Origin: Zanthoxylum bungeanum
Taxonomy: Eukaryota > Streptophyta > Magnoliopsida > Sapindales > Rutaceae
Length of the DNA: 64,000 bases
NCBI GenBank assembly: GCA_019454045.1
Contig: SKCR01023735.1
Span: 239,446-303,445 of the forward strand
Reading direction: 5' to 3'
The position numbers and the translations under genes were made by a program. The notes beneath the pieces are model-generated. The model worked only from the letters and a program-made list of their open reading frames with translations. It searched no databases and was not told the origin of the DNA. Position 1 is the first letter of the stretch. The number at the start of each line of letters is the position of its first letter. This document shows, in pieces, positions 1 through 64,000 of this stretch.

Positions 1-2354
1 GTTAAATCCATGGGCCCGTGGTACACTGTAGAAATTAGTTCTAAGTGTTATTAAGGGATTGCTAATAGAAACGTCAACGTGATTATATCTATAGAGATTT
101 GACGTTTACATCTATATCTCTGGAATGATTTGGATACCTATGACGGAGGGATTATACTTATGCAATGACCTCGGCCTGTATGGTTCAGAGAGTTTATCCG
201 TGTTCGTCATAATTTACGGGTGGGTGAATTATGGACACGAAATTTGATTTCGTGATGGATATGTCTGAATCTATAGATTCTCACTAGTGAAATGTACTCA
301 TAGAGCACTATGGAAACATTTATGAATAATACCGATTATTTATAAGTCGTTTTACGGTAAAACGAAAAATACATACGAATGGACCTAATGGTCATTTCCT
401 AATTAATGTGTATTTGTATTTAATATTTGATATTATTAAATACATATTAATTAATTGTCAAATTATGATATTGACACATATCATTAATATATGTATTTGA
501 GATATTTAATATAAATATAATACATATATTTAAGATATTTGTATTTAATTATTTAATTGTTAAATAATTAAATTAATTAAAAACTAAATATCTTATGCCA
601 TGATTATGATTAGGATATGGCATGATTCTATTGGTTCACTTGTAAATTTTACTTTATGATAAATGTTATCATTTGTAACAAGTAAACTAAAGCATTTTTC
701 ATTTAATATTTTGATACAAAAATTGGAAAAAAAAATATCATGATATTTCTGTCACAAGTTTCGGCCAAATGAGTGTATATACAAAAGTGTTTTGTTTTTT
801 CATTTGTTACACAATAGCAAGTTGCAAAATAAATTACAAAGTAAGGTTGAGAGAAAACAAGAAAAACAAATGAAATACATCAAGCAAATTCTTGATTTTT
901 GTAAGTAATTTCCAACTTTCTTCAACTAGGAAATTATATCCATGTATCTAGGCTTCAATTTGTGATGCTTAGAATTTTCTCTACTCTTTATGTATGTAAT
1001 TTAATTGGTTGTGAACTTGTTTGAAAGATGAGCATGTATGTTAATAAAGATTGAATGAAATTAGTTCATTAATACTCTTTTAGCCATTTAATGGTGATGT
1101 TGTCATTCTAGAGTTGCTTAGCCGCTCATAAATGACCTAGAATTGTTCTTTAGTTGTTTTATGGTGGTGAGACTTGTTTGGTGTGGTAAGGATTGGATTA
1201 AGAATTGAATTTGTTTAATTTGGTTTAATTTATCAATTTGTGGAAATTATAAAATTATGGTTCATAACCCTTTCTAAATTTGGGGCTTTTCATATATGTG
1301 ATGTAATTTGATGTATATATGATGTATGTTAAAGTTGGGATTGATTGGATTTGATCTTGACATGTTTTGAACTAAAAAGAACCAAATTGCAAATCTTGGA
1401 AAATCTGGGGTGCTCTCGGCAATTTCCAAAAATTGGGGATTTTTGTTAAAATTTGTATTTTCATGTATTGGACATGTATAAATCATTTTGGGATTGATTT
1501 GGAATCACTTAAATATGTATTTGACAATTTGAGGACAAAAATGATCAAACTGCAAAGTTAGGGGTCAATTCGGCAATTAAAGGAAATTTGATTTCTTAGG
1601 CTAAAACTTCAGATTTTATGTATTGGGTAATTAAATAAATAAGTTTATTTAATTGATCCAAGAAAAATTTTGAAATCGGAAAATTTTGATTTTCCTTGTT
1701 CCGCTGCGCTAACCATGTAATTCCCTATAAAACCCCAACATTGTTCCGTCTAATAGAGTCTCTTCCCATGAGAGTCGTTGACTTACTCTCGTCATATCAA
1801 CCTTCTAAAAGATTAAACTTCCAAGTATGGCATACGTCATATGCCTTAAAGCACAAAATATCCAGTGGTCTCAGCTCCGCTTCTCGGGTCGGCATACCGA
1901 GGTGAATGATATTTGGTCATACCTCCTCCAACTTCCTCAATCGGGTCGGGTCGGTAGCATATGCCACATCGGGCCGGCTTCCTCAGACATTCAAATGCTG
2001 CCAAAATTGACATTTTCTCTTCAGGTCTAGAGAACTCCTCCGCATAATGGGGTCGGGTCCTCTGTCTGACCTCAGCCTTTCTAGATCTTTGGACCCTCAT
2101 CATTCTCCTATCCAAGTACAAACCTCATCTTGACCCTCCTTGGTATTTGAATTTCCTCGGGGTGAAAAACCATTATCAATGCTTTCAAATAAGACCGGCT
2201 ATGAGTTTATATATCTTCTGCCGAGTGGGGCTGTATTTTTTTCAACTGGATAATTGAATCATCATGGAAATTTTTTCTATTTTCAATTCTACGGAGGCAT
2301 ATGATAGATAGATAGATAGAGAACAATGCACTAGTAGAAATTTTAGGTGGCATC
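1..2354. other. AT-rich flank, no gene recognised
   Basis: No convincing coding region or RNA gene is visible. The first ~1.7 kb is very AT-rich with homopolymer and TTTAAT-type runs. About 1735-2150 is less AT-rich with repeated CGGGTCGG-like words, which looks like a decayed LTR fragment, but I could not find its partner in the window. A short (GATA)n tract lies at 2303-2320. The segment ends at the ATAGG target duplication (2355-2359) of the Tat-type element. Confidence 0.4.
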
Positions 2355-2359
2355 ATAGG

Positions 2360-2416
2360 TGTTGATGGCTGATTTTTATCTCAGGGGCAATAAGGGAATA
2401 CCGCTCCCGAGATGGT
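2360..2416 (-). repeat. Tat element 3' LTR, distal 57-bp piece (cut off by Athila insertion)
   Basis: Matches the first 57 bp of the right LTR (19378 onward) with a few substitutions. Its last five bases ATGGT (2412-2416) are the left target duplication of the Athila element. The LTR resumes at 14805, after the second ATGGT (14800-14804). Confidence 0.9.
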
Positions 2417-3344
2417 TGACCGGTGCTTACACACGCGTATAACGCAAGCGCACGTATCGTTCAAGTAGTATAAAAAGTATCGATCCCACGAGGACTTAAT
2501 ACCTAATCTATTAATTTTATGAGGTCAAATGATTACTAGTATCTAACAGATTGATTGATTGATTGATTTGAAATAGTGAAGATTTTGAATTTAAAAACAA
2601 GAAAATAAAATTGCTTGAAAGTAGGTTTAAGAAAATTCATTATTAAAAAATATCTAGGGTTGTGAATCTTTCCAATATTATTTAAAGATGAAGTGGTTAT
2701 CTTATAGTCAGGTAAAATATTGATTTATTAACCTGGAACACTAAATTATGTAAAAGCCTCTTCCGATGGTCAACTACAAATATCCAGTATAACCCAATTG
2801 AACCATATGTCTATGTCAACCAAATTACATGGATTCATTAAGATTAAGTTCCAATTATGGCTACCTCCGCCCGACAGGTATATTCCTATCATGTAAGGAA
2901 ATCTATTAAAGGGTTATCTATCCTCAAGGAAGATCGTTGGCTATTGAGTCTAAGGTCTTAAACCTAAAATATCTATGCCTAGTTCATTTTAAGTTTACCT
3001 AATAAATTTTATTAGTGGCCAGTTATAAAAAGCATTAAGATTAAGACTCAATAAATAAATCTTTATATTACCCAAACTATAATCTAACCCCTTATAAACC
3101 GGTGACAATTGGAATTCATCGCAACCCTGGATAATTAATTTAGTTACAACACATAACTAGGGCTAGTAAAAATAAAAGACATAGAGTAAAAATGCCGAAA
3201 GTAAATGCGGTAACGTAGAAATTGAAAAGTATAATAAAATAAAATGAAATGCTAATGTAAAAGGAATTACTTTTACTATTTACTAATTTAGATATCTCCC
3301 ATAAAATAATATATAAACTTGTGATAATATTACCAACCAGCCAT

Positions 3345-3565
3345 ATAGGCGGTAACCTGATTAAGTCAAATTAAGTCCAACCAGCCATTAAGGCGGTAAT
3401 ATTTGTCCATAATCCAGCCATAAAGGCGGAACCAAAATAAACCAGCCATAAAGGCGGAACCAAAATTTAATTACCAACCGACTAATCTGGCGGTATCCTT
3501 GATTAGTCAGGTTTAAACCAGATTAAAATGAATTACCAACCGACCAATATGGCGGTATCCTTTTT
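3345..3565. repeat. Degenerate short tandem repeats inside the Athila 3' LTR
   Basis: The core CCAGCCATAAAGGCGG (variants CCGACCAATATGGCGG) recurs at least six times at irregular 30-60-bp spacing. The same array is present in the other LTR at about 13612-13840, so it predates the insertion. Confidence 0.8.
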
Positions 3566-3842
3566 AAGTCAAATTTTAAATAGTGAATATATTATTTTTA
3601 AGGGAGATTAATCTAAATAGCAATAGTAAAAGAATTACCTTTCACCTTAGCAGAGGGAAGTTACCTCCTCATGGTTGAATAGTAAAAACTGTAAAAATAA
3701 AGAAAGTAAATTACTATTATTACAGAACGTAATTAAAATTTAATTACAAAACTTAAATTAAAAGAAACTAGAGAGAAAACTCTCTATTTACATCAAAGAA
3801 ATGAGAGAGAATGGTACATCTAAAACTGAAATCTCGAGCTCA

Positions 3843-4118
3843 ATTTATAGACCCCGGTAGGCCTCCGCCTTTGGCGTCGCGACGCCAGCACATTTTGGTG
3901 TGGCATGCTGATGGCTTGACACGTGGCAATTCAGATAAGGAGATAAGGCGACACGTGGCGAGGCGGCTGAGAGCTCAATTATTACACCGTAGTATTGCGA
4001 CACGTGGCAAGGCGTGATTGGTTGATGATGATGTGGCGGTGACGTGGTGCATTGACTCGGTCAACTGTGATGTGGATGATGACGTGGCAGTGACGTGGAA
4101 TGACACGTGGCACACGTG
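3843..4118 (-). promoter_or_regulatory. Putative LTR promoter: G-box cluster plus TATA box
   Basis: Five CACGTG cores at 3920, 3952, 4001, 4104 and 4113, most within GACACGTGGC, plus further TGACGTGG words. In the direction of transcription (minus) they are followed ~70 bp later by CTATAAATTG (TATAAAT at 3843-3849). ACGT-core G-boxes are bound by plant bZIP and bHLH factors; the promoter role is inferred from this order within U3. Confidence 0.55.
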
Positions 4119-4415
4119 GCAATGGTGATTGTCGGCACTGTAGGATGATGACACATGTCAAGGCGTACGTTAGCAGCTCTGGTGCATGTTAGGCGTCGCG
4201 ATGCCAAGGGCTTGCGCGTCGTGACGCGCCTAAATTACCAAAATGTCATTTTTGCCAATTTTCACTGTTTTGCTCCAAATCACCTTCAAAATGTCCTGAA
4301 ACATTATTTATCTACAAATAACACAAAACAAATCAAAATATTCACAAAAATCAAGAAACTATACCAACTATTAGGTTAAATGAATGGGAAATAATGATAG
4401 ATTTACCACTCATCA

Positions 4416-4428
4416 CACCCCCAAACCT
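4416..4428 (-). other. Athila polypurine tract
   Basis: Minus-strand AGGTTTGGGGGTG directly abuts the 3' LTR start TGATGAG. This is the position and composition expected for the plus-strand primer of reverse transcription. Confidence 0.8.
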
Positions 4429-4979
4429 AACATTTTGCTAGTCCTCGAGCAAAATACAGAGTAAAATAACATAATAAAATTTAACTAAGCCACTTTCGTA
4501 GGGATCACGGTTGCATTTAGCGTATGTAACAAGCCTTTAAACCCCTAGGTGACCCTAGTGGACGAGTTGTAGTCTTGTGAGGGTTTACAGCAATGATACC
4601 CACAAAAATTTTACTAAAGTAAAAAGGTAGTAAAACTAATGCACACAAAAGCAAAAAGACAAGCGAAAAGAGAATAAAGAAGTTAGTGACTAATCAGGTG
4701 AAACTTCTACTCCAAGTTACTAGTTGTTTTCTTTCTTTCTAAATTACTGAATAAGTAATTTCTCCGATCATTTTTACCATTCTCCATATACACAGCCAAC
4801 AAAATATTAGACAACTCATTTTTTCCCACAACATTCATAAGTGCAGTTGATAAGAGAATAATATTTTTGCCCTAAAGTTTTATCAGAATTCACACCTTTT
4901 TGCAGCAATGGAATAATTTTTCTCATTTTTCTGATTTTTTCTTTGATTTTTTTTTATTTATATACAATACATTCTGTCT

Positions 4980-5204
4980 ATGTAGCGAGTGTTGGGTCGG
5001 TGGCTCCCAAACCAGTTGGCTTTAGGGCACCAGGTGTTAAGACACCCATACTGATTTAATTACTCAGACTTCAGATATATATATTTTTGCAGCATCTTAG
5101 ATCCATGTAGCGAGCTTTGGGCCAGTGACTCCCAAACCAGTTGGTTTTAGGGCACTAGGTGTTAAAACACCCTTACAGACTTAATAACTCGGATCTCATA
5201 TGTT
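4980..5204. repeat. ~125-bp tandem duplication between captured genes and 3' LTR
   Basis: Two diverged copies start at ATGTAGCGAG (4980 and 5105) and share CTCCCAAACCAGTTGG, then TTAGGGCAC and GGTGTTAA. It is non-coding as far as I can see. The surrounding 4430-5620 holds no convincing gene and is AT-rich with T-runs. Confidence 0.75.
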
Positions 5205-5625
5205 TTTTTTTTACTCCATCACTTTTTGAGATGCTTCCTCCAATTAAACTAGAGCACTGAATATTACAAACATTTCAATTTTAGCTCATGTCTGTATGTT
5301 ACTATACATATTGATAATACCTGCCAACTGAGCATATGAAGATCCATTTTAGTCAGTATTATGGAGAATCCACAAATTCAATAATTCAAAAGGAAATAAA
5401 CAAAAATTAACTTGTTCCGAAATAGGTTTGAGATACGTCTCAGGAGTGGAAACTCCTTACTCGGCTATCTCTTACCAATTTCACTTTTTAGTCAATAAAA
5501 ACACAAAAACGTAAAAATTTTTGTAATTTTGTTGAAAAATTTTTCAATTTTTTTGTTTTTTTCGAAAAATTTTGGACTAAAAATAAAAATAACACACAAT
5601 AAAAAACAAGGTACTAATCACTAAT

Positions 5626-5664
5626 TCCCTCCCCAAACCTAAATGAGACATTGTCCCCAATGTC
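5626..5664 (-). other. Hairpin plus internal purine tract (possible second polypurine tract)
   Basis: Positions 5647-5664 read GACATTGTCCCCAATGTC, a perfect 7-bp inverted repeat with a 4-base loop. On the minus strand it is followed by AGGTTTGGGGAGGG, which repeats the core of the LTR-adjacent polypurine tract (4416-4428). I recall similar ACATTGGGGACAATGT boxes before purine tracts in many Athila/Tat elements; the function here is inferred. Confidence 0.5.
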
Positions 5665-5724
5665 TTAAATAGTAGAAGAAGAGTTTAGAAGATAATACAT
5701 GGTTAACTGAAATTCTACAGGAAA

Positions 5725-6378
5725 TTAAAGGTTAAGATCCAGATTAATCCGACGCCTCTTACCACGATCGTCCTCGGACCAATTTATATTTGAAAGGATA
5801 GGGTCAACGTGTGGTTCATAGGCTAAGAGTTGGTCAATTAGATCCGGAGCAGTTCTGGCAGTAAAGAGGAATTCTTTCATAGGTTTTGACACGAACCCAT
5901 TTCTTCGGGCATCATCAAGAAACACACAAAGAAAATCATAAAATTCATCAACGTTAAACAGCCCAATTGGTTTCTGGTGTATGTTCAGGTTCGCCTAAGA
6001 TAGCACTATAAAAATTTCCTCAAATGTGCCCAAGCCACCTGGCAAAGTAATAAAAGCATCAGAACAGTTAATCATTTCTACCAGTCGTTCAGATATACCT
6101 AGCACGATCAGTTCCTCTCCGTTTGATGATCCAATAAGATTTGCCTCTGCCAAGGGTTTTGGGATGATTCCCAAAACGCGACTGCCTCATTCTTGTATGG
6201 CCTTTTAAACGATCCCCATTAGTCCAAGATTGCCTCCGCCATATACTAAGTGCATATTTCTTGCAGCTAAGACTCGACCCAATTCCTGTGCTGCCTCTAC
6301 GTATTATGGTTTAGTACCAACACTACTACCGCAAAACACACAGATGTTTTCAACTCGTCTTCTTGAAGTGGCTTCCAT
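5725..6378 (-). pseudogene. LOG-family cytokinin-activating enzyme, intronless captured copy with four stops
   Basis: A single 218-codon frame from ATG (6378) to TAA (5725), the usual length of plant LOG proteins (cytokinin riboside 5'-monophosphate phosphoribohydrolases, which release active cytokinin bases). Recognisable blocks: ICVFCGSSVG (residues 12-21), LVYGGGNLGLMG (44-55), LGIIPKPL (69-76), R98/E101, and the signature PGGLGTFEE (113-121). Four in-frame stops at codons 25, 58, 64 and 128, but no frameshift. The tail is unusual: KRRR (207-210), then LDLNL at the C-terminus, which looks like an EAR-type LxLxL motif. Host LOG genes have several introns, so an uninterrupted frame points to capture from spliced mRNA. 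It lies between the integrase end and the polypurine tract of the Athila element, same strand. The LOG identity is strong; present function is unlikely. Confidence 0.88.
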
Positions 6379-6629
6379 GTTTTACTCTGGATGTCTTCAA
6401 AAGTGCAATGATGAGTTAAATTTATAACACCTGAAAAGGGTGAGTAAAATAATAGCACTAGTACCTGCCAAATGACAATTATTAGTTAAACAGTAAAATA
6501 AATCGTGATAGTAAAAAAGGTCTGGATCCTGTCGAAGAAAATAAAAGAAAACAACAAAACAAATCAAAATTATTAGGAAATGACAAAGAGATATAACATG
6601 TACAAGAAAAGTAACGGCTCGATTGACGT

Positions 6630-7177
6630 CTATGTGTCAGGGACAAGCTTCCCATCCAATTTTCTTATAAATTGGCAAACAGGGTCTTTTTTAGTCAGAT
6701 TCCCTAGACTTAACTGTTGTCTTTCTATTAGAAATTGTGTATGTAATTTACGAATGGCTATATGAACATATCCACTGGGATGCGTCTCAAGAGTCGAAAA
6801 TATATTATCTACAGACTCCTTACTCAAGCCATCCCTAATGAATTTAATTTTATCTTCGCGATTATCAGACACCATTCCTAAAGAACGACAACGGTATTGC
6901 AATTCCAGCGTGCACATTTGTAACAAACACCCATTTGCTTAGCTCTACGTTTCTTTGCATAGGTGCTTCTTCCAAAACCAGGCAAATGTGAAATAAAAGA
7001 TTCAGAAGACTCACCTGCCAATCGGACCCGTGCTTCAATTACCCAACGAATATCATTAGGAACACCATGGATTGTCAGTAACCCCATCCGTTCCAAGCGA
7101 GCTTTGTAGAATTTCATCAAAGATTTTTTAGGGAGAGAAGGAAACTGCTTGTGAAGATTTGCGAGAGCTTCTTCCAT
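6630..7177 (-). pseudogene. Carlavirus-type nucleic-acid-binding-protein-like ORF, one frameshift
   Basis: A reading frame starting at the ATG at 7177 encodes about 85 residues ending GRSTYAKKRRAKQMG, then CYKC. It shifts frame near 6900-6925 and continues for about 85-98 residues (Cys-Arg, then GMVSDNREDKIKFIRDG) to a stop at 6630. A glycine-serine-tyrosine/basic block followed by a Cys-rich finger and a GxxxN...FI..G block is the layout of the small cysteine-rich nucleic-acid-binding (silencing-suppressor) proteins of carlaviruses. The remaining ~60 C-terminal residues match nothing I know. It sits just after the GGGAGGCAACCC box and ~250 bp before the LOG-like gene. It could instead be an element-specific extra ORF that converged on a basic zinc-finger layout. 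Confidence 0.45.
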
Positions 7178-7251
7178 CTTAAAATGTCTTAATCTGCAAA
7201 AACTAAACACACAAAACTAAATCACACCAAATCACAATATATGCAAAAATT

Positions 7252-7280
7252 GCATGGGTTGCCTCCCTGCGAGCGCTAAG
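7252..7280 (-). other. Conserved post-integrase box GGGAGGCAACCC
   Basis: The minus strand reads AGCGCTCGCAGGGAGGCAACCCATGC. From memory, AGCGCT...GGGAGGCAACCC is widespread just downstream of integrase in Athila-type elements. It contains CGCAG|G, which could serve as a 3' splice site for a spliced mRNA of the downstream genes; that role is inferred. Confidence 0.5.
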
Positions 7281-7315
7281 TTTAAAGTCATCAGCTAGAC
7301 GTGAGTGCCTGAACG

Positions 7316-8283
7316 TTATGATGGATCTGAAAGTGTGACACTTTCTTTTTGTCGCTCAAATGATTCTCCCCAGTAGTGCTTGACACGCTGACTATTAACT
7401 TTGAATGTGTTGTTGGTGTTGGGATCCAGTAACTCAACAGCTCCATAATAAGGTAAAACCTGAGTGACCACAAAAGGACCTGACCACCTAGATTTCAATT
7501 TTCCAAGGAAAAGTTTCAACCTCGAGTTGTACAACAACACTTTCTGCCTTGGTTCCAACTGTTTGTGCATTATTTTTCGGTCATGTTCTTTGTCTTTTCT
7601 TTTATAATCTGGCATTCTCATAAGCCTGTAGACGCGAAATCCTCCAATTCGTTGAGTTGATGAAGTTGTTTCCCTCCTGCAGCTTGTGAATCAAGATTCA
7701 ACTTTTTCAGTGCCCAGTACGCCTTGTGTTCAAGCTCAACTGGCAGATGGCACGCTTTCCCAAACACAAATCGATATGGGGACATACCAATAGGTGTCTT
7801 ATAAGCTGTCTGGTAGGCCCATAATGCATCATCTAGTTTTGTAGACCAGTCCCTCCTTGTTGATCCAACAGTTCTCTCCAAGATTCTTTTGATTTCCCTG
7901 TTTGAAACTTCAACATGTCCATTTGACTGTGGATGGTAAGCAGTGGCAATTTTGTGAGTAACTCCGTATTTGGATAGGAGTGCATCGAAGTATCTGTTAC
8001 AGAAATGTGAGCCACCATCACTGATGATTTCACGAGGTGTTTCGAACCGAGTGAAAATATTCTTTTTCAGGAATTTGATCACCACTTTTGAATCATTGGA
8101 TGGCAATGCAATTGCTTCAACCCATTTGGAGACGTAGTCTACAACAACCATGATGTACAGGTTTCCGAATGATGGAACAAACGGTCCCATAAAATCAATA
8201 CCCCACACATCGAATATCTCCACTTCTGGAATGTTTTGCAATGGTCCTTCATTTATCCTCGAAATATTCCCATCCTCTGGCAC
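7316..8283 (-). pseudogene. Athila integrase core and C-terminal domain
   Basis: The core reads WGIDFMGPF (first Asp), ISDGGSHF (second Asp) and [14 protein letters not shown] (catalytic Glu), a complete D,D-E set, with AYHPQSNG before the Glu. The second part (7621-7316) contains RQKVLLYNSRLKLFLGKLKSRWSGPFVV, the SH3-like DNA-binding domain, in a frame shifted by one near 7620. The N-terminal zinc finger falls in 8284-8434 and is disrupted. It would insert the cDNA into the genome. Confidence 0.85.
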
Positions 8284-8434
8284 CTGTCACATTGAAGAGA
8301 AAAAGATAAGCATCTTTAAAAAGAATGGGCCAGAACAAACCTGATTATAGGACTTTGGCTGCAGTTTTGTTTCCGCTGAAGTGTCCGCCATATGGTGATA
8401 AATGACAGTGCTGCAAAACACTGTTGATTTCCTC

Positions 8435-9789
8435 CTATGGAACACACCGTCTCAATAATTGATCAGCACAGCGTTTGAACAGGTACGGTTCATCCCAGAC
8501 ATAGTGCTTGACTTCTTTGAAGAACTTCTTCCGTTGCTGAGTTGTCCATTCCAATGGCCATTTTCCTGACACAATGTAGTTGACATAGTCAGCATACCAA
8601 GGGACTTCCTGTTGTTTCATGGCAAACAGCTGTTCATCTAGAAAAGTTTCTTTGATTGACAGATCTTTGCCAGCTGTTTCTCGACTCTCAAGCCTCGATA
8701 AGTGATCTGCCACCTGGTTTTCTGTCTCTTTCCTGTCTCTGATCTCCATGACGAATTCTTGCAGAAGAAGTATCCAACAGATCAATCTGGGTTTGGCATC
8801 TTTCTTCGTGATCAGATATTTGATTGCTGAATGATCTGTGTAGACCACCACTTTGGGACCCAGCAGATAGGAGCGGAATTTGTCAAAAACGTACACAACT
8901 GCGAGCAACTCCTTTTCGTGGTTTGTGTAGTTGAGTTGAGCTTCATTCAGAGTTCTACTGGAATAATAAATGGTGTGGAAAATCTTTGCTTTACGTTGTC
9001 CCAAAACTGTACCTACAGCAAAATCACTAGCATCGTACATCACTTCAAATGGAATGGTCCAGTCTAGTGCTACTATGATGGGGGAAGAGACCAGCTTCTG
9101 TTTTAAGATCTCAAAAGCTTCCTGGCATTCTTTGGTGAAGTTGAAAGGCACATCTTTCTCCAGAAGATTGCAAAGAGGTTTTGCAATTTTGGAAAAGTCT
9201 TTGATAAATCTCCTGTAAAAACCTGCATGTCCAAGAAAACTTCGAATACCTTTTACTGATGTTGTTGGAGGTAGTTTTTCAATTGTCTCTATCTTTGCTT
9301 TGTCTACCTCAATCCCCTTTTGTGAGATCCGGTGTCCAAGAACAATGCCTTCCTGCACCATAAAGTGGCATTTCTCCCAGTTGAGTACCAGGTTTGTATC
9401 TTCGCACCTTTGTAACACATGTTCCAAATTTTACAATGGTCAAAAGAATCTCCAAACACAGAAAAGTCATCCATGAAAACCTCCATACTCTGCTCCAGCA
9501 TGTCTGAGAAGATGGCCATCATGCAATGCTGGAATGTGGTAGGGGCATTACATAATCCAAATGGCATCCTGCGGAAAGCAAAAGTACCATAGGAACATGT
9601 AATTTAGTTTTCTCCTGGTCTTCTGGTGCATGGCAATCTGATTGTACCCGAATATCCGTCCAGAAAGCAATAGAACTCATGTCCTGCCAGTCTGTCTAAC
9701 ATCTGGTCAATGAATGGTAGCGAAAAATGATCTTTCCTCGTGGCTTTGTTCAGCTTCATGTAGTCCATGCATACTTTCCATCCAGTCAC
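8435..9789 (-). pseudogene. Athila reverse transcriptase and RNase H (broken)
   Basis: In order: VCMDYMKLNKATRKDHFSLP, then FLDGYSG (a first stop follows around 9604), MPFGLCNAPTTFQ, the active-site VFMDDFSVFG, a frame change near 9430, [30 protein letters not shown], the RNase H entry [11 protein letters not shown], the RNase H block [19 protein letters not shown], and [10 protein letters not shown]. The F-M-D-D active site and the thumb are typical of Athila. At least two stops/frameshifts prevent a full polyprotein. Confidence 0.87.
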
Positions 9790-9869
9790 CGTTCTTGTTG
9801 GATTAGCTCGTTATTTTCATTGGTAACCACAGTAATTCGTTCTTTTCTTCGGCACACACTGCATAGGAC

Positions 9870-10730
9870 TTACCCAACTACTGTCTGAGATGGGGTAAAT
9901 GATGCCAGCATCCAACCATTTGATGATTTCTTCACGAATTCCTTCATGATTGGATTGAGTCTCCGTTGATGTTCCACTGTGGGTTTATACTCATCGTTCA
10001 TCGGGATGTTGTGCATGCAAAATGATGGACTAATGCCTCGAATGTCTGTTATAGTCCAGCCAATGACTCTTTTGTGTTCACGTAATACTCTCAGTAGCTT
10101 TTCTTCCTGCTCCAATGTTAGTGAAGAAGAAATAATAACAGGTAATTCAGAAGAGTTTCCAAGAAATGCATACCTGAGATGACTCGGAAGTAACTTCATC
10201 TCCAGCTGTGGTGGTTCTTCAATCGAAGGCTTGATTCGATCTTTCTTTGGCAGTTCCAAGCTTTCAACTGGTGGTGTTGCTTTGAATCGGAATGGTTTGT
10301 CAAGGTAGTTGATACATTCCAGGATTTCAGCATCTAGCTCGCTGTCAGTCATGTTGGTGATGCAAGCTTCAAGTGTATCCATGGGATTTGGCTCAGTATT
10401 TTGAACGATACTATCAACAACATCAACTCTGAAGCATTCTTCTTCCTTTTCATCGTTCGGGAATTTCATGGCTTTGAAAACATTAAAGGTCACTTCTTGG
10501 TCCTGCACTTTCATGGTCAGTTCTCATTTTTGCACATCAATCACAGTTTTACCTGTAGCCAATAATGGTCTCCCAAGAATGATAGGTATTTCTTTGTCTT
10601 CTTCCATGTCAAGGATGATGAAATCTGCTGGGAGAATTAGTTTGTCGACTTTGACTAGCACATCTTCAACAACACCTCTTGGAAATGCGAGTGTTCGATC
10701 AGCAAGTTGCAATGAAACTGAGGTAGGCAT
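9870..10730 (-). pseudogene. Athila protease and protease-RT linker
   Basis: 10730-10524 has [13 protein letters not shown], then [27 protein letters not shown], the C-terminal half of a retroviral-type aspartic protease (ILGRPFL-like flap region). 10514-9870 is the linker into RT, with KRVIGWTITDIRGISPSFCMHNI and HQRRLNPIMKEFVKK, the RT start. A stop separates the two near 10520, and another interrupts at 9870. Confidence 0.8.
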
Positions 10731-10917
10731 TGCTTCTCCAATCTGCAGTTTCCTCTAAATAGAAAAAGGCATCAAGTTAACACTGGCTCCTAAATCACAT
10801 AAAGCCTTACCGATGTAATGTTCTCCAATGGTGCATGGGACAGTGAAACTGCCAGGATCTTTCAACTTTGGGCGAAGTTTCCTCTGAATGATGGCGCTGC
10901 ATTCTTCTTCGTTAATG

Positions 10918-12597
10918 CTACTGTTTCGTAGTCTCTCCCAATCTCCATTTTCGTGAAAGAATGTCTTTCATGAATTTGACATAGCTGGGCATTTCTTCCA
11001 AGGCTTCTGCGAATGAGATGTTGATATGAAGCTTTTTGAACACCTCCAGGAATCGAGCAAACTGCTTGTCCAGTTTATTTTTCTGAAGTCGCTGTGGAAA
11101 ATGTGGAGGTAGAGTGATTCTTTTTGGTTCTTTTTCCTTTGCTTCTTTTTCCTCCATCTGTGGATCTGCATCTTTTGGAGGTTCTTCAATTGTTTCCTTG
11201 ATTCCAATATCTTTGTTGATCTCAGTACCTCTTTTCAAAGTAATGGCTTGACATTGCTCATTCCCTCGGTTCCTTGGATTGGGTTCTGTATTGCTGGGAA
11301 GTTTTCCTTTTCGGTCTGTAACTCGGAGCATTGGCCAGTTGTCCGATTTGATTCTCCAGTGCTTTGATTGAAGCAGATTGGATTTGAAATATAGCATCAT
11401 ATGCTGCTTGTTGCTTTTTGAACATCTCTGCAATCCATTCTTTCTTTCATTTCTGGTTCTTTTTCAAACTCCTGGCTTTTGTTCTGTTGCTGGAATCCAG
11501 GTGGTGGATAGTTCTTTTGCCCTGAATTGTTGCTGGCATGAGAAATTAGGATGATTCATCCACCCCGGGTTGTAGGTGTTGGAATATGGATTGTTCCCCT
11601 GTCTGTTGAAATTGTTGACATAATTCATCGTCTCTTCAAGTTGGTTTAGTTCTGGTGCTCCTCCATATGGTGAACTTGTGGATCCAATGTTGCTTTGCAT
11701 GCCGAGACTCTCCATGAATTTGCATATTTGATCCAGTTTGGCACTGACTGCTGAATTGGCTCCAACTTCATAAATTCCAGCAATTCGTTGAATCATGCTC
11801 CTTTCTGTTGGCCACAAGGAATTGTTGTTGGCCATTTATTCGATTAGGTCTCAGGCTTGATCTTCTCCTTGCGCCATCAAAGCTCCTCCAGCAGCAGCAT
11901 CATTGTGGTTCTCATTATTCCAGAAAGTCCATTATAGAATGTTTGGACTTGAAGCCATTTGGAAATCATGGTGAGGACATTTCCGGATCAAATCTCTGTA
12001 CATTTCCTAAGCTTCGTAGAGAGTTTCTGATTCTTGTTGCACAAAGGATGTGATGTCATTCCTCAGCTTTTCGGTTCTGGCTGGTGGAAAGTATTTTGCA
12101 AGAAATTTGGTCGCTAAAGTGTTCCAAGTTGTGATGGAACCTGCTGGTAGTGAATGTAGCCAAGCTTTAGCTCTGTCCTTCAAGGAGTATGGGAAAACAC
12201 GCAGTCTCATTGCTTCTTCAGCTTCTCGGTTGTAATTAAAAGTGCCCCAAACTTCCAGGAAGTTGCTGATGTGGGCATTAGGATCTTCAGTTGCATTCCC
12301 CCCAAACTGAACTGACTGTTGAATCATCTGAATGCATGTCTTGATGTCACCTGCATTTGCTGGTAAGGGAGGAAGTACAATACATGAAATGAGTCTGTCA
12401 ACCACCGGAATGGTTCTGTCTCGAATGGGTATTGGTGGTGCAACTTCCATAGGTTCAGGTTTCATGTTGACTAAAGCTTCTTGGCCTTCTCGCCTTTCCC
12501 TTCTCAACTGTCTAATGGTTCTTTCAATTTCTGGGTCAAGCGGTCGGAGTTCAAAGCTTCTGGTTCGTCTCATGTAGTTTCTGAGAACCTGAAACAC
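10918..12597 (-). pseudogene. Athila gag (broken)
   Basis: The N-terminal 196 residues (12597-12007) include the basic leader RPLDPEIERTIRQLRRERRE and the capsid core with LRVFPYSLKDRAKAWLHSLP and WNTLATKFLAKYFPPART, a Retrotrans_gag-type domain. An in-frame TAG where Trp is expected follows LYEA, with further stops near 11830-11950. Later pieces (11835-11464 and 11433-10918) are Gln/Asn-rich, then Lys/Glu-rich, and end with ITLPPHFPQRLQKNKLDKQFARFLEVFKKLHINI, the usual lead-in to Athila protease. Confidence 0.83.
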
Positions 12598-12680
12598 AAG
12601 AAAACAACAATAATAAGTAAAAAGAAATTAGATACAAATAGCGTATCTAACCCCTAAACTAATAGTAAAAGATAAATAAG

Positions 12681-12698
12681 TCCCCGGCAACGGCGCCA
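12681..12698 (-). other. Athila primer-binding site, tRNA-Asp
   Basis: The plus strand reads TCCCCGGCAACGGCGCCA, identical to the 3' end of plant tRNA-Asp(GUC) including CCA, so the minus strand is its 18-base complement. It is six bases from the LTR edge. tRNA-Asp priming is characteristic of Athila elements. Confidence 0.9.
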
Positions 12699-13611
12699 AA
12701 AACTTGGTCAGTGCTTACACACGCGTATAACACAAGCGCACATATCGTTCAAGTAGTATAAAAAGTATCGATCCCACGAGGACTTAATACCTAATCTATT
12801 AATTTTATGAGGTCAAATGATTACTAGTATCTAACAGATTGATTGATTGATTTGAAATGGTGAAGATTTTGAATTAAAAAACAAGAAAATAAAATTGCTT
12901 GAAAGTTGGTTTAAGAAAATTCAATATTAAAAAGTATCTAGGGTTGTGAATCTTTCCAATATTATTTAAAGATGAAGTGGTTATCTTATAGTCGGGTAAA
13001 ATATTGATTTATTAACCTGGAACATTAAATTATGTAAAAGCCTCTTCCGATAGTCAACTACAAATATCCAGTATAACCCAATTGAACCATATGTCTATGT
13101 CAACCAAATTACCTGGATTCATTATGATTAAGTTCCAATTATGGCTACCTCCGCCCGACAGGTATATTCCTATCCTGTAAGGAAAGCTATTAAAGGGTTA
13201 TCTATCCTCAAGGAAGATCGTGGGCTATTGAGTCTAGGTCTTAAACCTAAAATCCTTATGTCTAGTTTTTTAAGTTTACTTAATCAATTTTATTAGTGGT
13301 CAGTTAATAAAAAGCATTAAGATTAAGTCTCAATAAATAAATCTTTATATTACCCAAACTATAATCTAAACCCTTATAAACCGGTGATATTGGAATTCAT
13401 CACAACCCTAGATAACTAATTTAGTTACAACACATAACTAGGGCTAGTAAAAATAAAGACATAAAGTAAAATGCCGAAAGTAAATGCGGTAAAGTAGAAT
13501 TGAAAAGTGAAATAAAATAAAATGAAATGCTAAGGTAAAAGGAATTACTTTTACTATTTACTATTTTAGATATCTCTCATAAAATAATATATAAATTTGT
13601 GATAATATTAC

Positions 13612-13840
13612 CAACCAGCCATATAGGCGGTAACCTGATTAAGTCAATTAAGTCCAACCAGCCATTAAGGCGGTAATATTTATCCATAATCCAGCTATAA
13701 AGGCAGAACCAAAATAAACCAGCCATAAAGGCGGAACCAAAATTTAATTACCAACCGACCAATATGGCGGTATCCTTGATTAATCAGGTTTAAACCAGAT
13801 TAAAATGAATTACCAACCGACCAATATGGCGGTATCCTTT
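13612..13840. repeat. Degenerate short tandem repeats inside the Athila 5' LTR
   Basis: Counterpart of 3345-3565: repeated CCAGCCAT-AAGGCGG and CCGACCAATATGGCGG units in the same order, with small substitutions. Confidence 0.8.
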
Positions 13841-14119
13841 TTAAGTCAAATTTTAAATAGTGAATATATTATTTTTAAGAGAGATTAATCTAAATAGCAA
13901 TAGTAAAAGAATTAACTTTCACCTTAGCAGAGGGAAGTTACCTCCTCATGGTTGAATAGTAAAAACTGTAAAAATAAAGAAAGTAAATTACTATTATTAC
14001 AGAACGTAATTAAAATTTAATTACAAAACTTAAATTAAAAGAAACTATAGAGAAAACTCTTTATTTACATCAAAGAAATGAGAGAGAATGGTACATCTAA
14101 AACTGAAATCTCGAGCTCA

Positions 14120-14475
14120 ATTTATAGACCTCGGTAGGCCTCCAGCGTCGCGACGCCAGCACATTTTGGCGTGGCATGCTGATGGCTTGACACGTGGCAA
14201 TTCGGATAAAGAGATAAGGCGACACGTGGCGAGGTGGCTGAGAGCTCAATTATTATGCTGATGTGGCGATGATGTGGCGACACGTGGTGAAAGGGAGTGT
14301 CGGCACCGTAGGATTGCGACGCGTGGCAATGCGTGATTGGTTGATGATGACGTGGTGGTGACGTGGCGTATTGACTCGGTCAACTGTGATGTGGATGATG
14401 ACGTGGCAGTGACGTGGAATGACACGTGGCACACGTGGCAATGGTGATTGTCGGCACCGTAGGATGATGACACGT
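14120..14475 (-). promoter_or_regulatory. Putative LTR promoter in the Athila 5' LTR
   Basis: The same arrangement as in the other LTR: several CACGTG cores between about 14190 and 14475, then a TATAAAT on the minus strand at 14120-14126. This copy would drive element transcription, because it lies upstream of gag. Confidence 0.55.
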
Positions 14476-14804
14476 GTCAAGGCGCACATTAGCAATTCGA
14501 ATGTGATCGTGACAGTGGCACGACGCATGTTAGCAAAGTCAAACTTCTCAAATTCTGACCCGTTGACCCGGCGCACGTTAGCAGCTCTGGTGCATGTTAG
14601 GCGTCTCGACACACCCAAATTACTAAATGCCCTTTTGCCAATTTTCATTGTTTTGCTCCAAATCACCTCCAGAATGTCCTAAAACTTTATTTATCTACAA
14701 AATAACACAAAACACATCAAAATATTTACAAAACTCAAGAAACTATACCAAATATTAGGTTAAATGAGTGGGAAATAGTGATAGATTTATCACTCATCAA
14801 TGGT

Positions 14805-15576
14805 CTTCCTTCAACAGTGAATTTATTTGGTTATGGGGAAACCAAAAGCAAACTTTGACAAAATGGATTAAACACGCAAATCAACGCAAAGTATTAACGT
14901 GGTTCGGCGGATTGAATCCAACCTTCGTCCACGGGCACAAAATGGATGAGTCTTTTATAACCGAAATGTGCTCGGCCGACCTATTTTATGATCGGTCAGT
15001 GTGGAAACCAAGCTGTTTGTGTTTACAGAATAGTTCTCTCTAGCTTTTTAGTAATCAAATTTACTGATCAATCAACCAACCCTTACAAATGTGTTTCCCC
15101 TTCCTTTTTATACTAGCAAAGAGGCGGTTTTATCCCCTTCTTGATGACACCACCCATGTGAATTCATTAATGGGCTTTCTTCCCCCAATACCACTTGACC
15201 GAAAATATCTTGTTTCCATCATCATCATGTCCCATCATCTTATCCCGTAAAGATAGTGTCTCATCACCTAATCCAGTAAGGATGAGGCGGTGGAAAATAT
15301 ATTGTCATATGCTCGGTCTTCATGAGGTCGGTCGCAATGGTCCTCTGTTCTGAGAAAAACTGCTACCGATCTGATAATATCCGACCAGCCGTGATGAAGT
15401 GGTCGGCCACTTGTCAACGAGTGCTCGACCTTCTCTGTCGGAATATGTCATGTTATATGGTCGTCAACACCCTTCTAAATGGGTCGACATTAAGGCTCTT
15501 GGTCAAAAAATGGAGTTACCCTTTCTACCCTTTTCGTACTGTTTAAATGCCTTGGTGCTTGAAAATACCTCCAACA
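14805..15576 (-). repeat. Tat element 3' LTR, main piece
   Basis: Continues the LTR interrupted at 2416 and is near-identical to 19435-20209. It ends in CCTCCAACA. The adjacent inner sequence read on the minus strand, CTAGGGGACAGA, is a plausible polypurine tract. Together with 2360-2416 this LTR is about 829 bp, against 832 bp for the other copy. Confidence 0.9.
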
Positions 15577-15968
15577 TCTGTCCCCTAGTTCTCGGTTCCA
15601 ACAAGTGTACGAGTTGGTGCCGGGAACTATATAAAAAGAGTGGTACTGCTGATAAACTGGTGGCCGATCTTTGAAGGAGAAAATTCATCGGCCTACACTT
15701 ATCTCGTCCTCAGTCTGGCTCAGGTGTTCGGCCTGACTTCCTTACAGCCGAAGCGAAATCCCTTTATTGCCCTTCTATAAACCGACCCTCGAGACGCGCA
15801 ACCGTCACATCCTCGTAAATACCGATCAGATCACTTCTAGGTTTTAACGGGAGTCTGCCACTTGTCAACCATCCGTCGTCCTCCCGCCAAAAAGCAAGCA
15901 ATCCGACCGCCATTGTCAACTCAAAAGATGCCCAATCTCAGTCGTCCATCCAATTCTGAAAGATCACT
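15577..15968. other. Tat element 3' untranslated internal region
   Basis: About 390 bp between the truncated pol and the 3' LTR. No domain is seen. RNase H and integrase should lie on the pol side of this region, so a deletion breakpoint is expected near 15970-16020. Confidence 0.5.
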
Positions 15969-17687
15969 TTAAAAAGCGACATGTGGCATACATCTGACGC
16001 TCTCGTTCAATCCAACGGCCACAAATGCACCGAACAGATGATAAGAAAATGGAGTAAACATTGTTGCCTTCTTGATAACCTTGAAGAAAGGGTGACATTT
16101 GTCGGTTGCTCGGGAAATAAACCGATTCAATGCGGCCACTCGACCGGTTAAACTTTGTACTTCTTTGACTGTTCCGGGGGATTTTAGATCCAAAATAGCC
16201 CGGATCTTCCGAGGATTTGCTTCTATGCCTCTGGAGCTCACCATATAGCCCAAAAACTTTCCCGATGCCACCCCAAAAGCACATTTTTCAAGATTCAACC
16301 TCAGGTTATGCTTCCGTAGCAACTCGAATATTTTATCTAGATCGGTTACATGACAGGCTGGCTCCATGGAAATGGTTATCATATCATCGACATATACTAA
16401 CATGGATGTGCCGATGAGTGGCTTGAAGATCTTGTTCACCAGCCTCTGAAACGTCACCCCATCATTCTTTAAACCAAAGGGTATCATTTTGTAACAATAC
16501 AGCCCTTGGTCGGTGATGAAGGTTGTCTTTTCATCGTCCTCATGATGCATCTTGACCTGGTTATACCCCGAGAACGCATCAATAAAACTGAACAGCCCGT
16601 GACAGGCTGTTGAATCTACCAATTGGTCTACCTTCGGTAGTGGGAAGCTGTCATTTAGGCAAGCTTTGTTGAGGTCGGTAAAATCCACACACATCATCCA
16701 CTTTCCAGTGGGCTTTTTTACCAATACCACATTTGATACCCAATCCGGGTACCTTGCCTCTCTGATAAACCCAGCTTTCAATAACTTTTCTACCTCAGTG
16801 GCTATCGCCTCGCACCGCTCCTGGTTAAAGATCCTTCTTCTTTGCTTGACTGATTTGTGGGCCAGACCCACCGCCAAACGTTGATTAATAAATTTCAGAT
16901 CTATACCGGGCATATCATCATGCCTCCATGCAAACACATTCGGGTACTGCTTTAAGAACTTCAACAAGTCCCACTTCAGGGCTCCATCCAAGTCTGCTCC
17001 TATTTTTACATTTTTACCCGGACCAAACAGCTCTACTGACTCCAGTTCTTCAATCACCCCTAACCGAGAAACTTTCTTTGGCTGAGGACCTGGAGCCTTA
17101 CTCGTTCCTTCCCCATCTTCGTTTCCCTTTCTCTTCAGACCACCATCTTCAATACAAAGGGTCTCCCTTGAGAGGGTGGCGAAACAACTCTGGGCGGCTT
17201 TCTGACTTCCGCACACAATTCCAATTCCGTCCCGAGTAGGAAACTTTAACTTCAAGTAGTAGCAGGATATTGTAGCTTTTAAATTCTTCATAAATGGCCG
17301 ACCAACAATAACCTGGTAACTGCTCATGCAGTCTACCACTGTGAAGTCCGTCATAATCGTCCGAGACGGGGGATGGGTCTCGACTGTCATCGCCAATTGT
17401 ATCATTCCCAATGGGACCACTGTTGAACCCCTGAAGCCGTACAAGGGAGTCCCATCATCAGTTAGGGTCGCATATTCCACCCTGAGGCCGTCCAGCACTT
17501 CTTTGGAAATTACATCTACCGCGCTTCCAGGATCCACCAGGATCATGTCCACCTCGGAACCATCGATCACTGCCTTAATTACCAAGGCATTATCATGGGG
17601 GAAACTCACCCCACGAGCATCCTCATCTGTGAATATTATTGGCACTGACCGACCACCCTGAGCTTCTGGTGCTTGTTCCATTGCCAA
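15969..17687 (-). pseudogene. Tat element protease-reverse transcriptase, C-terminally truncated
   Basis: A continuous 572-residue frame. The N-terminal ~150 residues are the aspartic protease, with an altered active-site block VDPGSAVDV where D-T/S/G-G is usual. RT follows, with WMMCVDFTDLNKAC, the SFIDAFSGYNQ block, GLKNDGVTFQ and the catalytic YVDD box. The frame ends soon after ALNRFISRATDKCHPFFKV in about 35 unrelated residues, so RNase H and integrase are absent. An open frame this long suggests moderate age, but as a pol gene it is incomplete. Confidence 0.85.
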
Positions 17688-17693
17688 TATCTC

Positions 17694-19375
17694 TCACCCT
17701 CGGGTACGATTGTAATTCATCCTCGACCGATTAGAATCTCCGGCCAGCGTTCTTCCTCCAGTAATGATATTCACCTGTCTGCAGTTCAATCTCTGCCTGA
17801 CCGCCATAACTTCATGATCGATGTAGTTATTCAGATAACCATTGCACGCTAGGTCTTCCATTTGCTCTCGCAAGTCTTTGCATCCGTCTGTCGTATGCCC
17901 CTTCAAATTATGGTGCATACAATAGGATCTTTCATTCCTCCTGTCCGGGGGGTACCTCCTGAAATCAGGTTCTGTCAAGAGGCCTCTGCCTTGGATCTCT
18001 GTGACGATTTGCCTTAACGGTTTATTCAGAGGAACGTACGCCTCTTCCCTGGCGACTTGGTTCACCTGAGCCGGAACTCTTCTCTCCTGATCACTTTGAG
18101 GCATCGGCTTGAATTCCCTTTGCCTCAGGGGTGGTTTCCTGAATTCCCTATCTGGCCTCCGAGGAACTTCTGCCCTTGTCGCCCTTTCTTTAGTAGTTGT
18201 GCCCTTTCAGGATATCTTCTCCTCTTCTTCCAGCAAAGAGAACCTCCAGGCAATTTCTAATGCGGTGGCATAGTCCGGTGTGTCCTGGATTCTCATATGG
18301 GTTCATAGCCTCCCGACCTTTAGGGCCCCTTTCAAACTTTCCAAGGCCTCTAGCGACTCATATCCTCCGACCTCGAGCACCAAGCTGTGATATCGTTTAA
18401 TGAAACTCCCAGGGGCTCGTCATCCCCTTGTTTTACAAGCCGCAACTCTCCAATCGTCTTCTTCGGGACACATGCCCCTTTAAAGTGCCGAACAAATGAC
18501 TTCTTAAGCTATGAAAAGCTACCGATGCTTCATGGGGTTATACTTCTGAACCACAGGACTGCGGGCCCGCCCAAGATTAATGGGAAGACTTTACAAATGG
18601 CATCCCCCACCATTCCTTGGACCTCCATCAACAAAACAAAACCCTCAATATGCTATTTCGGATCGGTATGGCCTTTATAGGGTGTCATGGTCGGAATGGT
18701 GAATCGTTTTGGGAATTTTTCCAATCTTATTTCCTCTGTGAATGGAGATTCAACATCACCGTCCCGAGCATCCCATGCATCAGCTTTGAAGCTCTCTTCC
18801 CACTTAGTCATTTCTTCTCTTAACCAAGCTTTCATGTTGTCATCAGGGTTACCACGCTGCCCCCCGCGGCCTTCCTCGCACCTGTCACTCCGAATACGGC
18901 ACATGCCGCGACCAGAAATTTCCCGTTCAACTCCGCCGCACCTTCTATCTTCCCTTCTGGTGTCGTGTGGGCTATCATAGGAAGAATTTGGCGAATGCCT
19001 CTCCTCTTCTTCTTCCCACATATCCTCCGCATGCAAATCTCTTTCTATCACCCGGGACCTCATTCTGCCGGGGTCCTTCCTCCTAGGTTCATCGTCTACA
19101 CTCACATCTACAACTCTCTTTCCTTCCGCTATTTCACTTCTCCTCCGGCTGGTTCCAGCTTCAAGTCTTTCATTATTCATCTTTTCCATTCTCTCTAGTT
19201 TGTCCATCATGGATTTCAAGAGGGGTTTGATTTTCCTTCATATCCTTCCTCATACTTTCCTCCATTTTTTTCATCCATTCTGTTGTTGAACTTTCAGACG
19301 ACCGATGGTTTCCACCTTCTGCCATCGTCCTGTTACGTAAGTTACTTTTCGTTGAAATCCCCACAGACGGCGCCA
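17694..19375 (-). pseudogene. Tat element gag (degenerate)
   Basis: The N-terminal part (19375 to about 18653) is acidic and arginine-rich and leads to the block SPFTEEI...FTIPTMTPYKGHTDP, the usual entry to the Tat gag core. The middle (about 18110-18650) carries several stops and frame changes. The C-terminal part (18104-17694) has a zinc-knuckle-like CMHHNLKGHTTDGC and the VNIITGG box that precedes protease in Tat elements. It encoded the capsid/nucleocapsid polyprotein and is now non-functional as read. Confidence 0.75.
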
Positions 19376-19377
19376 AC
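19360..19377 (-). other. Tat element primer-binding site
   Basis: Read on the minus strand the sequence next to the LTR is TGGCGCCGTCTGTGGGG. Its first nine bases equal the complement of the tRNA-Asp 3' end and the rest differs, so I do not assign the primer tRNA. Confidence 0.6.
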
Positions 19378-20209
19378 TGTTGACGGCTGATTTTTGCTCA
19401 GGGGCAATAAGGGAATAACGCTTCTGAGATGGTCTTCCTTCAACAGTGAATTTGTTTGGTTATGGGAAACCAAAAGCAAACTTTGACAAAAGGGAATAAA
19501 CACGCAAATCAACGCAAAGTATTAACGTGGTTCGGCGGATTGAATCCAACCTACGTCCACGGGCACAAATTGGATGGGTGTTTTATTACCGAAATGTGCT
19601 CGGCCGACCTGTTTTATGATCAGTCAGTGTGGAAACCGAGCTGTTTGTGTTTACAGAATAGTTCTCTCTAGCTTTTTAGTAATCAAACTTGCTGATCAAT
19701 CAACCAACCCTTACAAATGTGTTTCCCCCCTCCTATTTATACTAGCAAAGAGGCGGTTTTATCCCCTTCTTGATGACACCACCCATGTGAATTCATTAAT
19801 GAGCTTCATTCCCCCAAGGCCACTTGGCCGAAAATATCTTGTTTCCATCATCACCATGTCCCATCATCTTATCCCGTAAAGATAGTGTCTCATCACCTTA
19901 TCCAGTAAGGATGAGGCGGTGGAAAATATTTTGCCATCTGCTCGGTCTTCATGAGGTCGGTCACAATGGTCCTCTGTTCTGAGAAAAACTGCTACCGATC
20001 TGATAATATCCGACCATCCGTGCTGAAGTGGTCGGCCACTTGTCAACGAGTGCTCGGCCTTCTCTGTCGGAACATGTCATGTTATATGGTCGGCAACACC
20101 CTTCTAAACGGGTCGGCATTAAGGCTCTTGGTCAAAAAAAAAAAGGAGTTACCCTTTCTACCCTTGTCGTACTGTTTAAATGCATTGGTGCTTGAAAATA
20201 CCTCCAACA
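19378..20209 (-). repeat. Tat element 5' LTR
   Basis: 832 bp, starting TGTTGACGGC and ending CCTCCAACA, followed by the ATAGG target duplication. It is the intact partner of the split left LTR and lies directly beside the primer-binding site at about 19360-19377. Confidence 0.92.
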
Positions 20210-20401
20210 ATAGGTATTAAGACATGACAAACAAAAACTTATTATTGTTTGAAATGTAGCACTCAAATAAGTGTAAAGGATAATTTCCCATATTCTCCTG
20301 TCCTTTTAATGCTTTTGCTGCTTCTTCAAATGTGGATATAAGCTTCTCTTAACCGAATGCAGGGGCAAAGAGCCATAACTGAGAAGAGATTTACATACGT
20401 C

Positions 20402-20432
<31 letters not shown>

Positions 20433-21177
20433 AATAAAAGAGAAGAAGAGGTCCCAATATAACTTGTTTCATTGAATTCTGAAAATTGAATTCAGCATTT
20501 TGTTTGGTGAAAGTGAAACTGACCACCAGGGGATGCTTAATATTACTTAAAAAGTTAGCTGAATTGATCATCTGGAGAAATTTTAAGAGAGAATTTTCCA
20601 AGTGAAGGTGTTATTTCAATCATAAATTGACACTCCTGAAGCATTGAGCTCTTTAAAAACTCACCAAAGAGAAAGGCTTTTCCAGCCATAAACTGAGAAA
20701 TTCAGAATGGAATATGTACCTCGTCTCAAGCAATTGACTACATGCAAATCAAACAACCGAGTTAATGTAATTAGACTGCTATACATATATAGTACCAGAG
20801 AGAATGAAACAAGAGAAAAGTATCTATAATCACAAAATTCAAACGGTACGTACCTCTAATATGCTGTGCTTCATTCATTGCGCTGTTATGCTGTAAGTAT
20901 CAAATGGCATCTTCTTTCTTATGCTGCAAGAACCAAGTGCCATTTTCTTTCTCACCCAAGTTGTTATAACATCCCCGCAGTTTCAATAACAGTGCTTACA
21001 GAACAGCTAGCTGCTATCTAACCTTAAACGCAAGCTTATCGATTGAACCAATCAATGCCTAAAACTTGTAATCAACAATAATCTCTACATTACCTGATCA
21101 TTGTTCTATAAAGGGTGCTAGATGGTGGAGAGCGCTTACCACCTAAGGCCTTCTAGGCATCAGATGTTTTTATTTAT

Positions 21178-21362
21178 GGGTCATGCTAACGAGTGCCCTT
21201 AGGGCACTCATTAACAATTCATTTTTAGAAAGTTTTCATATTACTTTTATGGGAAATATAAAAAAATTATCAAAACATTAATTATTTTTTCCTTTTTCCA
21301 ATAAAAACTTTCCAGAAATGGATCCTTAATGAGTGCCCTTAGAGCACTTGTTAGCATTTCCC
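21178..21362. mobile_element. Mutator-like MITE (185 bp)
   Basis: Terminal inverted repeats of ~60 bp: the left end starts GGGTCATGCTAACGAGTGCC and the reverse complement of the right end starts GGGAAATGCTAACAAGTGCT, with GGGCACTCATTAA and GAAAGTTTT also mirrored. It is flanked by a perfect 9-bp target duplication TTTATTTAT (21169-21177 and 21363-21371), the length made by Mutator-type transposases. No coding capacity. Confidence 0.9.
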
Positions 21363-21656
21363 TTTATTTATTTAAATATATATAATTTGTAGGTATATAT
21401 GAAAAATAAAGAAATCAAACTTTAGGCATCTTACATGTTAGTAAAATGTGACCAAAACATGTCTCGTCATTCAAACAAAAAGACACAAGACATTATCCGT
21501 TTCAAATGTCTCAATAGTTTATGTGATATCAGCTCACTAACTGTGCTTAAACGGATTCAAAGATAAAAACACAAGTTATTATCCACTTTTCATATTATCT
21601 CACCGTTTGATAGAGAGTATTGATTTTTGAGTATAAACTAGTTTATAAGTATTACA

Positions 21657-21926
21657 ATGAGAGTATGAATTAGCTTATATGCTCACCAAACACTAACTAT
21701 GCTTAAACGATTCGGTCAAACAACATCTAGTGTCTAATTAGCCTTCTAAATACCGCGTAGGTTTTTTTTTTTAAAACATTTATTACTTTTATTGTGTCTA
21801 TATTTATTTTGAGAGTGACAGTTGATAAGTTGAGTTAATTATATGCAGATCTTTAAACTATTTTCGATAAAACTCATACATAAATTATTTATTTAATTTT
21901 ATATTAGCATGTATGTTATTATTATT
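21657..21926. repeat. Direct repeat copy 1 (~270 bp)
   Basis: Starts near GAGTATGAATTAGCTTATAT and includes TTAGCCTTCTAAATACCGCG and GATAAGTTGAGTTAATTATA. It is about 85-90% similar by eye to 22116-22390. Confidence 0.8.
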
Positions 21927-21934
21927 GTACTCAA

Positions 21935-22104
21935 GGGGCGTGGCTTGGTGGTGTAGGGTTCAGGATCTAACCTTCAGATTCTGGGTTCGAATCCAAGGAA
22001 TGCGTTTCTTGTAAGAGTCTAGGACAGCCGGGGGTTGTACTTGCTCCGCTTAAATCCTGAAGAGGTGGTTTGGCGGTAGAGTTTCCAACAATTTCAAAAA
22101 AAAA
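21935..22104 (+). mobile_element. tRNA-derived SINE
   Basis: About 170 bp. The start GGGGCGTGGCTTGGTGG resembles a pol III A box, and GGGTTCGAATCC (about 21990-22002) is a near-perfect B box. It ends TTTCCAACAATTTC followed by nine A residues. No clear target duplication was found. A diverged 3' fragment of the same family is at about 29697-29769. Confidence 0.8.
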
Positions 22105-22115
22105 GTAAAATATTG

Positions 22116-22390
22116 AAGTGGGAGTATAAATTAGCTTATAAATTCACGTAACGCAAGCTATGCTTGAACGATTCTGTCAGACAACATCTGGCGTTAAATT
22201 AGCCTTCTAAACATCACGTAGGTTTTTTTTAAAAAAAAACACTGATTACTTTTATTGTGTCTATATTTATTTTGAGAATCACAGCTGATAAGTTGAGTTA
22301 ATTATATGCAGATCTTTAAACCATTTTCGATAAAACTCAGACATAAATTATTTATTTAATTTTATATTAGCATTTATGCTATTATTATAT
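22116..22390. repeat. Direct repeat copy 2 (~270 bp)
   Basis: The second copy of 21657-21926, in the same orientation, directly after the SINE. The level of difference implies an old duplication. Confidence 0.8.
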
Positions 22391-23368
22391 GAGCTGAAAC
22401 CTGAAGATATTGCATGCAGTATAATAAATAAATGGGAAAATAACACCCAGTTGCTTGTAAATTGTCATAATGATATTAGTCTCTACAATTTTGAAAATAC
22501 GAATTTTAATCTCTGTTATTAAATATTTTCCGTTAATTTTGAATCATTTTTCATCCAATTAATATTAAATGACTTGAATACTCCAAAAATAGTCCAAATA
22601 TAATAAAAGATTCTTCAAAATTAAATGAAAAGTAACTCAATTAATAAAAATATTTAAAGGCATGGAATAAAGCTTGTACTTTCGAAAATTGGAGAGATTA
22701 AAACTTATATTTCTAATATCATGATAATTTGTAAGATAATTGAGTGTCATTTTCCCTAAATAAATTAATGGGTTATTTATATTTTACTATTAGATTTATG
22801 ATATTATAAATTTAAAATATTATATTTTACTAGAGAAAATAATATTTTACTACTAAAATTATATAAAATCTAACATTTTATATTTTTTTATGAAATGATC
22901 AATTTTCTGATTATGTCATCGTATGATCAGATATATCCAACATATATCTCTAAGTGTGTCAGAAAAAAATCTTAATTGACGAAAAGAGACATATATTATT
23001 GCACTTAATAAGACAAAGATATGTTTTTAATGGTAGGCACAAAAAAGGCTTTTGTTGTAGTTGACATTGACATTGAGGAGAAGGTGGCAATGAATGAGTA
23101 AAGGCACAAGAAATGGTAATAAAATAATAAAAATAATTTTGATTTCTATTCACATCTCTAAGAACACATAACACAAGTGTTTATGTGAACATCACTAAGC
23201 AACAGGATTGTCAAGGTCACTGAATCTTGACGCCTTTCCATAATGATTGCATGCTCGATTATCTTTTAATGTGACCTACATTTGTTCATAAATTTTCTCT
23301 TCAAAGAAACTAAATTGAGTATAAAATGGCATGATCTTCTTCCTTTTATAGATGTGATCTTTCTTTTA

Positions 23369-26300
23369 TTACTTGATGGAAGAATGAACTTCTCCAATTA
23401 GTTCTTTTTTTATCAACTTCAGTATTTCTGAGACCTGCAGAGTCACACAACAATGTCAAAAACAGGTTTGTTACAGATATATCACAGTTTCAGTTGCATC
23501 ATACAGCAGGATTATGAAAGAATTTTGTGTAAATATATCATTTCTTGCCTCAAAATGCTGTTGCAGTACAGTTGAATGTTCATGCAGTGTTATGTATATC
23601 TTCTCAAGTAGTCCTATGAGTGCATCCACTTGATCTCCCAGCAGATCCACCTAGACAGCAAGCCAGATTATGAATCTTTTAAAAATAAAAAATAAACTTT
23701 GTTATCCTAAGAAAAAAAAATTAAGAAGTGAAATCGCGGCTCAGGACCTCAATTTCAGCCTTTTCGAGATTCTTGCTTCTTCTGATAAATGCTGTCCTGT
23801 AGAGTAATTCCCTTTTTTGTACTGAGGCAACAAGCAAATCCAATTGATGCTTCATCTCTTCCAACCTATACAAAAGTAGCACAGCATTCTGCTTAGTAGA
23901 GGGCAATCACATTGATGTTTGAGAAAGTGTTAGTAAGAACTTTTGATTACACTTGTTTATGAGATTAAGTTTCCTAGTTTCAACAATTAATTTTGATGGA
24001 ATATAAATGTTGTAAACAGAAGTACCTCAAAACTTTGTCTCCTAAATTTTCTTGTGCTTGGAGCTCAAAATGTTCAAATACTTGTGAAAACTCTAGAATT
24101 GGTTCCAACATGGAATCGAATTGGTTTCTATGAATCTCTTCACTTTGTTGTTGGCATATGTGGAAATTTCTGTCATGCTCAATATCTGCAGGAATCATCT
24201 GATCATCAACTCTTTCTTGATCACAGTCTGCTGAATTTAAATTAGATTCCAGTTCACTCATTATTGTCTTACTCATAGCTAACTGTTCTAGAGCTTTCTC
24301 AAGTTTGCTTCTTACTGAAATAAAGGTGGATTCATCCTCATTAACAAATTCATGCAAGATCTCATGTTCCATTCCTACCAGGTCAAGTTGTGGATTGCGT
24401 TCATTTACTTGGGAACTTGCACTCACCATTAGATCTTCCTCCTCTTCCAAACACTTCAATAACATATCTAGCTTTTGGATCAAACTCTCTTCTCCACTAC
24501 CCTTAAGATTTCCATCTATCTTGTCAGTGGAGCTTTTGTCTTGTTTCCAGGCTTCTCCTTCCGTTGAACAAAGGCAAGCATCTTTCATTGCCTCACAAAA
24601 GACAAATTCGTGTATCTCCTCTCTAAAGAGATTCTCAATGTCACAATCATCCATCTCTTTCTTCCACTCTTCAACAGTTTCCCTGAAGAAAACCATATAG
24701 ACATTCTCCTTCACAAAATATTCTGCTATTTCAAGTGACTTGTCAGGAACTTTAACCTCTTTGAGTTTGCTAAATGTGTAATTGGCATTGTTAACAACAT
24801 CTTTGATCGTCTCTTCAAAGACAACCCGAGAAACGTCATCCGTTATAAGCCTGTCAATTCTATAGTTTTCAATTTTCTCATTCCAATCCTTGTACATTTC
24901 TCGAAACAGGACTAAGCATACGTCCTCACTTAAAGAGCATACATCCCGAAAATGTTCTAATTTCCAGTCAATAGCAAAGCAAAACCCCTTAACTACCTCA
25001 CTGCACACAATGTAATATATTTCTTCTCTCATCTGAGCCTCAACCTTCTTAATTTCAACTTCCTCTTTCAATATTCTTATTTCATTTTGCAGTTCTTCAT
25101 TCACTGCATCAGAGACCGCTTCCTTGTTCATTTTCTTCCAGACATCTTCCATACTGTCAACACCCGTGTTCATTTCTTTTTTCACATCAGATTCTGATAC
25201 CATTTTTGCTGCAGGAGCCTCCCTTTGATCACCTCCAAAAGTCTCAACCAACCTGGCATTGCATTTCATTAAATTATCCAATCTTACAATAACTTCTTGG
25301 ATTCTTCTTTTCAGGCTAATCGGATCCTTTTCACTTCTTAAGTTTGAACAACACCCTTGCATTACTTGCTTAAGCCAAACCATCTCTTCACTTTTTCTCC
25401 GAATAATGGACTCGTGATTCTTTATGATCTTAGCAACAGAATGGCCAACACCTTTTTCTGGTTTATCTAGCGGATTTTGTTCTACTTCTTCAACCTTGGA
25501 GGAAAAATTGGCGAAATTGTCACCTTCTGATAAAGATCTTCTTGGCCTTGGAGGAATCTTCCGCTGAAGATTAGCTTCTGTTGAAGATACTAAATTCTCA
25601 CTCTCTTTGCCAGCTTTCAATTGAGAATCATTCTGATTAACAAGACTCTCAAGCTCATTACGCAAGCTCGTAACCTCTGTCATCAAATCTGACAAATGCT
25701 CATTCAAGTTAATGAAAACTTGCTTCTCTTGTTTCCTCATTTCCATCTCAAAACTCTCCTTAAAATCCTTCACAAACCCGTTAATCAATGTACAAACTGC
25801 ATCCCTCTCAATAGTCCACCTCCATTGCTGCTCCTGAGGCCCCAGCTCACACAAAAATATAGCATTCTGCATTTTCCCAAAAGCTTGATGCAAAGTTTCT
25901 TTCAAAATATTAATATCAGAACCCATCTGCTCAATCTTTTTATGATCAATACCTCCATTTCGTTCCTCGTCAATAACTTCGTGCTCAATATGCAATACCT
26001 GTTGATCAACAGAATGCATCAACTCAGCAATTTCACTATCTCTATTCTCCTCCCTACTTCCAGGACTGCTCATACTGAGCTCCGCGATTCCATCACTATT
26101 TTTCCTTTCAAGCTCAACATTAGCATTTTGCAAAGCAACCAATTCTTTTTCCTTTACATCCAACGCTTGCCTAAGCTTCAATTCATTTTCAAATCTTTCC
26201 CTCAACTCTTTATCCTTTTCGCAGAGAGCCATTTCAGAATCCTGAAGGCGGCCCTGGAGGCGGTCTTTGATTACTTTCAAGTCTGTCAGGATATTTTCAT

Positions 26301-26538
26301 GGCAGCTTTCGAAATTGTTGTTGTCTGCATCTTCCTGAACAAATTTCATGCACCCTTCTAGCTGAATTACTGCAAGTTCATAGAATTTTGATATCTCATT
26401 CAAGCGCTCAATGACTCCTTCTTTGGACTTCACTTTGCCGTGTGCTTTGTCCATTGCGTAGTGCACAATCCACATCATTGTTGCATCTGTTAAAGAAATT
26501 TTAAGTGTGCCTGCTAGCAATCCGAAAAGACCATCCAT
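23369..26538 (-). CDS. Long coiled-coil protein, WPP-domain-associated protein (WAP)-like
   Basis: Four coding exons: 26538-24026, 23865-23748, 23650-23549, 23434-23369, giving 932 residues. Splice phases agree throughout. Introns 1 and 2 are GT-AG; intron 3 starts GAG|GCAAGA, a GC-AG intron. The start MDGLFGLLAGTLKISLTDATMMWIVHYAMDKAHGK is the first Met of the frame. Most of the protein is Glu/Lys-rich heptad-like coiled coil, with repeated acidic blocks such as VCSEVVKGFCFAIDWKLEHF and VCLVLFREMYKDWNEKIE (about 520-660). It ends in LEEMKHQLDLLVASVQKRELLYRTAFIRR and VDLLGDQVDALIGLLEKIY. This layout and ending match my memory of the plant WAP family, which binds WPP-domain proteins at the nuclear envelope/Golgi. 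A myosin-heavy-chain-like annotation would describe only the coiled coil. The gene looks intact. Confidence 0.75.
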
Positions 26539-27376
26539 TTTTTTCCATGAAAATAATGAAAATGAAGCAATGAAATTGTAAATGAGATCTTCTGGTTTTA
26601 TGTTTCCTTGAAAATTGGAAAACTAATTGACTTGTTCCGTTTGTTTATGCGGTTTGGGGGCTTTGTTTGTGGCCGCTGGGTTATTAACACTCAAAACTTT
26701 GCTTCAGAAGCAAAACTGATTTTTTCTAAAAATGTGAGAGACAAAACTACATCACTCTAGTTTAATATTTATTAAAAATATAGAGCTGATCGTATATAAA
26801 TTGTCCTGAAATAATAACATCCAAAAGTATGATATATATAGTATCTCGTTAAGAATAATTAATAATATAAATTAACATTTCATAAACATATAATTTTCTT
26901 TCAATAGGGTTAATTTCAATTTACCCAAGAGGAAAATCTTTCAAAATCCCTCAAACTATTGAAAACATCAAATCCCAGATAATCAATGCTGGTTAAATTG
27001 TTCTACTGATCCCTTTTATCACGGGGCCAATAAAACCAAAACGGCTCACACTTTTACCATCAATCCAGAAAATTAAATTAAAAAATGTACTGAACTCGAA
27101 ACAATAATCACAATTAATCCAATTAAAATATCTCATTAAACTGGGTATTTATTGAAACAAAACATAATTAATGTTAGCCCACGATTACAAATTTTCCAAC
27201 AATTCAGTCTAACACTACCTAATAAAATTGCTAATATACGGTTAGCACTTTTCTTCTTTCTGTATCTTCTTATAGACTCTGAGACTTCAAGGCATGTGAC
27301 CATTGATATTCAATATGGACATTCTTGTCATATGTACACATTGTTGTAGTGACCACAAGCCCCTGTAGATACTCCA
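26539..27376. other. Spacer between two divergently regulated minus-strand genes
   Basis: Holds the upstream region of the coiled-coil gene and the presumed 3' untranslated region of the small Cys-rich gene. AT-rich; no repeat family or further gene recognised. Confidence 0.4.
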
Positions 27377-28542
27377 TCAGTTCTCTTCTTGGTCAATGCA
27401 AGCTGGAAACGAAGTATTGTATCAGATGAAAGAGCATGTATTTATATAAATTCAAAGTCATATTACTGAGAAGAAATCGGCTTGATGCTAATACAAACAC
27501 AAATAGTACTAATTATCAACCTGACTAAGATGCATGCATAAATGAAGGAAAAGCAAGGACAAAAAATCAGAACACCAATGAAGAACTACATGACCAGCAT
27601 CTTTAATAAACAACATATCAAATATAGCAAGATATCTAGCTTCATCAGTGAAAATCTTTCAATGAAGTGAATCTTATATCACAAGATATTAAGATGAAGT
27701 ATCATAACGCTAGAAAGAACCATACTTCGATGGAAAGTAAGTCATTTCTCAACAGTATTGATTTTGTGAAAACATCTATTTTCCCCTTAAGCTACAAAAA
27801 GCTAAGGTTTTATGCAATGACATACCCCATACTCAAAGACAATGGCATGAAAGCACTACATCAAATTTACTTTTTTCCCCTCAAGCTACAAAAAGCTAAG
27901 GTTTTATCTTATGCAATGACATACCCCATACTCAAGAGCTTAGAAAGGCAGTTAAAATCTTTAATCAATGAATCCATCCAATTCCAATTCCAATTTCCAA
28001 CACCATCCAATGCCAATTCGTTATATGACTGTTTGTAGCATTCAATGTTAGAATCTTATTATTTAATTTTTTTTTAAAGCAAACTCTGAATCACCCATTA
28101 AACAAAAATTATACAAAACGAGATCACTCAACAAAACAAAGTGGCTTCTGATCCAAACCCATGTTTAAAAAAAACTTCAATCATGACTCCAAATTGACAA
28201 GAAACGTAAAAAAAAAAAAAAATAAACAAAACTTTGGTAAAAAGAAATTAAATTACCTCCACAGCAGAAACAACAGTAACAGCAAGAAAGAACCATGAGT
28301 AGCTCTCTACAAACAGCAACAAACCCAGATCCCAAAGGAGGATTTATTGAACTTGGTATCTGAGAAACATCATTTATTTGGTGGTTGTTATTATTATTAT
28401 CGAGCAAGAGACTCTGGTGCTGATCGTTGCTTTGAGACTGCCGTTTCTTCTCGCTGTTCATTCGGTTGAGATTCCATTCGAGTTTCTTTAGATATGATAT
28501 TTTGAATGAGTCCCTTATTCTCATTGAAGGCCATAGATGCAT
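27377..28542 (-). CDS. Small Cys-rich, probably membrane-associated protein (two exons)
   Basis: Exon 1 ends at 28257 (GGAG|gtaatt) and exon 2 runs 27402-27377 (ttccag|CTTGC to TGA). From the Met at 28461 the product is 76 residues; an in-frame upstream Met at 28542 would give 103. The N-terminus is polar (Gln/Asn-rich, with a run of Asn from an AAT repeat). Then comes GSGFVAVCRELLMVLSCCYC, continuing CFCCGAC, then IDQEEN: a short hydrophobic segment packed with Cys, typical of palmitoylated or CYSTM-like small plant proteins. I do not recognise the exact family. Two other frames of the same exons are also open, an overlapping upstream ATG frame and a hydrophobic frame, so the coding frame should be checked against transcripts. 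Confidence 0.5.
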
Positions 28543-30175
28543 CTCTGTGATGGGAAGAACAAGACGGTGAATTTCCAGAGACGTGAGTCGTGACTGTAAG
28601 GTAGTAAGTATTGTACTAAAGATTCAGTAAACGCACGCCAGCTAATACAATAATTAATACTTTATTATCTTAATGCAAATAATTAAGATAAACATTATAA
28701 AATTTTAAATTATCAAAATCCTCTCTGATTACATATTTGTTTTGGTGAAATTACAACTATCCTATAAATATTTCTGACTATAAATAACACTCCAGCACAT
28801 AAGTTTTATGTGCAATATGAATCTATAGTCACTTTTTCGTGTTAAGATTTGTTAAAAAAATATTTACAAAAAAATATTTTATCTTTGACATTATTTAATA
28901 ATTTCAAAATTTTAAAATAAAATTACAAAAAACCACCAAATTCACCAATTTTTTCCCAAATTAAACCCAACATCCACAGCAACAAAAATTTGTGGTCGGG
29001 TGTTGTGTATTCAATGGACCCACACTATCCAAAAATTTTGAGATATTTACCTGACCTAATATCATTCTTTTTCTATTTTTTTTTTTATTTTACATTTCTT
29101 TTAGAAAATATATGTTATTCTTTTAGTAAATTTATTTTTTTATTATTATATTTTTATTTTATGATCAAATATCTAATATCCACTATACTAAAATGAATTT
29201 AGATTATACATTTTCAAAACTAAAACATAACCATTATCCAATATACATCAACATCACTATTAAGAACTTTGGAAACAACGGGTGGCTCTCCACTAGATAC
29301 TTTGAAATAAAACAAATACAAAAAATGCCAATTGCTCTATTTGTGAGAATCAATTGATCAATGGCTATTTGCTTGCTTGCAGATGAAACAACCGAGTCAA
29401 TCATTTGATTACTAAATGCATGACCTGAATTGTACCCACGGCAAGGGGCAAACCTTTGACCAGTCCCACAATTCTACACAAAGATAATTGAATCCATCCT
29501 CCTCAACTTTACTTGAAAGATTTGTTTGAGCATGCCAAGTCTCCATTGCATGAGACACCAAACAAATAATGCAAGACGAGCAATATGAGATGCACCAACA
29601 ATGTAGTGCATTAAATTGCACTATTCTGGACTTCTACTACTATAAAATCAAGTTTTTCAAAATACCCTAAGAAGTATTTGTATTGTGTGAACAGTAGAGG
29701 TTTTACCTACTCCGTTTACACCCTGATCGAGTAGTTTGACGGCAAGATTTCCAACGTTTCAAAAAAAAATATATTTGATTGTGTGTATTATTACCTTACA
29801 ATGAAGTATTGCATTACCTTATCCCACACGCTATAAATTCTCTCGGGGGAAGCTTGGGAAGAAAACTACCATCATAAATCATCAAAGAAGAATTGAGAGT
29901 TGCGTCATAGATACTGCATTCTTGATTCTTCAGTTTAACTAAGGGAAGATAGAGGACAACAAAGCACCATTCCACCTAAGCATGTCTATACAGAATATAC
30001 ATAAGCACCCCTAACCTAAAAATCTGATAAATATTATTCAGCTGATACAGCCCACCAAACAGACATGAAGGGGTGATTGTGCTCTTAGGATAATATAAGC
30101 AGAATGGTAGAAAGTAGAAATCAACACGACTATGTCGAAATAGAAACTTTACAGAAAGATACTGAATTCGACCTT
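28543..30175. other. Intergenic region with decayed SINE
   Basis: AT-rich; a T/A-rich run at 29060-29180. No gene is recognised in 28600-29650. The last part includes the DCP2 3' untranslated region. Confidence 0.4.
29697..29769 (+). mobile_element. SINE 3' fragment
   Basis: GAGTAGTTTGACGGCAAGATTTCCAACGTTTC followed by nine A residues (29761-29769) resembles the 3' end of the SINE at 21935-22104 (GAGGTGGTTTGGCGGTAGAGTTTCCAACAATTTC plus A-run). It is truncated at the 5' end. Confidence 0.6.
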
Positions 30176-33100
30176 TTAATTAGAGAAACCAGCTTCCATT
30201 GCTCGTAAGATAGCAGCAGTATCAAATTTAAAGTTCCTGAAGCTTTTGCCAGGACCCGTGTCAGGAGGCTGAGAATCAGATGCAAGTTTACTTAATTGGC
30301 TCTCTAGTATCATTGTGTTACTTCCTATAGAATTGTTCTTTGCTTTCCACACACAGATCCCTAGACAAAAGAACAAGGAACAAATTAGTAAGGCACCCGT
30401 GTTTCTGTGGAAATTTCAAGCCAACTCTACACACACAACCATCAGATATTTTACTTGTTAGCCTAGTTAGATGAAGAAACATGCCAAATTTGGAACAAAT
30501 ATCAACCACAGAGACAAATTCTTAAAGAGTTCTCCTTTTCCAATTAATAAAAGCATATAACCTCTTTTCCAAATCCTTATTCTGTTTTATTGTTTTAAAA
30601 TTAGAAGAATAAATGATGGCCCGGGGCACGAGGCTTCCCACACTGTGGGCTCTGGGAAGGATTCAATATCTATCCATCCAAAGGCTCACATAAACATAAT
30701 TCTAACAATATATGACCAGAATTAAAATACTGCAGGAAAAGGTAAGGAAAACCTTTGGGAGGCATATCAGGTTTTGGAGCAATGGGGGGATTATGTGCTG
30801 AAATCCATTTCTTCAACGATCTGCACAAGCATATCACACCTACTAATAAATGGCATGCAATGGTTTTAAAACATCAAGTTGAACATCATGGTAATTAGTA
30901 CTCACGCCAGAAAAGGAGCCACCATATAGAGCTTGAGACCAGTGACACCATGGGATATCACGTCATCACTAGCTGGCTGAAGTTCATCAAGCCGATGCCA
31001 TGCAATTTCCTGCAACAAAAGGCACCTCATGAAGGAAAGACTTAAAGATAGGAATATTACACAGTTAATTTGAATAACTATTGACTACAAATTGAAATTC
31101 TGAAGCCTTGCCAAATATGATAATAGGTATACTATATTCTTCATGAATCCACTATCATCAATTACAGATTTTTAAAATCACATAAGGAAGCAATTTTCTC
31201 TTATGAGGTAAAGAGATGATATTAAACTAACTAATTCAGGAAAAGAATCAAATAGACAGAACTATAACTCAAAATGAAAATTCCCGGTTAATGCTGGTTT
31301 TCTCAAAATTATCCCATAATGATCACATTTCCTAGACGAATTTATGACTACAGGGCATTGCTGAAAGAAATATGTTTAATAATACATTACTCGGCAAAAG
31401 TAACTTGTAATAATTAATGACAAAACATATTATACTTGCAACATACTTGATCAGGGAATGATATTCAATGCATCACCAACCATATTAAACAATGGTTTTG
31501 GAGATAAATAGTGATACTAATATTATGTACCATTTATAGATATAAAGGAATAAAGTAGTCCAAAATTGAATATAAAAAAGCACTGGTGGATGGATTTAAG
31601 CAAGTGCTAGAAATTCATACAGAGAGAGAAAGAGAGAGAAGCTGCAACTGTTGCTTTCCCTTTGACATTTCCCAAATGTGTACCAAGAAGAACAAAAACA
31701 GATATCTGACTTACTGCAAAGGATAACAAAAACTCATCTCCTTTTTACACGGCCAACATCTGTTTTCGCACACATAACATAAAGTTGTACTATGCTTTTT
31801 CCCCTCTAAGGAGGTCACTAAAAAAAAACTTGAGGATTCAACATCAAGCCATAAAATATTGTTCCATACTCCATAAGTGAGAAAAAATTTAGTGAAGTAT
31901 GAAACTTGAAAAAACTATATTTTATCAGCTAAAGAATAACATACACTAATCTCCTTTTTCGTTTGGGGGGCAAAGGCAGTATCATCCCTCACACCGGCGA
32001 TTATGTAGAGCCGGACCCTCTGCTGTCCAAATATCTTTTCAATGTACTCATCTGTGTTAAGAAGCTTTGAAACATCAAATCCTGTTTCTTCCTGGACCTG
32101 CACATGCCATATTAAGTAGGTCAACATTTATTCACAGAGGACAAATGTCTAGCATCTTCTTAAGAAAACGTCAGGCTACCACTAATGGCCTACACGTTCC
32201 TACAAAGAACATTCCAACAGAAACTTGCTGAGTCATGATCCTGTTGTGTCCCCATGTTACCACCACCCCCCGAAAAAAAAAAAAAAAAAAAAGAATTAGA
32301 AAAAGTAAAGAAAGGCGTGGTAATTTCTCTCTCTGTATGAATTTCTAGCACTTGCAATATGCCCCCTATAAGAGAATTTCATTTTCCCAAATGGTATGTA
32401 GCCTTTTTTTGAATCAAATGCTATTCAACTAGGGTTATGCTTTGAGTTTAAAATGCAAAGACCAAAAACATTTCTCCATTTCTGCTGAGAAGATTAGTTC
32501 AACACACGCATTAATTTTTTTAAACAGAAACTTTTATAGAGTAAATAAAGGAGGAAAGGATTATAAATGTGAACCAGACGTCCACAAACTAAAATCTTCC
32601 CACGTGCAACTCCAAAAACTATACAAAACTTTGTATATAGTACTCTACACAAACCGAAACTGAGAAGGAAAAAAAGTACAAACCCACAAAATTAACATAA
32701 GACTGCAGCCCAATCCAGCTAAAAAAGAATGGAGTCTTGAAATTCCTTAGAAATTGAAGACCAAATGTAAGAAAAGAAACGAATCATGTCCCACAACCAT
32801 TAATATCTTCCTCTTTTCCCCCAAAAAAATGAAGCTATTTCTTTGTTGCCAACTGGCCATATCACCCACAAGAGAGCTAAGACTACACACTTGACACTTC
32901 TATAAAGTTTTCCTTTCACTAAAAGCAAAAATGTTCTCCATCTACATATTAATTAGCAGCAACCATTCAACTCAGTGATAAAAAATGAACCAATCAGATA
33001 ACTATAGAAGACGGCAATCAACACCAACTGTCTATGCAAAAGACTCTGTCAGACACGACAGGCCAACTTTTAACTAACAAGAGCTCATTTGCCAATTTGA

Positions 33101-36100
33101 ATAGAAGAATCAATTTCTACTCTAAGTAAATTTCATAATCAAGACCTAAAGCTTTAAAATTTTTGAATATCACATGTCCATTGCGTCAAGTCCACAGAAA
33201 CTACATTTCAAACTCAATCAGGATGCTATAACATATTAATAAACATACAGATACAGTTAAAGAGCTCCATAATGCTCACTTCTCGGATGGCACACGCATG
33301 ATCTTCCTCATCTTTGTTCTTTTTCCCACGTGGAAAACTCCAGCTTGTCCCTTTCCATCCCTTAACTAGCAAACACTGCCAATGCAGCGTATAAAACATA
33401 AGGCAACAAAGTACAATAACAGCATCAAGTGAAAAATGTGGCAAAAAAATCAGATTGGTCAGATATCAAAAATAAAATTGTATGTAAGATTCTTCTCTGT
33501 ATAAAGGGACCAAAACTAGCTTTTCATTCACAAGAATCTCACCCGTTCATAGGTTTCATCCAAAATGATTGCCCCAGTTACAGGAACTCGGACCTTGTAA
33601 GAAGTGAAATCCTTAAATATGTCATCTATGTGAGCAACATAAGGTCTTAGTACATCACAACTGTTAAACACTGAGACACATTAAGGGAAAAATGGTGAAA
33701 GCAAATTCTAGAAGATAACTCCCAAAGGGAGTCGGCAAATTTTCAATTAACTTGACAAATATCAATGATATCAAACCAAAATAAATGCTGCAAAGGATAC
33801 TCAAGGAAGTAAACTCCTTTAAAGTAAATGACTTAAGTGATGGATTGTTTTCCACTGAATTGTCCTCATAGAACCAATGTGCATATTCAACAAGAAACAG
33901 AATCCTCTCAAATGACTGTTGATCTTCTTGTGGCACATTTAATACAAACCGACTGCAGCACAATTGTTTGACCAAAATGGTTTCAGATATGAATTAAAAA
34001 ATAACGAAATAAGAAGAAGAGAACAAAACAGGTCATTGACATAAAAGAAATATTTCCAATAATACACATGTATTCCCACAAAGTTAAATAGTCTAAACAC
34101 TTTCAAAGCAAAGACTATATGGCCACATATTATGTCAGAATAGAAGTAAATGTAAATAGCAGCTTATAACAGAAGGATATTGAAAATTCCATGTGCACCA
34201 AAAGAAAACAAACCATTACCAGAAGAACCATGGAAACTGAACAGACGGAAATAATGCCTACAACTAACATAACTTATCTACTCTCCCATCACTGCAACCA
34301 AATATACATCTAACACAGTTTCTCAGGAAACAAACAGGCCAAAAAATGTTCAGAAACATAAGCTGAAAACAAAACAAAACAGATTTAAATTCATTTTCCA
34401 AAACCAAGAAGCCAATTTGACTGTGACCTTACAAGAGCTCAAAATTTTCATTTTTTTTCTAGTGAGTTTCTAACCGATGGCAAAGTTTTTTTATATTTAG
34501 AGTAAAAAACAGAATTAACTGAAGAACAAGAACATAGAACGATAGAACCAAAGATATAAATAAACAAACAAATAAAAGTTCATGAAACAGCTAATTTTAT
34601 CCATAAATACAAATTATTCCAAAACAGAGTTGAAATAGTTGATTCATTAACTTGTTAGAATATTTTATTCTAATATTATTATGGGCTTCTATTAATTGTG
34701 ATATAGGTTTTAATAGAGCGCTAAGATAATTGGTTTTGTAATAAAAACTGTGAAGCCCAATTTTGTGATCTAAAAAAGTGGGCTGGACTCTATATTAATT
34801 GATGTGTGGAAATTAGAGCGGGCTTTGGAATGATTATGGGCTTTTGATAGGTGAGCCCATTACACTCCATAAATTAGTGAGCTAAGGTCTCGCTCTCACT
34901 CCCCTAATATAGCTTACTCTATAAGCTTCCTTAATAATTATTAGTTTCTCTCTCTTAATATAAGGTGATTATTATTAAAGGCCAAAGGCTTCTTGATTAA
35001 GCTTGCATAATTGAGATGTGATGCATGCTGACTAGCTTCACACCTCAATTATGCCTATATAATTCATTCATAAATGAATGAAATTGAGAGGCATTTACGA
35101 TAGAGAAATAGAAGCATAAGGAAAAGACTTTATAAGGAAAAAGCACAAGGAAGCTTATAGGGAGAATAAGTTTCTCACCATCAAGAAGATGGAAGAAGAG
35201 GATGATCTCCTCAGTGCAAACATTCAACAGATTTGTCAAAATTTTCCGCTGCATCCATGGATTATAAATCAGGTATGCTCTCTGAATCATCCGAATAATT
35301 CTTTTAATTGTATTCTAAGCTCTTGTGATGGTCATGTTGCAAAATAAATCTCAGTATGTGGTATCAGAGCGGCAACACAATCTTAGAATCAATGGATTTT
35401 TCATAATGTTAAGGAAAAAAATCTGATAAATTTTTCTGGATGATTTTTATTGAATTCATATTTATCTTGTTCTGTTGATCTGTTAATGGTTGTTATTAAT
35501 TGATCCAATTTTTAAGCACATAAGGTTTATTGGATTAATTATTAAATCAGATCTGTGAGTTTTGGGATTTATGAAATACTGAAATTTGGTGAAAAGAAGT
35601 CTGGATCTGAAATTGGGGCGACGAATGCTTAAATAATTGCATTTGTTGAAATGAAAAGCAATAATTGCTTTTGATAATTTTTTTAAAAAATAAAAATAAA
35701 AAATAGGGAGGTTGAGGCTGTTTCCGACACCTTCTTTAAGAAGCTGTCTGGGCGTACATTGCACGCGCACGCAGGTCTCAAATTTGCTAGATTTCAGTCT
35801 GGTCCCTGGTAAATAACATACAGGCCCCTTGCTATTATAATCTGATCCCTGGACATCGTTTTAACTTCAATTTTATCCCAAAATTCAAATATATAGTCAT
35901 AATTAATTATGTATGACAATTTAAAAGGTATATTATTATCTCATCAAGTTTTATTTGTAAATGGGTATAAAAATTGTCATTTGTTAAAGAGAATTAATTG
36001 TCTCATAAGGAAAATTTCAATACAATTAATTTATTTGTGACACAGAGATAAATATAAAGAATTAATTTATCTCATAAATTTTGTCACAAGATTCAGGAAT

Positions 36101-39100
36101 GTAATTTTATGGATAATTTAGCCCCTTATCTATAAAGAATAAAATTACATTATTGAGGTTGTTTTTCAATATAATATAAAATGTATCCCGATATGAGAAT
36201 TGCTTATGAGTTTAGTGAAATTGCAGCCACCAAATTGACCTTTTCACTGAATCTTTTAAGTGATGACGGTCTCACATGATTTAGGGATGTTTCTATTTTT
36301 TGATGTACAGTCTTATGTCCAAATATGTGGATTGTATGTTAAATTTTAGAAATGTTACATATGAGACATATGGTTGGGAATGGACTAGTTAAGTGGTTTA
36401 TTCACCTAAATGTGGTAAACTTACAAGGATGGATACGTTTCTGAATCGTCTTATATGAAAAAATTGTAATTACATATTGTATATTCTGCCAAAGGTATTT
36501 ATACAGTGATGTGCTAAAATTCTTGGTATAATACTCTTTTAAGTGTTCTAAAAAGCGCTAGGCGCTAGACGGGCGGCGACCCAGCGCCTAGTGCCTAGAG
36601 CGCCTAGTGGGGGTGATACGCATCCATTTGTGAACACTCAATATTTTTGTAAGAGCTGAATATAAAGATGAAGGAAAACGAGCTGGCAATAAAAATTGAT
36701 TTGGATTTGCGTTGGAACTATTTCATATATGTTGACAGTGAAATATAACTAGCAAAATAAGAGTAATGGGTATTGAAGCAATTCAACAAACACCTTACAA
36801 AAACCAAGTGAATGGCACTCTAAAATTGACAAAAGAATCAGGCACAATGCCACCAGCCACTGCTGGTATGCCCACAATTCTCACTCAAAAAGAAAAATGA
36901 CAAATAACATGCCCCCCTAGAGAATCCTCACTCCCTTATATTCTTCTTTTCCAAGTCCTTCAAAGCCCACAAGCATTGTAACTGCCCTTCTCCACGTCAG
37001 CAGAACATGTGGAATCGCCTCTACAACCTTGCTCAACAATTCTTGTGGTCCCCTCATTGTGGATGTCAGCAAATTTCTCTGGCCCAAGCCCACTCTGCCC
37101 TCTCCCTACTGCAGCAGCCTTGACTTCTATAATTGGTACCTAACATTGCCCCCCTCCATAACAATGGACTTGTCCTCAAGTCCAAATTCTGAGTGTATTT
37201 TTTGTTGAGCCTGAATGGATTTTGGTCTCACTAAGACGTTGCGTTCTCCCTCCATTTTGTCAACCACCTTAGCTGACACAGGCTTTGTTACCCCACCCTT
37301 CCTTGCATCAGTAGCAATTTCAGCAAGGTAATTATCCACCAATGTTGCGACTTTAAGCATAACAAATGCATCATCAAGATCATCTTCACTATCTTTTTGT
37401 TGTGCAAAGTTTACCAATATTCTGTGAAATGTGTCGACCTCAAACAAGGTGTCACATTTGGTTTGCCTGTACCTATGAAGTCTCCATGAGATGTTATACT
37501 CCAGGTGTGAGAAACTTAAAGCAATTTGCTTTGCACAACCTTTTAAGGCTATTGTATCTATGCTACGAGAAACTATTTTTAGCTCGTCAGCAAGAGGGGA
37601 TAGGTTCCCACATTGTTTCAACACATATTTCAAGGTTCTTGCAAACAAAACACTTAAGATATTCTTCAGCTCGAGGGCCAAAATTATCTTGTGAAAAATC
37701 TTCAGACATTTCAAGATAATTGGAGGCACAACATAGCAGAGCCACATTTGCTGATGTAATTTCAAAGTGAATTCCATAACTGAACTTGGTTGTGTCTGCG
37801 TGAATCCAACAATCTCCAAGCAGAGCTCCCCAAAGTGCATCATTTGGTTTCATTGGCATTCCTTTGACCAAATCATAAGCCTCTTTAATTCTTCCAACAC
37901 CCCAGAAGATCAACCAAGCACCCATAATGCTTAATTCCTGGTGCCAACCCATACTTCTCCATCTTTGAGAAAACTTCCAAGCCTTCATCAACAAACCCCC
38001 ATGTGCACAAGCAGAAAGAACAGACAAAAATGCGATCTTGTCTGACATCTCATTTGATATCTCCACTCTACTAAAAAACTCAAAAGCCTCTTTGGCTCTT
38101 TGCATTGTCCCTGTATAGCAAAAACTGAGATCAGAGAGTTCCAACACACACGGTTCCTATGAGCCATTCCTTCAAAAACCGACACTGCATTTTTTAAATC
38201 CCCACATGTCACATACATTCCAACCAATACACTCAGAACCCTCGGATCATGCTTTTTCCTCTTTTTCTCAATCAAATTGTGTATTTCTCTACCAGTATTC
38301 CACAACCCCAAGTGTGCACATGATGATAAAACACTTGCAAGAGAAACTTCATCCGGCTCAAACCTCTCACCTTGCGTTTTCCGAAAAACTCCCAATGCCT
38401 CCTCATAGAACCCATTTTGCGCTAGCCCAGAAATTATTGAATTCCAATTCCCTAAATTCCTAATCGGAATTTGATCAACTATAGCTTTAGCTTCCTCTAC
38501 GTCATCTCTCTTAAAATACCTTGAAATCATCGATGTCCACACCAAATAATTCCCTTGTGGCATCACCTCAAAAAGTTCTCTAGCAACCTCCATCTCTCCA
38601 TTGCTCGCATACCCATCAATCATCTCTATCCATTTAACCGCATACCTCCCAGGCATTTCATCAAACACTTTACTTGTAGCAAATATATCACTACATTTAG
38701 CATACATGTTTATCAATGAAGTTCCCATCATTACTTTAGTATCTGTACCAAACTTGATAGCCTCATCAAATTGCTCTCCAATCAAGGCCATCATTGTTTC
38801 AAGCCACATGGTGTCAAGGTTAGACTTACGGTTGCTGGTGTTAGACCACTTCCCTCCGCTCGCACACTTAGGATCTACCCACTTGGATTCAATTTCCGCT
38901 TGGAACAAATGGTAATCTGCATTCATAGGCATCTGGCTGGGCTTGAATATATGTTCGTACAAACACCTAAATTCTTCAACAGTATCGAAAATGTAGATGT
39001 TAAGCATAGAGGAGCTCCATGCAGCATCCTGTTTGGGCTTTGATATGTCGTCAAACCAAAACGTCCAATTCCTCTCAAGTTTGTGCGGCTGTGCTTGTGG

Positions 39101-42100
39101 TTGCGGCTCTGGCAGCGCCACCGCCGCTGTCGTTCCCTCACTTGTCTTTCTTGTTGCCGTTTTTTGGCCCATTCGATTTCTGTCCAGTCCCTAGACCATT
39201 GGTCATGGTTGGAACTCCAACTGTTTGGCCAGTCACTTGCCACGATCGTATCCACCCTGATGATCTCACCTCTCTTTGCCAAGAGATTTTCTTAGTGTTC
39301 CCACTCACTACTTTTTCCTCAATGTTAACTTCCTCCGTCCAATTTTTCTCTAGGCCATCCATTATGGCCCACTCAAGTTGGCTCCTCACTGGTTTAGAGG
39401 AAAGACACACCCTCTGGTTTTCTGCAGGTGGTACTTCATAATCTGGCTTTTCTTCCTTCAGCCCTTTAACCATATATTGACAAAATTCATCCATCACTTC
39501 AAACTCTTGGGTTAAGTTCCCCATCGCCTCAATTTTTTTTTGACTTCTTTTATACCTCCATCTATTGTTTGTAAACAAGAAGACAAATGTTCTACATCCA
39601 TTTTGTTGTCTGCTTCGTCTTCCATTTTGTTGTTGGGCTCTGATTGGTTCCTCATCGATTCAGGGGGAAAACGTGACCTCTGAGTTGCTGTAGGGGGTGC
39701 TTCATATTCCAGATTTTTCTCCTTTATCCATTCTCTTATATACTTATGAAGTTCGCCTACCCCTTCCTATTTGTGGTTCAACTTCTCAATAGCTCCCACC
39801 TGTTTTTCCTCCAAACTCTTCCACTCCTCCACCCATAGTGCCTGATCCATCGCCTCATCTAAATAATCCACAACTGCTAAGTTCATTCCCACTATTACCT
39901 TTAGTTGAAGGCCATTCAAAAAAAACATTAATGTAAAAATCTTCAGTCGCAGGTGGTGCCCCCCTTAAACGGCATTCGCGAACTGATCCTTCCTGTTTCA
40001 GAGATAAAAGTGTTGAAAAATCATCCCTATACATTTTCCCACGTTCAGATCCGACAGGTCAGACCAATTGATACGCATCCATTTGTGAACACTCAATATT
40101 TTTGTAAGAGTTGAATATAAAGATGAAGGAAAACGAGCTGGCAATAAAAATTGATTTGGATTTGCGTTGGAACTATTTCATATATGTTGACAGTGAAATA
40201 TAACTAGCAAAATAAGAGTAATTGGTATTGAAGCAACTCAACAAACACCTTACAAACCAAGTGAATGACAATCTAAAATTGACAAAAGAATCAAGCACAA
40301 TGCCACCAGCCACTGCTGGTATGCCCACAATTCTCACTCAAAAAGCAAAATGACAAATAACATGCCCCCCCAAGAATCCTCACTCCCTTATATTCTTTTT
40401 TTCCAAGTCCTTCACAGCCCACAAGCATTGTAACTGCCCTTCTCCACGTCAGCACAACATGTGGAATCGCCTCTGCAACCTTGCTCACCAATTCTTGTGG
40501 TCCCCTCATTGTGGATGTCAGCAAATTTCTCTGGCCCAAGCCCACTCTGCCCTCTCCCTGCTGCAGCTGCCTTGACTCCCATAATTGGTACCTAACAATG
40601 GGCCTAGGCAGTTAATCGGAAATTGAGAAAATCTATAATTAGGTTTAAGATTTAGTATGATTTGGAGAAATTAATCATAGAAAAATGTTATTTGAGTAAT
40701 GAGTAATATTTATAAATGGTCAATTTGACGAGAAACTAACAAAAATTGAAAAAAAATTAGAGTTTTTTTATATTAGAGTTTATGCTCTAAATTGGGATTT
40801 TTTTCAAAATGATAAGTTAGAGAGTTAATTTTGTAAAATTAAGGTTAGGGTTAGGATTGGGATGTGAAATTCGACCGGAAAAACAATTAATTTCGAATTT
40901 TGCGTCAGTGAACGGTCCCACCGTTGACTGACGAATTTGCCGGCGAAAATTTGTCTGAATGGGCAGAAAACGCCGCCCATTCCGATGAGCACCTGGCCCC
41001 AATGATTTGGGGCCAGGCGCGACGGCCATAGGCCGCCGAACCTATACACGCCGCCTAGGCGGCGAGTTTTAGAACACTCTCTTTTATGACTTTGAGTATT
41101 ATTTATTATCTTGTGTTCTGCTTAAACTAAAGAATTGCATTGTTATTTGTTTTTCAGTTTTGTGACTATAGAGATGTTAACTGACTCCAACTTTAAAGTG
41201 TAGAACAGAGATGTGCAGTTGGCTATGAAATTAGCAGATATTGATCTTGCTATGACTACTCCTAAGCCAGCTAATATTAATAGTTCCAGTACTGATACGG
41301 ATAAGCAGCTGCATAAAGTATGGCATAAGTCAAATCGCATGTGCTATTTGACTATAAAGAGATCCATTCCTGAGCATTTGCTAAGTGGTCTTCCAGAAAC
41401 CACTATAACAAAAGATTTCCTAACAGTTGTATTTGAAAGATACAAAGTCTCAATCAATGCAGAAATTGGTACCCTTCTGAAGCAATTATACTCAATGAAG
41501 ATAATGGTAATGGAGGTGCTAGGAAGTATATTTTGATGATGGTCCATATTCAAAACAAGTTGAAAAATCTTAACATTGATCTTCCTGATGCTTGAATTGT
41601 CCATCAAGCATTGAATATTCTGCCTCCAGAGTTTGGTACAATTGTAACTACTTACAATTCGAGGGAAGAACCTTGGAATGTTAATGATTTCATTGTCATA
41701 TGTGTTGCTGAGGAAGAGAAACTCAAGGCAGGGCATATAGATGCAGCTCTCCTTGTTTCTAAACCTCGCAAGAAAGGTAAGAAATCTAAATTTTCAGCTT
41801 TTGGTAATGTTCAGAATTACAATAAAACTGGTCAGACAAGTGCTGTGGGTGGTACTAAAGGTGTCTTCAAGAAAGAACTTAAATGTTTCTTTTGTAAAAA
41901 GAAAGGGCATAAGTCAGTGTTCCAAATATAAAGTTTGGTTAGAGAAACATGAGCGTGCAGGTAACTCCTTGGTTTTTATTGTATGTGAATCCAATTTTGT
42001 TAATGCCACATCCAGTTCTTGGTGGCTTGATAGTGGAGCAACTAATCACGTTGCTTTCACATTGCAGGGATTCATAAACAAGAGGAAACTAAACAAGGAT

Positions 42101-45100
42101 GAGTTTAAGCTCGTAGTTGGCAATAATGAATTGGTGGATGAACATTATGTTGGAGATGTTTGTTTAAAACGATACTCCAATTATGAACTTGTTTTGACAA
42201 GTGTTTTGTATGTACCATCTTTTAGACGAAACTTGATATCAGTATATGTACTCGACAAACAAGGTTATGGTTTTGAGTTTAATACAGGTTTTGTATCTGT
42301 ATATTTTAACTCGAACAAAGTTGGCCATTATGTTTTGTCATATGGATGGTACAATCTCTGCTTGGCATCAAGTCAAGTCTATTCCAATTCATATGATGTT
42401 GAACAAGTTGCCAAAAGACCCTTAATAAAGGAAAAGTCATCATGTTGTGGCATAAGAGACTTGGCCACATTTCTAGGGAAATAGTAGAAAGGTTAATAAA
42501 GTATGATATTCTACCTACTCTTGACTTTAGCGACCTAGAAACATGTGTTGATTGTTGTAAGGGTAAACTAACCAAAATAAAGAAAAATAAATCCACTCGT
42601 AGCTCCGATCTTTTATAAATTACTCATACAGACATAAGTGGACCTTATTCACCCATAATTTACAATAACAAGTATTATATAACATTCATTGATGATTTTT
42701 CATGATATGGATATTTGTACTTGATTAAGGAAAAGTCTGAAGCCCTTGATAAATTCAAGATCTTCAAGACTGAAGTTGAGAAACAACTGGGAAAAATTAT
42801 CAAGATTGTTAGGTCTGACCGGGGTGGTGAGTATTATGGTAAACATGAGGTCAGTGGACAAATAAAGGGACCATTTGCCATATACTTAGAAGATTGTGGA
42901 ATAGTAAGTCAATTTACTATGCTAGGTAGTCCTGAACAGAATGGTGTGGCCGAAAGGCGATATCTTCCAGACTTCCTTTGGGGTGAGGCAATTAAAACAG
43001 CCTTATACATCCTCAATAGAGTTCCAAGTAAGTCTGTTTCTAGAACTCCTTTTGAAATATGGACTGGTAGGAAACCTAGCATGAGTCACCTCCGTGTTTG
43101 GGGATGTCCTTTGTTAGGGACCAGAAGTTCCAAGATGGGCCAGAGAGAGCAAGCAAGCCCAGCAATAGGAATCAAGAGGAGACAACCCAATCATTATGGA
43201 GGCCACTTGTATATCAAGTTTATGAAAGAAAGAAGAAGGGCATAAGTGTGGAGATAAAAAGGGGACCAAGCACGAATGAAGAAGGGAAATGGGCTGCTGA
43301 CGTGGGAAATTAGTTAGAATGGGAATGATTACTGGAGCCGTATATAGGCAGGTTGTGGGTGTGTGTGTGGAGGGGAGGAAGAGAAAAAGATACTGTTGGA
43401 TTTGTTTTGGGAAATCTCAGCTGGAGAAATGCTCCCTGCTTGAGGATTATTTTCTTGTTTTCTTTACTTTTCTTGCTGAATTTGTAATGAAACTCAAGGA
43501 TACTTGAGAAATACTTTGTTATTACTACCCTATTTCAATTAATTACAAACTTATCAGTTCTATTTCTTGATTCCATCAAACGAAAAATTGCAATGTTTTA
43601 TCAAATGGTCCGACCTGCCGGATTCGACTAAGGGGAGCACGAAAATGACAAGAATGGAAACGAGAGTAGACTTTGGAACGAAACTCGGTGCGAGTGGAGG
43701 AAGAAGTGAGAGGCCTAAGATCGGATGTAGAGCAGCTAAACATCGGCTTACAAACGATAAAGAATGACATGGAGGGATTGAAAACACACCTAAAGGAGGT
43801 GGGGAGCTTAAACCAAAAACTTGAGGTGTTGGAAGAAGTCTGAGGTTCATGTTACAGTGGATGAAAGGAAGGGGACCTGTGCAGGGTGAAGGGTCGTCAG
43901 GAGCGGGAGAGCGGATGGATACCACCCACATTGCTTTTAACCAACCAGCAGAGTTTCCAACTGACCATGTTGAAAGGACTAGTGAAGTTGACGACAAAAC
44001 GGACGATAAAGAGCAAGCAAGAAAAATGATGTTGAAACGGGTTGAGTTTCCTTTCTTTGATGGTACTGATCCAGTGGGATGGGTGACTCGAGCTGAGTAA
44101 TTTTTTGAGATCCATCGAACCAGAACAGACATGAAGATTTCTCTGGCAATGGTTAGTATGGAGGGAAACACCATTCATTGGTTTCGTTGGTTGAGGAAGA
44201 AAATACCCATTCTAACTTGGGATATCCTCACCACTGAAATTTTTAAGAGATATTCTGATAAGAATAGTGCGAATCCCTTTGAATTTCTGGCCGCACTGAG
44301 ACAAGAGGGGACCAGGGAGGATTATATTGAGCGTTTCGAGAGGTTAGCTTCACAGGTTACTGATTTGCCGGAAGAACAATATTTGGGATATTTTTTAAAT
44401 GGGTTGGGGGAGAATATAAGAAGATTAAGAATCTTTGAGCCCAGAGACGTGATGAGAGCTATGGAACTAGCCAGAATGTTGGAGGAAGAGGTTGCAGGGG
44501 AATGGGGAAACTAGCGAGTAACTGGCATGAAAGGGATGAACCCCTTAGGTTGGAGACGATCCATTCCCACTTTGGGCCAGGCCCAAAGTTTTGGAGCTTC
44601 AGTTAGAACAAATGGGCTGGGAATCGGGCCAAGATCGATTGGGTCGGGTTCTGGAGTATTTGGAGGAGGACCTGAGAGAGCTAGTGTCTCTATCAACACA
44701 CAGTACCCACGCACGGGAGCAAATGCAAACCCTAACCCACCGGCGACCGCTGGGAACTTCAAATCAAGCTCTAATGGAGGTTCCATGAGGGGATCCACCG
44801 CCAGCAACGCACGAGGAGGGCGAAATCTTTCATATCAAGAATATGTGGAGAGGCGAGAGAATGGCTTATGTTTTCGATGTGATCAACCTTATTCACCCCT
44901 ACATAAATGCGTAGGAAAAACATTGAGGGTGATGATAATGGGGGAAGATGAGATAAACGAACAGGAGTCTGATCAGAGAAACTGCTACTGAGATGCACGA
45001 GCAAGAGGAAGATCAAGAACCGACTCGTAATGAAGAAGAGCTAGAGTTGCCTATGTACTCGATAGGGGGCATCACCCGACCCCGGACTATGAAATTACTA

Positions 45101-48100
45101 GGCAAGATTTGTGGAAATTCGGTTGTGGTAATGATAGACAGTGGGGTTGACGATCGAGGATACTCCATAGTTTGGAGTGTGTTTGGGAGATGGTCACAGA
45201 ACAATGTCTCAGGGCATGTGCAAGGGGCTAACTTTGGAATTGGGTAGATTGTAGTAACAATTGATGGTTACTTGTTTCCATTAGGGGGGTAGATTTAATT
45301 CTAGGGGTGTCATGGTTGGAAACCTTAGGAGAGGTAAGAGTTGATTGGAGCAAAATGACTATGAAGTTTAACATTAGAGGGGAAATCAGTATAGTGGGGG
45401 ATCCGATGCTCTGTCGCTCGCCGGTGTCGCTGAAGTCTATCATGAAGTTGGCATATGTAGAGTTTTGTGGGGTGTTATTGTGGGAGGCTGAAAGAAAAAG
45501 GGAGTTTGGGCGAGACCACTCACTAAGTGAAGAACATGAGAACGAATTGGAAAGATTGTTAAGTCAATTTCCTCGGGTCTTCAAGGAACCTACAGCCCTG
45601 CCACCAAGAAGAGAAATTGAACATGTCATCACCCTAAGACAAGGGGAAGGACCTATAAGGGTCAGGCCTTATCGATATGCGCACGGACAGAAGGATGAAG
45701 AACGATTGGTAAAGGAGATGTTGGCCACAGGTATTATCCAACCGAGTACCTCACCCTACTCTAGCCCTGTGATTCTCGTAAAGAAGAAGGATGGAGGGTG
45801 GAGATTCTGTGTAGATTATCGGGCTTTAAATGCCATCACGGTACCGGAAAAGTTTCATATACCAGTGATTGGGGAATTATTGGATGAATTACATGGGGCA
45901 AGGTTCTTCTCGAAGATAGATTTGCGTTCCGGATATCATCAAATTAGGGTGAGAGAGGAGGATATCGCTAAGACTGCCTTTAGAACGCATGAAGGACACT
46001 ATGAATTCGTTGTGATGCCGTTTGGGCTGATGAATGCACCCGCGACTTTCCAAGCTACTATGAATAACACATTTCGCCTTTACTTGCGCAAGTTTGTTCT
46101 TGTTTTCTTTGATGACATTTTGGTGTATAGTCGAGAGTGGGAGCAACATTTGATGCATGTGCAATTGGTGTTGGGGACTTTGGATAAGGATCAATTTGTG
46201 GTAAACAAAAAAGAAGTGCAGTTTTGGTAGGAAGTCCATTGATTACTTAGGCCATGTAATTAGTGAGCAAGGAGTGGCTGCCGATCCCGACAAAATTAAG
46301 AGTGTTCTACAATGGCCTCTACCACGATCAGTTAAGGCTGTGAAGGGATTTTTAGGGTTGACGGGTTACTACAGAAAATTTGTCCAAGACTACGGGAAGA
46401 TAGACAAAACCTCTAACGGAATTACTGAAGAAAGACCAGTTTTGTTGGGGGAAAGAGGCATAAGAAGCTTTTGAGGAACTCAAGCGCAAGCTAACAAGCA
46501 CGTCGGTTTTAGGGATTCCGAATTTTTCCCTTGAGTTTGAGATAGAATGTGACGCGTCGGGACGAGGGATTGGCGTCGTCTTGATGCAAAATCGCAGACC
46601 CCTAGCCTACTTTAGTAAGGCACTTAAGGATAGGGCGCTGGCAAAATCCACTTATGAGAAAGAACTCATGGCTTTGGTCTTGGCCAATCAACATTGGTGA
46701 CCGTACCAGTTGGGAAGGCGATTCAAGGTAAACACGGACCAAAAGAGCCGGAAGCACATACTACAGCAGAAAATTTTCACACCGGACCAGCAAAATTGGG
46801 TAGTGAAGTTGATGGGATATGATTTTGATATCATCTATAAACCAGGAGGAGAAAATATAGCAGCGGATTCCCTCTCAAGACTCTGAAGCAGGGGAACTCA
46901 CGGTAATTTCAGTATCAGCCTGGAAGGAGACAGCATTGCTAGAGCAGTCCTTAAGGGAAGATCCGAAGCTGGTTCAGTTAATTACAGAGTTGGAAAATGA
47001 CCCAGTTTCGCACCATAGGTATATGTTGAGGGGTAAATTATTGTTTTATAAACAGCGATTGGTGGTTCCGGCTGGTTCGAAATGGGTTGAGATATTCATG
47101 CGCGAGTTTCATGATACCCCGATAGGAGGCCATTCGGGAGCTTTCAGAACCTATCAGCGTGTGGCAGAGAATGTATATTGGCAGGGCATGAAGAGGGACA
47201 TATATCGTTATGTAGTTGAGTGTGAAATTTGCCAGAGGCAGAAGTACCAAACCACCTCTCCAGGGGGATTACTTCAGCCGTTAGCTATTACAGAGAGTGT
47301 ATGGGATGACATAGCGATGGATTCATAACTGGCTTACCAAAGTCCGCGGGCTATTCTGTGATTATGGTGGTCGTGGATAGGCTGTCTAAATATGGCCATT
47401 TATTTGCTCTCAAACATCTTTATACGGCCAAGCAAATAGCAGAAGTATTTATTAAAGGAGTAGCCAAACTTCACGGTATTCCTAAGTCAATAATTAGTGA
47501 TAGAGATCTGATATTCTTAAGTCATTTCTGGTCGGGATTTTTCAGATTGCAGGGTACTCAATTGAAGATGAGCTCGGCTTATCACCCTGAAACGGACGGT
47601 CAAACCGAGGTCTTTAACTGGTGTCTAGAGACCTACTTGAGATGCTTTGCTTCTGAACAACCTCATCATTGGTCCAAATGGCTACATTGGGCGGTATTGG
47701 TACAACACTAACTACCAAGTTGCTATCGGAAAGACCCCATTCGAAGTAGTGTATGGAAGGGCACCCCGACACTGAACAAATTTGTGAGGAGAAACTCAAG
47801 TAGAGAGGGAGGCGCAGGAACTGTTGGAGAGAGATGAGGTCATTCGGCAATTGAAGTTCAATCGTCAGCGGGCCCAAGATAGAATGCAGAAATCAGCGAA
47901 TGCGCATCGGAAAGATGTATCATTTTGTGAGGGGGATTGGGTTTATCTAAAATTACGACCTCATAGGCAACATTCTGTTTCTCGACGCATAAATGCTAAG
48001 TTTGCCGCTAAATTATATGGCCCATTTAGGAGGTGGGCTTAAAAAACCAAAAACTTGAGGTGTTGGAAGAAGTCTGAGGTTCATGTTACAGTGGATGAAA

Positions 48101-51100
48101 GGAAGGGGACCTGTGCAGGGTGAAGGGTCGTCAGGAGCGGGAGAGCGGATGGATACCACCCACATTGCTTTTAACCAACCAGCAGAGTTTCCAACTGACC
48201 ATGTTGAAAGGACTAGTGAAGTTGACGACAAAACGGACGATAAAGAGCAAGCAAGAAAAATGATGTTGAAACGGGTTGAGTTTCCTTTCTTTGATGGTAC
48301 TGATCCAGTGGGATGGGTGACTCGAGCTGAGTAATTTTTTGAGATCCATCGAACCAGAACAGACATGAAGATTTCTCTGGCAATGGTTAGTATGGAGGGA
48401 AACACCATTCATTGGTTTCGTTGGTTGAGGAGAAAATACCCATTCTAACTTGGGATATCCTCACCACTGAAATTTTTAAGAGATATTCTGATAAGAATAG
48501 TGCGAATCCCTTTGAATTTCTGGCCGCACTGAGACAAGAGGGGACCAGGAGGATTATATTGAGCGTTTCGAGAGGTTAGCTTCACAGGTTACTGATTTGC
48601 CGGAAGAACAATATTTGGGATTTTTTTAAATGGGTTGGGGGAGAATATAAGAAGATTAAGAATCTTTGAGCCCAGAGACGTGATGAGAGCTATGGAACTA
48701 GCCAGAATGTTGGAGGAAGAGGTTGCAGGGGAATGGGGAAACTAGCGAGTAACTGGCATGAAAGGGATGAACCCCTTAGGTTGGAGACGATCCATTCCCA
48801 CTTTGGGCCAGGCCCAAAGTTTTGGAGCTTCAGTTAGAACAAATGGGCTGGGAATCGGGCCAAGATCGATTGGGTCGGGTTCTGGAGTATTTGGAGGAGG
48901 ACCTGAGAGAGCTAGTGTCTCTATCAACACACAGTACCCACGCACGGGAGCAAATGCAAACCCTAACCCACCGGCGACCGCTGGAACTTCAATCAATCAA
49001 GCTCTAATGGAGGTTCCATGAGGGGATCCACCGCCAGCAACGCACGAGGAGGGCGAAATCTTTCATATCAAGAATATGTGGAGAGGCGAGAGAATGGCTT
49101 ATGTTTTCGATGTGATCAACCTTATTCACCCCTACATAAATGCGTAGGAAAAACATTGAGGGTGATGATAATGGGGGAAGATGAGATAAACGAACAGGAG
49201 TCTATGATCAGAGAAACTGCTACTGAGATGCACGAGCAAGAGGAAGATCAAGAACCGACTCGTAATGAAGAAGAGCTAGAGTTGCCTATGTACTCGATAG
49301 GGGGCATCACCCGACCCCGGACTATGAAATTACTAGGCAAGATTTATGGAAATTCGGTTGTGGTAATGATAGACAGTGGGGTTGACGATCGAGGATACTC
49401 CATAGTTTGGAGTGTGTTTGGGAGATGGTCACAGAACAATGTCTCAGGGCATGTGCAAGGGGCTAACTTTGGAATTGGGTAAGATTGTAGTAACAATTGA
49501 TGGTTACTTGTTTCCATTAGGGGGGTAGATTTAATTCTAGGGGTGTCATGGTTGGAAACCTTAGGAGAGGTAAGAGTTGATTGGAGCAAAATGACTATGA
49601 AGTTTAACATTAGAGGGGAAATCAGTATAGTGGGGGATCCGATGCTCTGTCGCTCGCCGGTGTCGCTGAAGTCTATCATGAAGTTGGCATATGTAGAGTT
49701 TTGTGGGTGTTATTGTGGGAGGCTGAAAGAAAAAGGGAGTTTGGGCGAGACCACTCACTAAGTGAAGAACATGAGAACGAATTGGAAAGATTGTTAAGTC
49801 AATTTCCTCGGGTCTTCAAGGACCTACAGCCCTGCCACCAAGAAGAGAAATTGAACATGTCATCACCCTAAGACAAGGGGAAGGACCTATAAGGGTCAGC
49901 CTTATCGATATGCGCACGGACAGAAGGATGAAGAAGAACGATTGGTAAAGGAGATGTTGGCCACAGGTATTATCCAACCGAGTACCTCACCCTACTCTAG
50001 CCTGTGATTCTCGTAAAGAAGAGGATGGAGGGTGGAGATTCTGTGTAGATTATCGGGCTTTAAATGCCATCACGGTACCGGAAAAGTTTCATATACCAGT
50101 GATTGGGGAATTATTGGATGAATTACATGGGGCAAGGTTCTTCTCGAAGATAGATTTGCGTTCCGGATATCATCAAATTAGGGTGAGAGAGGAGGATATC
50201 GCTAAGACTGCCTTTAGAACGCATGAAGGACACTATGAATTCGTTGTGATGCCGTTTGGGCTGATGAATGCACCCGCGACTTTCCAAGCTACTATGAATA
50301 ACACATTTCGCCTTTACTTGCGCAAGTTTGTTCTTGTTTTCTTTGATGACATTTTGGTGTATAGTCGAGAGTGGGAGCAACATTTGATGCATGTGCAATT
50401 GGTGTTGGGGACTTTGGATAAGGATCAATTTGTGGTAAACAAAAAAGAAGTGCAGTTTTGGTAGGAGTCCATTGATTACTTAGGCCATGTAATTAGTGAG
50501 CAAGGAGTGGCTGCCGATCCCGACAAAATTAAGAGTGTTCTACAATGGCCTCTACCACGATCAGTTAAGGCTGTGAAGGGATTTTTAGGGTTGACGGGTT
50601 ACTACAGAAAATTTGTCCAAGACTACGGGAAGATAGACAAAACCTCTAACGGAATTACTGAAGAAAGACCAGTTTTGTTGGGGGAAAGAGGCATAAGAAG
50701 CTTTTGAGGAACTCAAGCGCAAGCTAACAAGCACGTCGGTTTTAGGGATTCCGAATTTTTCCCTTGAGTTTGAGATAGAATGTGACGCGTCGGGACGAGG
50801 GATTGGCGTCGTCTTGATGCAAAATCGCAGACCCCCTACCTACTTTAGTAAGGCACTTAAGGATAGGGCGCTGGCAAAATCCACTTATGAAAAGAACTCA
50901 TGGCTTTGGTCTTGGCCAATCAACATTGGTGACCGTACCAGTTGGGAAGGCGATTCAAGGTAAACACGGACCAAAAGAGCCGGAAGCACATACTACACTA
51001 CACAGAAAAATTTTCACACCGGACCAGCAAAATTGGGTAGTGAAGTTGATGGGATATGATTTTGATATCATCTATAAACCAGGAGGAGAAAATATAGCAG

Positions 51101-54100
51101 CGGATTCCCTCTCAAGACTCTGAAGCAGGGGAACTCACGGTAATTTCAGTATCAGCCTGGAAGGAGACAGCATTGCTAGAGCAGTCCTTAAGGGAAGATC
51201 CGAAGCTGGTTCAGTTAATTACAGAGTTGGAAAATGACCCAGTTTCGCACCATAGGTATATGTTGAGGGGTAAATTATTGTTTTATAAACAGCGATTGGT
51301 GGTTCCGGCTGGTTCGAAATGGGTTGAGATATTCATGCGCGAGTTTCATGATACCCCGATAGGAGGCCATTCGGGAGCTTTCAGAACCTATCAGCGTGTG
51401 GCAGAGAATGTATATTGGCAGGGCATGAAGGGGACACATATCGTTATGTAGTTGAGTGTGAAATTTGCCAGAGGCAGAAGTACCAACCCACCTCTCCAGG
51501 GGGATTACTTCAGCCGTTAGCTATTACAGAGAGTGTATGGGATGACATAGCGATGGATTCATAACTGGCTTACCAAAGTCCGCGGGCTATTCTGTGATTA
51601 TGGTGGTCGTGGATAGGCTGTCTAAATATGGCCATTTATTTGCTCTCAAACATCTTTATATACGGCCAAGCAAATAGCAGAAGTATTTATTAAGGAGTAG
51701 CCAAACTTCACGGTATTCCTAAGTCAATAATTAGTGATAGAGATCTGATATTCTTAAGTCATTTCTGGTCGGGATTTTTCAGATTGCAGGGTACTCAATT
51801 GAAGATGAGCTCGGCTTATCACCCTGAAACGGACGGTCAAACCGAGGTCTTTAACTGGTGTCTAGAGACCTACTTGAGATGCTTTGCTTCTGAACAACCT
51901 CATCATTGGTCCAAATGGCTACATTGGGCGGAGTATTGGTACAACACTAACTACCAAGTTGCTATCGGAAAGACCCCATTCGAAGTAGTGTATGGAAGGG
52001 CACCCCGACACTGAACAAATTTGTGAGGAGAAACTCAAGTAGAGAGGGAGGCGCAGGAACTGTTGGAGAGAGATGAGGTCATTCGGCAATTGAAGTTCAA
52101 TCGTCAGCGGGCCCAAGATAGAATGCAGAAATCAGCGAATGCGCATCGGAAAGATGTATCATTTTGTGAGGGGGATTGGGTTTATCTAAAATTACGACCT
52201 CATAGGCAACATTCTGTTTCTCGACGCATAAATGCTAAGTTTGCCGCTAAATTATATGGCCCATTTAGGATTCTGCGCAAAGTGGGAACGGTGGCATACA
52301 AATTGGAGCTTCCCCTAGACTCTCGAATTCATCCCGTCTTTCATGCTTCTCAACTCAAGAGAGCCCTCAGAACTCATCAAGCACTGTCACAAATTCCAGG
52401 AGAATTCGAAGAAGATTTTATCAAAATGGTGGAACCAGAGGCTTTTCTATCACAAAGAACAGTTCACAAGCAAAACAAGGAGAACTATCAATGGCTGGTG
52501 AAATGGCGGGACAGGGCATATGAAGAAGCAACCTGGGTGGATAGCGAAGTCATTCGTAAGCAATTTCCGGAATTTGGACTTGAGGACAAGTCAAGTCTTT
52601 CAGAGGGGAGCAATGTTAGGGACCAGAAGTTCCAAGATGGGCCAGAGAAAGCAAGCAAGCCCAACAATAGGAATCAAGAGGAGACAACCCAATCATTATG
52701 GAGGCCACCTGTATATCAAGTTTACGAAAGAAAGAAGAAGGGCACACGTGTGGAGAAAATGAGGGGACCAAGCACGAATGAAAAAGGGAAATGGGTTGCT
52801 GACGTGGGAAATTAGTTAGAAGGGGAATGATTACTGGAGGCGTATATAGGCAGGTTGTGGGTGTGTGTGTGGAGGGGGGAAAGAGAAAAAGATAATGTTG
52901 GATTTGTTGTGGGAAATCTCAGCTGGAGAAATGCTCCCTGCTTGAGGATTATTTTCTTGTTTTCTTTACTTTTCTTGCTGAATTTGTAATGAAACTCAAG
53001 GATACTTGAGAAATACTTTGTCATTACTACCCTATTTCAATTAATTGCAAACTTATTAGTTCTATTTCTTGATTCCATCAAACGAAAAGTTGCAATGTTT
53101 TATCATCCTTCAGAAGTACACCTTTATAATCCCACTGAAGGTAAGTTGCAATCCAGATCTACTCATTGCTATTTTATAGGATACTCTAATCATTCTAAAG
53201 GCTACAGATTCTCATGTAGAGAAGGGGGTTCCAGGATTATAGAATCACAAACAGCCAAGTTCTTGGAATTTGATGTGGCTGATAAAGATAATCATATAGA
53301 AATCTCAAATCAAGGACAACAGAACAGAATTGTTCAGATACCTATACCTATACAGTCTGAGACCTTGGAACCTACACCTGTGACTAATCCAGTTATGGAG
53401 GAGGAACCCATACAAGTAGACGAGGTCCCGCCGTTACAAGATATAGTTGTAGAGGTTCCATTAAGAAGGTCAACCAGGGTAAGGCGGTCTGTTGTTCCCT
53501 CTGAATATGAAGTTTATTTAAATGAGATTGATTATGACATAAGTCATTGTGTTGATCCAACAACTTTTAAAGAAACTATTTCTGGTTCTCAATCTGATCT
53601 ATGGTGGAATGCAATGAGGGACGAAATGCAATCTATGGGATATAATGGTATGTGAGAGCTTGTTGAATTACCTTAAGGTTGTAGACCTATTGGCTGTAAA
53701 TGAGTCTATAAGACTAAGAAATACTCCAAAGGGAATATTGAAAGGTTTAAAGCCAGATTAGTTGCCAAAGGATTTACTCAGAGAGGAGGAATCGATTACA
53801 CTGAAACTTTTTCTCTTGTATCTTCTAAAGATACATTTAGAGTAATCATGGCATTAGTAGCTGATTATGATTTAGAGCTACATCAGATGGATGTTAAAAT
53901 CGCATTCCTAAATTGAGAATTAAGCGAAGAGGTCTTTATGGTACAACCTGAAGGATTTCAGAAAGACGGTGAAGATCATCTTGTTTCTAAACTTGAAAAG
54001 TTTATTTATGGTTTGAAACAAGCCTCTCGACGGTGGTACCTAAAGTTTGACAATGTAATCTCCTCTTTAGGCTTTGTGGAAAGTAAAGTTGATAGATGCA

Positions 54101-57100
54101 TATATATCAAGATCAGTGGGAGCAAATTTATCTTTTTCATGCTTTATGTAGATGATATTTTGCTTGCATGTAACGATCTAGGAATGCTGAGGTATGAAAG
54201 ATCATTGTCTAGACATTTTGATATGAAAGATCTTGGAGAAGCATTTTTGTTATTGGTATTGAAATCCACAGAGATAGAACTCAAAAGGTATTAGGTCTCT
54301 CTCAGAAGGCATACATTGAGCGGATACTGGAGAGATTCAGTTTGCATGATTGTAAATCTTGGGATGTGTCAATTGCTAAAAGTGATAAATTGAGCCTGGC
54401 ACAGTCACTTAAGAATGAAGTTGAGAGAGAGTCCATGAAGGCAGTGTCATATGCTAGTGCAGTAGGAAGCCTGATGTATGCACAGGTATGCACTAGACCT
54501 GACATTGCACTTGCAGTTGGTGTACTGGGAAGATTTTTATCTAATTCGGGAAAGGAACATTGGATTGCTACCAATAAAGTTTTTCGATATCTTAAGGGGA
54601 CTGAAGATTACGTATTGACATACAGAAAGGTTGAGAATCTTGAACTAGTAGGGTATACGGACTCTGACTTTGCTGGTTGTTCAGATGATAGGAAATCTAC
54701 CTCAGGATATGTGTTTATGCTAGCAGGTGGAACTATATCTTGGAAAAGTGTCAAGCACACATTAGTAACTTCTTCCACGATGCAGGCTGAGTTTGTAGCA
54801 TGTTTTGGTGCAGCGTCACGGGCTGTTTGCCTACGAAATCTCATTACATAAATGTCAATTGTTGACTCCATTTCTAGACCTATAAAGTTGTATTGTGATA
54901 ACCTTTCAGCTGTATTATTTGCGAAAAATAATAAGAATATCACTAGATCAAAGCATATGGAGGTCAAATACTTGACAATAAAGGAACTAGTTAAGAAAAG
55001 TGACATTATAGTAGAGCATATCGGTATAGATGATATGATTGCTGATCATTTGACCAAAGGTCTTCGACCCATTGTTTATGCTAAGCATGTTGCTTGTATG
55101 GGTTTGGTAAAGTCTTTTGATACCTTAGGTTAGTGGGAGGCATCATTGCTCTATATTATTTTCTTTGTACGTTTGTACATATATTTTGTGTATTTTGCAA
55201 TGATTATCTATAAAGGTGCATCTTCATTAAAAGATATTAATGTTTATTGTTTGATATATCATTGTGTAAAGTCTTATGATGTGTGTCAATCATAAGCATT
55301 GGCTTGGGGCATAAAGTTAATGAGCTTTGTTGGTATGTCTTGTGACACATAAAGTTTATCTCGAGATAATAAAGAAATAAAAGACATACATGCTTATTAT
55401 TTAAGCATTCATTTCTCATGCGTGTGTGGCCTGCATAAGGTAGAGAAATCAATGTTTAAAAATACGTGGCGGCGCTTCGAGGCGGCCGGCCATTGAGGCG
55501 CGAGGCTGACCTCCTCGAGGCGGCGAGGCGGGTGCCTCAATCCGAACGTCAAAAAAATTAATAATTTTTGTAACTTGATGAACGAATAATTCTTGATTAC
55601 TAGTAAATTTATTATAAATATTTAATAAATTAATAAATTAATAATTAATGATTTTAACTAAGGATGTTTTTGTTAATAATTCATTACGATTTATAAATAA
55701 GGTAAATACATTAATGAAAATACTATTTGATTCCAATTATGATTCCTACATCTAATTAATCATCTTCTTTTTTTATCACCAATACTATAATTAACATTAC
55801 TAGGTGAATAATTCATGACTAACAATTAAATTATCAAGCTGTTCAATTCACAAACAATAAATAAAAAATGAGATTAAATTTTAAGTATCAATAATATATG
55901 AAGTAATTAAAAAATAATAACGTAAAGTAAATATTATATTTGATTGTATAAATTGTTATACTAAATATTAAAAAAATATCATTTTTATCTAATAAAGTAA
56001 CTTAGTCAAATAATGAACCAAAGCAAACATAGCCCACTACAAAGACATGGAAGTATCAAAGCAATATTGTCCACGTGCAGACTTTGAAAGCAAAATAAAA
56101 AATAAAAAATAATAGCTATTTTCGACTTTATTAATCTTCTATCAAAAAAATATCTCATCACTATTCATCTTTTAATTTCTTTGACTTTATTGTATGAATA
56201 TTATCAAACACTGCATCTGCATCTTCTTCATCGGCATGTTCTTCATTTCTGCATCTGCACCTTCTTCATTTCTGCATCTGCATCTTCATCTTCGTCTTCT
56301 TCTTCATCATTTATTCGTCTTCTTCTTCTTCATTTTCGCATCTTCTTCTTCGCCTTCTTCTTCTTCATTTCTGCATCTTCTTCTTCTTCATTTATTTCCG
56401 CGTCTTCTTCTTCTTCGTTTCTGGTGATGAAACCAAAGAGAGCACTTCGTGTGAGCAGAGAGCTGCGTGAGAGAGCCAAAATGGGTTGACTGTGAGGCGG
56501 CCGCCTCACCCCGCCTTGCGCCGACTCAGCGCGAGGAGAGGTGGGGCGGCCGCCTCAAGCGGGAAGACCGCGGGGATTATGGATTTACCGAATTAGGCGG
56601 CCGCCTCGACACGCCGATGGCCAAAGGCGGCGACTCGGCGCCTCGAGCGGCGCCTCAAACCGTATTTTTAAACACTGAGAGAAATTGGTGACCGATAAGA
56701 GAAATAACACATGAATTTTAGATCAAAAAGTGAATGTTATTGTATCTTACTGCTTTATCACATCTTGTTCATGTCGATAAGGTTGTTTGATATACGTAAC
56801 CATGGAATGGACTATGTTGCATTATAATGTAGGTACCGTCATGATTCTATATTTATGATCTTATTGGACGGAATGGTATACTAGAGTTGTTTCTGAACCA
56901 ATATTGGATCCATAAAGTATTATTAGCATTAAAACATTCACAATTGATATCGCTCAAGTGGGAGAATGTTATAATATTTTATTCTAATATTATTATGGGT
57001 TTCTATTAATTGTGATATATGTTTTAATAGAACGCTAAGATAATTAGTTTTGTAATAGAAACTGTGAAGCTCAATTGTCTGATCTAATAAAATGGGTTGG

Positions 57101-57919
57101 ACTCTATATTAATTGATGTGTGAAAATTAGAACGGGCTTTAGAATGATTATGGGCTTTTGATGGGTGAGCCCATTACACTCCATAAATTAGTGAGATAAG
57201 GTCTCACTCTCACTCCCCTAATATAGATTACTCTATAAGCTTCCTTTATAATTATTAGTTTCTCTCTCTTAATATAAGGTGATTATTATTAAAAGCCAAA
57301 AGCATAATTGAGATGTGATGCATGCTGACTAGCTTCACACCTCAGTTATGCCTATATAATTCATTCATGAATGAAAGAAATTGAGAGGCATTTACGAGAG
57401 AGAAATAGAAGCATAAGGAAGAGGCTTATTGGGACACCGATGGGAGAAGAGAGTGATCTTCTCATGCAAACATTCAACAGAAATCAGGTACGCTCTCTGA
57501 ATCATCCGAATAATTTTTTTAATTTTATTCTAAGCTTTTGTGATGAAGGACATGTTGCAAAATAAATCCCAACATAACTAAGCAACGATCACATACGTGA
57601 AATTCAGTTAACAATAAGCATTTTTTATCTTTTTATTTTCGTATTTTTACGTCAGTTTCTAGGTAGCCAAACAGTCCATACGAGTTCGAAAACCTTATGA
57701 TTACACAACAACAACACACAAGAAAAAAGAAACAGTACTTAAATATAATAAAGAGCTAATTTGATCGCGAACTCACGAGAACAAAGAGCGGAGAAAACAA
57801 GAATAATGAAAAGCGTAAATGCGATAAATCATCAACCTGCAGAGATCGTCGAGAAGTTCTTGCGGAGGAAGGCCGCCGTTCTTTAACGGCGCGCTTGACG
57901 ATCGATTGGGACCGGACAT
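30176..57919 (-). CDS. DCP2: mRNA-decapping enzyme subunit 2 (Nudix hydrolase)
   Basis: Eight coding exons: 57919-57837, 33952-33801, 33670-33543, 33375-33280, 32097-31945, 31009-30906, 30820-30753, 30360-30176, giving 969 nt and 322 residues. All junctions are GT-AG with matching phases. DCP2 removes the m7G cap from mRNA in the cytoplasm (P-bodies, with DCP1) before 5'-3' decay. Residues 1-28 are [11 protein letters not shown]...LLDDLC; then the Box A/N-terminal domain (about 20-100; [28 protein letters not shown]). The Nudix domain is about 104-240, with the full box G138-x5-E144-x7-R152-E153-V-x-E156-E157-x-G159 split between exons 4 and 5, and [10 protein letters not shown] as Box B region. 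No inactivating change is seen. Intron 1 (33953-57836) is 23,884 bp and filled with nested transposons. Confidence 0.95.
34653..35356 (+). repeat. Copia (intron) 5' LTR
   Basis: 704 bp, starting TGTTAGAATA. It is followed two bases later by the TGGTATCAGAGC primer-binding site. It carries a degenerate end (CTCAGTA against CCCAACA in the partner). Confidence 0.9.
35371..36541 (+). other. Copia leader between primer-binding site and gag
   Basis: AT-rich, no domain recognised. It is split from gag by the hAT insertion at 36542. Confidence 0.5.
36614..37145 (-). repeat. 3' LTR of the gene-capturing element
   Basis: 532 bp, partner of 40069-40597. The minus strand starts TGTTAGGTACCAATTATAG directly after the purine tract GGAGGGGGGCAA. 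Confidence 0.9.
37304..37808 (-). pseudogene. NPH3-domain (phototropic-response, BTB/NPH3 family) fragment
   Basis: Starts [20 protein letters not shown] immediately after the PPR E-motif and continues [18 protein letters not shown]; after a frameshift near 37620, [20 protein letters not shown], then [16 protein letters not shown] and [16 protein letters not shown]. These are the successive conserved blocks of NPH3 domains (adaptors of CUL3 ubiquitin ligases in phototropin signalling). The BTB domain and the C-terminal half are missing. Confidence 0.8.
37809..38758 (-). pseudogene. PPR protein fragment (PLS type)
   Basis: Tandem pentatricopeptide repeats: [20 protein letters not shown], then [122 protein letters not shown], then after a frameshift near 38100 [25 protein letters not shown] and [17 protein letters not shown] (start of the E motif). 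PPR proteins bind organellar RNA. The N-terminal fusion to eIF(iso)4E and the C-terminal fusion to NPH3 are both in frame. Confidence 0.88.
38759..39172 (-). pseudogene. eIF(iso)4E fragment (captured, fused to PPR)
   Basis: 138 residues from [10 protein letters not shown] to LIGEQFDEA. It reads [25 protein letters not shown], a KWVDPKC block and GGKW, then [16 protein letters not shown], the N-terminal two thirds of the plant cap-binding translation factor eIF(iso)4E. The Trp pair of the cap pocket is present, but the Glu following the second Trp in the family (KWED) is Val here (KWVD). The fragment runs directly, in frame and without introns, into a PPR sequence at 38758. It could not act as an eIF4E because the C-terminal third is missing. 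Confidence 0.85.
39173..40044 (-). pseudogene. Gag-like remnant upstream of captured genes
   Basis: Frames on the minus strand such as [20 protein letters not shown] and [22 protein letters not shown] look like the N-terminal part of a chromovirus-type gag, and end [19 protein letters not shown] in a different frame from the eIF(iso)4E piece. Several stops. The assignment is by position and composition, not by a diagnostic motif. Confidence 0.4.
40045..40066 (-). other. Primer-binding site, tRNA-Tyr type (diverged)
   Basis: Minus-strand TGGTCTGACCTGTCGGAT resembles the tRNA-Tyr 3'-end complement TGGTCCGACCTGCCGGAT, with C-to-T changes as expected from deamination of methylated cytosine. Confidence 0.65.
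40069..40597 (-). repeat. 5' LTR of the gene-capturing element
   Basis: 529 bp, partner of 36614-37145, with about 17 substitutions and short indels by eye. It directly precedes the primer-binding site (about 40045-40066). Confidence 0.9.
41213..41931 (+). pseudogene. Copia (intron) gag
   Basis: A UBN2-type gag: [48 protein letters not shown]; a frame change near 41520 and a TGA at about 41594; then [20 protein letters not shown] and the zinc knuckle start [11 protein letters not shown], where another shift breaks the CCHC motif. Non-functional. Confidence 0.8.
41741..42484 (+). pseudogene. Copia (intron) protease and pre-integrase region
   Basis: [11 protein letters not shown] is the aspartic protease active site (D-S-G), followed by [34 protein letters not shown], typical of copia protease, and then the gag-pre-integrase segment with a disrupted His/Cys finger near 42440-42560. 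Confidence 0.82.
42600..43106 (+). pseudogene. Copia (intron) integrase core, cut by the chromovirus insertion
   Basis: [10 protein letters not shown] carries the first Asp, [10 protein letters not shown] the second, and [12 protein letters not shown] the Glu. Directly after VAERR the sequence jumps to [20 protein letters not shown], so about 15-20 residues of the helix after the catalytic Glu are missing. An in-frame TGA at about 42704 also interrupts it. The reading stops at VWGCP, where TCCTT is duplicated by the chromovirus insertion, and resumes at 53106. Confidence 0.85.
43112..43603 (+). repeat. Chromovirus 5' LTR
   Basis: 492 bp, TGTTAGGGACC to TTTTATCA, same length as the 3' LTR and about 4-5% different. 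Two bases separate it from the primer-binding site. Confidence 0.93.
43606..43627 (+). other. Chromovirus primer-binding site, tRNA-Tyr
   Basis: 22 bases starting TGGTCCGACCTGCCGGAT are the perfect complement of the 3' end of plant tRNA-Tyr(GUA), including CCA and running into the T-loop. Found by comparison with the tRNA sequence from memory. Confidence 0.8.
43849..44991 (+). pseudogene. Chromovirus gag, copy A
   Basis: [20 protein letters not shown], then a stop (TAA where Gln is expected), [50 protein letters not shown] and [10 protein letters not shown] form the gag capsid. After a stop at 44514 the frame continues with a Gly/Ser-rich linker and a zinc knuckle [16 protein letters not shown] 2-bp deletion near 44968 (relative to copy B) shifts the frame. 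Confidence 0.85.
44993..46886 (+). pseudogene. Chromovirus protease, RT and RNase H, copy A
   Basis: The protease region has VVMIDSGV, after which the usual A-T-x-N-F-I is not recognisable. [51 protein letters not shown] and active site [16 protein letters not shown]. An extra T near 46223 (shared with copy B) ends the frame at EVQFW; RT then continues at 46274 ([21 protein letters not shown]). RNase H follows with a shared TGA for Trp near 46699 and [12 protein letters not shown] at its end. Confidence 0.87.
46936..48030 (+). pseudogene. Chromovirus integrase, copy A (truncated by the duplication junction)
   Basis: HHCC finger [15 protein letters not shown]...CEICQRQK; core WDDIAMDS (stop follows), [13 protein letters not shown] and [12 protein letters not shown] (D, D, E). 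The C-terminal [15 protein letters not shown]...[10 protein letters not shown] stops at the junction (48028-48034), where gag copy B begins. A 2-bp deletion near 47693 shifts the frame, and copy A has no chromodomain. Confidence 0.85.
48031..52269 (+). repeat. Second unit of the chromovirus internal tandem duplication (gag to integrase, copy B)
   Basis: Repeats 43797-48030 almost exactly (offset 4234, rising to 4239 through small indels). It holds gag (48083 on), zinc knuckle (49100-49140), protease, RT with FFDD box (about 50340), RNase H and integrase (51173-52016). The shared stops (gag TRAE-stop, EVQFW-stop, integrase DS-stop) show the element was already dead when it duplicated. Differences between copies are mostly single-base indels in short homopolymers. 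Confidence 0.9.
52063..52815 (+). pseudogene. Chromovirus integrase C-terminus with chromodomain
   Basis: [36 protein letters not shown], then [13 protein letters not shown] (GPY/F-type module), followed by the chromodomain [20 protein letters not shown]. Chromodomains direct integration to marked chromatin. The frame then passes [15 protein letters not shown], crosses the purine tract and ends inside the 3' LTR. The chromodomain is the reason for calling this a chromovirus. Confidence 0.88.
52614..53105 (+). repeat. Chromovirus 3' LTR
   Basis: 492 bp, TGTTAGGGACC to TTTTATCA, followed by the TCCTT target duplication. The upstream coding frame (chromodomain) reads on into this LTR before stopping. 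Confidence 0.93.
53106..54300 (+). pseudogene. Copia (intron) integrase C-terminus and reverse transcriptase
   Basis: Resumes with [13 protein letters not shown]...[17 protein letters not shown] (end of the integrase segment), then the linker [21 protein letters not shown] has [50 protein letters not shown] and the YVDD active site at about 54145. At least four in-frame stops (for example 53655, 53676 and 53914) and a shift near 54250. Confidence 0.87.
54342..55133 (+). pseudogene. Copia (intron) RNase H
   Basis: [20 protein letters not shown], then the RNase H domain [40 protein letters not shown], a stop at 54849, [18 protein letters not shown], and the usual C-terminal [10 protein letters not shown]...HVACMGL. 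This completes the copia pol in the order IN-RT-RH. Confidence 0.87.
55450..56677. mobile_element. Second non-autonomous hAT element, 1.2 kb
   Basis: 8-bp target duplication AGAGAAAT (55442-55449 and 56678-56685). Terminal inverted repeats CA(A/G)TGTTTAAAAATACG. The subterminal regions are rich in GGCGGC / GAGGCGGCCGCCTC words; the middle is AT-rich. No transposase. It lies between the copia RNase H and the copia 3' LTR. Confidence 0.87.
56215..56427 (+). repeat. TCT/CTT-rich microsatellite inside the hAT element
   Basis: Imperfect (CTTCTT)n mixed with TTCATTTCTGCATCTGCATC units. The Ser/Phe-rich translations of this stretch are repeat artefacts. Confidence 0.85.
56967..57574 (+). repeat. 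Copia (intron) 3' LTR
   Basis: 608 bp, TGTTATAATA to CCCAACA, next to the TAACT target duplication. It lacks several short segments present in the 5' copy (around the matching 35020 and 35130-35240 parts). Confidence 0.9.
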
Positions 57920-58060
57920 CGCCGTTAGAGAGAGGAAATTAATAAATTCGAAACTTAATTTTCGTTTTTTATTTTTATTTTCTCATTTTTGAGCACTAAA
58001 GGGACTGAGAGTGAGAGCAGCGGAAGCAACAATTACTTTATAAATTTAAGTACAAAAAAA
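57920..58060 (-). promoter_or_regulatory. DCP2 5' untranslated region and core promoter (putative)
   Basis: Minus-strand ATTTATAAAGTAATTG (about 58033-58048) is a TATA-like box ~115 bp upstream of the ATG at 57919, followed by CT-rich sequence (CTGCTCTCACTCTCAGTCCC) and a U-rich leader. Suggested by position; the transcription start is not shown by sequence alone. Confidence 0.45.
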
Positions 58061-58382
58061 TAATGAAATATAATAAATTATAATCACATCTTTAAAAAAT
58101 TTACATTTATTACAAAATTTTATATTTTATAAGAACTTTTATATTTTGTGTAACCACAATCAAATTTTCAACCTTTCAAAAAAAAATTTAAAATATGTGT
58201 GACATGATGAGATATATAAATGCCCGTGCAACTAGCAAAACTTCATGAAGAATTTGTTGGACTTTCGGGCCTTGATTTTGCAAAGCATAACAGCTTATTG
58301 GAGTTATTATATTTTATTTTGGTTTTAGCAGTTATGCTCTCTGTCCTTTTCAATTTTATGTACAATGATTTTCAGCATATAA
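58061..58382. other. DCP2 upstream region
   Basis: About 320 bp between the putative promoter and the upstream copia. The plus strand has a 60-residue frame (58220-58402) with a hydrophobic stretch (LLYFILVLAVMLSVLFNF), but no family match that I can support and it runs into the copia LTR. I leave it unassigned. Confidence 0.35.
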
Positions 58383-58960
58383 TGTTAGGGATCGTGGGCT
58401 GAAGCTAACACGCAAATAAAGTGAAATTATGAATAATTGTTAGTTCATGAGATTTTGTCTATCATATAACAGTACAATAATAATTGGAATGTTTAATCTA
58501 TCATAAATATTAACAATAAAATAAAGTAATGAAACAAAAATTCAATGAGGTAAAACTCTCAATGTGGGGGAAACATTCATGGGCAAATGTACACGGATTT
58601 CACTATAGTGGAAAAAATTTTACAACTTCTCTCTAAACACAAGGAATGGACAATCTCACACTCTCTTAGAATATGAAATTACAACTATCTCACAAACTCT
58701 TTAAAAAAAATAATATTTTTCTCTCTTAGAATACAGAGGATTTGGTTGAGAATGGAATAAAGAAAATAATGAAATGAAGTCTCTATTTATATATATGAGA
58801 TTCACTGTGTAAATAGTGAATTATAATTTTTTATTATTTTCTTTTTATACATGTGGGACCCACCCACATAATTAATATATTTTTTATTATTAACTATTAT
58901 ATGTGGGACCCACCAAAAAAAATAATTGACACTTTTCGGTGTCAACCATTGACTTTAATA
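58383..58960 (-). repeat. Upstream copia 3' LTR
   Basis: TGTTAGGGATCGTGGGC to GACTTTAATA on the plus strand. The inner neighbour read on the minus strand, CCAAGTGAGAGAAT, is the polypurine tract. It is the LTR nearest to DCP2 (~460 bp from its ATG). Confidence 0.88.
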
Positions 58961-59070
58961 ATTCTCTCACTTGGAAACTTGATTGAGAACCAATCAATTT
59001 CCACACCATCCATTCTACTTTGTCGTCTTCAAGCTGTCTACGTTTTTTCTAAGCCATAAGAGGATCTACA

Positions 59071-59304
59071 TCATACAAACTTGTATGTATTGATAGGTTT
59101 GGTCATTACGTTTGCAAAGTTCTCATTGGTGTGTACCTTCAACAAGTCCACACTGTCTTCTTCCACTACTTCACAAATAAAGTGGTATTGTACCCTTATA
59201 TGCTTTGTTCTTGAATGAAATGCTGGATTCTTTGCAATATATAAAGCACTCTGACTGTCACAAAATAATGGAATCTTCTCTTGTTTGTGTCCGAGCTCCT
59301 CCAA
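59071..59304 (-). pseudogene. Upstream copia RNase H, C-terminal part
   Basis: [38 protein letters not shown], then [19 protein letters not shown], the standard end of copia pol. The first half of RNase H (59310-59510) is broken by stops. Confidence 0.82.
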
Positions 59305-59510
59305 TAACCTTTGAAACTAAATAGCTTCCTTACAGGCTTGTGTAACTATCATATATTCAGTTTTCGTTATAGACAAGGCCACAACACTCTGTAATTTGGA
59401 TACTCAACTCATTGTTCCTCCTGCAAGTACAAACACATAACCTGTAGTGGATTTTCGTTTGTCAAGATCTCCTGCAAAATCTAAATACACGTAACCTCTA
59501 ACAACTAATT

Positions 59511-60247
59511 CTAATCCTCCATGACATAATACAGGACTTTGATATATATAATGATCCTCTTAACAGCATTCAAATGCTCTTTACCAGGATTCGCCATAAA
59601 ATGACTAATTGTTCCCACTGCTTGTGCAATGTCTGGTTTTGTACAAATCATGGTGTACATTAAGCTTTTCACTGCTGATGCATACGATACTCGAGACATC
59701 TCATTCCCCTCAGCTTCATTGCTATGACACATAAATGATGATAACTTGGAATTAACAGAAAGTGGGGTAGAACACATAAATGAGGATAACTTGAAATTAA
59801 TAGAAAGATTGGTGAAAACTGGCTTACAATCTTCCATATCAAACTGCCGTAAGATTTTGTTCAAGTAATTTTTCTGAGAAGTCAAATCTTCTTGTTAATT
59901 CTATCTCGGTTTATTTGCATCCCTATAATCTTATTTGTTGGTCCCAAATCCTTCATGTCAAACTCCCTAGCTAATTGTGCCTTTAATTCTCGGATTCGAT
60001 CTTTGTTAGAGTCTGCTACTAACATGTCATCCACATACAACAACAAAATAATAAAGTCATTATTTTCAAACCTCTTGTAATATGTATAATGGTTTGAACT
60101 GAGACTATTGTACCCAATGCAAATAATGAAGGAATCAAATCTCTTACACCAACATCTCAGCATTTGTTTGAGACCATATAGAGATTTGTTCAACCTGCAA
60201 ACCAAGTTCTCCTTGTCTATTTCAGCAAAACCTTCTAGTTTGAGCAT
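59511..60247 (-). pseudogene. Upstream copia reverse transcriptase
   Basis: KLEGFAEIDKENLVCRLNKSLYGLKQMLRCWCKRFD, the active site LLLYVDDMLVA, and EFDMKDLGPTNKIIGMQI in one frame; after a frame change near 59883 it continues YLNKILRQFDMEDCKPV and VSYASAVKSLMYTMICTKPDI. 59700-59800 has a short duplicated FKLSSFMC segment. Confidence 0.85.
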
Positions 60248-60578
60248 ATAATTTCTTCTTCAAGTTCTCCATGAAGAAATGTAATTTTTACATCCATTGT
60301 TTCAGATATAGGTCAAAAATAGCACACATAGTTAGGACTACTCTAACTGTTGTCAGTCGAACCACCAGAGAAAATATCTCGTTGAAATCAATCTTTTCTT
60401 TCTGAGCATATTATTTTACCACCAATCGTGCATGATACCGCTCCACTTGATCATTGTTATCTCACTTGATTTTATGGACCCATTTATTACCATTGGTTTT
60501 TCTTCCACGTGGTAATAGTATTAGATCTCATGTATTGTTTTTATACAAAGCTTCTATTTCTTCTTGCATTGTTGTCAT

Positions 60579-61547
60579 TCACAAAGATGCGTTTACACCT
60601 TTTGTAGCTTCATGGAAATTTGATGGCTCTCCATCATCTGTTAGAAGACAGTATACAATGTTACTCTCCATAACATACTCTAAGTGCCAACCTGGAGGTC
60701 TTCTCTCTCGAGTTGATCGACGAACTTTAGAAGCTTCAAACTCGATTGGTTCTGGTACCTCGTACTCTGGTTCTGCTTCAGAAGAATCTGAATTTTTTTG
60801 TTCTAGATTATTTTCCACCAGTACTGTTGTAGTCTCTGTACTTTCTTTTGAAATGCGATCATTTCCTTCTTTCTGCAGTTGATATTCTGCAAATATCACA
60901 TCCATGCTGATAATGATCTTGTGGGTAGTGAGATCCCACAGGAGATACCTCTTTACTTCATCAGCATAACCCAAGGAAATATATTTTCTGGATTTTGGAT
61001 CTAGATTTGTTCTTTCTTGAGTGTTGTATATCATATTACAGGATAACCAAAAATGTGAAGAGATGAGTAATCAGTTGGCTTTCCGCTCCACATCTCATCG
61101 GTATCTTCAAATCATTTGTTGTTGATGGAGATCTATTTATAACATAGCATGTTGTATGAACTGCTTCTGCCCAAAAGCACTTTGGTAGAGTAGCTGTTCT
61201 GAGCATAGCTCTTACTCTTTCCAGCAGCGTTCTATTCATCATTTCTGCCACACCATTTTGTTGAGAAGTATATGGTGTAGTAGTTTGCCTTTTGATGCCT
61301 TTTTACTGACAATATGCATTAAAATCCTTACTGCAATATTCTCATTCATTATCTTTCCTTAAACACTTGATTTTCTTTCCAATTTCCACTTCAATTTGTA
61401 CTTTAAAGGTTTTTGAAAATTGACATCACATATGACTTGTTTTTGATAAAAAAAAAAAAAACACCCAACATTTACTAGAAAAATCGTCAATAAATTATAC
61501 AAAATCTTTAACTTTCCCCAGAGATCGAACTGATGCTTCCCAAACAT
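60579..61547 (-). pseudogene. Upstream copia integrase (decayed)
   Basis: AEMMNRTLLERVRAMLRTATLPKCFWAEAVHTTCYVINRSPST (61251 downward) is the integrase region after the catalytic Glu, followed by NLDPKSRKYISLGYADEVKRYLLWD and the linker RRSTRERRPPGW. The catalytic first part (61260-61560) is badly eroded. Confidence 0.82.
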
Positions 61548-61768
61548 CAGAGTGAATCAATTCTAAAATGGTTTTACTCCGAGCACTTGACCTGCTGAAT
61601 TTTAATATGTTTTGTTACTTATAACACAATGCTCACGAAACGGTAAACTAACCGTTTTCAAGCCTAGGAGTAACTTTTGATTGACGAGAATATTCATTCT
61701 GTGTTCTAACATGTGGCATAGTTTCTGATGCCACAACATACAGGCTTCCTCTCCAGAATCCCGTGATG

Positions 61769-62188
61769 TCACTGATGCAAACTTGCAGTTGCTTCCTGAA
61801 TCGAGTCTCCCAAGAGCATATACAAGTTTGCTGATATTTTTTCAGCTTTCAAGACTATAAGTGCTCCTTTCACCATTTTTAATACCACATTTTCAACAAC
61901 GTTCTTATATGTGAGGTCATCTAACTGTCCAACTGACAGAAGATTTTTCTTCATTCCCACAACATGTCGAACATCTTGTACAGTGCGGATAGTACTATCG
62001 TACATTTTTACTTTGATGGCTCCAATCCAAGTAATTTTCAAGGCATGATCATTGCGTAGAAAAACCGATCCTCTAAACACAGGTTCATAATGGCAGAACC
62101 ATTCTCTCATAGACGTCATGCGCCATGTTGCTACAGAATCAACCAACCATGCATCACTTAGTTGTTTTTTGCTATCATTGGACATCAT
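61769..62188 (-). pseudogene. Upstream copia protease and pre-integrase region
   Basis: DAWLVDSVATWRMTSMREWF is the protease active-site block with V in place of the usual G (D-S-G), then VQDVRHVVGMKKNLLSVGQLDD. The altered catalytic triplet would inactivate it even without stops. Confidence 0.8.
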
Positions 62189-62691
62189 TGCTACTTCACT
62201 ATAAAGTGTGTCACATTTTTCAGAAGTACTTGCAACACATCACTGAGATTTTGTTGCAATATGAGCTTTTTCTGCACCTTTCTCCAAATTCCAACAATCT
62301 TTTTTGACATGTCATTTTTTGCCACAATCGTAGCATTTAACATTCTTCTTATTTTTTTATTTCAGTCTATCATGATTTTGACTCCCACTTGAGCCACGTT
62401 AAGTTAATCTTCCTCTTGTCATCGATAATGCTTCTGCTTGTTGTGAACTAGATAACTTTTCATCCTTATTTTGTACCTAGACTAATCTTCCAGAGCAGCA
62501 GCTGCAACTTCGTCAAAGACTAGATTATCAGTGACAACATTACTTGTCAAGTTGATGATAAGTTGATCATACGAATAAGGTAGACTTTGAAGTAGAATCT
62601 TTGCACATTCATTTATATATTATAATCCAACATAGTGAGTTAGGAAGATAATGTATTCAAGTTATTGATGTGATCCGTCATGGACGTGGAC

Positions 62692-63188
62692 TCACATACG
62701 AAGAGTGTAAAGTCTCTTTTTCAAGAAGATCTTGTTGTGTAGTAACTTGACCTCGTATAATTTAGTAAGTGCATCCCAAATTTCTTTTGCAATTCTCTTT
62801 TCTGCAACACTAGATAACACAGAATCTGTTAAGACTAGATACAAGTTGCCCATAGCATTATCATCCATATCCTTACATTTTTCATCAGTCATTTCATCTG
62901 GTCTCTCACTGATTGCCGCTAAGCAATTGTCTTTTCTCAAGATTGTTTTATTTTAAGTTTCCATAGGGAAAAATGGCTCTCGTTGAACCTCTCAATTTCA
63001 AACTTTCTAATTATGTTTCTGATGACGATCAACTTCTCACTTGAACCGATTTTTATTATTCCATCTTGAATAGTACTGTATATAATACAATATATATGAA
63101 TAATAGCATATATATGAATAGTACCATATACGTAAATAGTATTATATCGTATATGTGAACAATCTCCATGAATAGTCTCCGTGAACAA
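62692..63188 (-). pseudogene. Upstream copia gag
   Basis: FEIERFNESHFSLWKLKIK is the usual start of copia gag, then a frame change and DNCLAAISERPDEMTDEKCK, SVLSSVAEKRIAKEIWDALTKLYE. A Cys-rich zinc knuckle is traceable on the minus strand near 62290-62345. Stops interrupt it. Confidence 0.8.
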
Positions 63189-63217
63189 TAACCCTGGACT
63201 TGAAGCGTTGAAACGAT

Positions 63218-63798
63218 TATTAGAGGATCGTGGGCTGAAACCGGCATGCTAGTAAAGTGAAATTAAGAATGATTGTTAGTCTATGAGGCTTTGCCTATCA
63301 TATAACATTACAATAATAATTAGGAGGCTTAGCCTACCATAAATATTAACAATAAAATAAAGCAATGAGACACAGATTTAATATGGTAAAACCCTCAATA
63401 TGAGGGAAACATTCACGGGCAAATGTATAAGGATTTCACTATAGTGGAAATAATTTTACAACTTCTCTGTAAACACGAGGAGTGAACAATCTCACACTCT
63501 CTTAGAATATGAGAATTACAACTCTCTCACAAACTCTTAAGAAGAAACAATATTTTTCTCTCTTAGAATACATAGGATTTGGTCGAGAATAGAATGAATA
63601 AAATAATGAAATGAAGCCTCTATTTATAAGTATGAGATTCACTGTGCAAATAGTGAATTCTAATTTTTTATTATTTTCTTTTTATGCATGTAGGACCCAC
63701 CCACATAATTAATATATTTTTTATTATTAATTATTGTACGTGGGACCTATCTAAAAATAATAATTGACATCTTTCGGTGCCAACTATTCACTTTAACA
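63218..63798 (-). repeat. Upstream copia 5' LTR
   Basis: TATTAGAGGATCGTGGGC to CACTTTAACA on the plus strand. It matches 58383-58960 with many substitutions. Confidence 0.88.
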
Positions 63799-64000
63799 TG
63801 TAATTGACTAACTGATGCCATGTATAGCACAAAAACCATTTCTATCCCGATGTTGTATTTCTTTTCTCGAACTCCGAGTTATATTTTTCATAGAAAAATC
63901 TTTGATTCATGATAGAATAAGATCATTTTTGCATCATATTTAAGGGGATTTTTTAGTTCGGATCGAAGAAGCAACTTTAATCTTTTTTATGTCTGAGATC
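63799..64000. other. Window-edge sequence, not identified
   Basis: About 200 bp flanking the upstream copia. No gene assigned. Composition and short words look somewhat plastid-like, but I could not tie it to a specific plastid gene. Confidence 0.25.

Follow-up and report, generated by a model that had tools for sequence, protein, structure and literature searches.

TR-GAG and LARD are non-autonomous types of LTR element. In maize, the LTR retroelement Bs1 has transduced parts of three host genes and contains a hybrid frame, according to the available portion of its description (PMC13317346). For rice and sorghum, a catalogue counts, as far as its accessible text goes, 672 and 1,343 host genes, respectively, that lie within LTR elements of full length (Jiang and Ramachandran 2013, PMC3726574). 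In the Triticeae, mosaic elements are attributed, in the accessible part of that work, to jumps from one co-packaged RNA to another (Sabot and Schulman 2007, PMC1950507). The frequency of plant gene fusions made by retroelements is known mostly from such single cases and catalogues. Our searches of the open-access literature listed no description of the element family reported here.

The window, a stretch of 64,000 nucleotides of Zanthoxylum bungeanum DNA, contains an LTR element of 3,984 bp without pol, hereinafter designated W, at 36614–40597 on the minus strand (element coordinates, el, equal 40598 minus the window position). All internal features given below are on the minus strand. The 5' LTR (40069–40597, 529 bp) and the 3' LTR (36614–37145, 532 bp), defined by repeat search and inspection of the ends, form a direct repeat with TG...CA ends and 96% identity (K2P of 0.033). 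W is inserted in a TIR-like repeat, which surrounds it. Five uninterrupted copies of this host repeat read CGGGG (four copies) or TGGGG (one copy) at the target position. The putative target-site duplicates of W are GGGGG on the 3' side (36609–36613) and a decayed ATGGG on the 5' side (40598–40602), with 3 of 10 bases changed relative to the empty-site word. The 5-bp duplicates are exact in the sister elements L058, L060, and L063 and match at four of five bases in L062.

The primer-binding site of W (40047–40066), which we take to be of the tRNA-Tyr type, resembles that of the sisters and that of L080, a pol-bearing chromovirus. ARAGORN found no tRNA at L086, one of the 31 loci matching the primer-binding site; L086 looks like the primer-binding site of a different retroelement. 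A gag remnant covering the capsid part (39609–40065) has a broken frame and is close to L058, L060, and L062 (84–94% in 100-bp bins). A Pfam search of W's own frames detected no gag domain; in the sisters, Retrotrans_gag scores 22.2–23.8 bits (L058, L020, L079) or 16–17 bits (L062, L066), all below the cut-off of 24.1. The following segment, the start of the body (39173–39599), has no Pfam match and is coil-like by eye. At the other end, a pol 3' remnant with the polypurine tract (GGAGGGGGG; 37146–37189) is 85% identical to L080 over 54 bp (el 3409–3462), and this end match is all that W retains of pol. The polypurine-tract pattern occurs at 36 places genome-wide versus none in the reversed control. 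Pfam found no integrase with a chromodomain in the frames of W, and L080 has one (Chromo, 5.5e-8). W is probably related to a chromovirus on this evidence, and we do not class it as one. Because its gag is broken, W would depend on help in trans. No close autonomous partner was found. L080 was rejected as a direct partner, having only the 54 bp and the primer-binding site in common with W, and is left as a distant relative. C50243 (L058) was also rejected, being another member with gene cargo, in which a Copia-type element is nested in antisense orientation.

As a sequence-only reading of the window had proposed, the internal region of W joins fragments of three unrelated host genes head to tail, all in the sense direction of the element and with both joints in frame. 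Specifically, the eIF(iso)4E fragment (38760–39170) runs from roughly the start codon in exon 1 through exon 2 to 35 nt into exon 3, the PPR fragment (37791–38759) is At3g21470-like, and the NPH3 fragment (37303–37787) lacks 417 internal nt that the gene has. Parent-like genes for all three were found in the same genome, those for PPR and NPH3 being L010 and L025. An open frame of 400 codons from stop to stop (37988–39190) spans eIF and most of PPR. In Pfam, the 399-codon frame matches IF4E (5.2e-32) and PPR (2.5e-31), and a 240-codon frame matches NPH3 (3.3e-8). The gene matches of the three pieces are far beyond chance. The chimera is not one frame; it is covered by three overlapping frames (el 1408–2607, 2442–3008, and 2749–3468), and the gag-side frame ends just upstream of eIF.

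At the eIF/PPR joint, the two parent genes have the six bases TGAGGC in common (38760–38765, within 2 bp of the 38758/38759 proposed earlier). A shared word of at least six bases has a chance of 1.3e-3 at a random joint. The PPR/NPH3 joint lies at about 37787–37791, some 20 bp from the position near 37809 given before, and about 2 nt (CA) are common to both genes there, as expected at 16% of random joints. The 6-nt shared word fits the template switching by a retroelement that the sequence-only reading invoked, a step that we infer.

Neither joint falls at an assembly break. Both recur at a second insertion, Y, seen on four contigs with a common 3' flank, which rules out an assembly artefact as the source of the joints in W. 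The four Y contigs are most simply one insertion, giving two insertions of the full chimera and not five. The body start described above is common to W and Y. None of the full-chimera copies read (W and Y) is open end to end: the frame is interrupted by a stop in Y and by breaks in W.

Over the captured stretch, the eIF(iso)4E gene has two introns. The fragment in W is without both, exactly at the GT/AG splice sites (exon joints at 38964/38963 and 38795/38794), and thus points to spliced RNA as the source of this piece. In the genome, the PPR and NPH3 genes each have a single exon over the captured part, so these pieces are uninformative about the route. Capture through RNA, proposed for the chimera as a whole, is accordingly indicated by gene structure for the eIF piece only. 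A similar case is the JAB cargo of sister L076, which is unbroken and is matched in pieces by nine gene contigs (four pieces in eight of them, three in one); it appears intron-free, judged from the gaps between matches.

The fragments might instead have entered as DNA, with exon pieces placed between two LTRs by nesting of insertions, repair of double-strand breaks, or ectopic recombination. End joining also typically leaves microhomology, the PPR/NPH3 joint is almost without homology, and the single-exon PPR and NPH3 pieces suit this route as well. The exact loss of both introns refutes it for the eIF piece, and in L076 the JAB cargo is continuous where three gaps divide the gene copies. The common sense orientation of the three pieces of W and the repetition of the pattern in several sister lineages also argue against DNA entry, which we consider improbable.

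Among the sister elements of this genome, the cargo includes HSP70, WDR70, dihydrolipoyl-dehydrogenase-type, JAB-domain, and other PPR pieces. At least five further cargo combinations occur in the lineages L018, L058 (HSP70 and PPR), L062 (WDR70, HSP70, and Pyr_redox_dim), L067 (PPR, HSP70, and Pyr_redox_dim), and L076 (JAB). The element, presented earlier as a striking single case, is therefore one of many gene-carrying members of a family. L018 has the PPR-NPH3 fusion without eIF, and its PPR is joined to another PPR at T(A/G)ATGAGGCT. The eIF start is present in L014 without the joint of W; after it come other sequence and 98 bp of W's PPR gene, taken from upstream of the part present in W. 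The nearest relative of W switches sharply at el 989/999, with LTRs and gag matching some sisters and the body another. W is thus a mosaic of sister lineages, and of the serial capture suggested before, the capture of several genes stands and a single line of captures does not. We do not trust single-base frame breaks, because L018 and L021, with 98% identity over 2.6 kb, have different open frames. The outer 0.9 kb of these two does not align. Public protein matches to the fused proteins of L067 and L062 number 4 (covering 20–27%) and 153 (120 listed, covering at most 46%), respectively, and no protein spanning either fusion is among the matches listed.

The pieces of W also differ in their distance from the parent genes, with dS of 0.40 for eIF, 0.14 for PPR, and 0.13 for NPH3. 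These values bear on the proposal that a chimeric host gene arose first, for example by retroposition, and was then captured as mRNA in a single step. Such a gene would suit two joints that are both in frame and common to W and Y. However, synonymous changes relative to the separate parents are unequal (24 of 78 sites in eIF versus 25 of 197 in PPR; Fisher P of 8e-4), PPR-NPH3 exists without eIF in L018, and the eIF start exists without the joint in L014. The eIF-PPR frame has 384 protein matches; of the 120 that were listed, none is annotated with an IF4E domain, and their coverage is at most 64%. A ready-made host fusion is, in our estimate, highly improbable.

The least probable alternative is that selection maintains the chimera as a working protein, either of the host or of the element. 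The 400-codon frame persists in W, that of L018 has at least 723 codons, and each of the three parts has ω between W and Y of less than 1: 0.59, 0.66, and 0.45 for eIF (P of 0.17, 0.23, and 0.03), 0.62–0.63 for PPR (P of 0.06), and 0.85–0.88 for NPH3 (P of about 0.4). The P of 0.03 comes from one of three Y-contig comparisons and is uncorrected for several tests, and the remaining W-Y comparisons give 0.06 to 0.42. In the PPR dN/dS values, those for L018 and L021 are unreliable, owing to a deletion not aligned as a deletion. Elsewhere in the family, the WDR70 start departs from neutrality (L062 versus L060; ω of 0.32, P of 2e-3). The eIF piece stops 35 nt into exon 3, and the stop in Y and the frame breaks in W likewise speak against a selected product. 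At two eIF positions, presumably those of the Trp that contacts eIF4G and the Glu that contacts the cap, W and the Y contigs C37760 and C31139 have R and V; Y contig C40702 has R at the first and is frame-shifted ahead of the second. W probably makes no working eIF(iso)4E, and evolution of the cargo is nearly neutral, with constraint not entirely absent.

We therefore favour, with a probability of roughly 0.8, the reading that W is a pol-less LTR element whose eIF(iso)4E-PPR-NPH3 body was likely joined by reverse transcriptase jumps between co-packaged element and host mRNAs. Host mRNA would be packaged into particles supplied in trans, and reverse transcriptase would switch template at short shared words. 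W may be mobilised by a chromovirus whose primer-binding site and polypurine tract are similar. From the dS values, eIF was likely captured first, and PPR and NPH3 later. A switch between elements at T(A/G)ATGAGGCT, rather than fresh capture from the host, may have united the eIF and PPR-NPH3 parts. Afterwards the cargo would drift as a passenger.

A wider proposal, which we offer tentatively and regard as somewhat doubtful, is that the family is a dedicated gene shuffler. Its members, lacking pol, would keep the gag start, the primer-binding site, and the last stub of pol, fill the space between with in-frame-fused exons of ever-changing host mRNAs, and let those exons pass from one element to another at jump points that recur. 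Multi-gene fusion proteins reaching about 1,000 residues would then be a normal part of the life cycle. One genome holds the parent-like genes, the joints, the missing introns, the sister copies, and the cargo swaps. Because all these parts occur together, the capture steps (which mRNAs, which words, in what order) are readable and testable, and the odds of such fusions turning into host genes become measurable.

Compared with known systems, W resembles TR-GAG and LARD elements in having LTRs, a primer-binding site, a polypurine tract, a gag-type frame in its sisters, and no pol; unlike them, its internal region is filled by host coding fragments and its gag is broken. The sequence-only reading likened W to Pack-type capture, a comparison that does not hold well: the cargo of W is bounded by LTRs rather than TIRs, the eIF introns are absent, and Bs1 is closer. 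The LTR bounds and the missing introns likewise make capture by a Helitron unlikely. The Triticeae complexes, as presented in the accessible part of that report, join two retroelements (PMC1950507), whereas W also joins host exons. Unlike the genes in the available text of the rice and sorghum catalogue (PMC3726574), W belongs to a single pol-less family with serially exchanged cargo. Like Bs1, W holds several unrelated host coding pieces and a hybrid frame in one LTR element. The genes and the host are different, and the sisters of W hold at least five further cargo combinations and exchange pieces, whereas Bs1 is described as one element in the available portion of its description (PMC13317346). 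Bs1 is the closest precedent, and what is new here is the breadth of the cargo and its reshuffling between elements.

The chimera is carried by an LTR element (W) at 36614-40597 on the minus strand, which is 3,984 bp long; its two LTRs measure 529 and 532 bp and are 96% identical. Element coordinates (el 1-3984) are related to the window by position = 40598 minus el. Pfam models place the IF4E and PPR domains of W within a single 399-codon frame and NPH3 in a separate frame, and a PDB sequence search matched W to eIF4E and PPR chains. Three frames are needed to cover the chimera as a whole, and the gag-side frame is lost just upstream of eIF, so W encodes no single gag-to-NPH3 protein.

Both fusion points proposed in the sequence-only reading are present and in frame. 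The eIF/PPR joint lies at 38760-38765, and the PPR/NPH3 joint, at 37787-37791, is offset by some 20 bp from the position first proposed. At the eIF/PPR joint, the eIF gene reads TTTGATGAGGCA, the PPR gene CATGCTGAGGCT and W TTTGATGAGGCT, so TGAGGC is common to both genes. At a random joint, a shared word of at least 6 nt is expected with probability 1.3e-3 and one of at least 2 nt with probability 0.16; the PPR/NPH3 joint has about 2 nt in common. This PPR piece also starts at the same TGAGGCT in two related elements, L018 and L067, but there it follows another PPR (PPR-A), which reads TAATGAGGCT at that point in L065 and L066. One of the two joints therefore probably gave rise to the other, or else jumps recur at this word. 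PPR-A of L067 (minus strand) is interrupted by a 120-bp PPR piece that is flanked on either side by a repeat of PPR-A sequence, as though copying had left PPR-A and returned to it. On C768, about 7.3 kb separates the two parts of a PPR copy (L059:518-833 and 8149-8363), the break falling near el 2270-2281.

Parents and copies were sought in the window's own genome (3.96 Gb, 51,709 contigs). For eIF(iso)4E, C37286 and C31847 carry the best-matching genes, and C44029 and C25255 more distant ones. The eIF(iso)4E gene matches W in three pieces, el 1437-1634, 1634-1803 and 1804-1838. Specifically, the C37286 gene has GT...AG introns exactly between these pieces, W is continuous across them, and the captured part corresponds to exon 1, exon 2 and 35 nt of exon 3. 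The PPR parent-like gene is on C34827 (L010; 555-codon frame), and specific names among the listed homologues of the W frame are mostly At3g21470. NPH3 parent-like genes are on C38829 and six other contigs; L025-L028 are four of these genes, and in the two read (L025, L026) a 396-codon frame spans the captured part. In their parent-like genes, the PPR and NPH3 parts each lie in a single exon and are uninformative on this point, so the proposed capture through RNA is proven for eIF alone. The dS between W and its parents is 0.396 for eIF, 0.141 for PPR and 0.134 for NPH3 (eIF vs PPR, P 8e-4; eIF vs NPH3, P 4e-3); the eIF value would be inflated if the true parent were a paralogue that has been lost or is missing from the assembly.

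Four further contigs (C31139, C40702, C37760 and C326) carry the full chimera. Because their 3' flanks agree over the 150 bp shown apart from a few substitutions, and the compared loci are 98.0-99.8% identical, we count them as one insertion, Y; the full chimera is thus present as two insertions, W and Y. A third group, L018 (C51431) and L021 (C7809), contains PPR-A, PPR and NPH3 without eIF. In L018, an open frame on the minus strand (1331-3499) crosses two PPR pieces and NPH3 and reaches the polypurine-tract end; it has at least 723 codons, counted from the end of the stretch examined. A 417-nt deletion in NPH3 is common to W and L018, at positions that agree to a few bases, and absent from Y, whereas eIF is common to W and Y, so no simple tree fits all parts.

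Comparison of W with Y and with sister elements carrying other cargo, in 100-bp bins, reveals a mosaic. W is 93-97% (5' LTR) and 94-97% (3' LTR) identical to L058. In the gag remnant it is 85-94% identical to L058, ending at el 872, and 91-94% to L060 and 84-92% to L062, both ending at el 989. From el 999 to about el 3000 W is 86-97% identical to Y, and less beyond; the switch of nearest relative is confined to about 10 bp. The match to L058, L060 and L062 resumes only at about el 3406-3414, before the 3' LTR. The Y LTR is 86-92% identical to that of W over the first 316 bases and unlike it beyond.

W is nested inside another repeat with TIR-like ends (GTGTTCTAAAA...), a multi-copy sequence at 36542-41080. 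When the flanks of W are joined, they align uninterrupted to 40 scored copies, out of 2,123 candidates in the genome. W is flanked by GGGGG and ATGGG, where five fetched uninterrupted copies have CGGGG or TGGGG; these 5-bp words are a probable target-site duplicate, now worn. Directly right of the nested repeat, translations read by eye show Copia-type gag-pol frames (41204-42484, plus strand). LTR divergence (K2P) is 0.033 for W, 0.039 for L058 and L060, 0.014 for L062, 0.016 for L063, 0.013 for L066 and 0.005 for L067; if rates of 1.3e-8 to 7e-9 are assumed, W is 1.3-2.4 My old and L067 0.2-0.35 My.

The sisters form a family. The LTR search gave at least 40 matches (40 of 51 candidates scored), and the gag-piece search 150 scored of 1,030 candidates, many distant. 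The polypurine-tract pattern occurs at 36 places with at most 2 mismatches, 13 of them exact (reversed control, 0). A 54-bp pol stub remains at the 3' end and is 85% identical to L080; this gag-pol element has RT, integrase and a chromodomain, and its primer-binding site is similar.

Cargo differs among sisters. L058 carries HSP70 and a PPR other than that of W; a Copia-type element, recognized by eye, lies antisense in it (L058:2394-7795; LTRs 351 bp, 99.4%). L060-L063 carry WDR70, assigned by matches of L062, with WD40 models under the cut-off; L062 also has HSP70, weakly DnaJ, and Pyr_redox_dim (Pfam), which we read as a putative dihydrolipoyl dehydrogenase. In L064-L067, PPR-A is accompanied by pieces of HSP70 and Pyr_redox_dim (Pfam run on two of them, L066 and L067), and all except L065 show a WDR70-like stretch by eye. 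L071 and L076 carry JAB, in our reading a candidate RPN11, which is unbroken in L076 and lies in separate matching pieces in nine gene contigs (C49872, C19566, C19189 and others). L079 has kinase and RRM pieces below the cut-off, and L020 no named cargo. L014 has the eIF start and, by eye, ribosomal P0, WDR70 and lipoamide dehydrogenase pieces; its eIF start is joined to other cargo at another point, near 98 bp of the W PPR gene taken from upstream of the W piece. High identity (L060 vs L061, 98% end to end; L071-L074, at least 99.5% over whole stretches) points to allelic copies, each set probably being one insertion, and L076 is separate from L071-L074 (95.6%, part only). Long frames are frequent in the family: besides that of L018, they occur in L067 (814 codons), L066 (630) and, from the search table, C18134 (991; 617 read in L076); the table alone gives C24543 (1,002) and C23067 (1,024).

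The gag part is constrained, with omega of 0.31-0.40 for L062 against L060, L061 and L058 (P at most 1.1e-3), while most cargo is weakly constrained or not at all. The WDR70 start of L062 gives 0.32 against L060 (P 2e-3) and 0.34 against L063 (P 0.11), and the remaining cargo of L060, L062 and L063 gives 0.79-0.99. In the L067 group, omega is 0.54-0.65 for the non-cargo half, except 0.98 for L067 vs L018, and 0.59-0.77 for the cargo half (P 0.016 to 0.20). Between W and Y, omega is 0.59, 0.66 and 0.45 for eIF (three Y contigs; P 0.17, 0.23 and 0.03), 0.62-0.63 for PPR (two contigs; P 0.06) and 0.85-0.88 for NPH3 (two contigs; P 0.4). Compared with the gene, W and two of the three Y contigs read have EEFW W changed to R and KWED E to V, residues that we take to contact eIF4G and the cap, respectively; the third has R at the EEFW position, then a frame shift. 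A working cap-binding protein from the eIF piece is unlikely, and we therefore take the cargo to be passenger sequence, probably carried because jumps are tolerated.

In Bs1, segments of three host genes have been transduced, and template switching of an abnormal kind has been described for Veju and BARE (PMC13317346). Taken by itself, W adds one more example to the Bs1 type. Compared with these accounts, it is unusual for a family to carry many different cargo sets and to exchange cargo, and a search of the open-access literature found no description of this gene-carrying family. The family of sisters sets W apart as a variant of the Bs1 kind.
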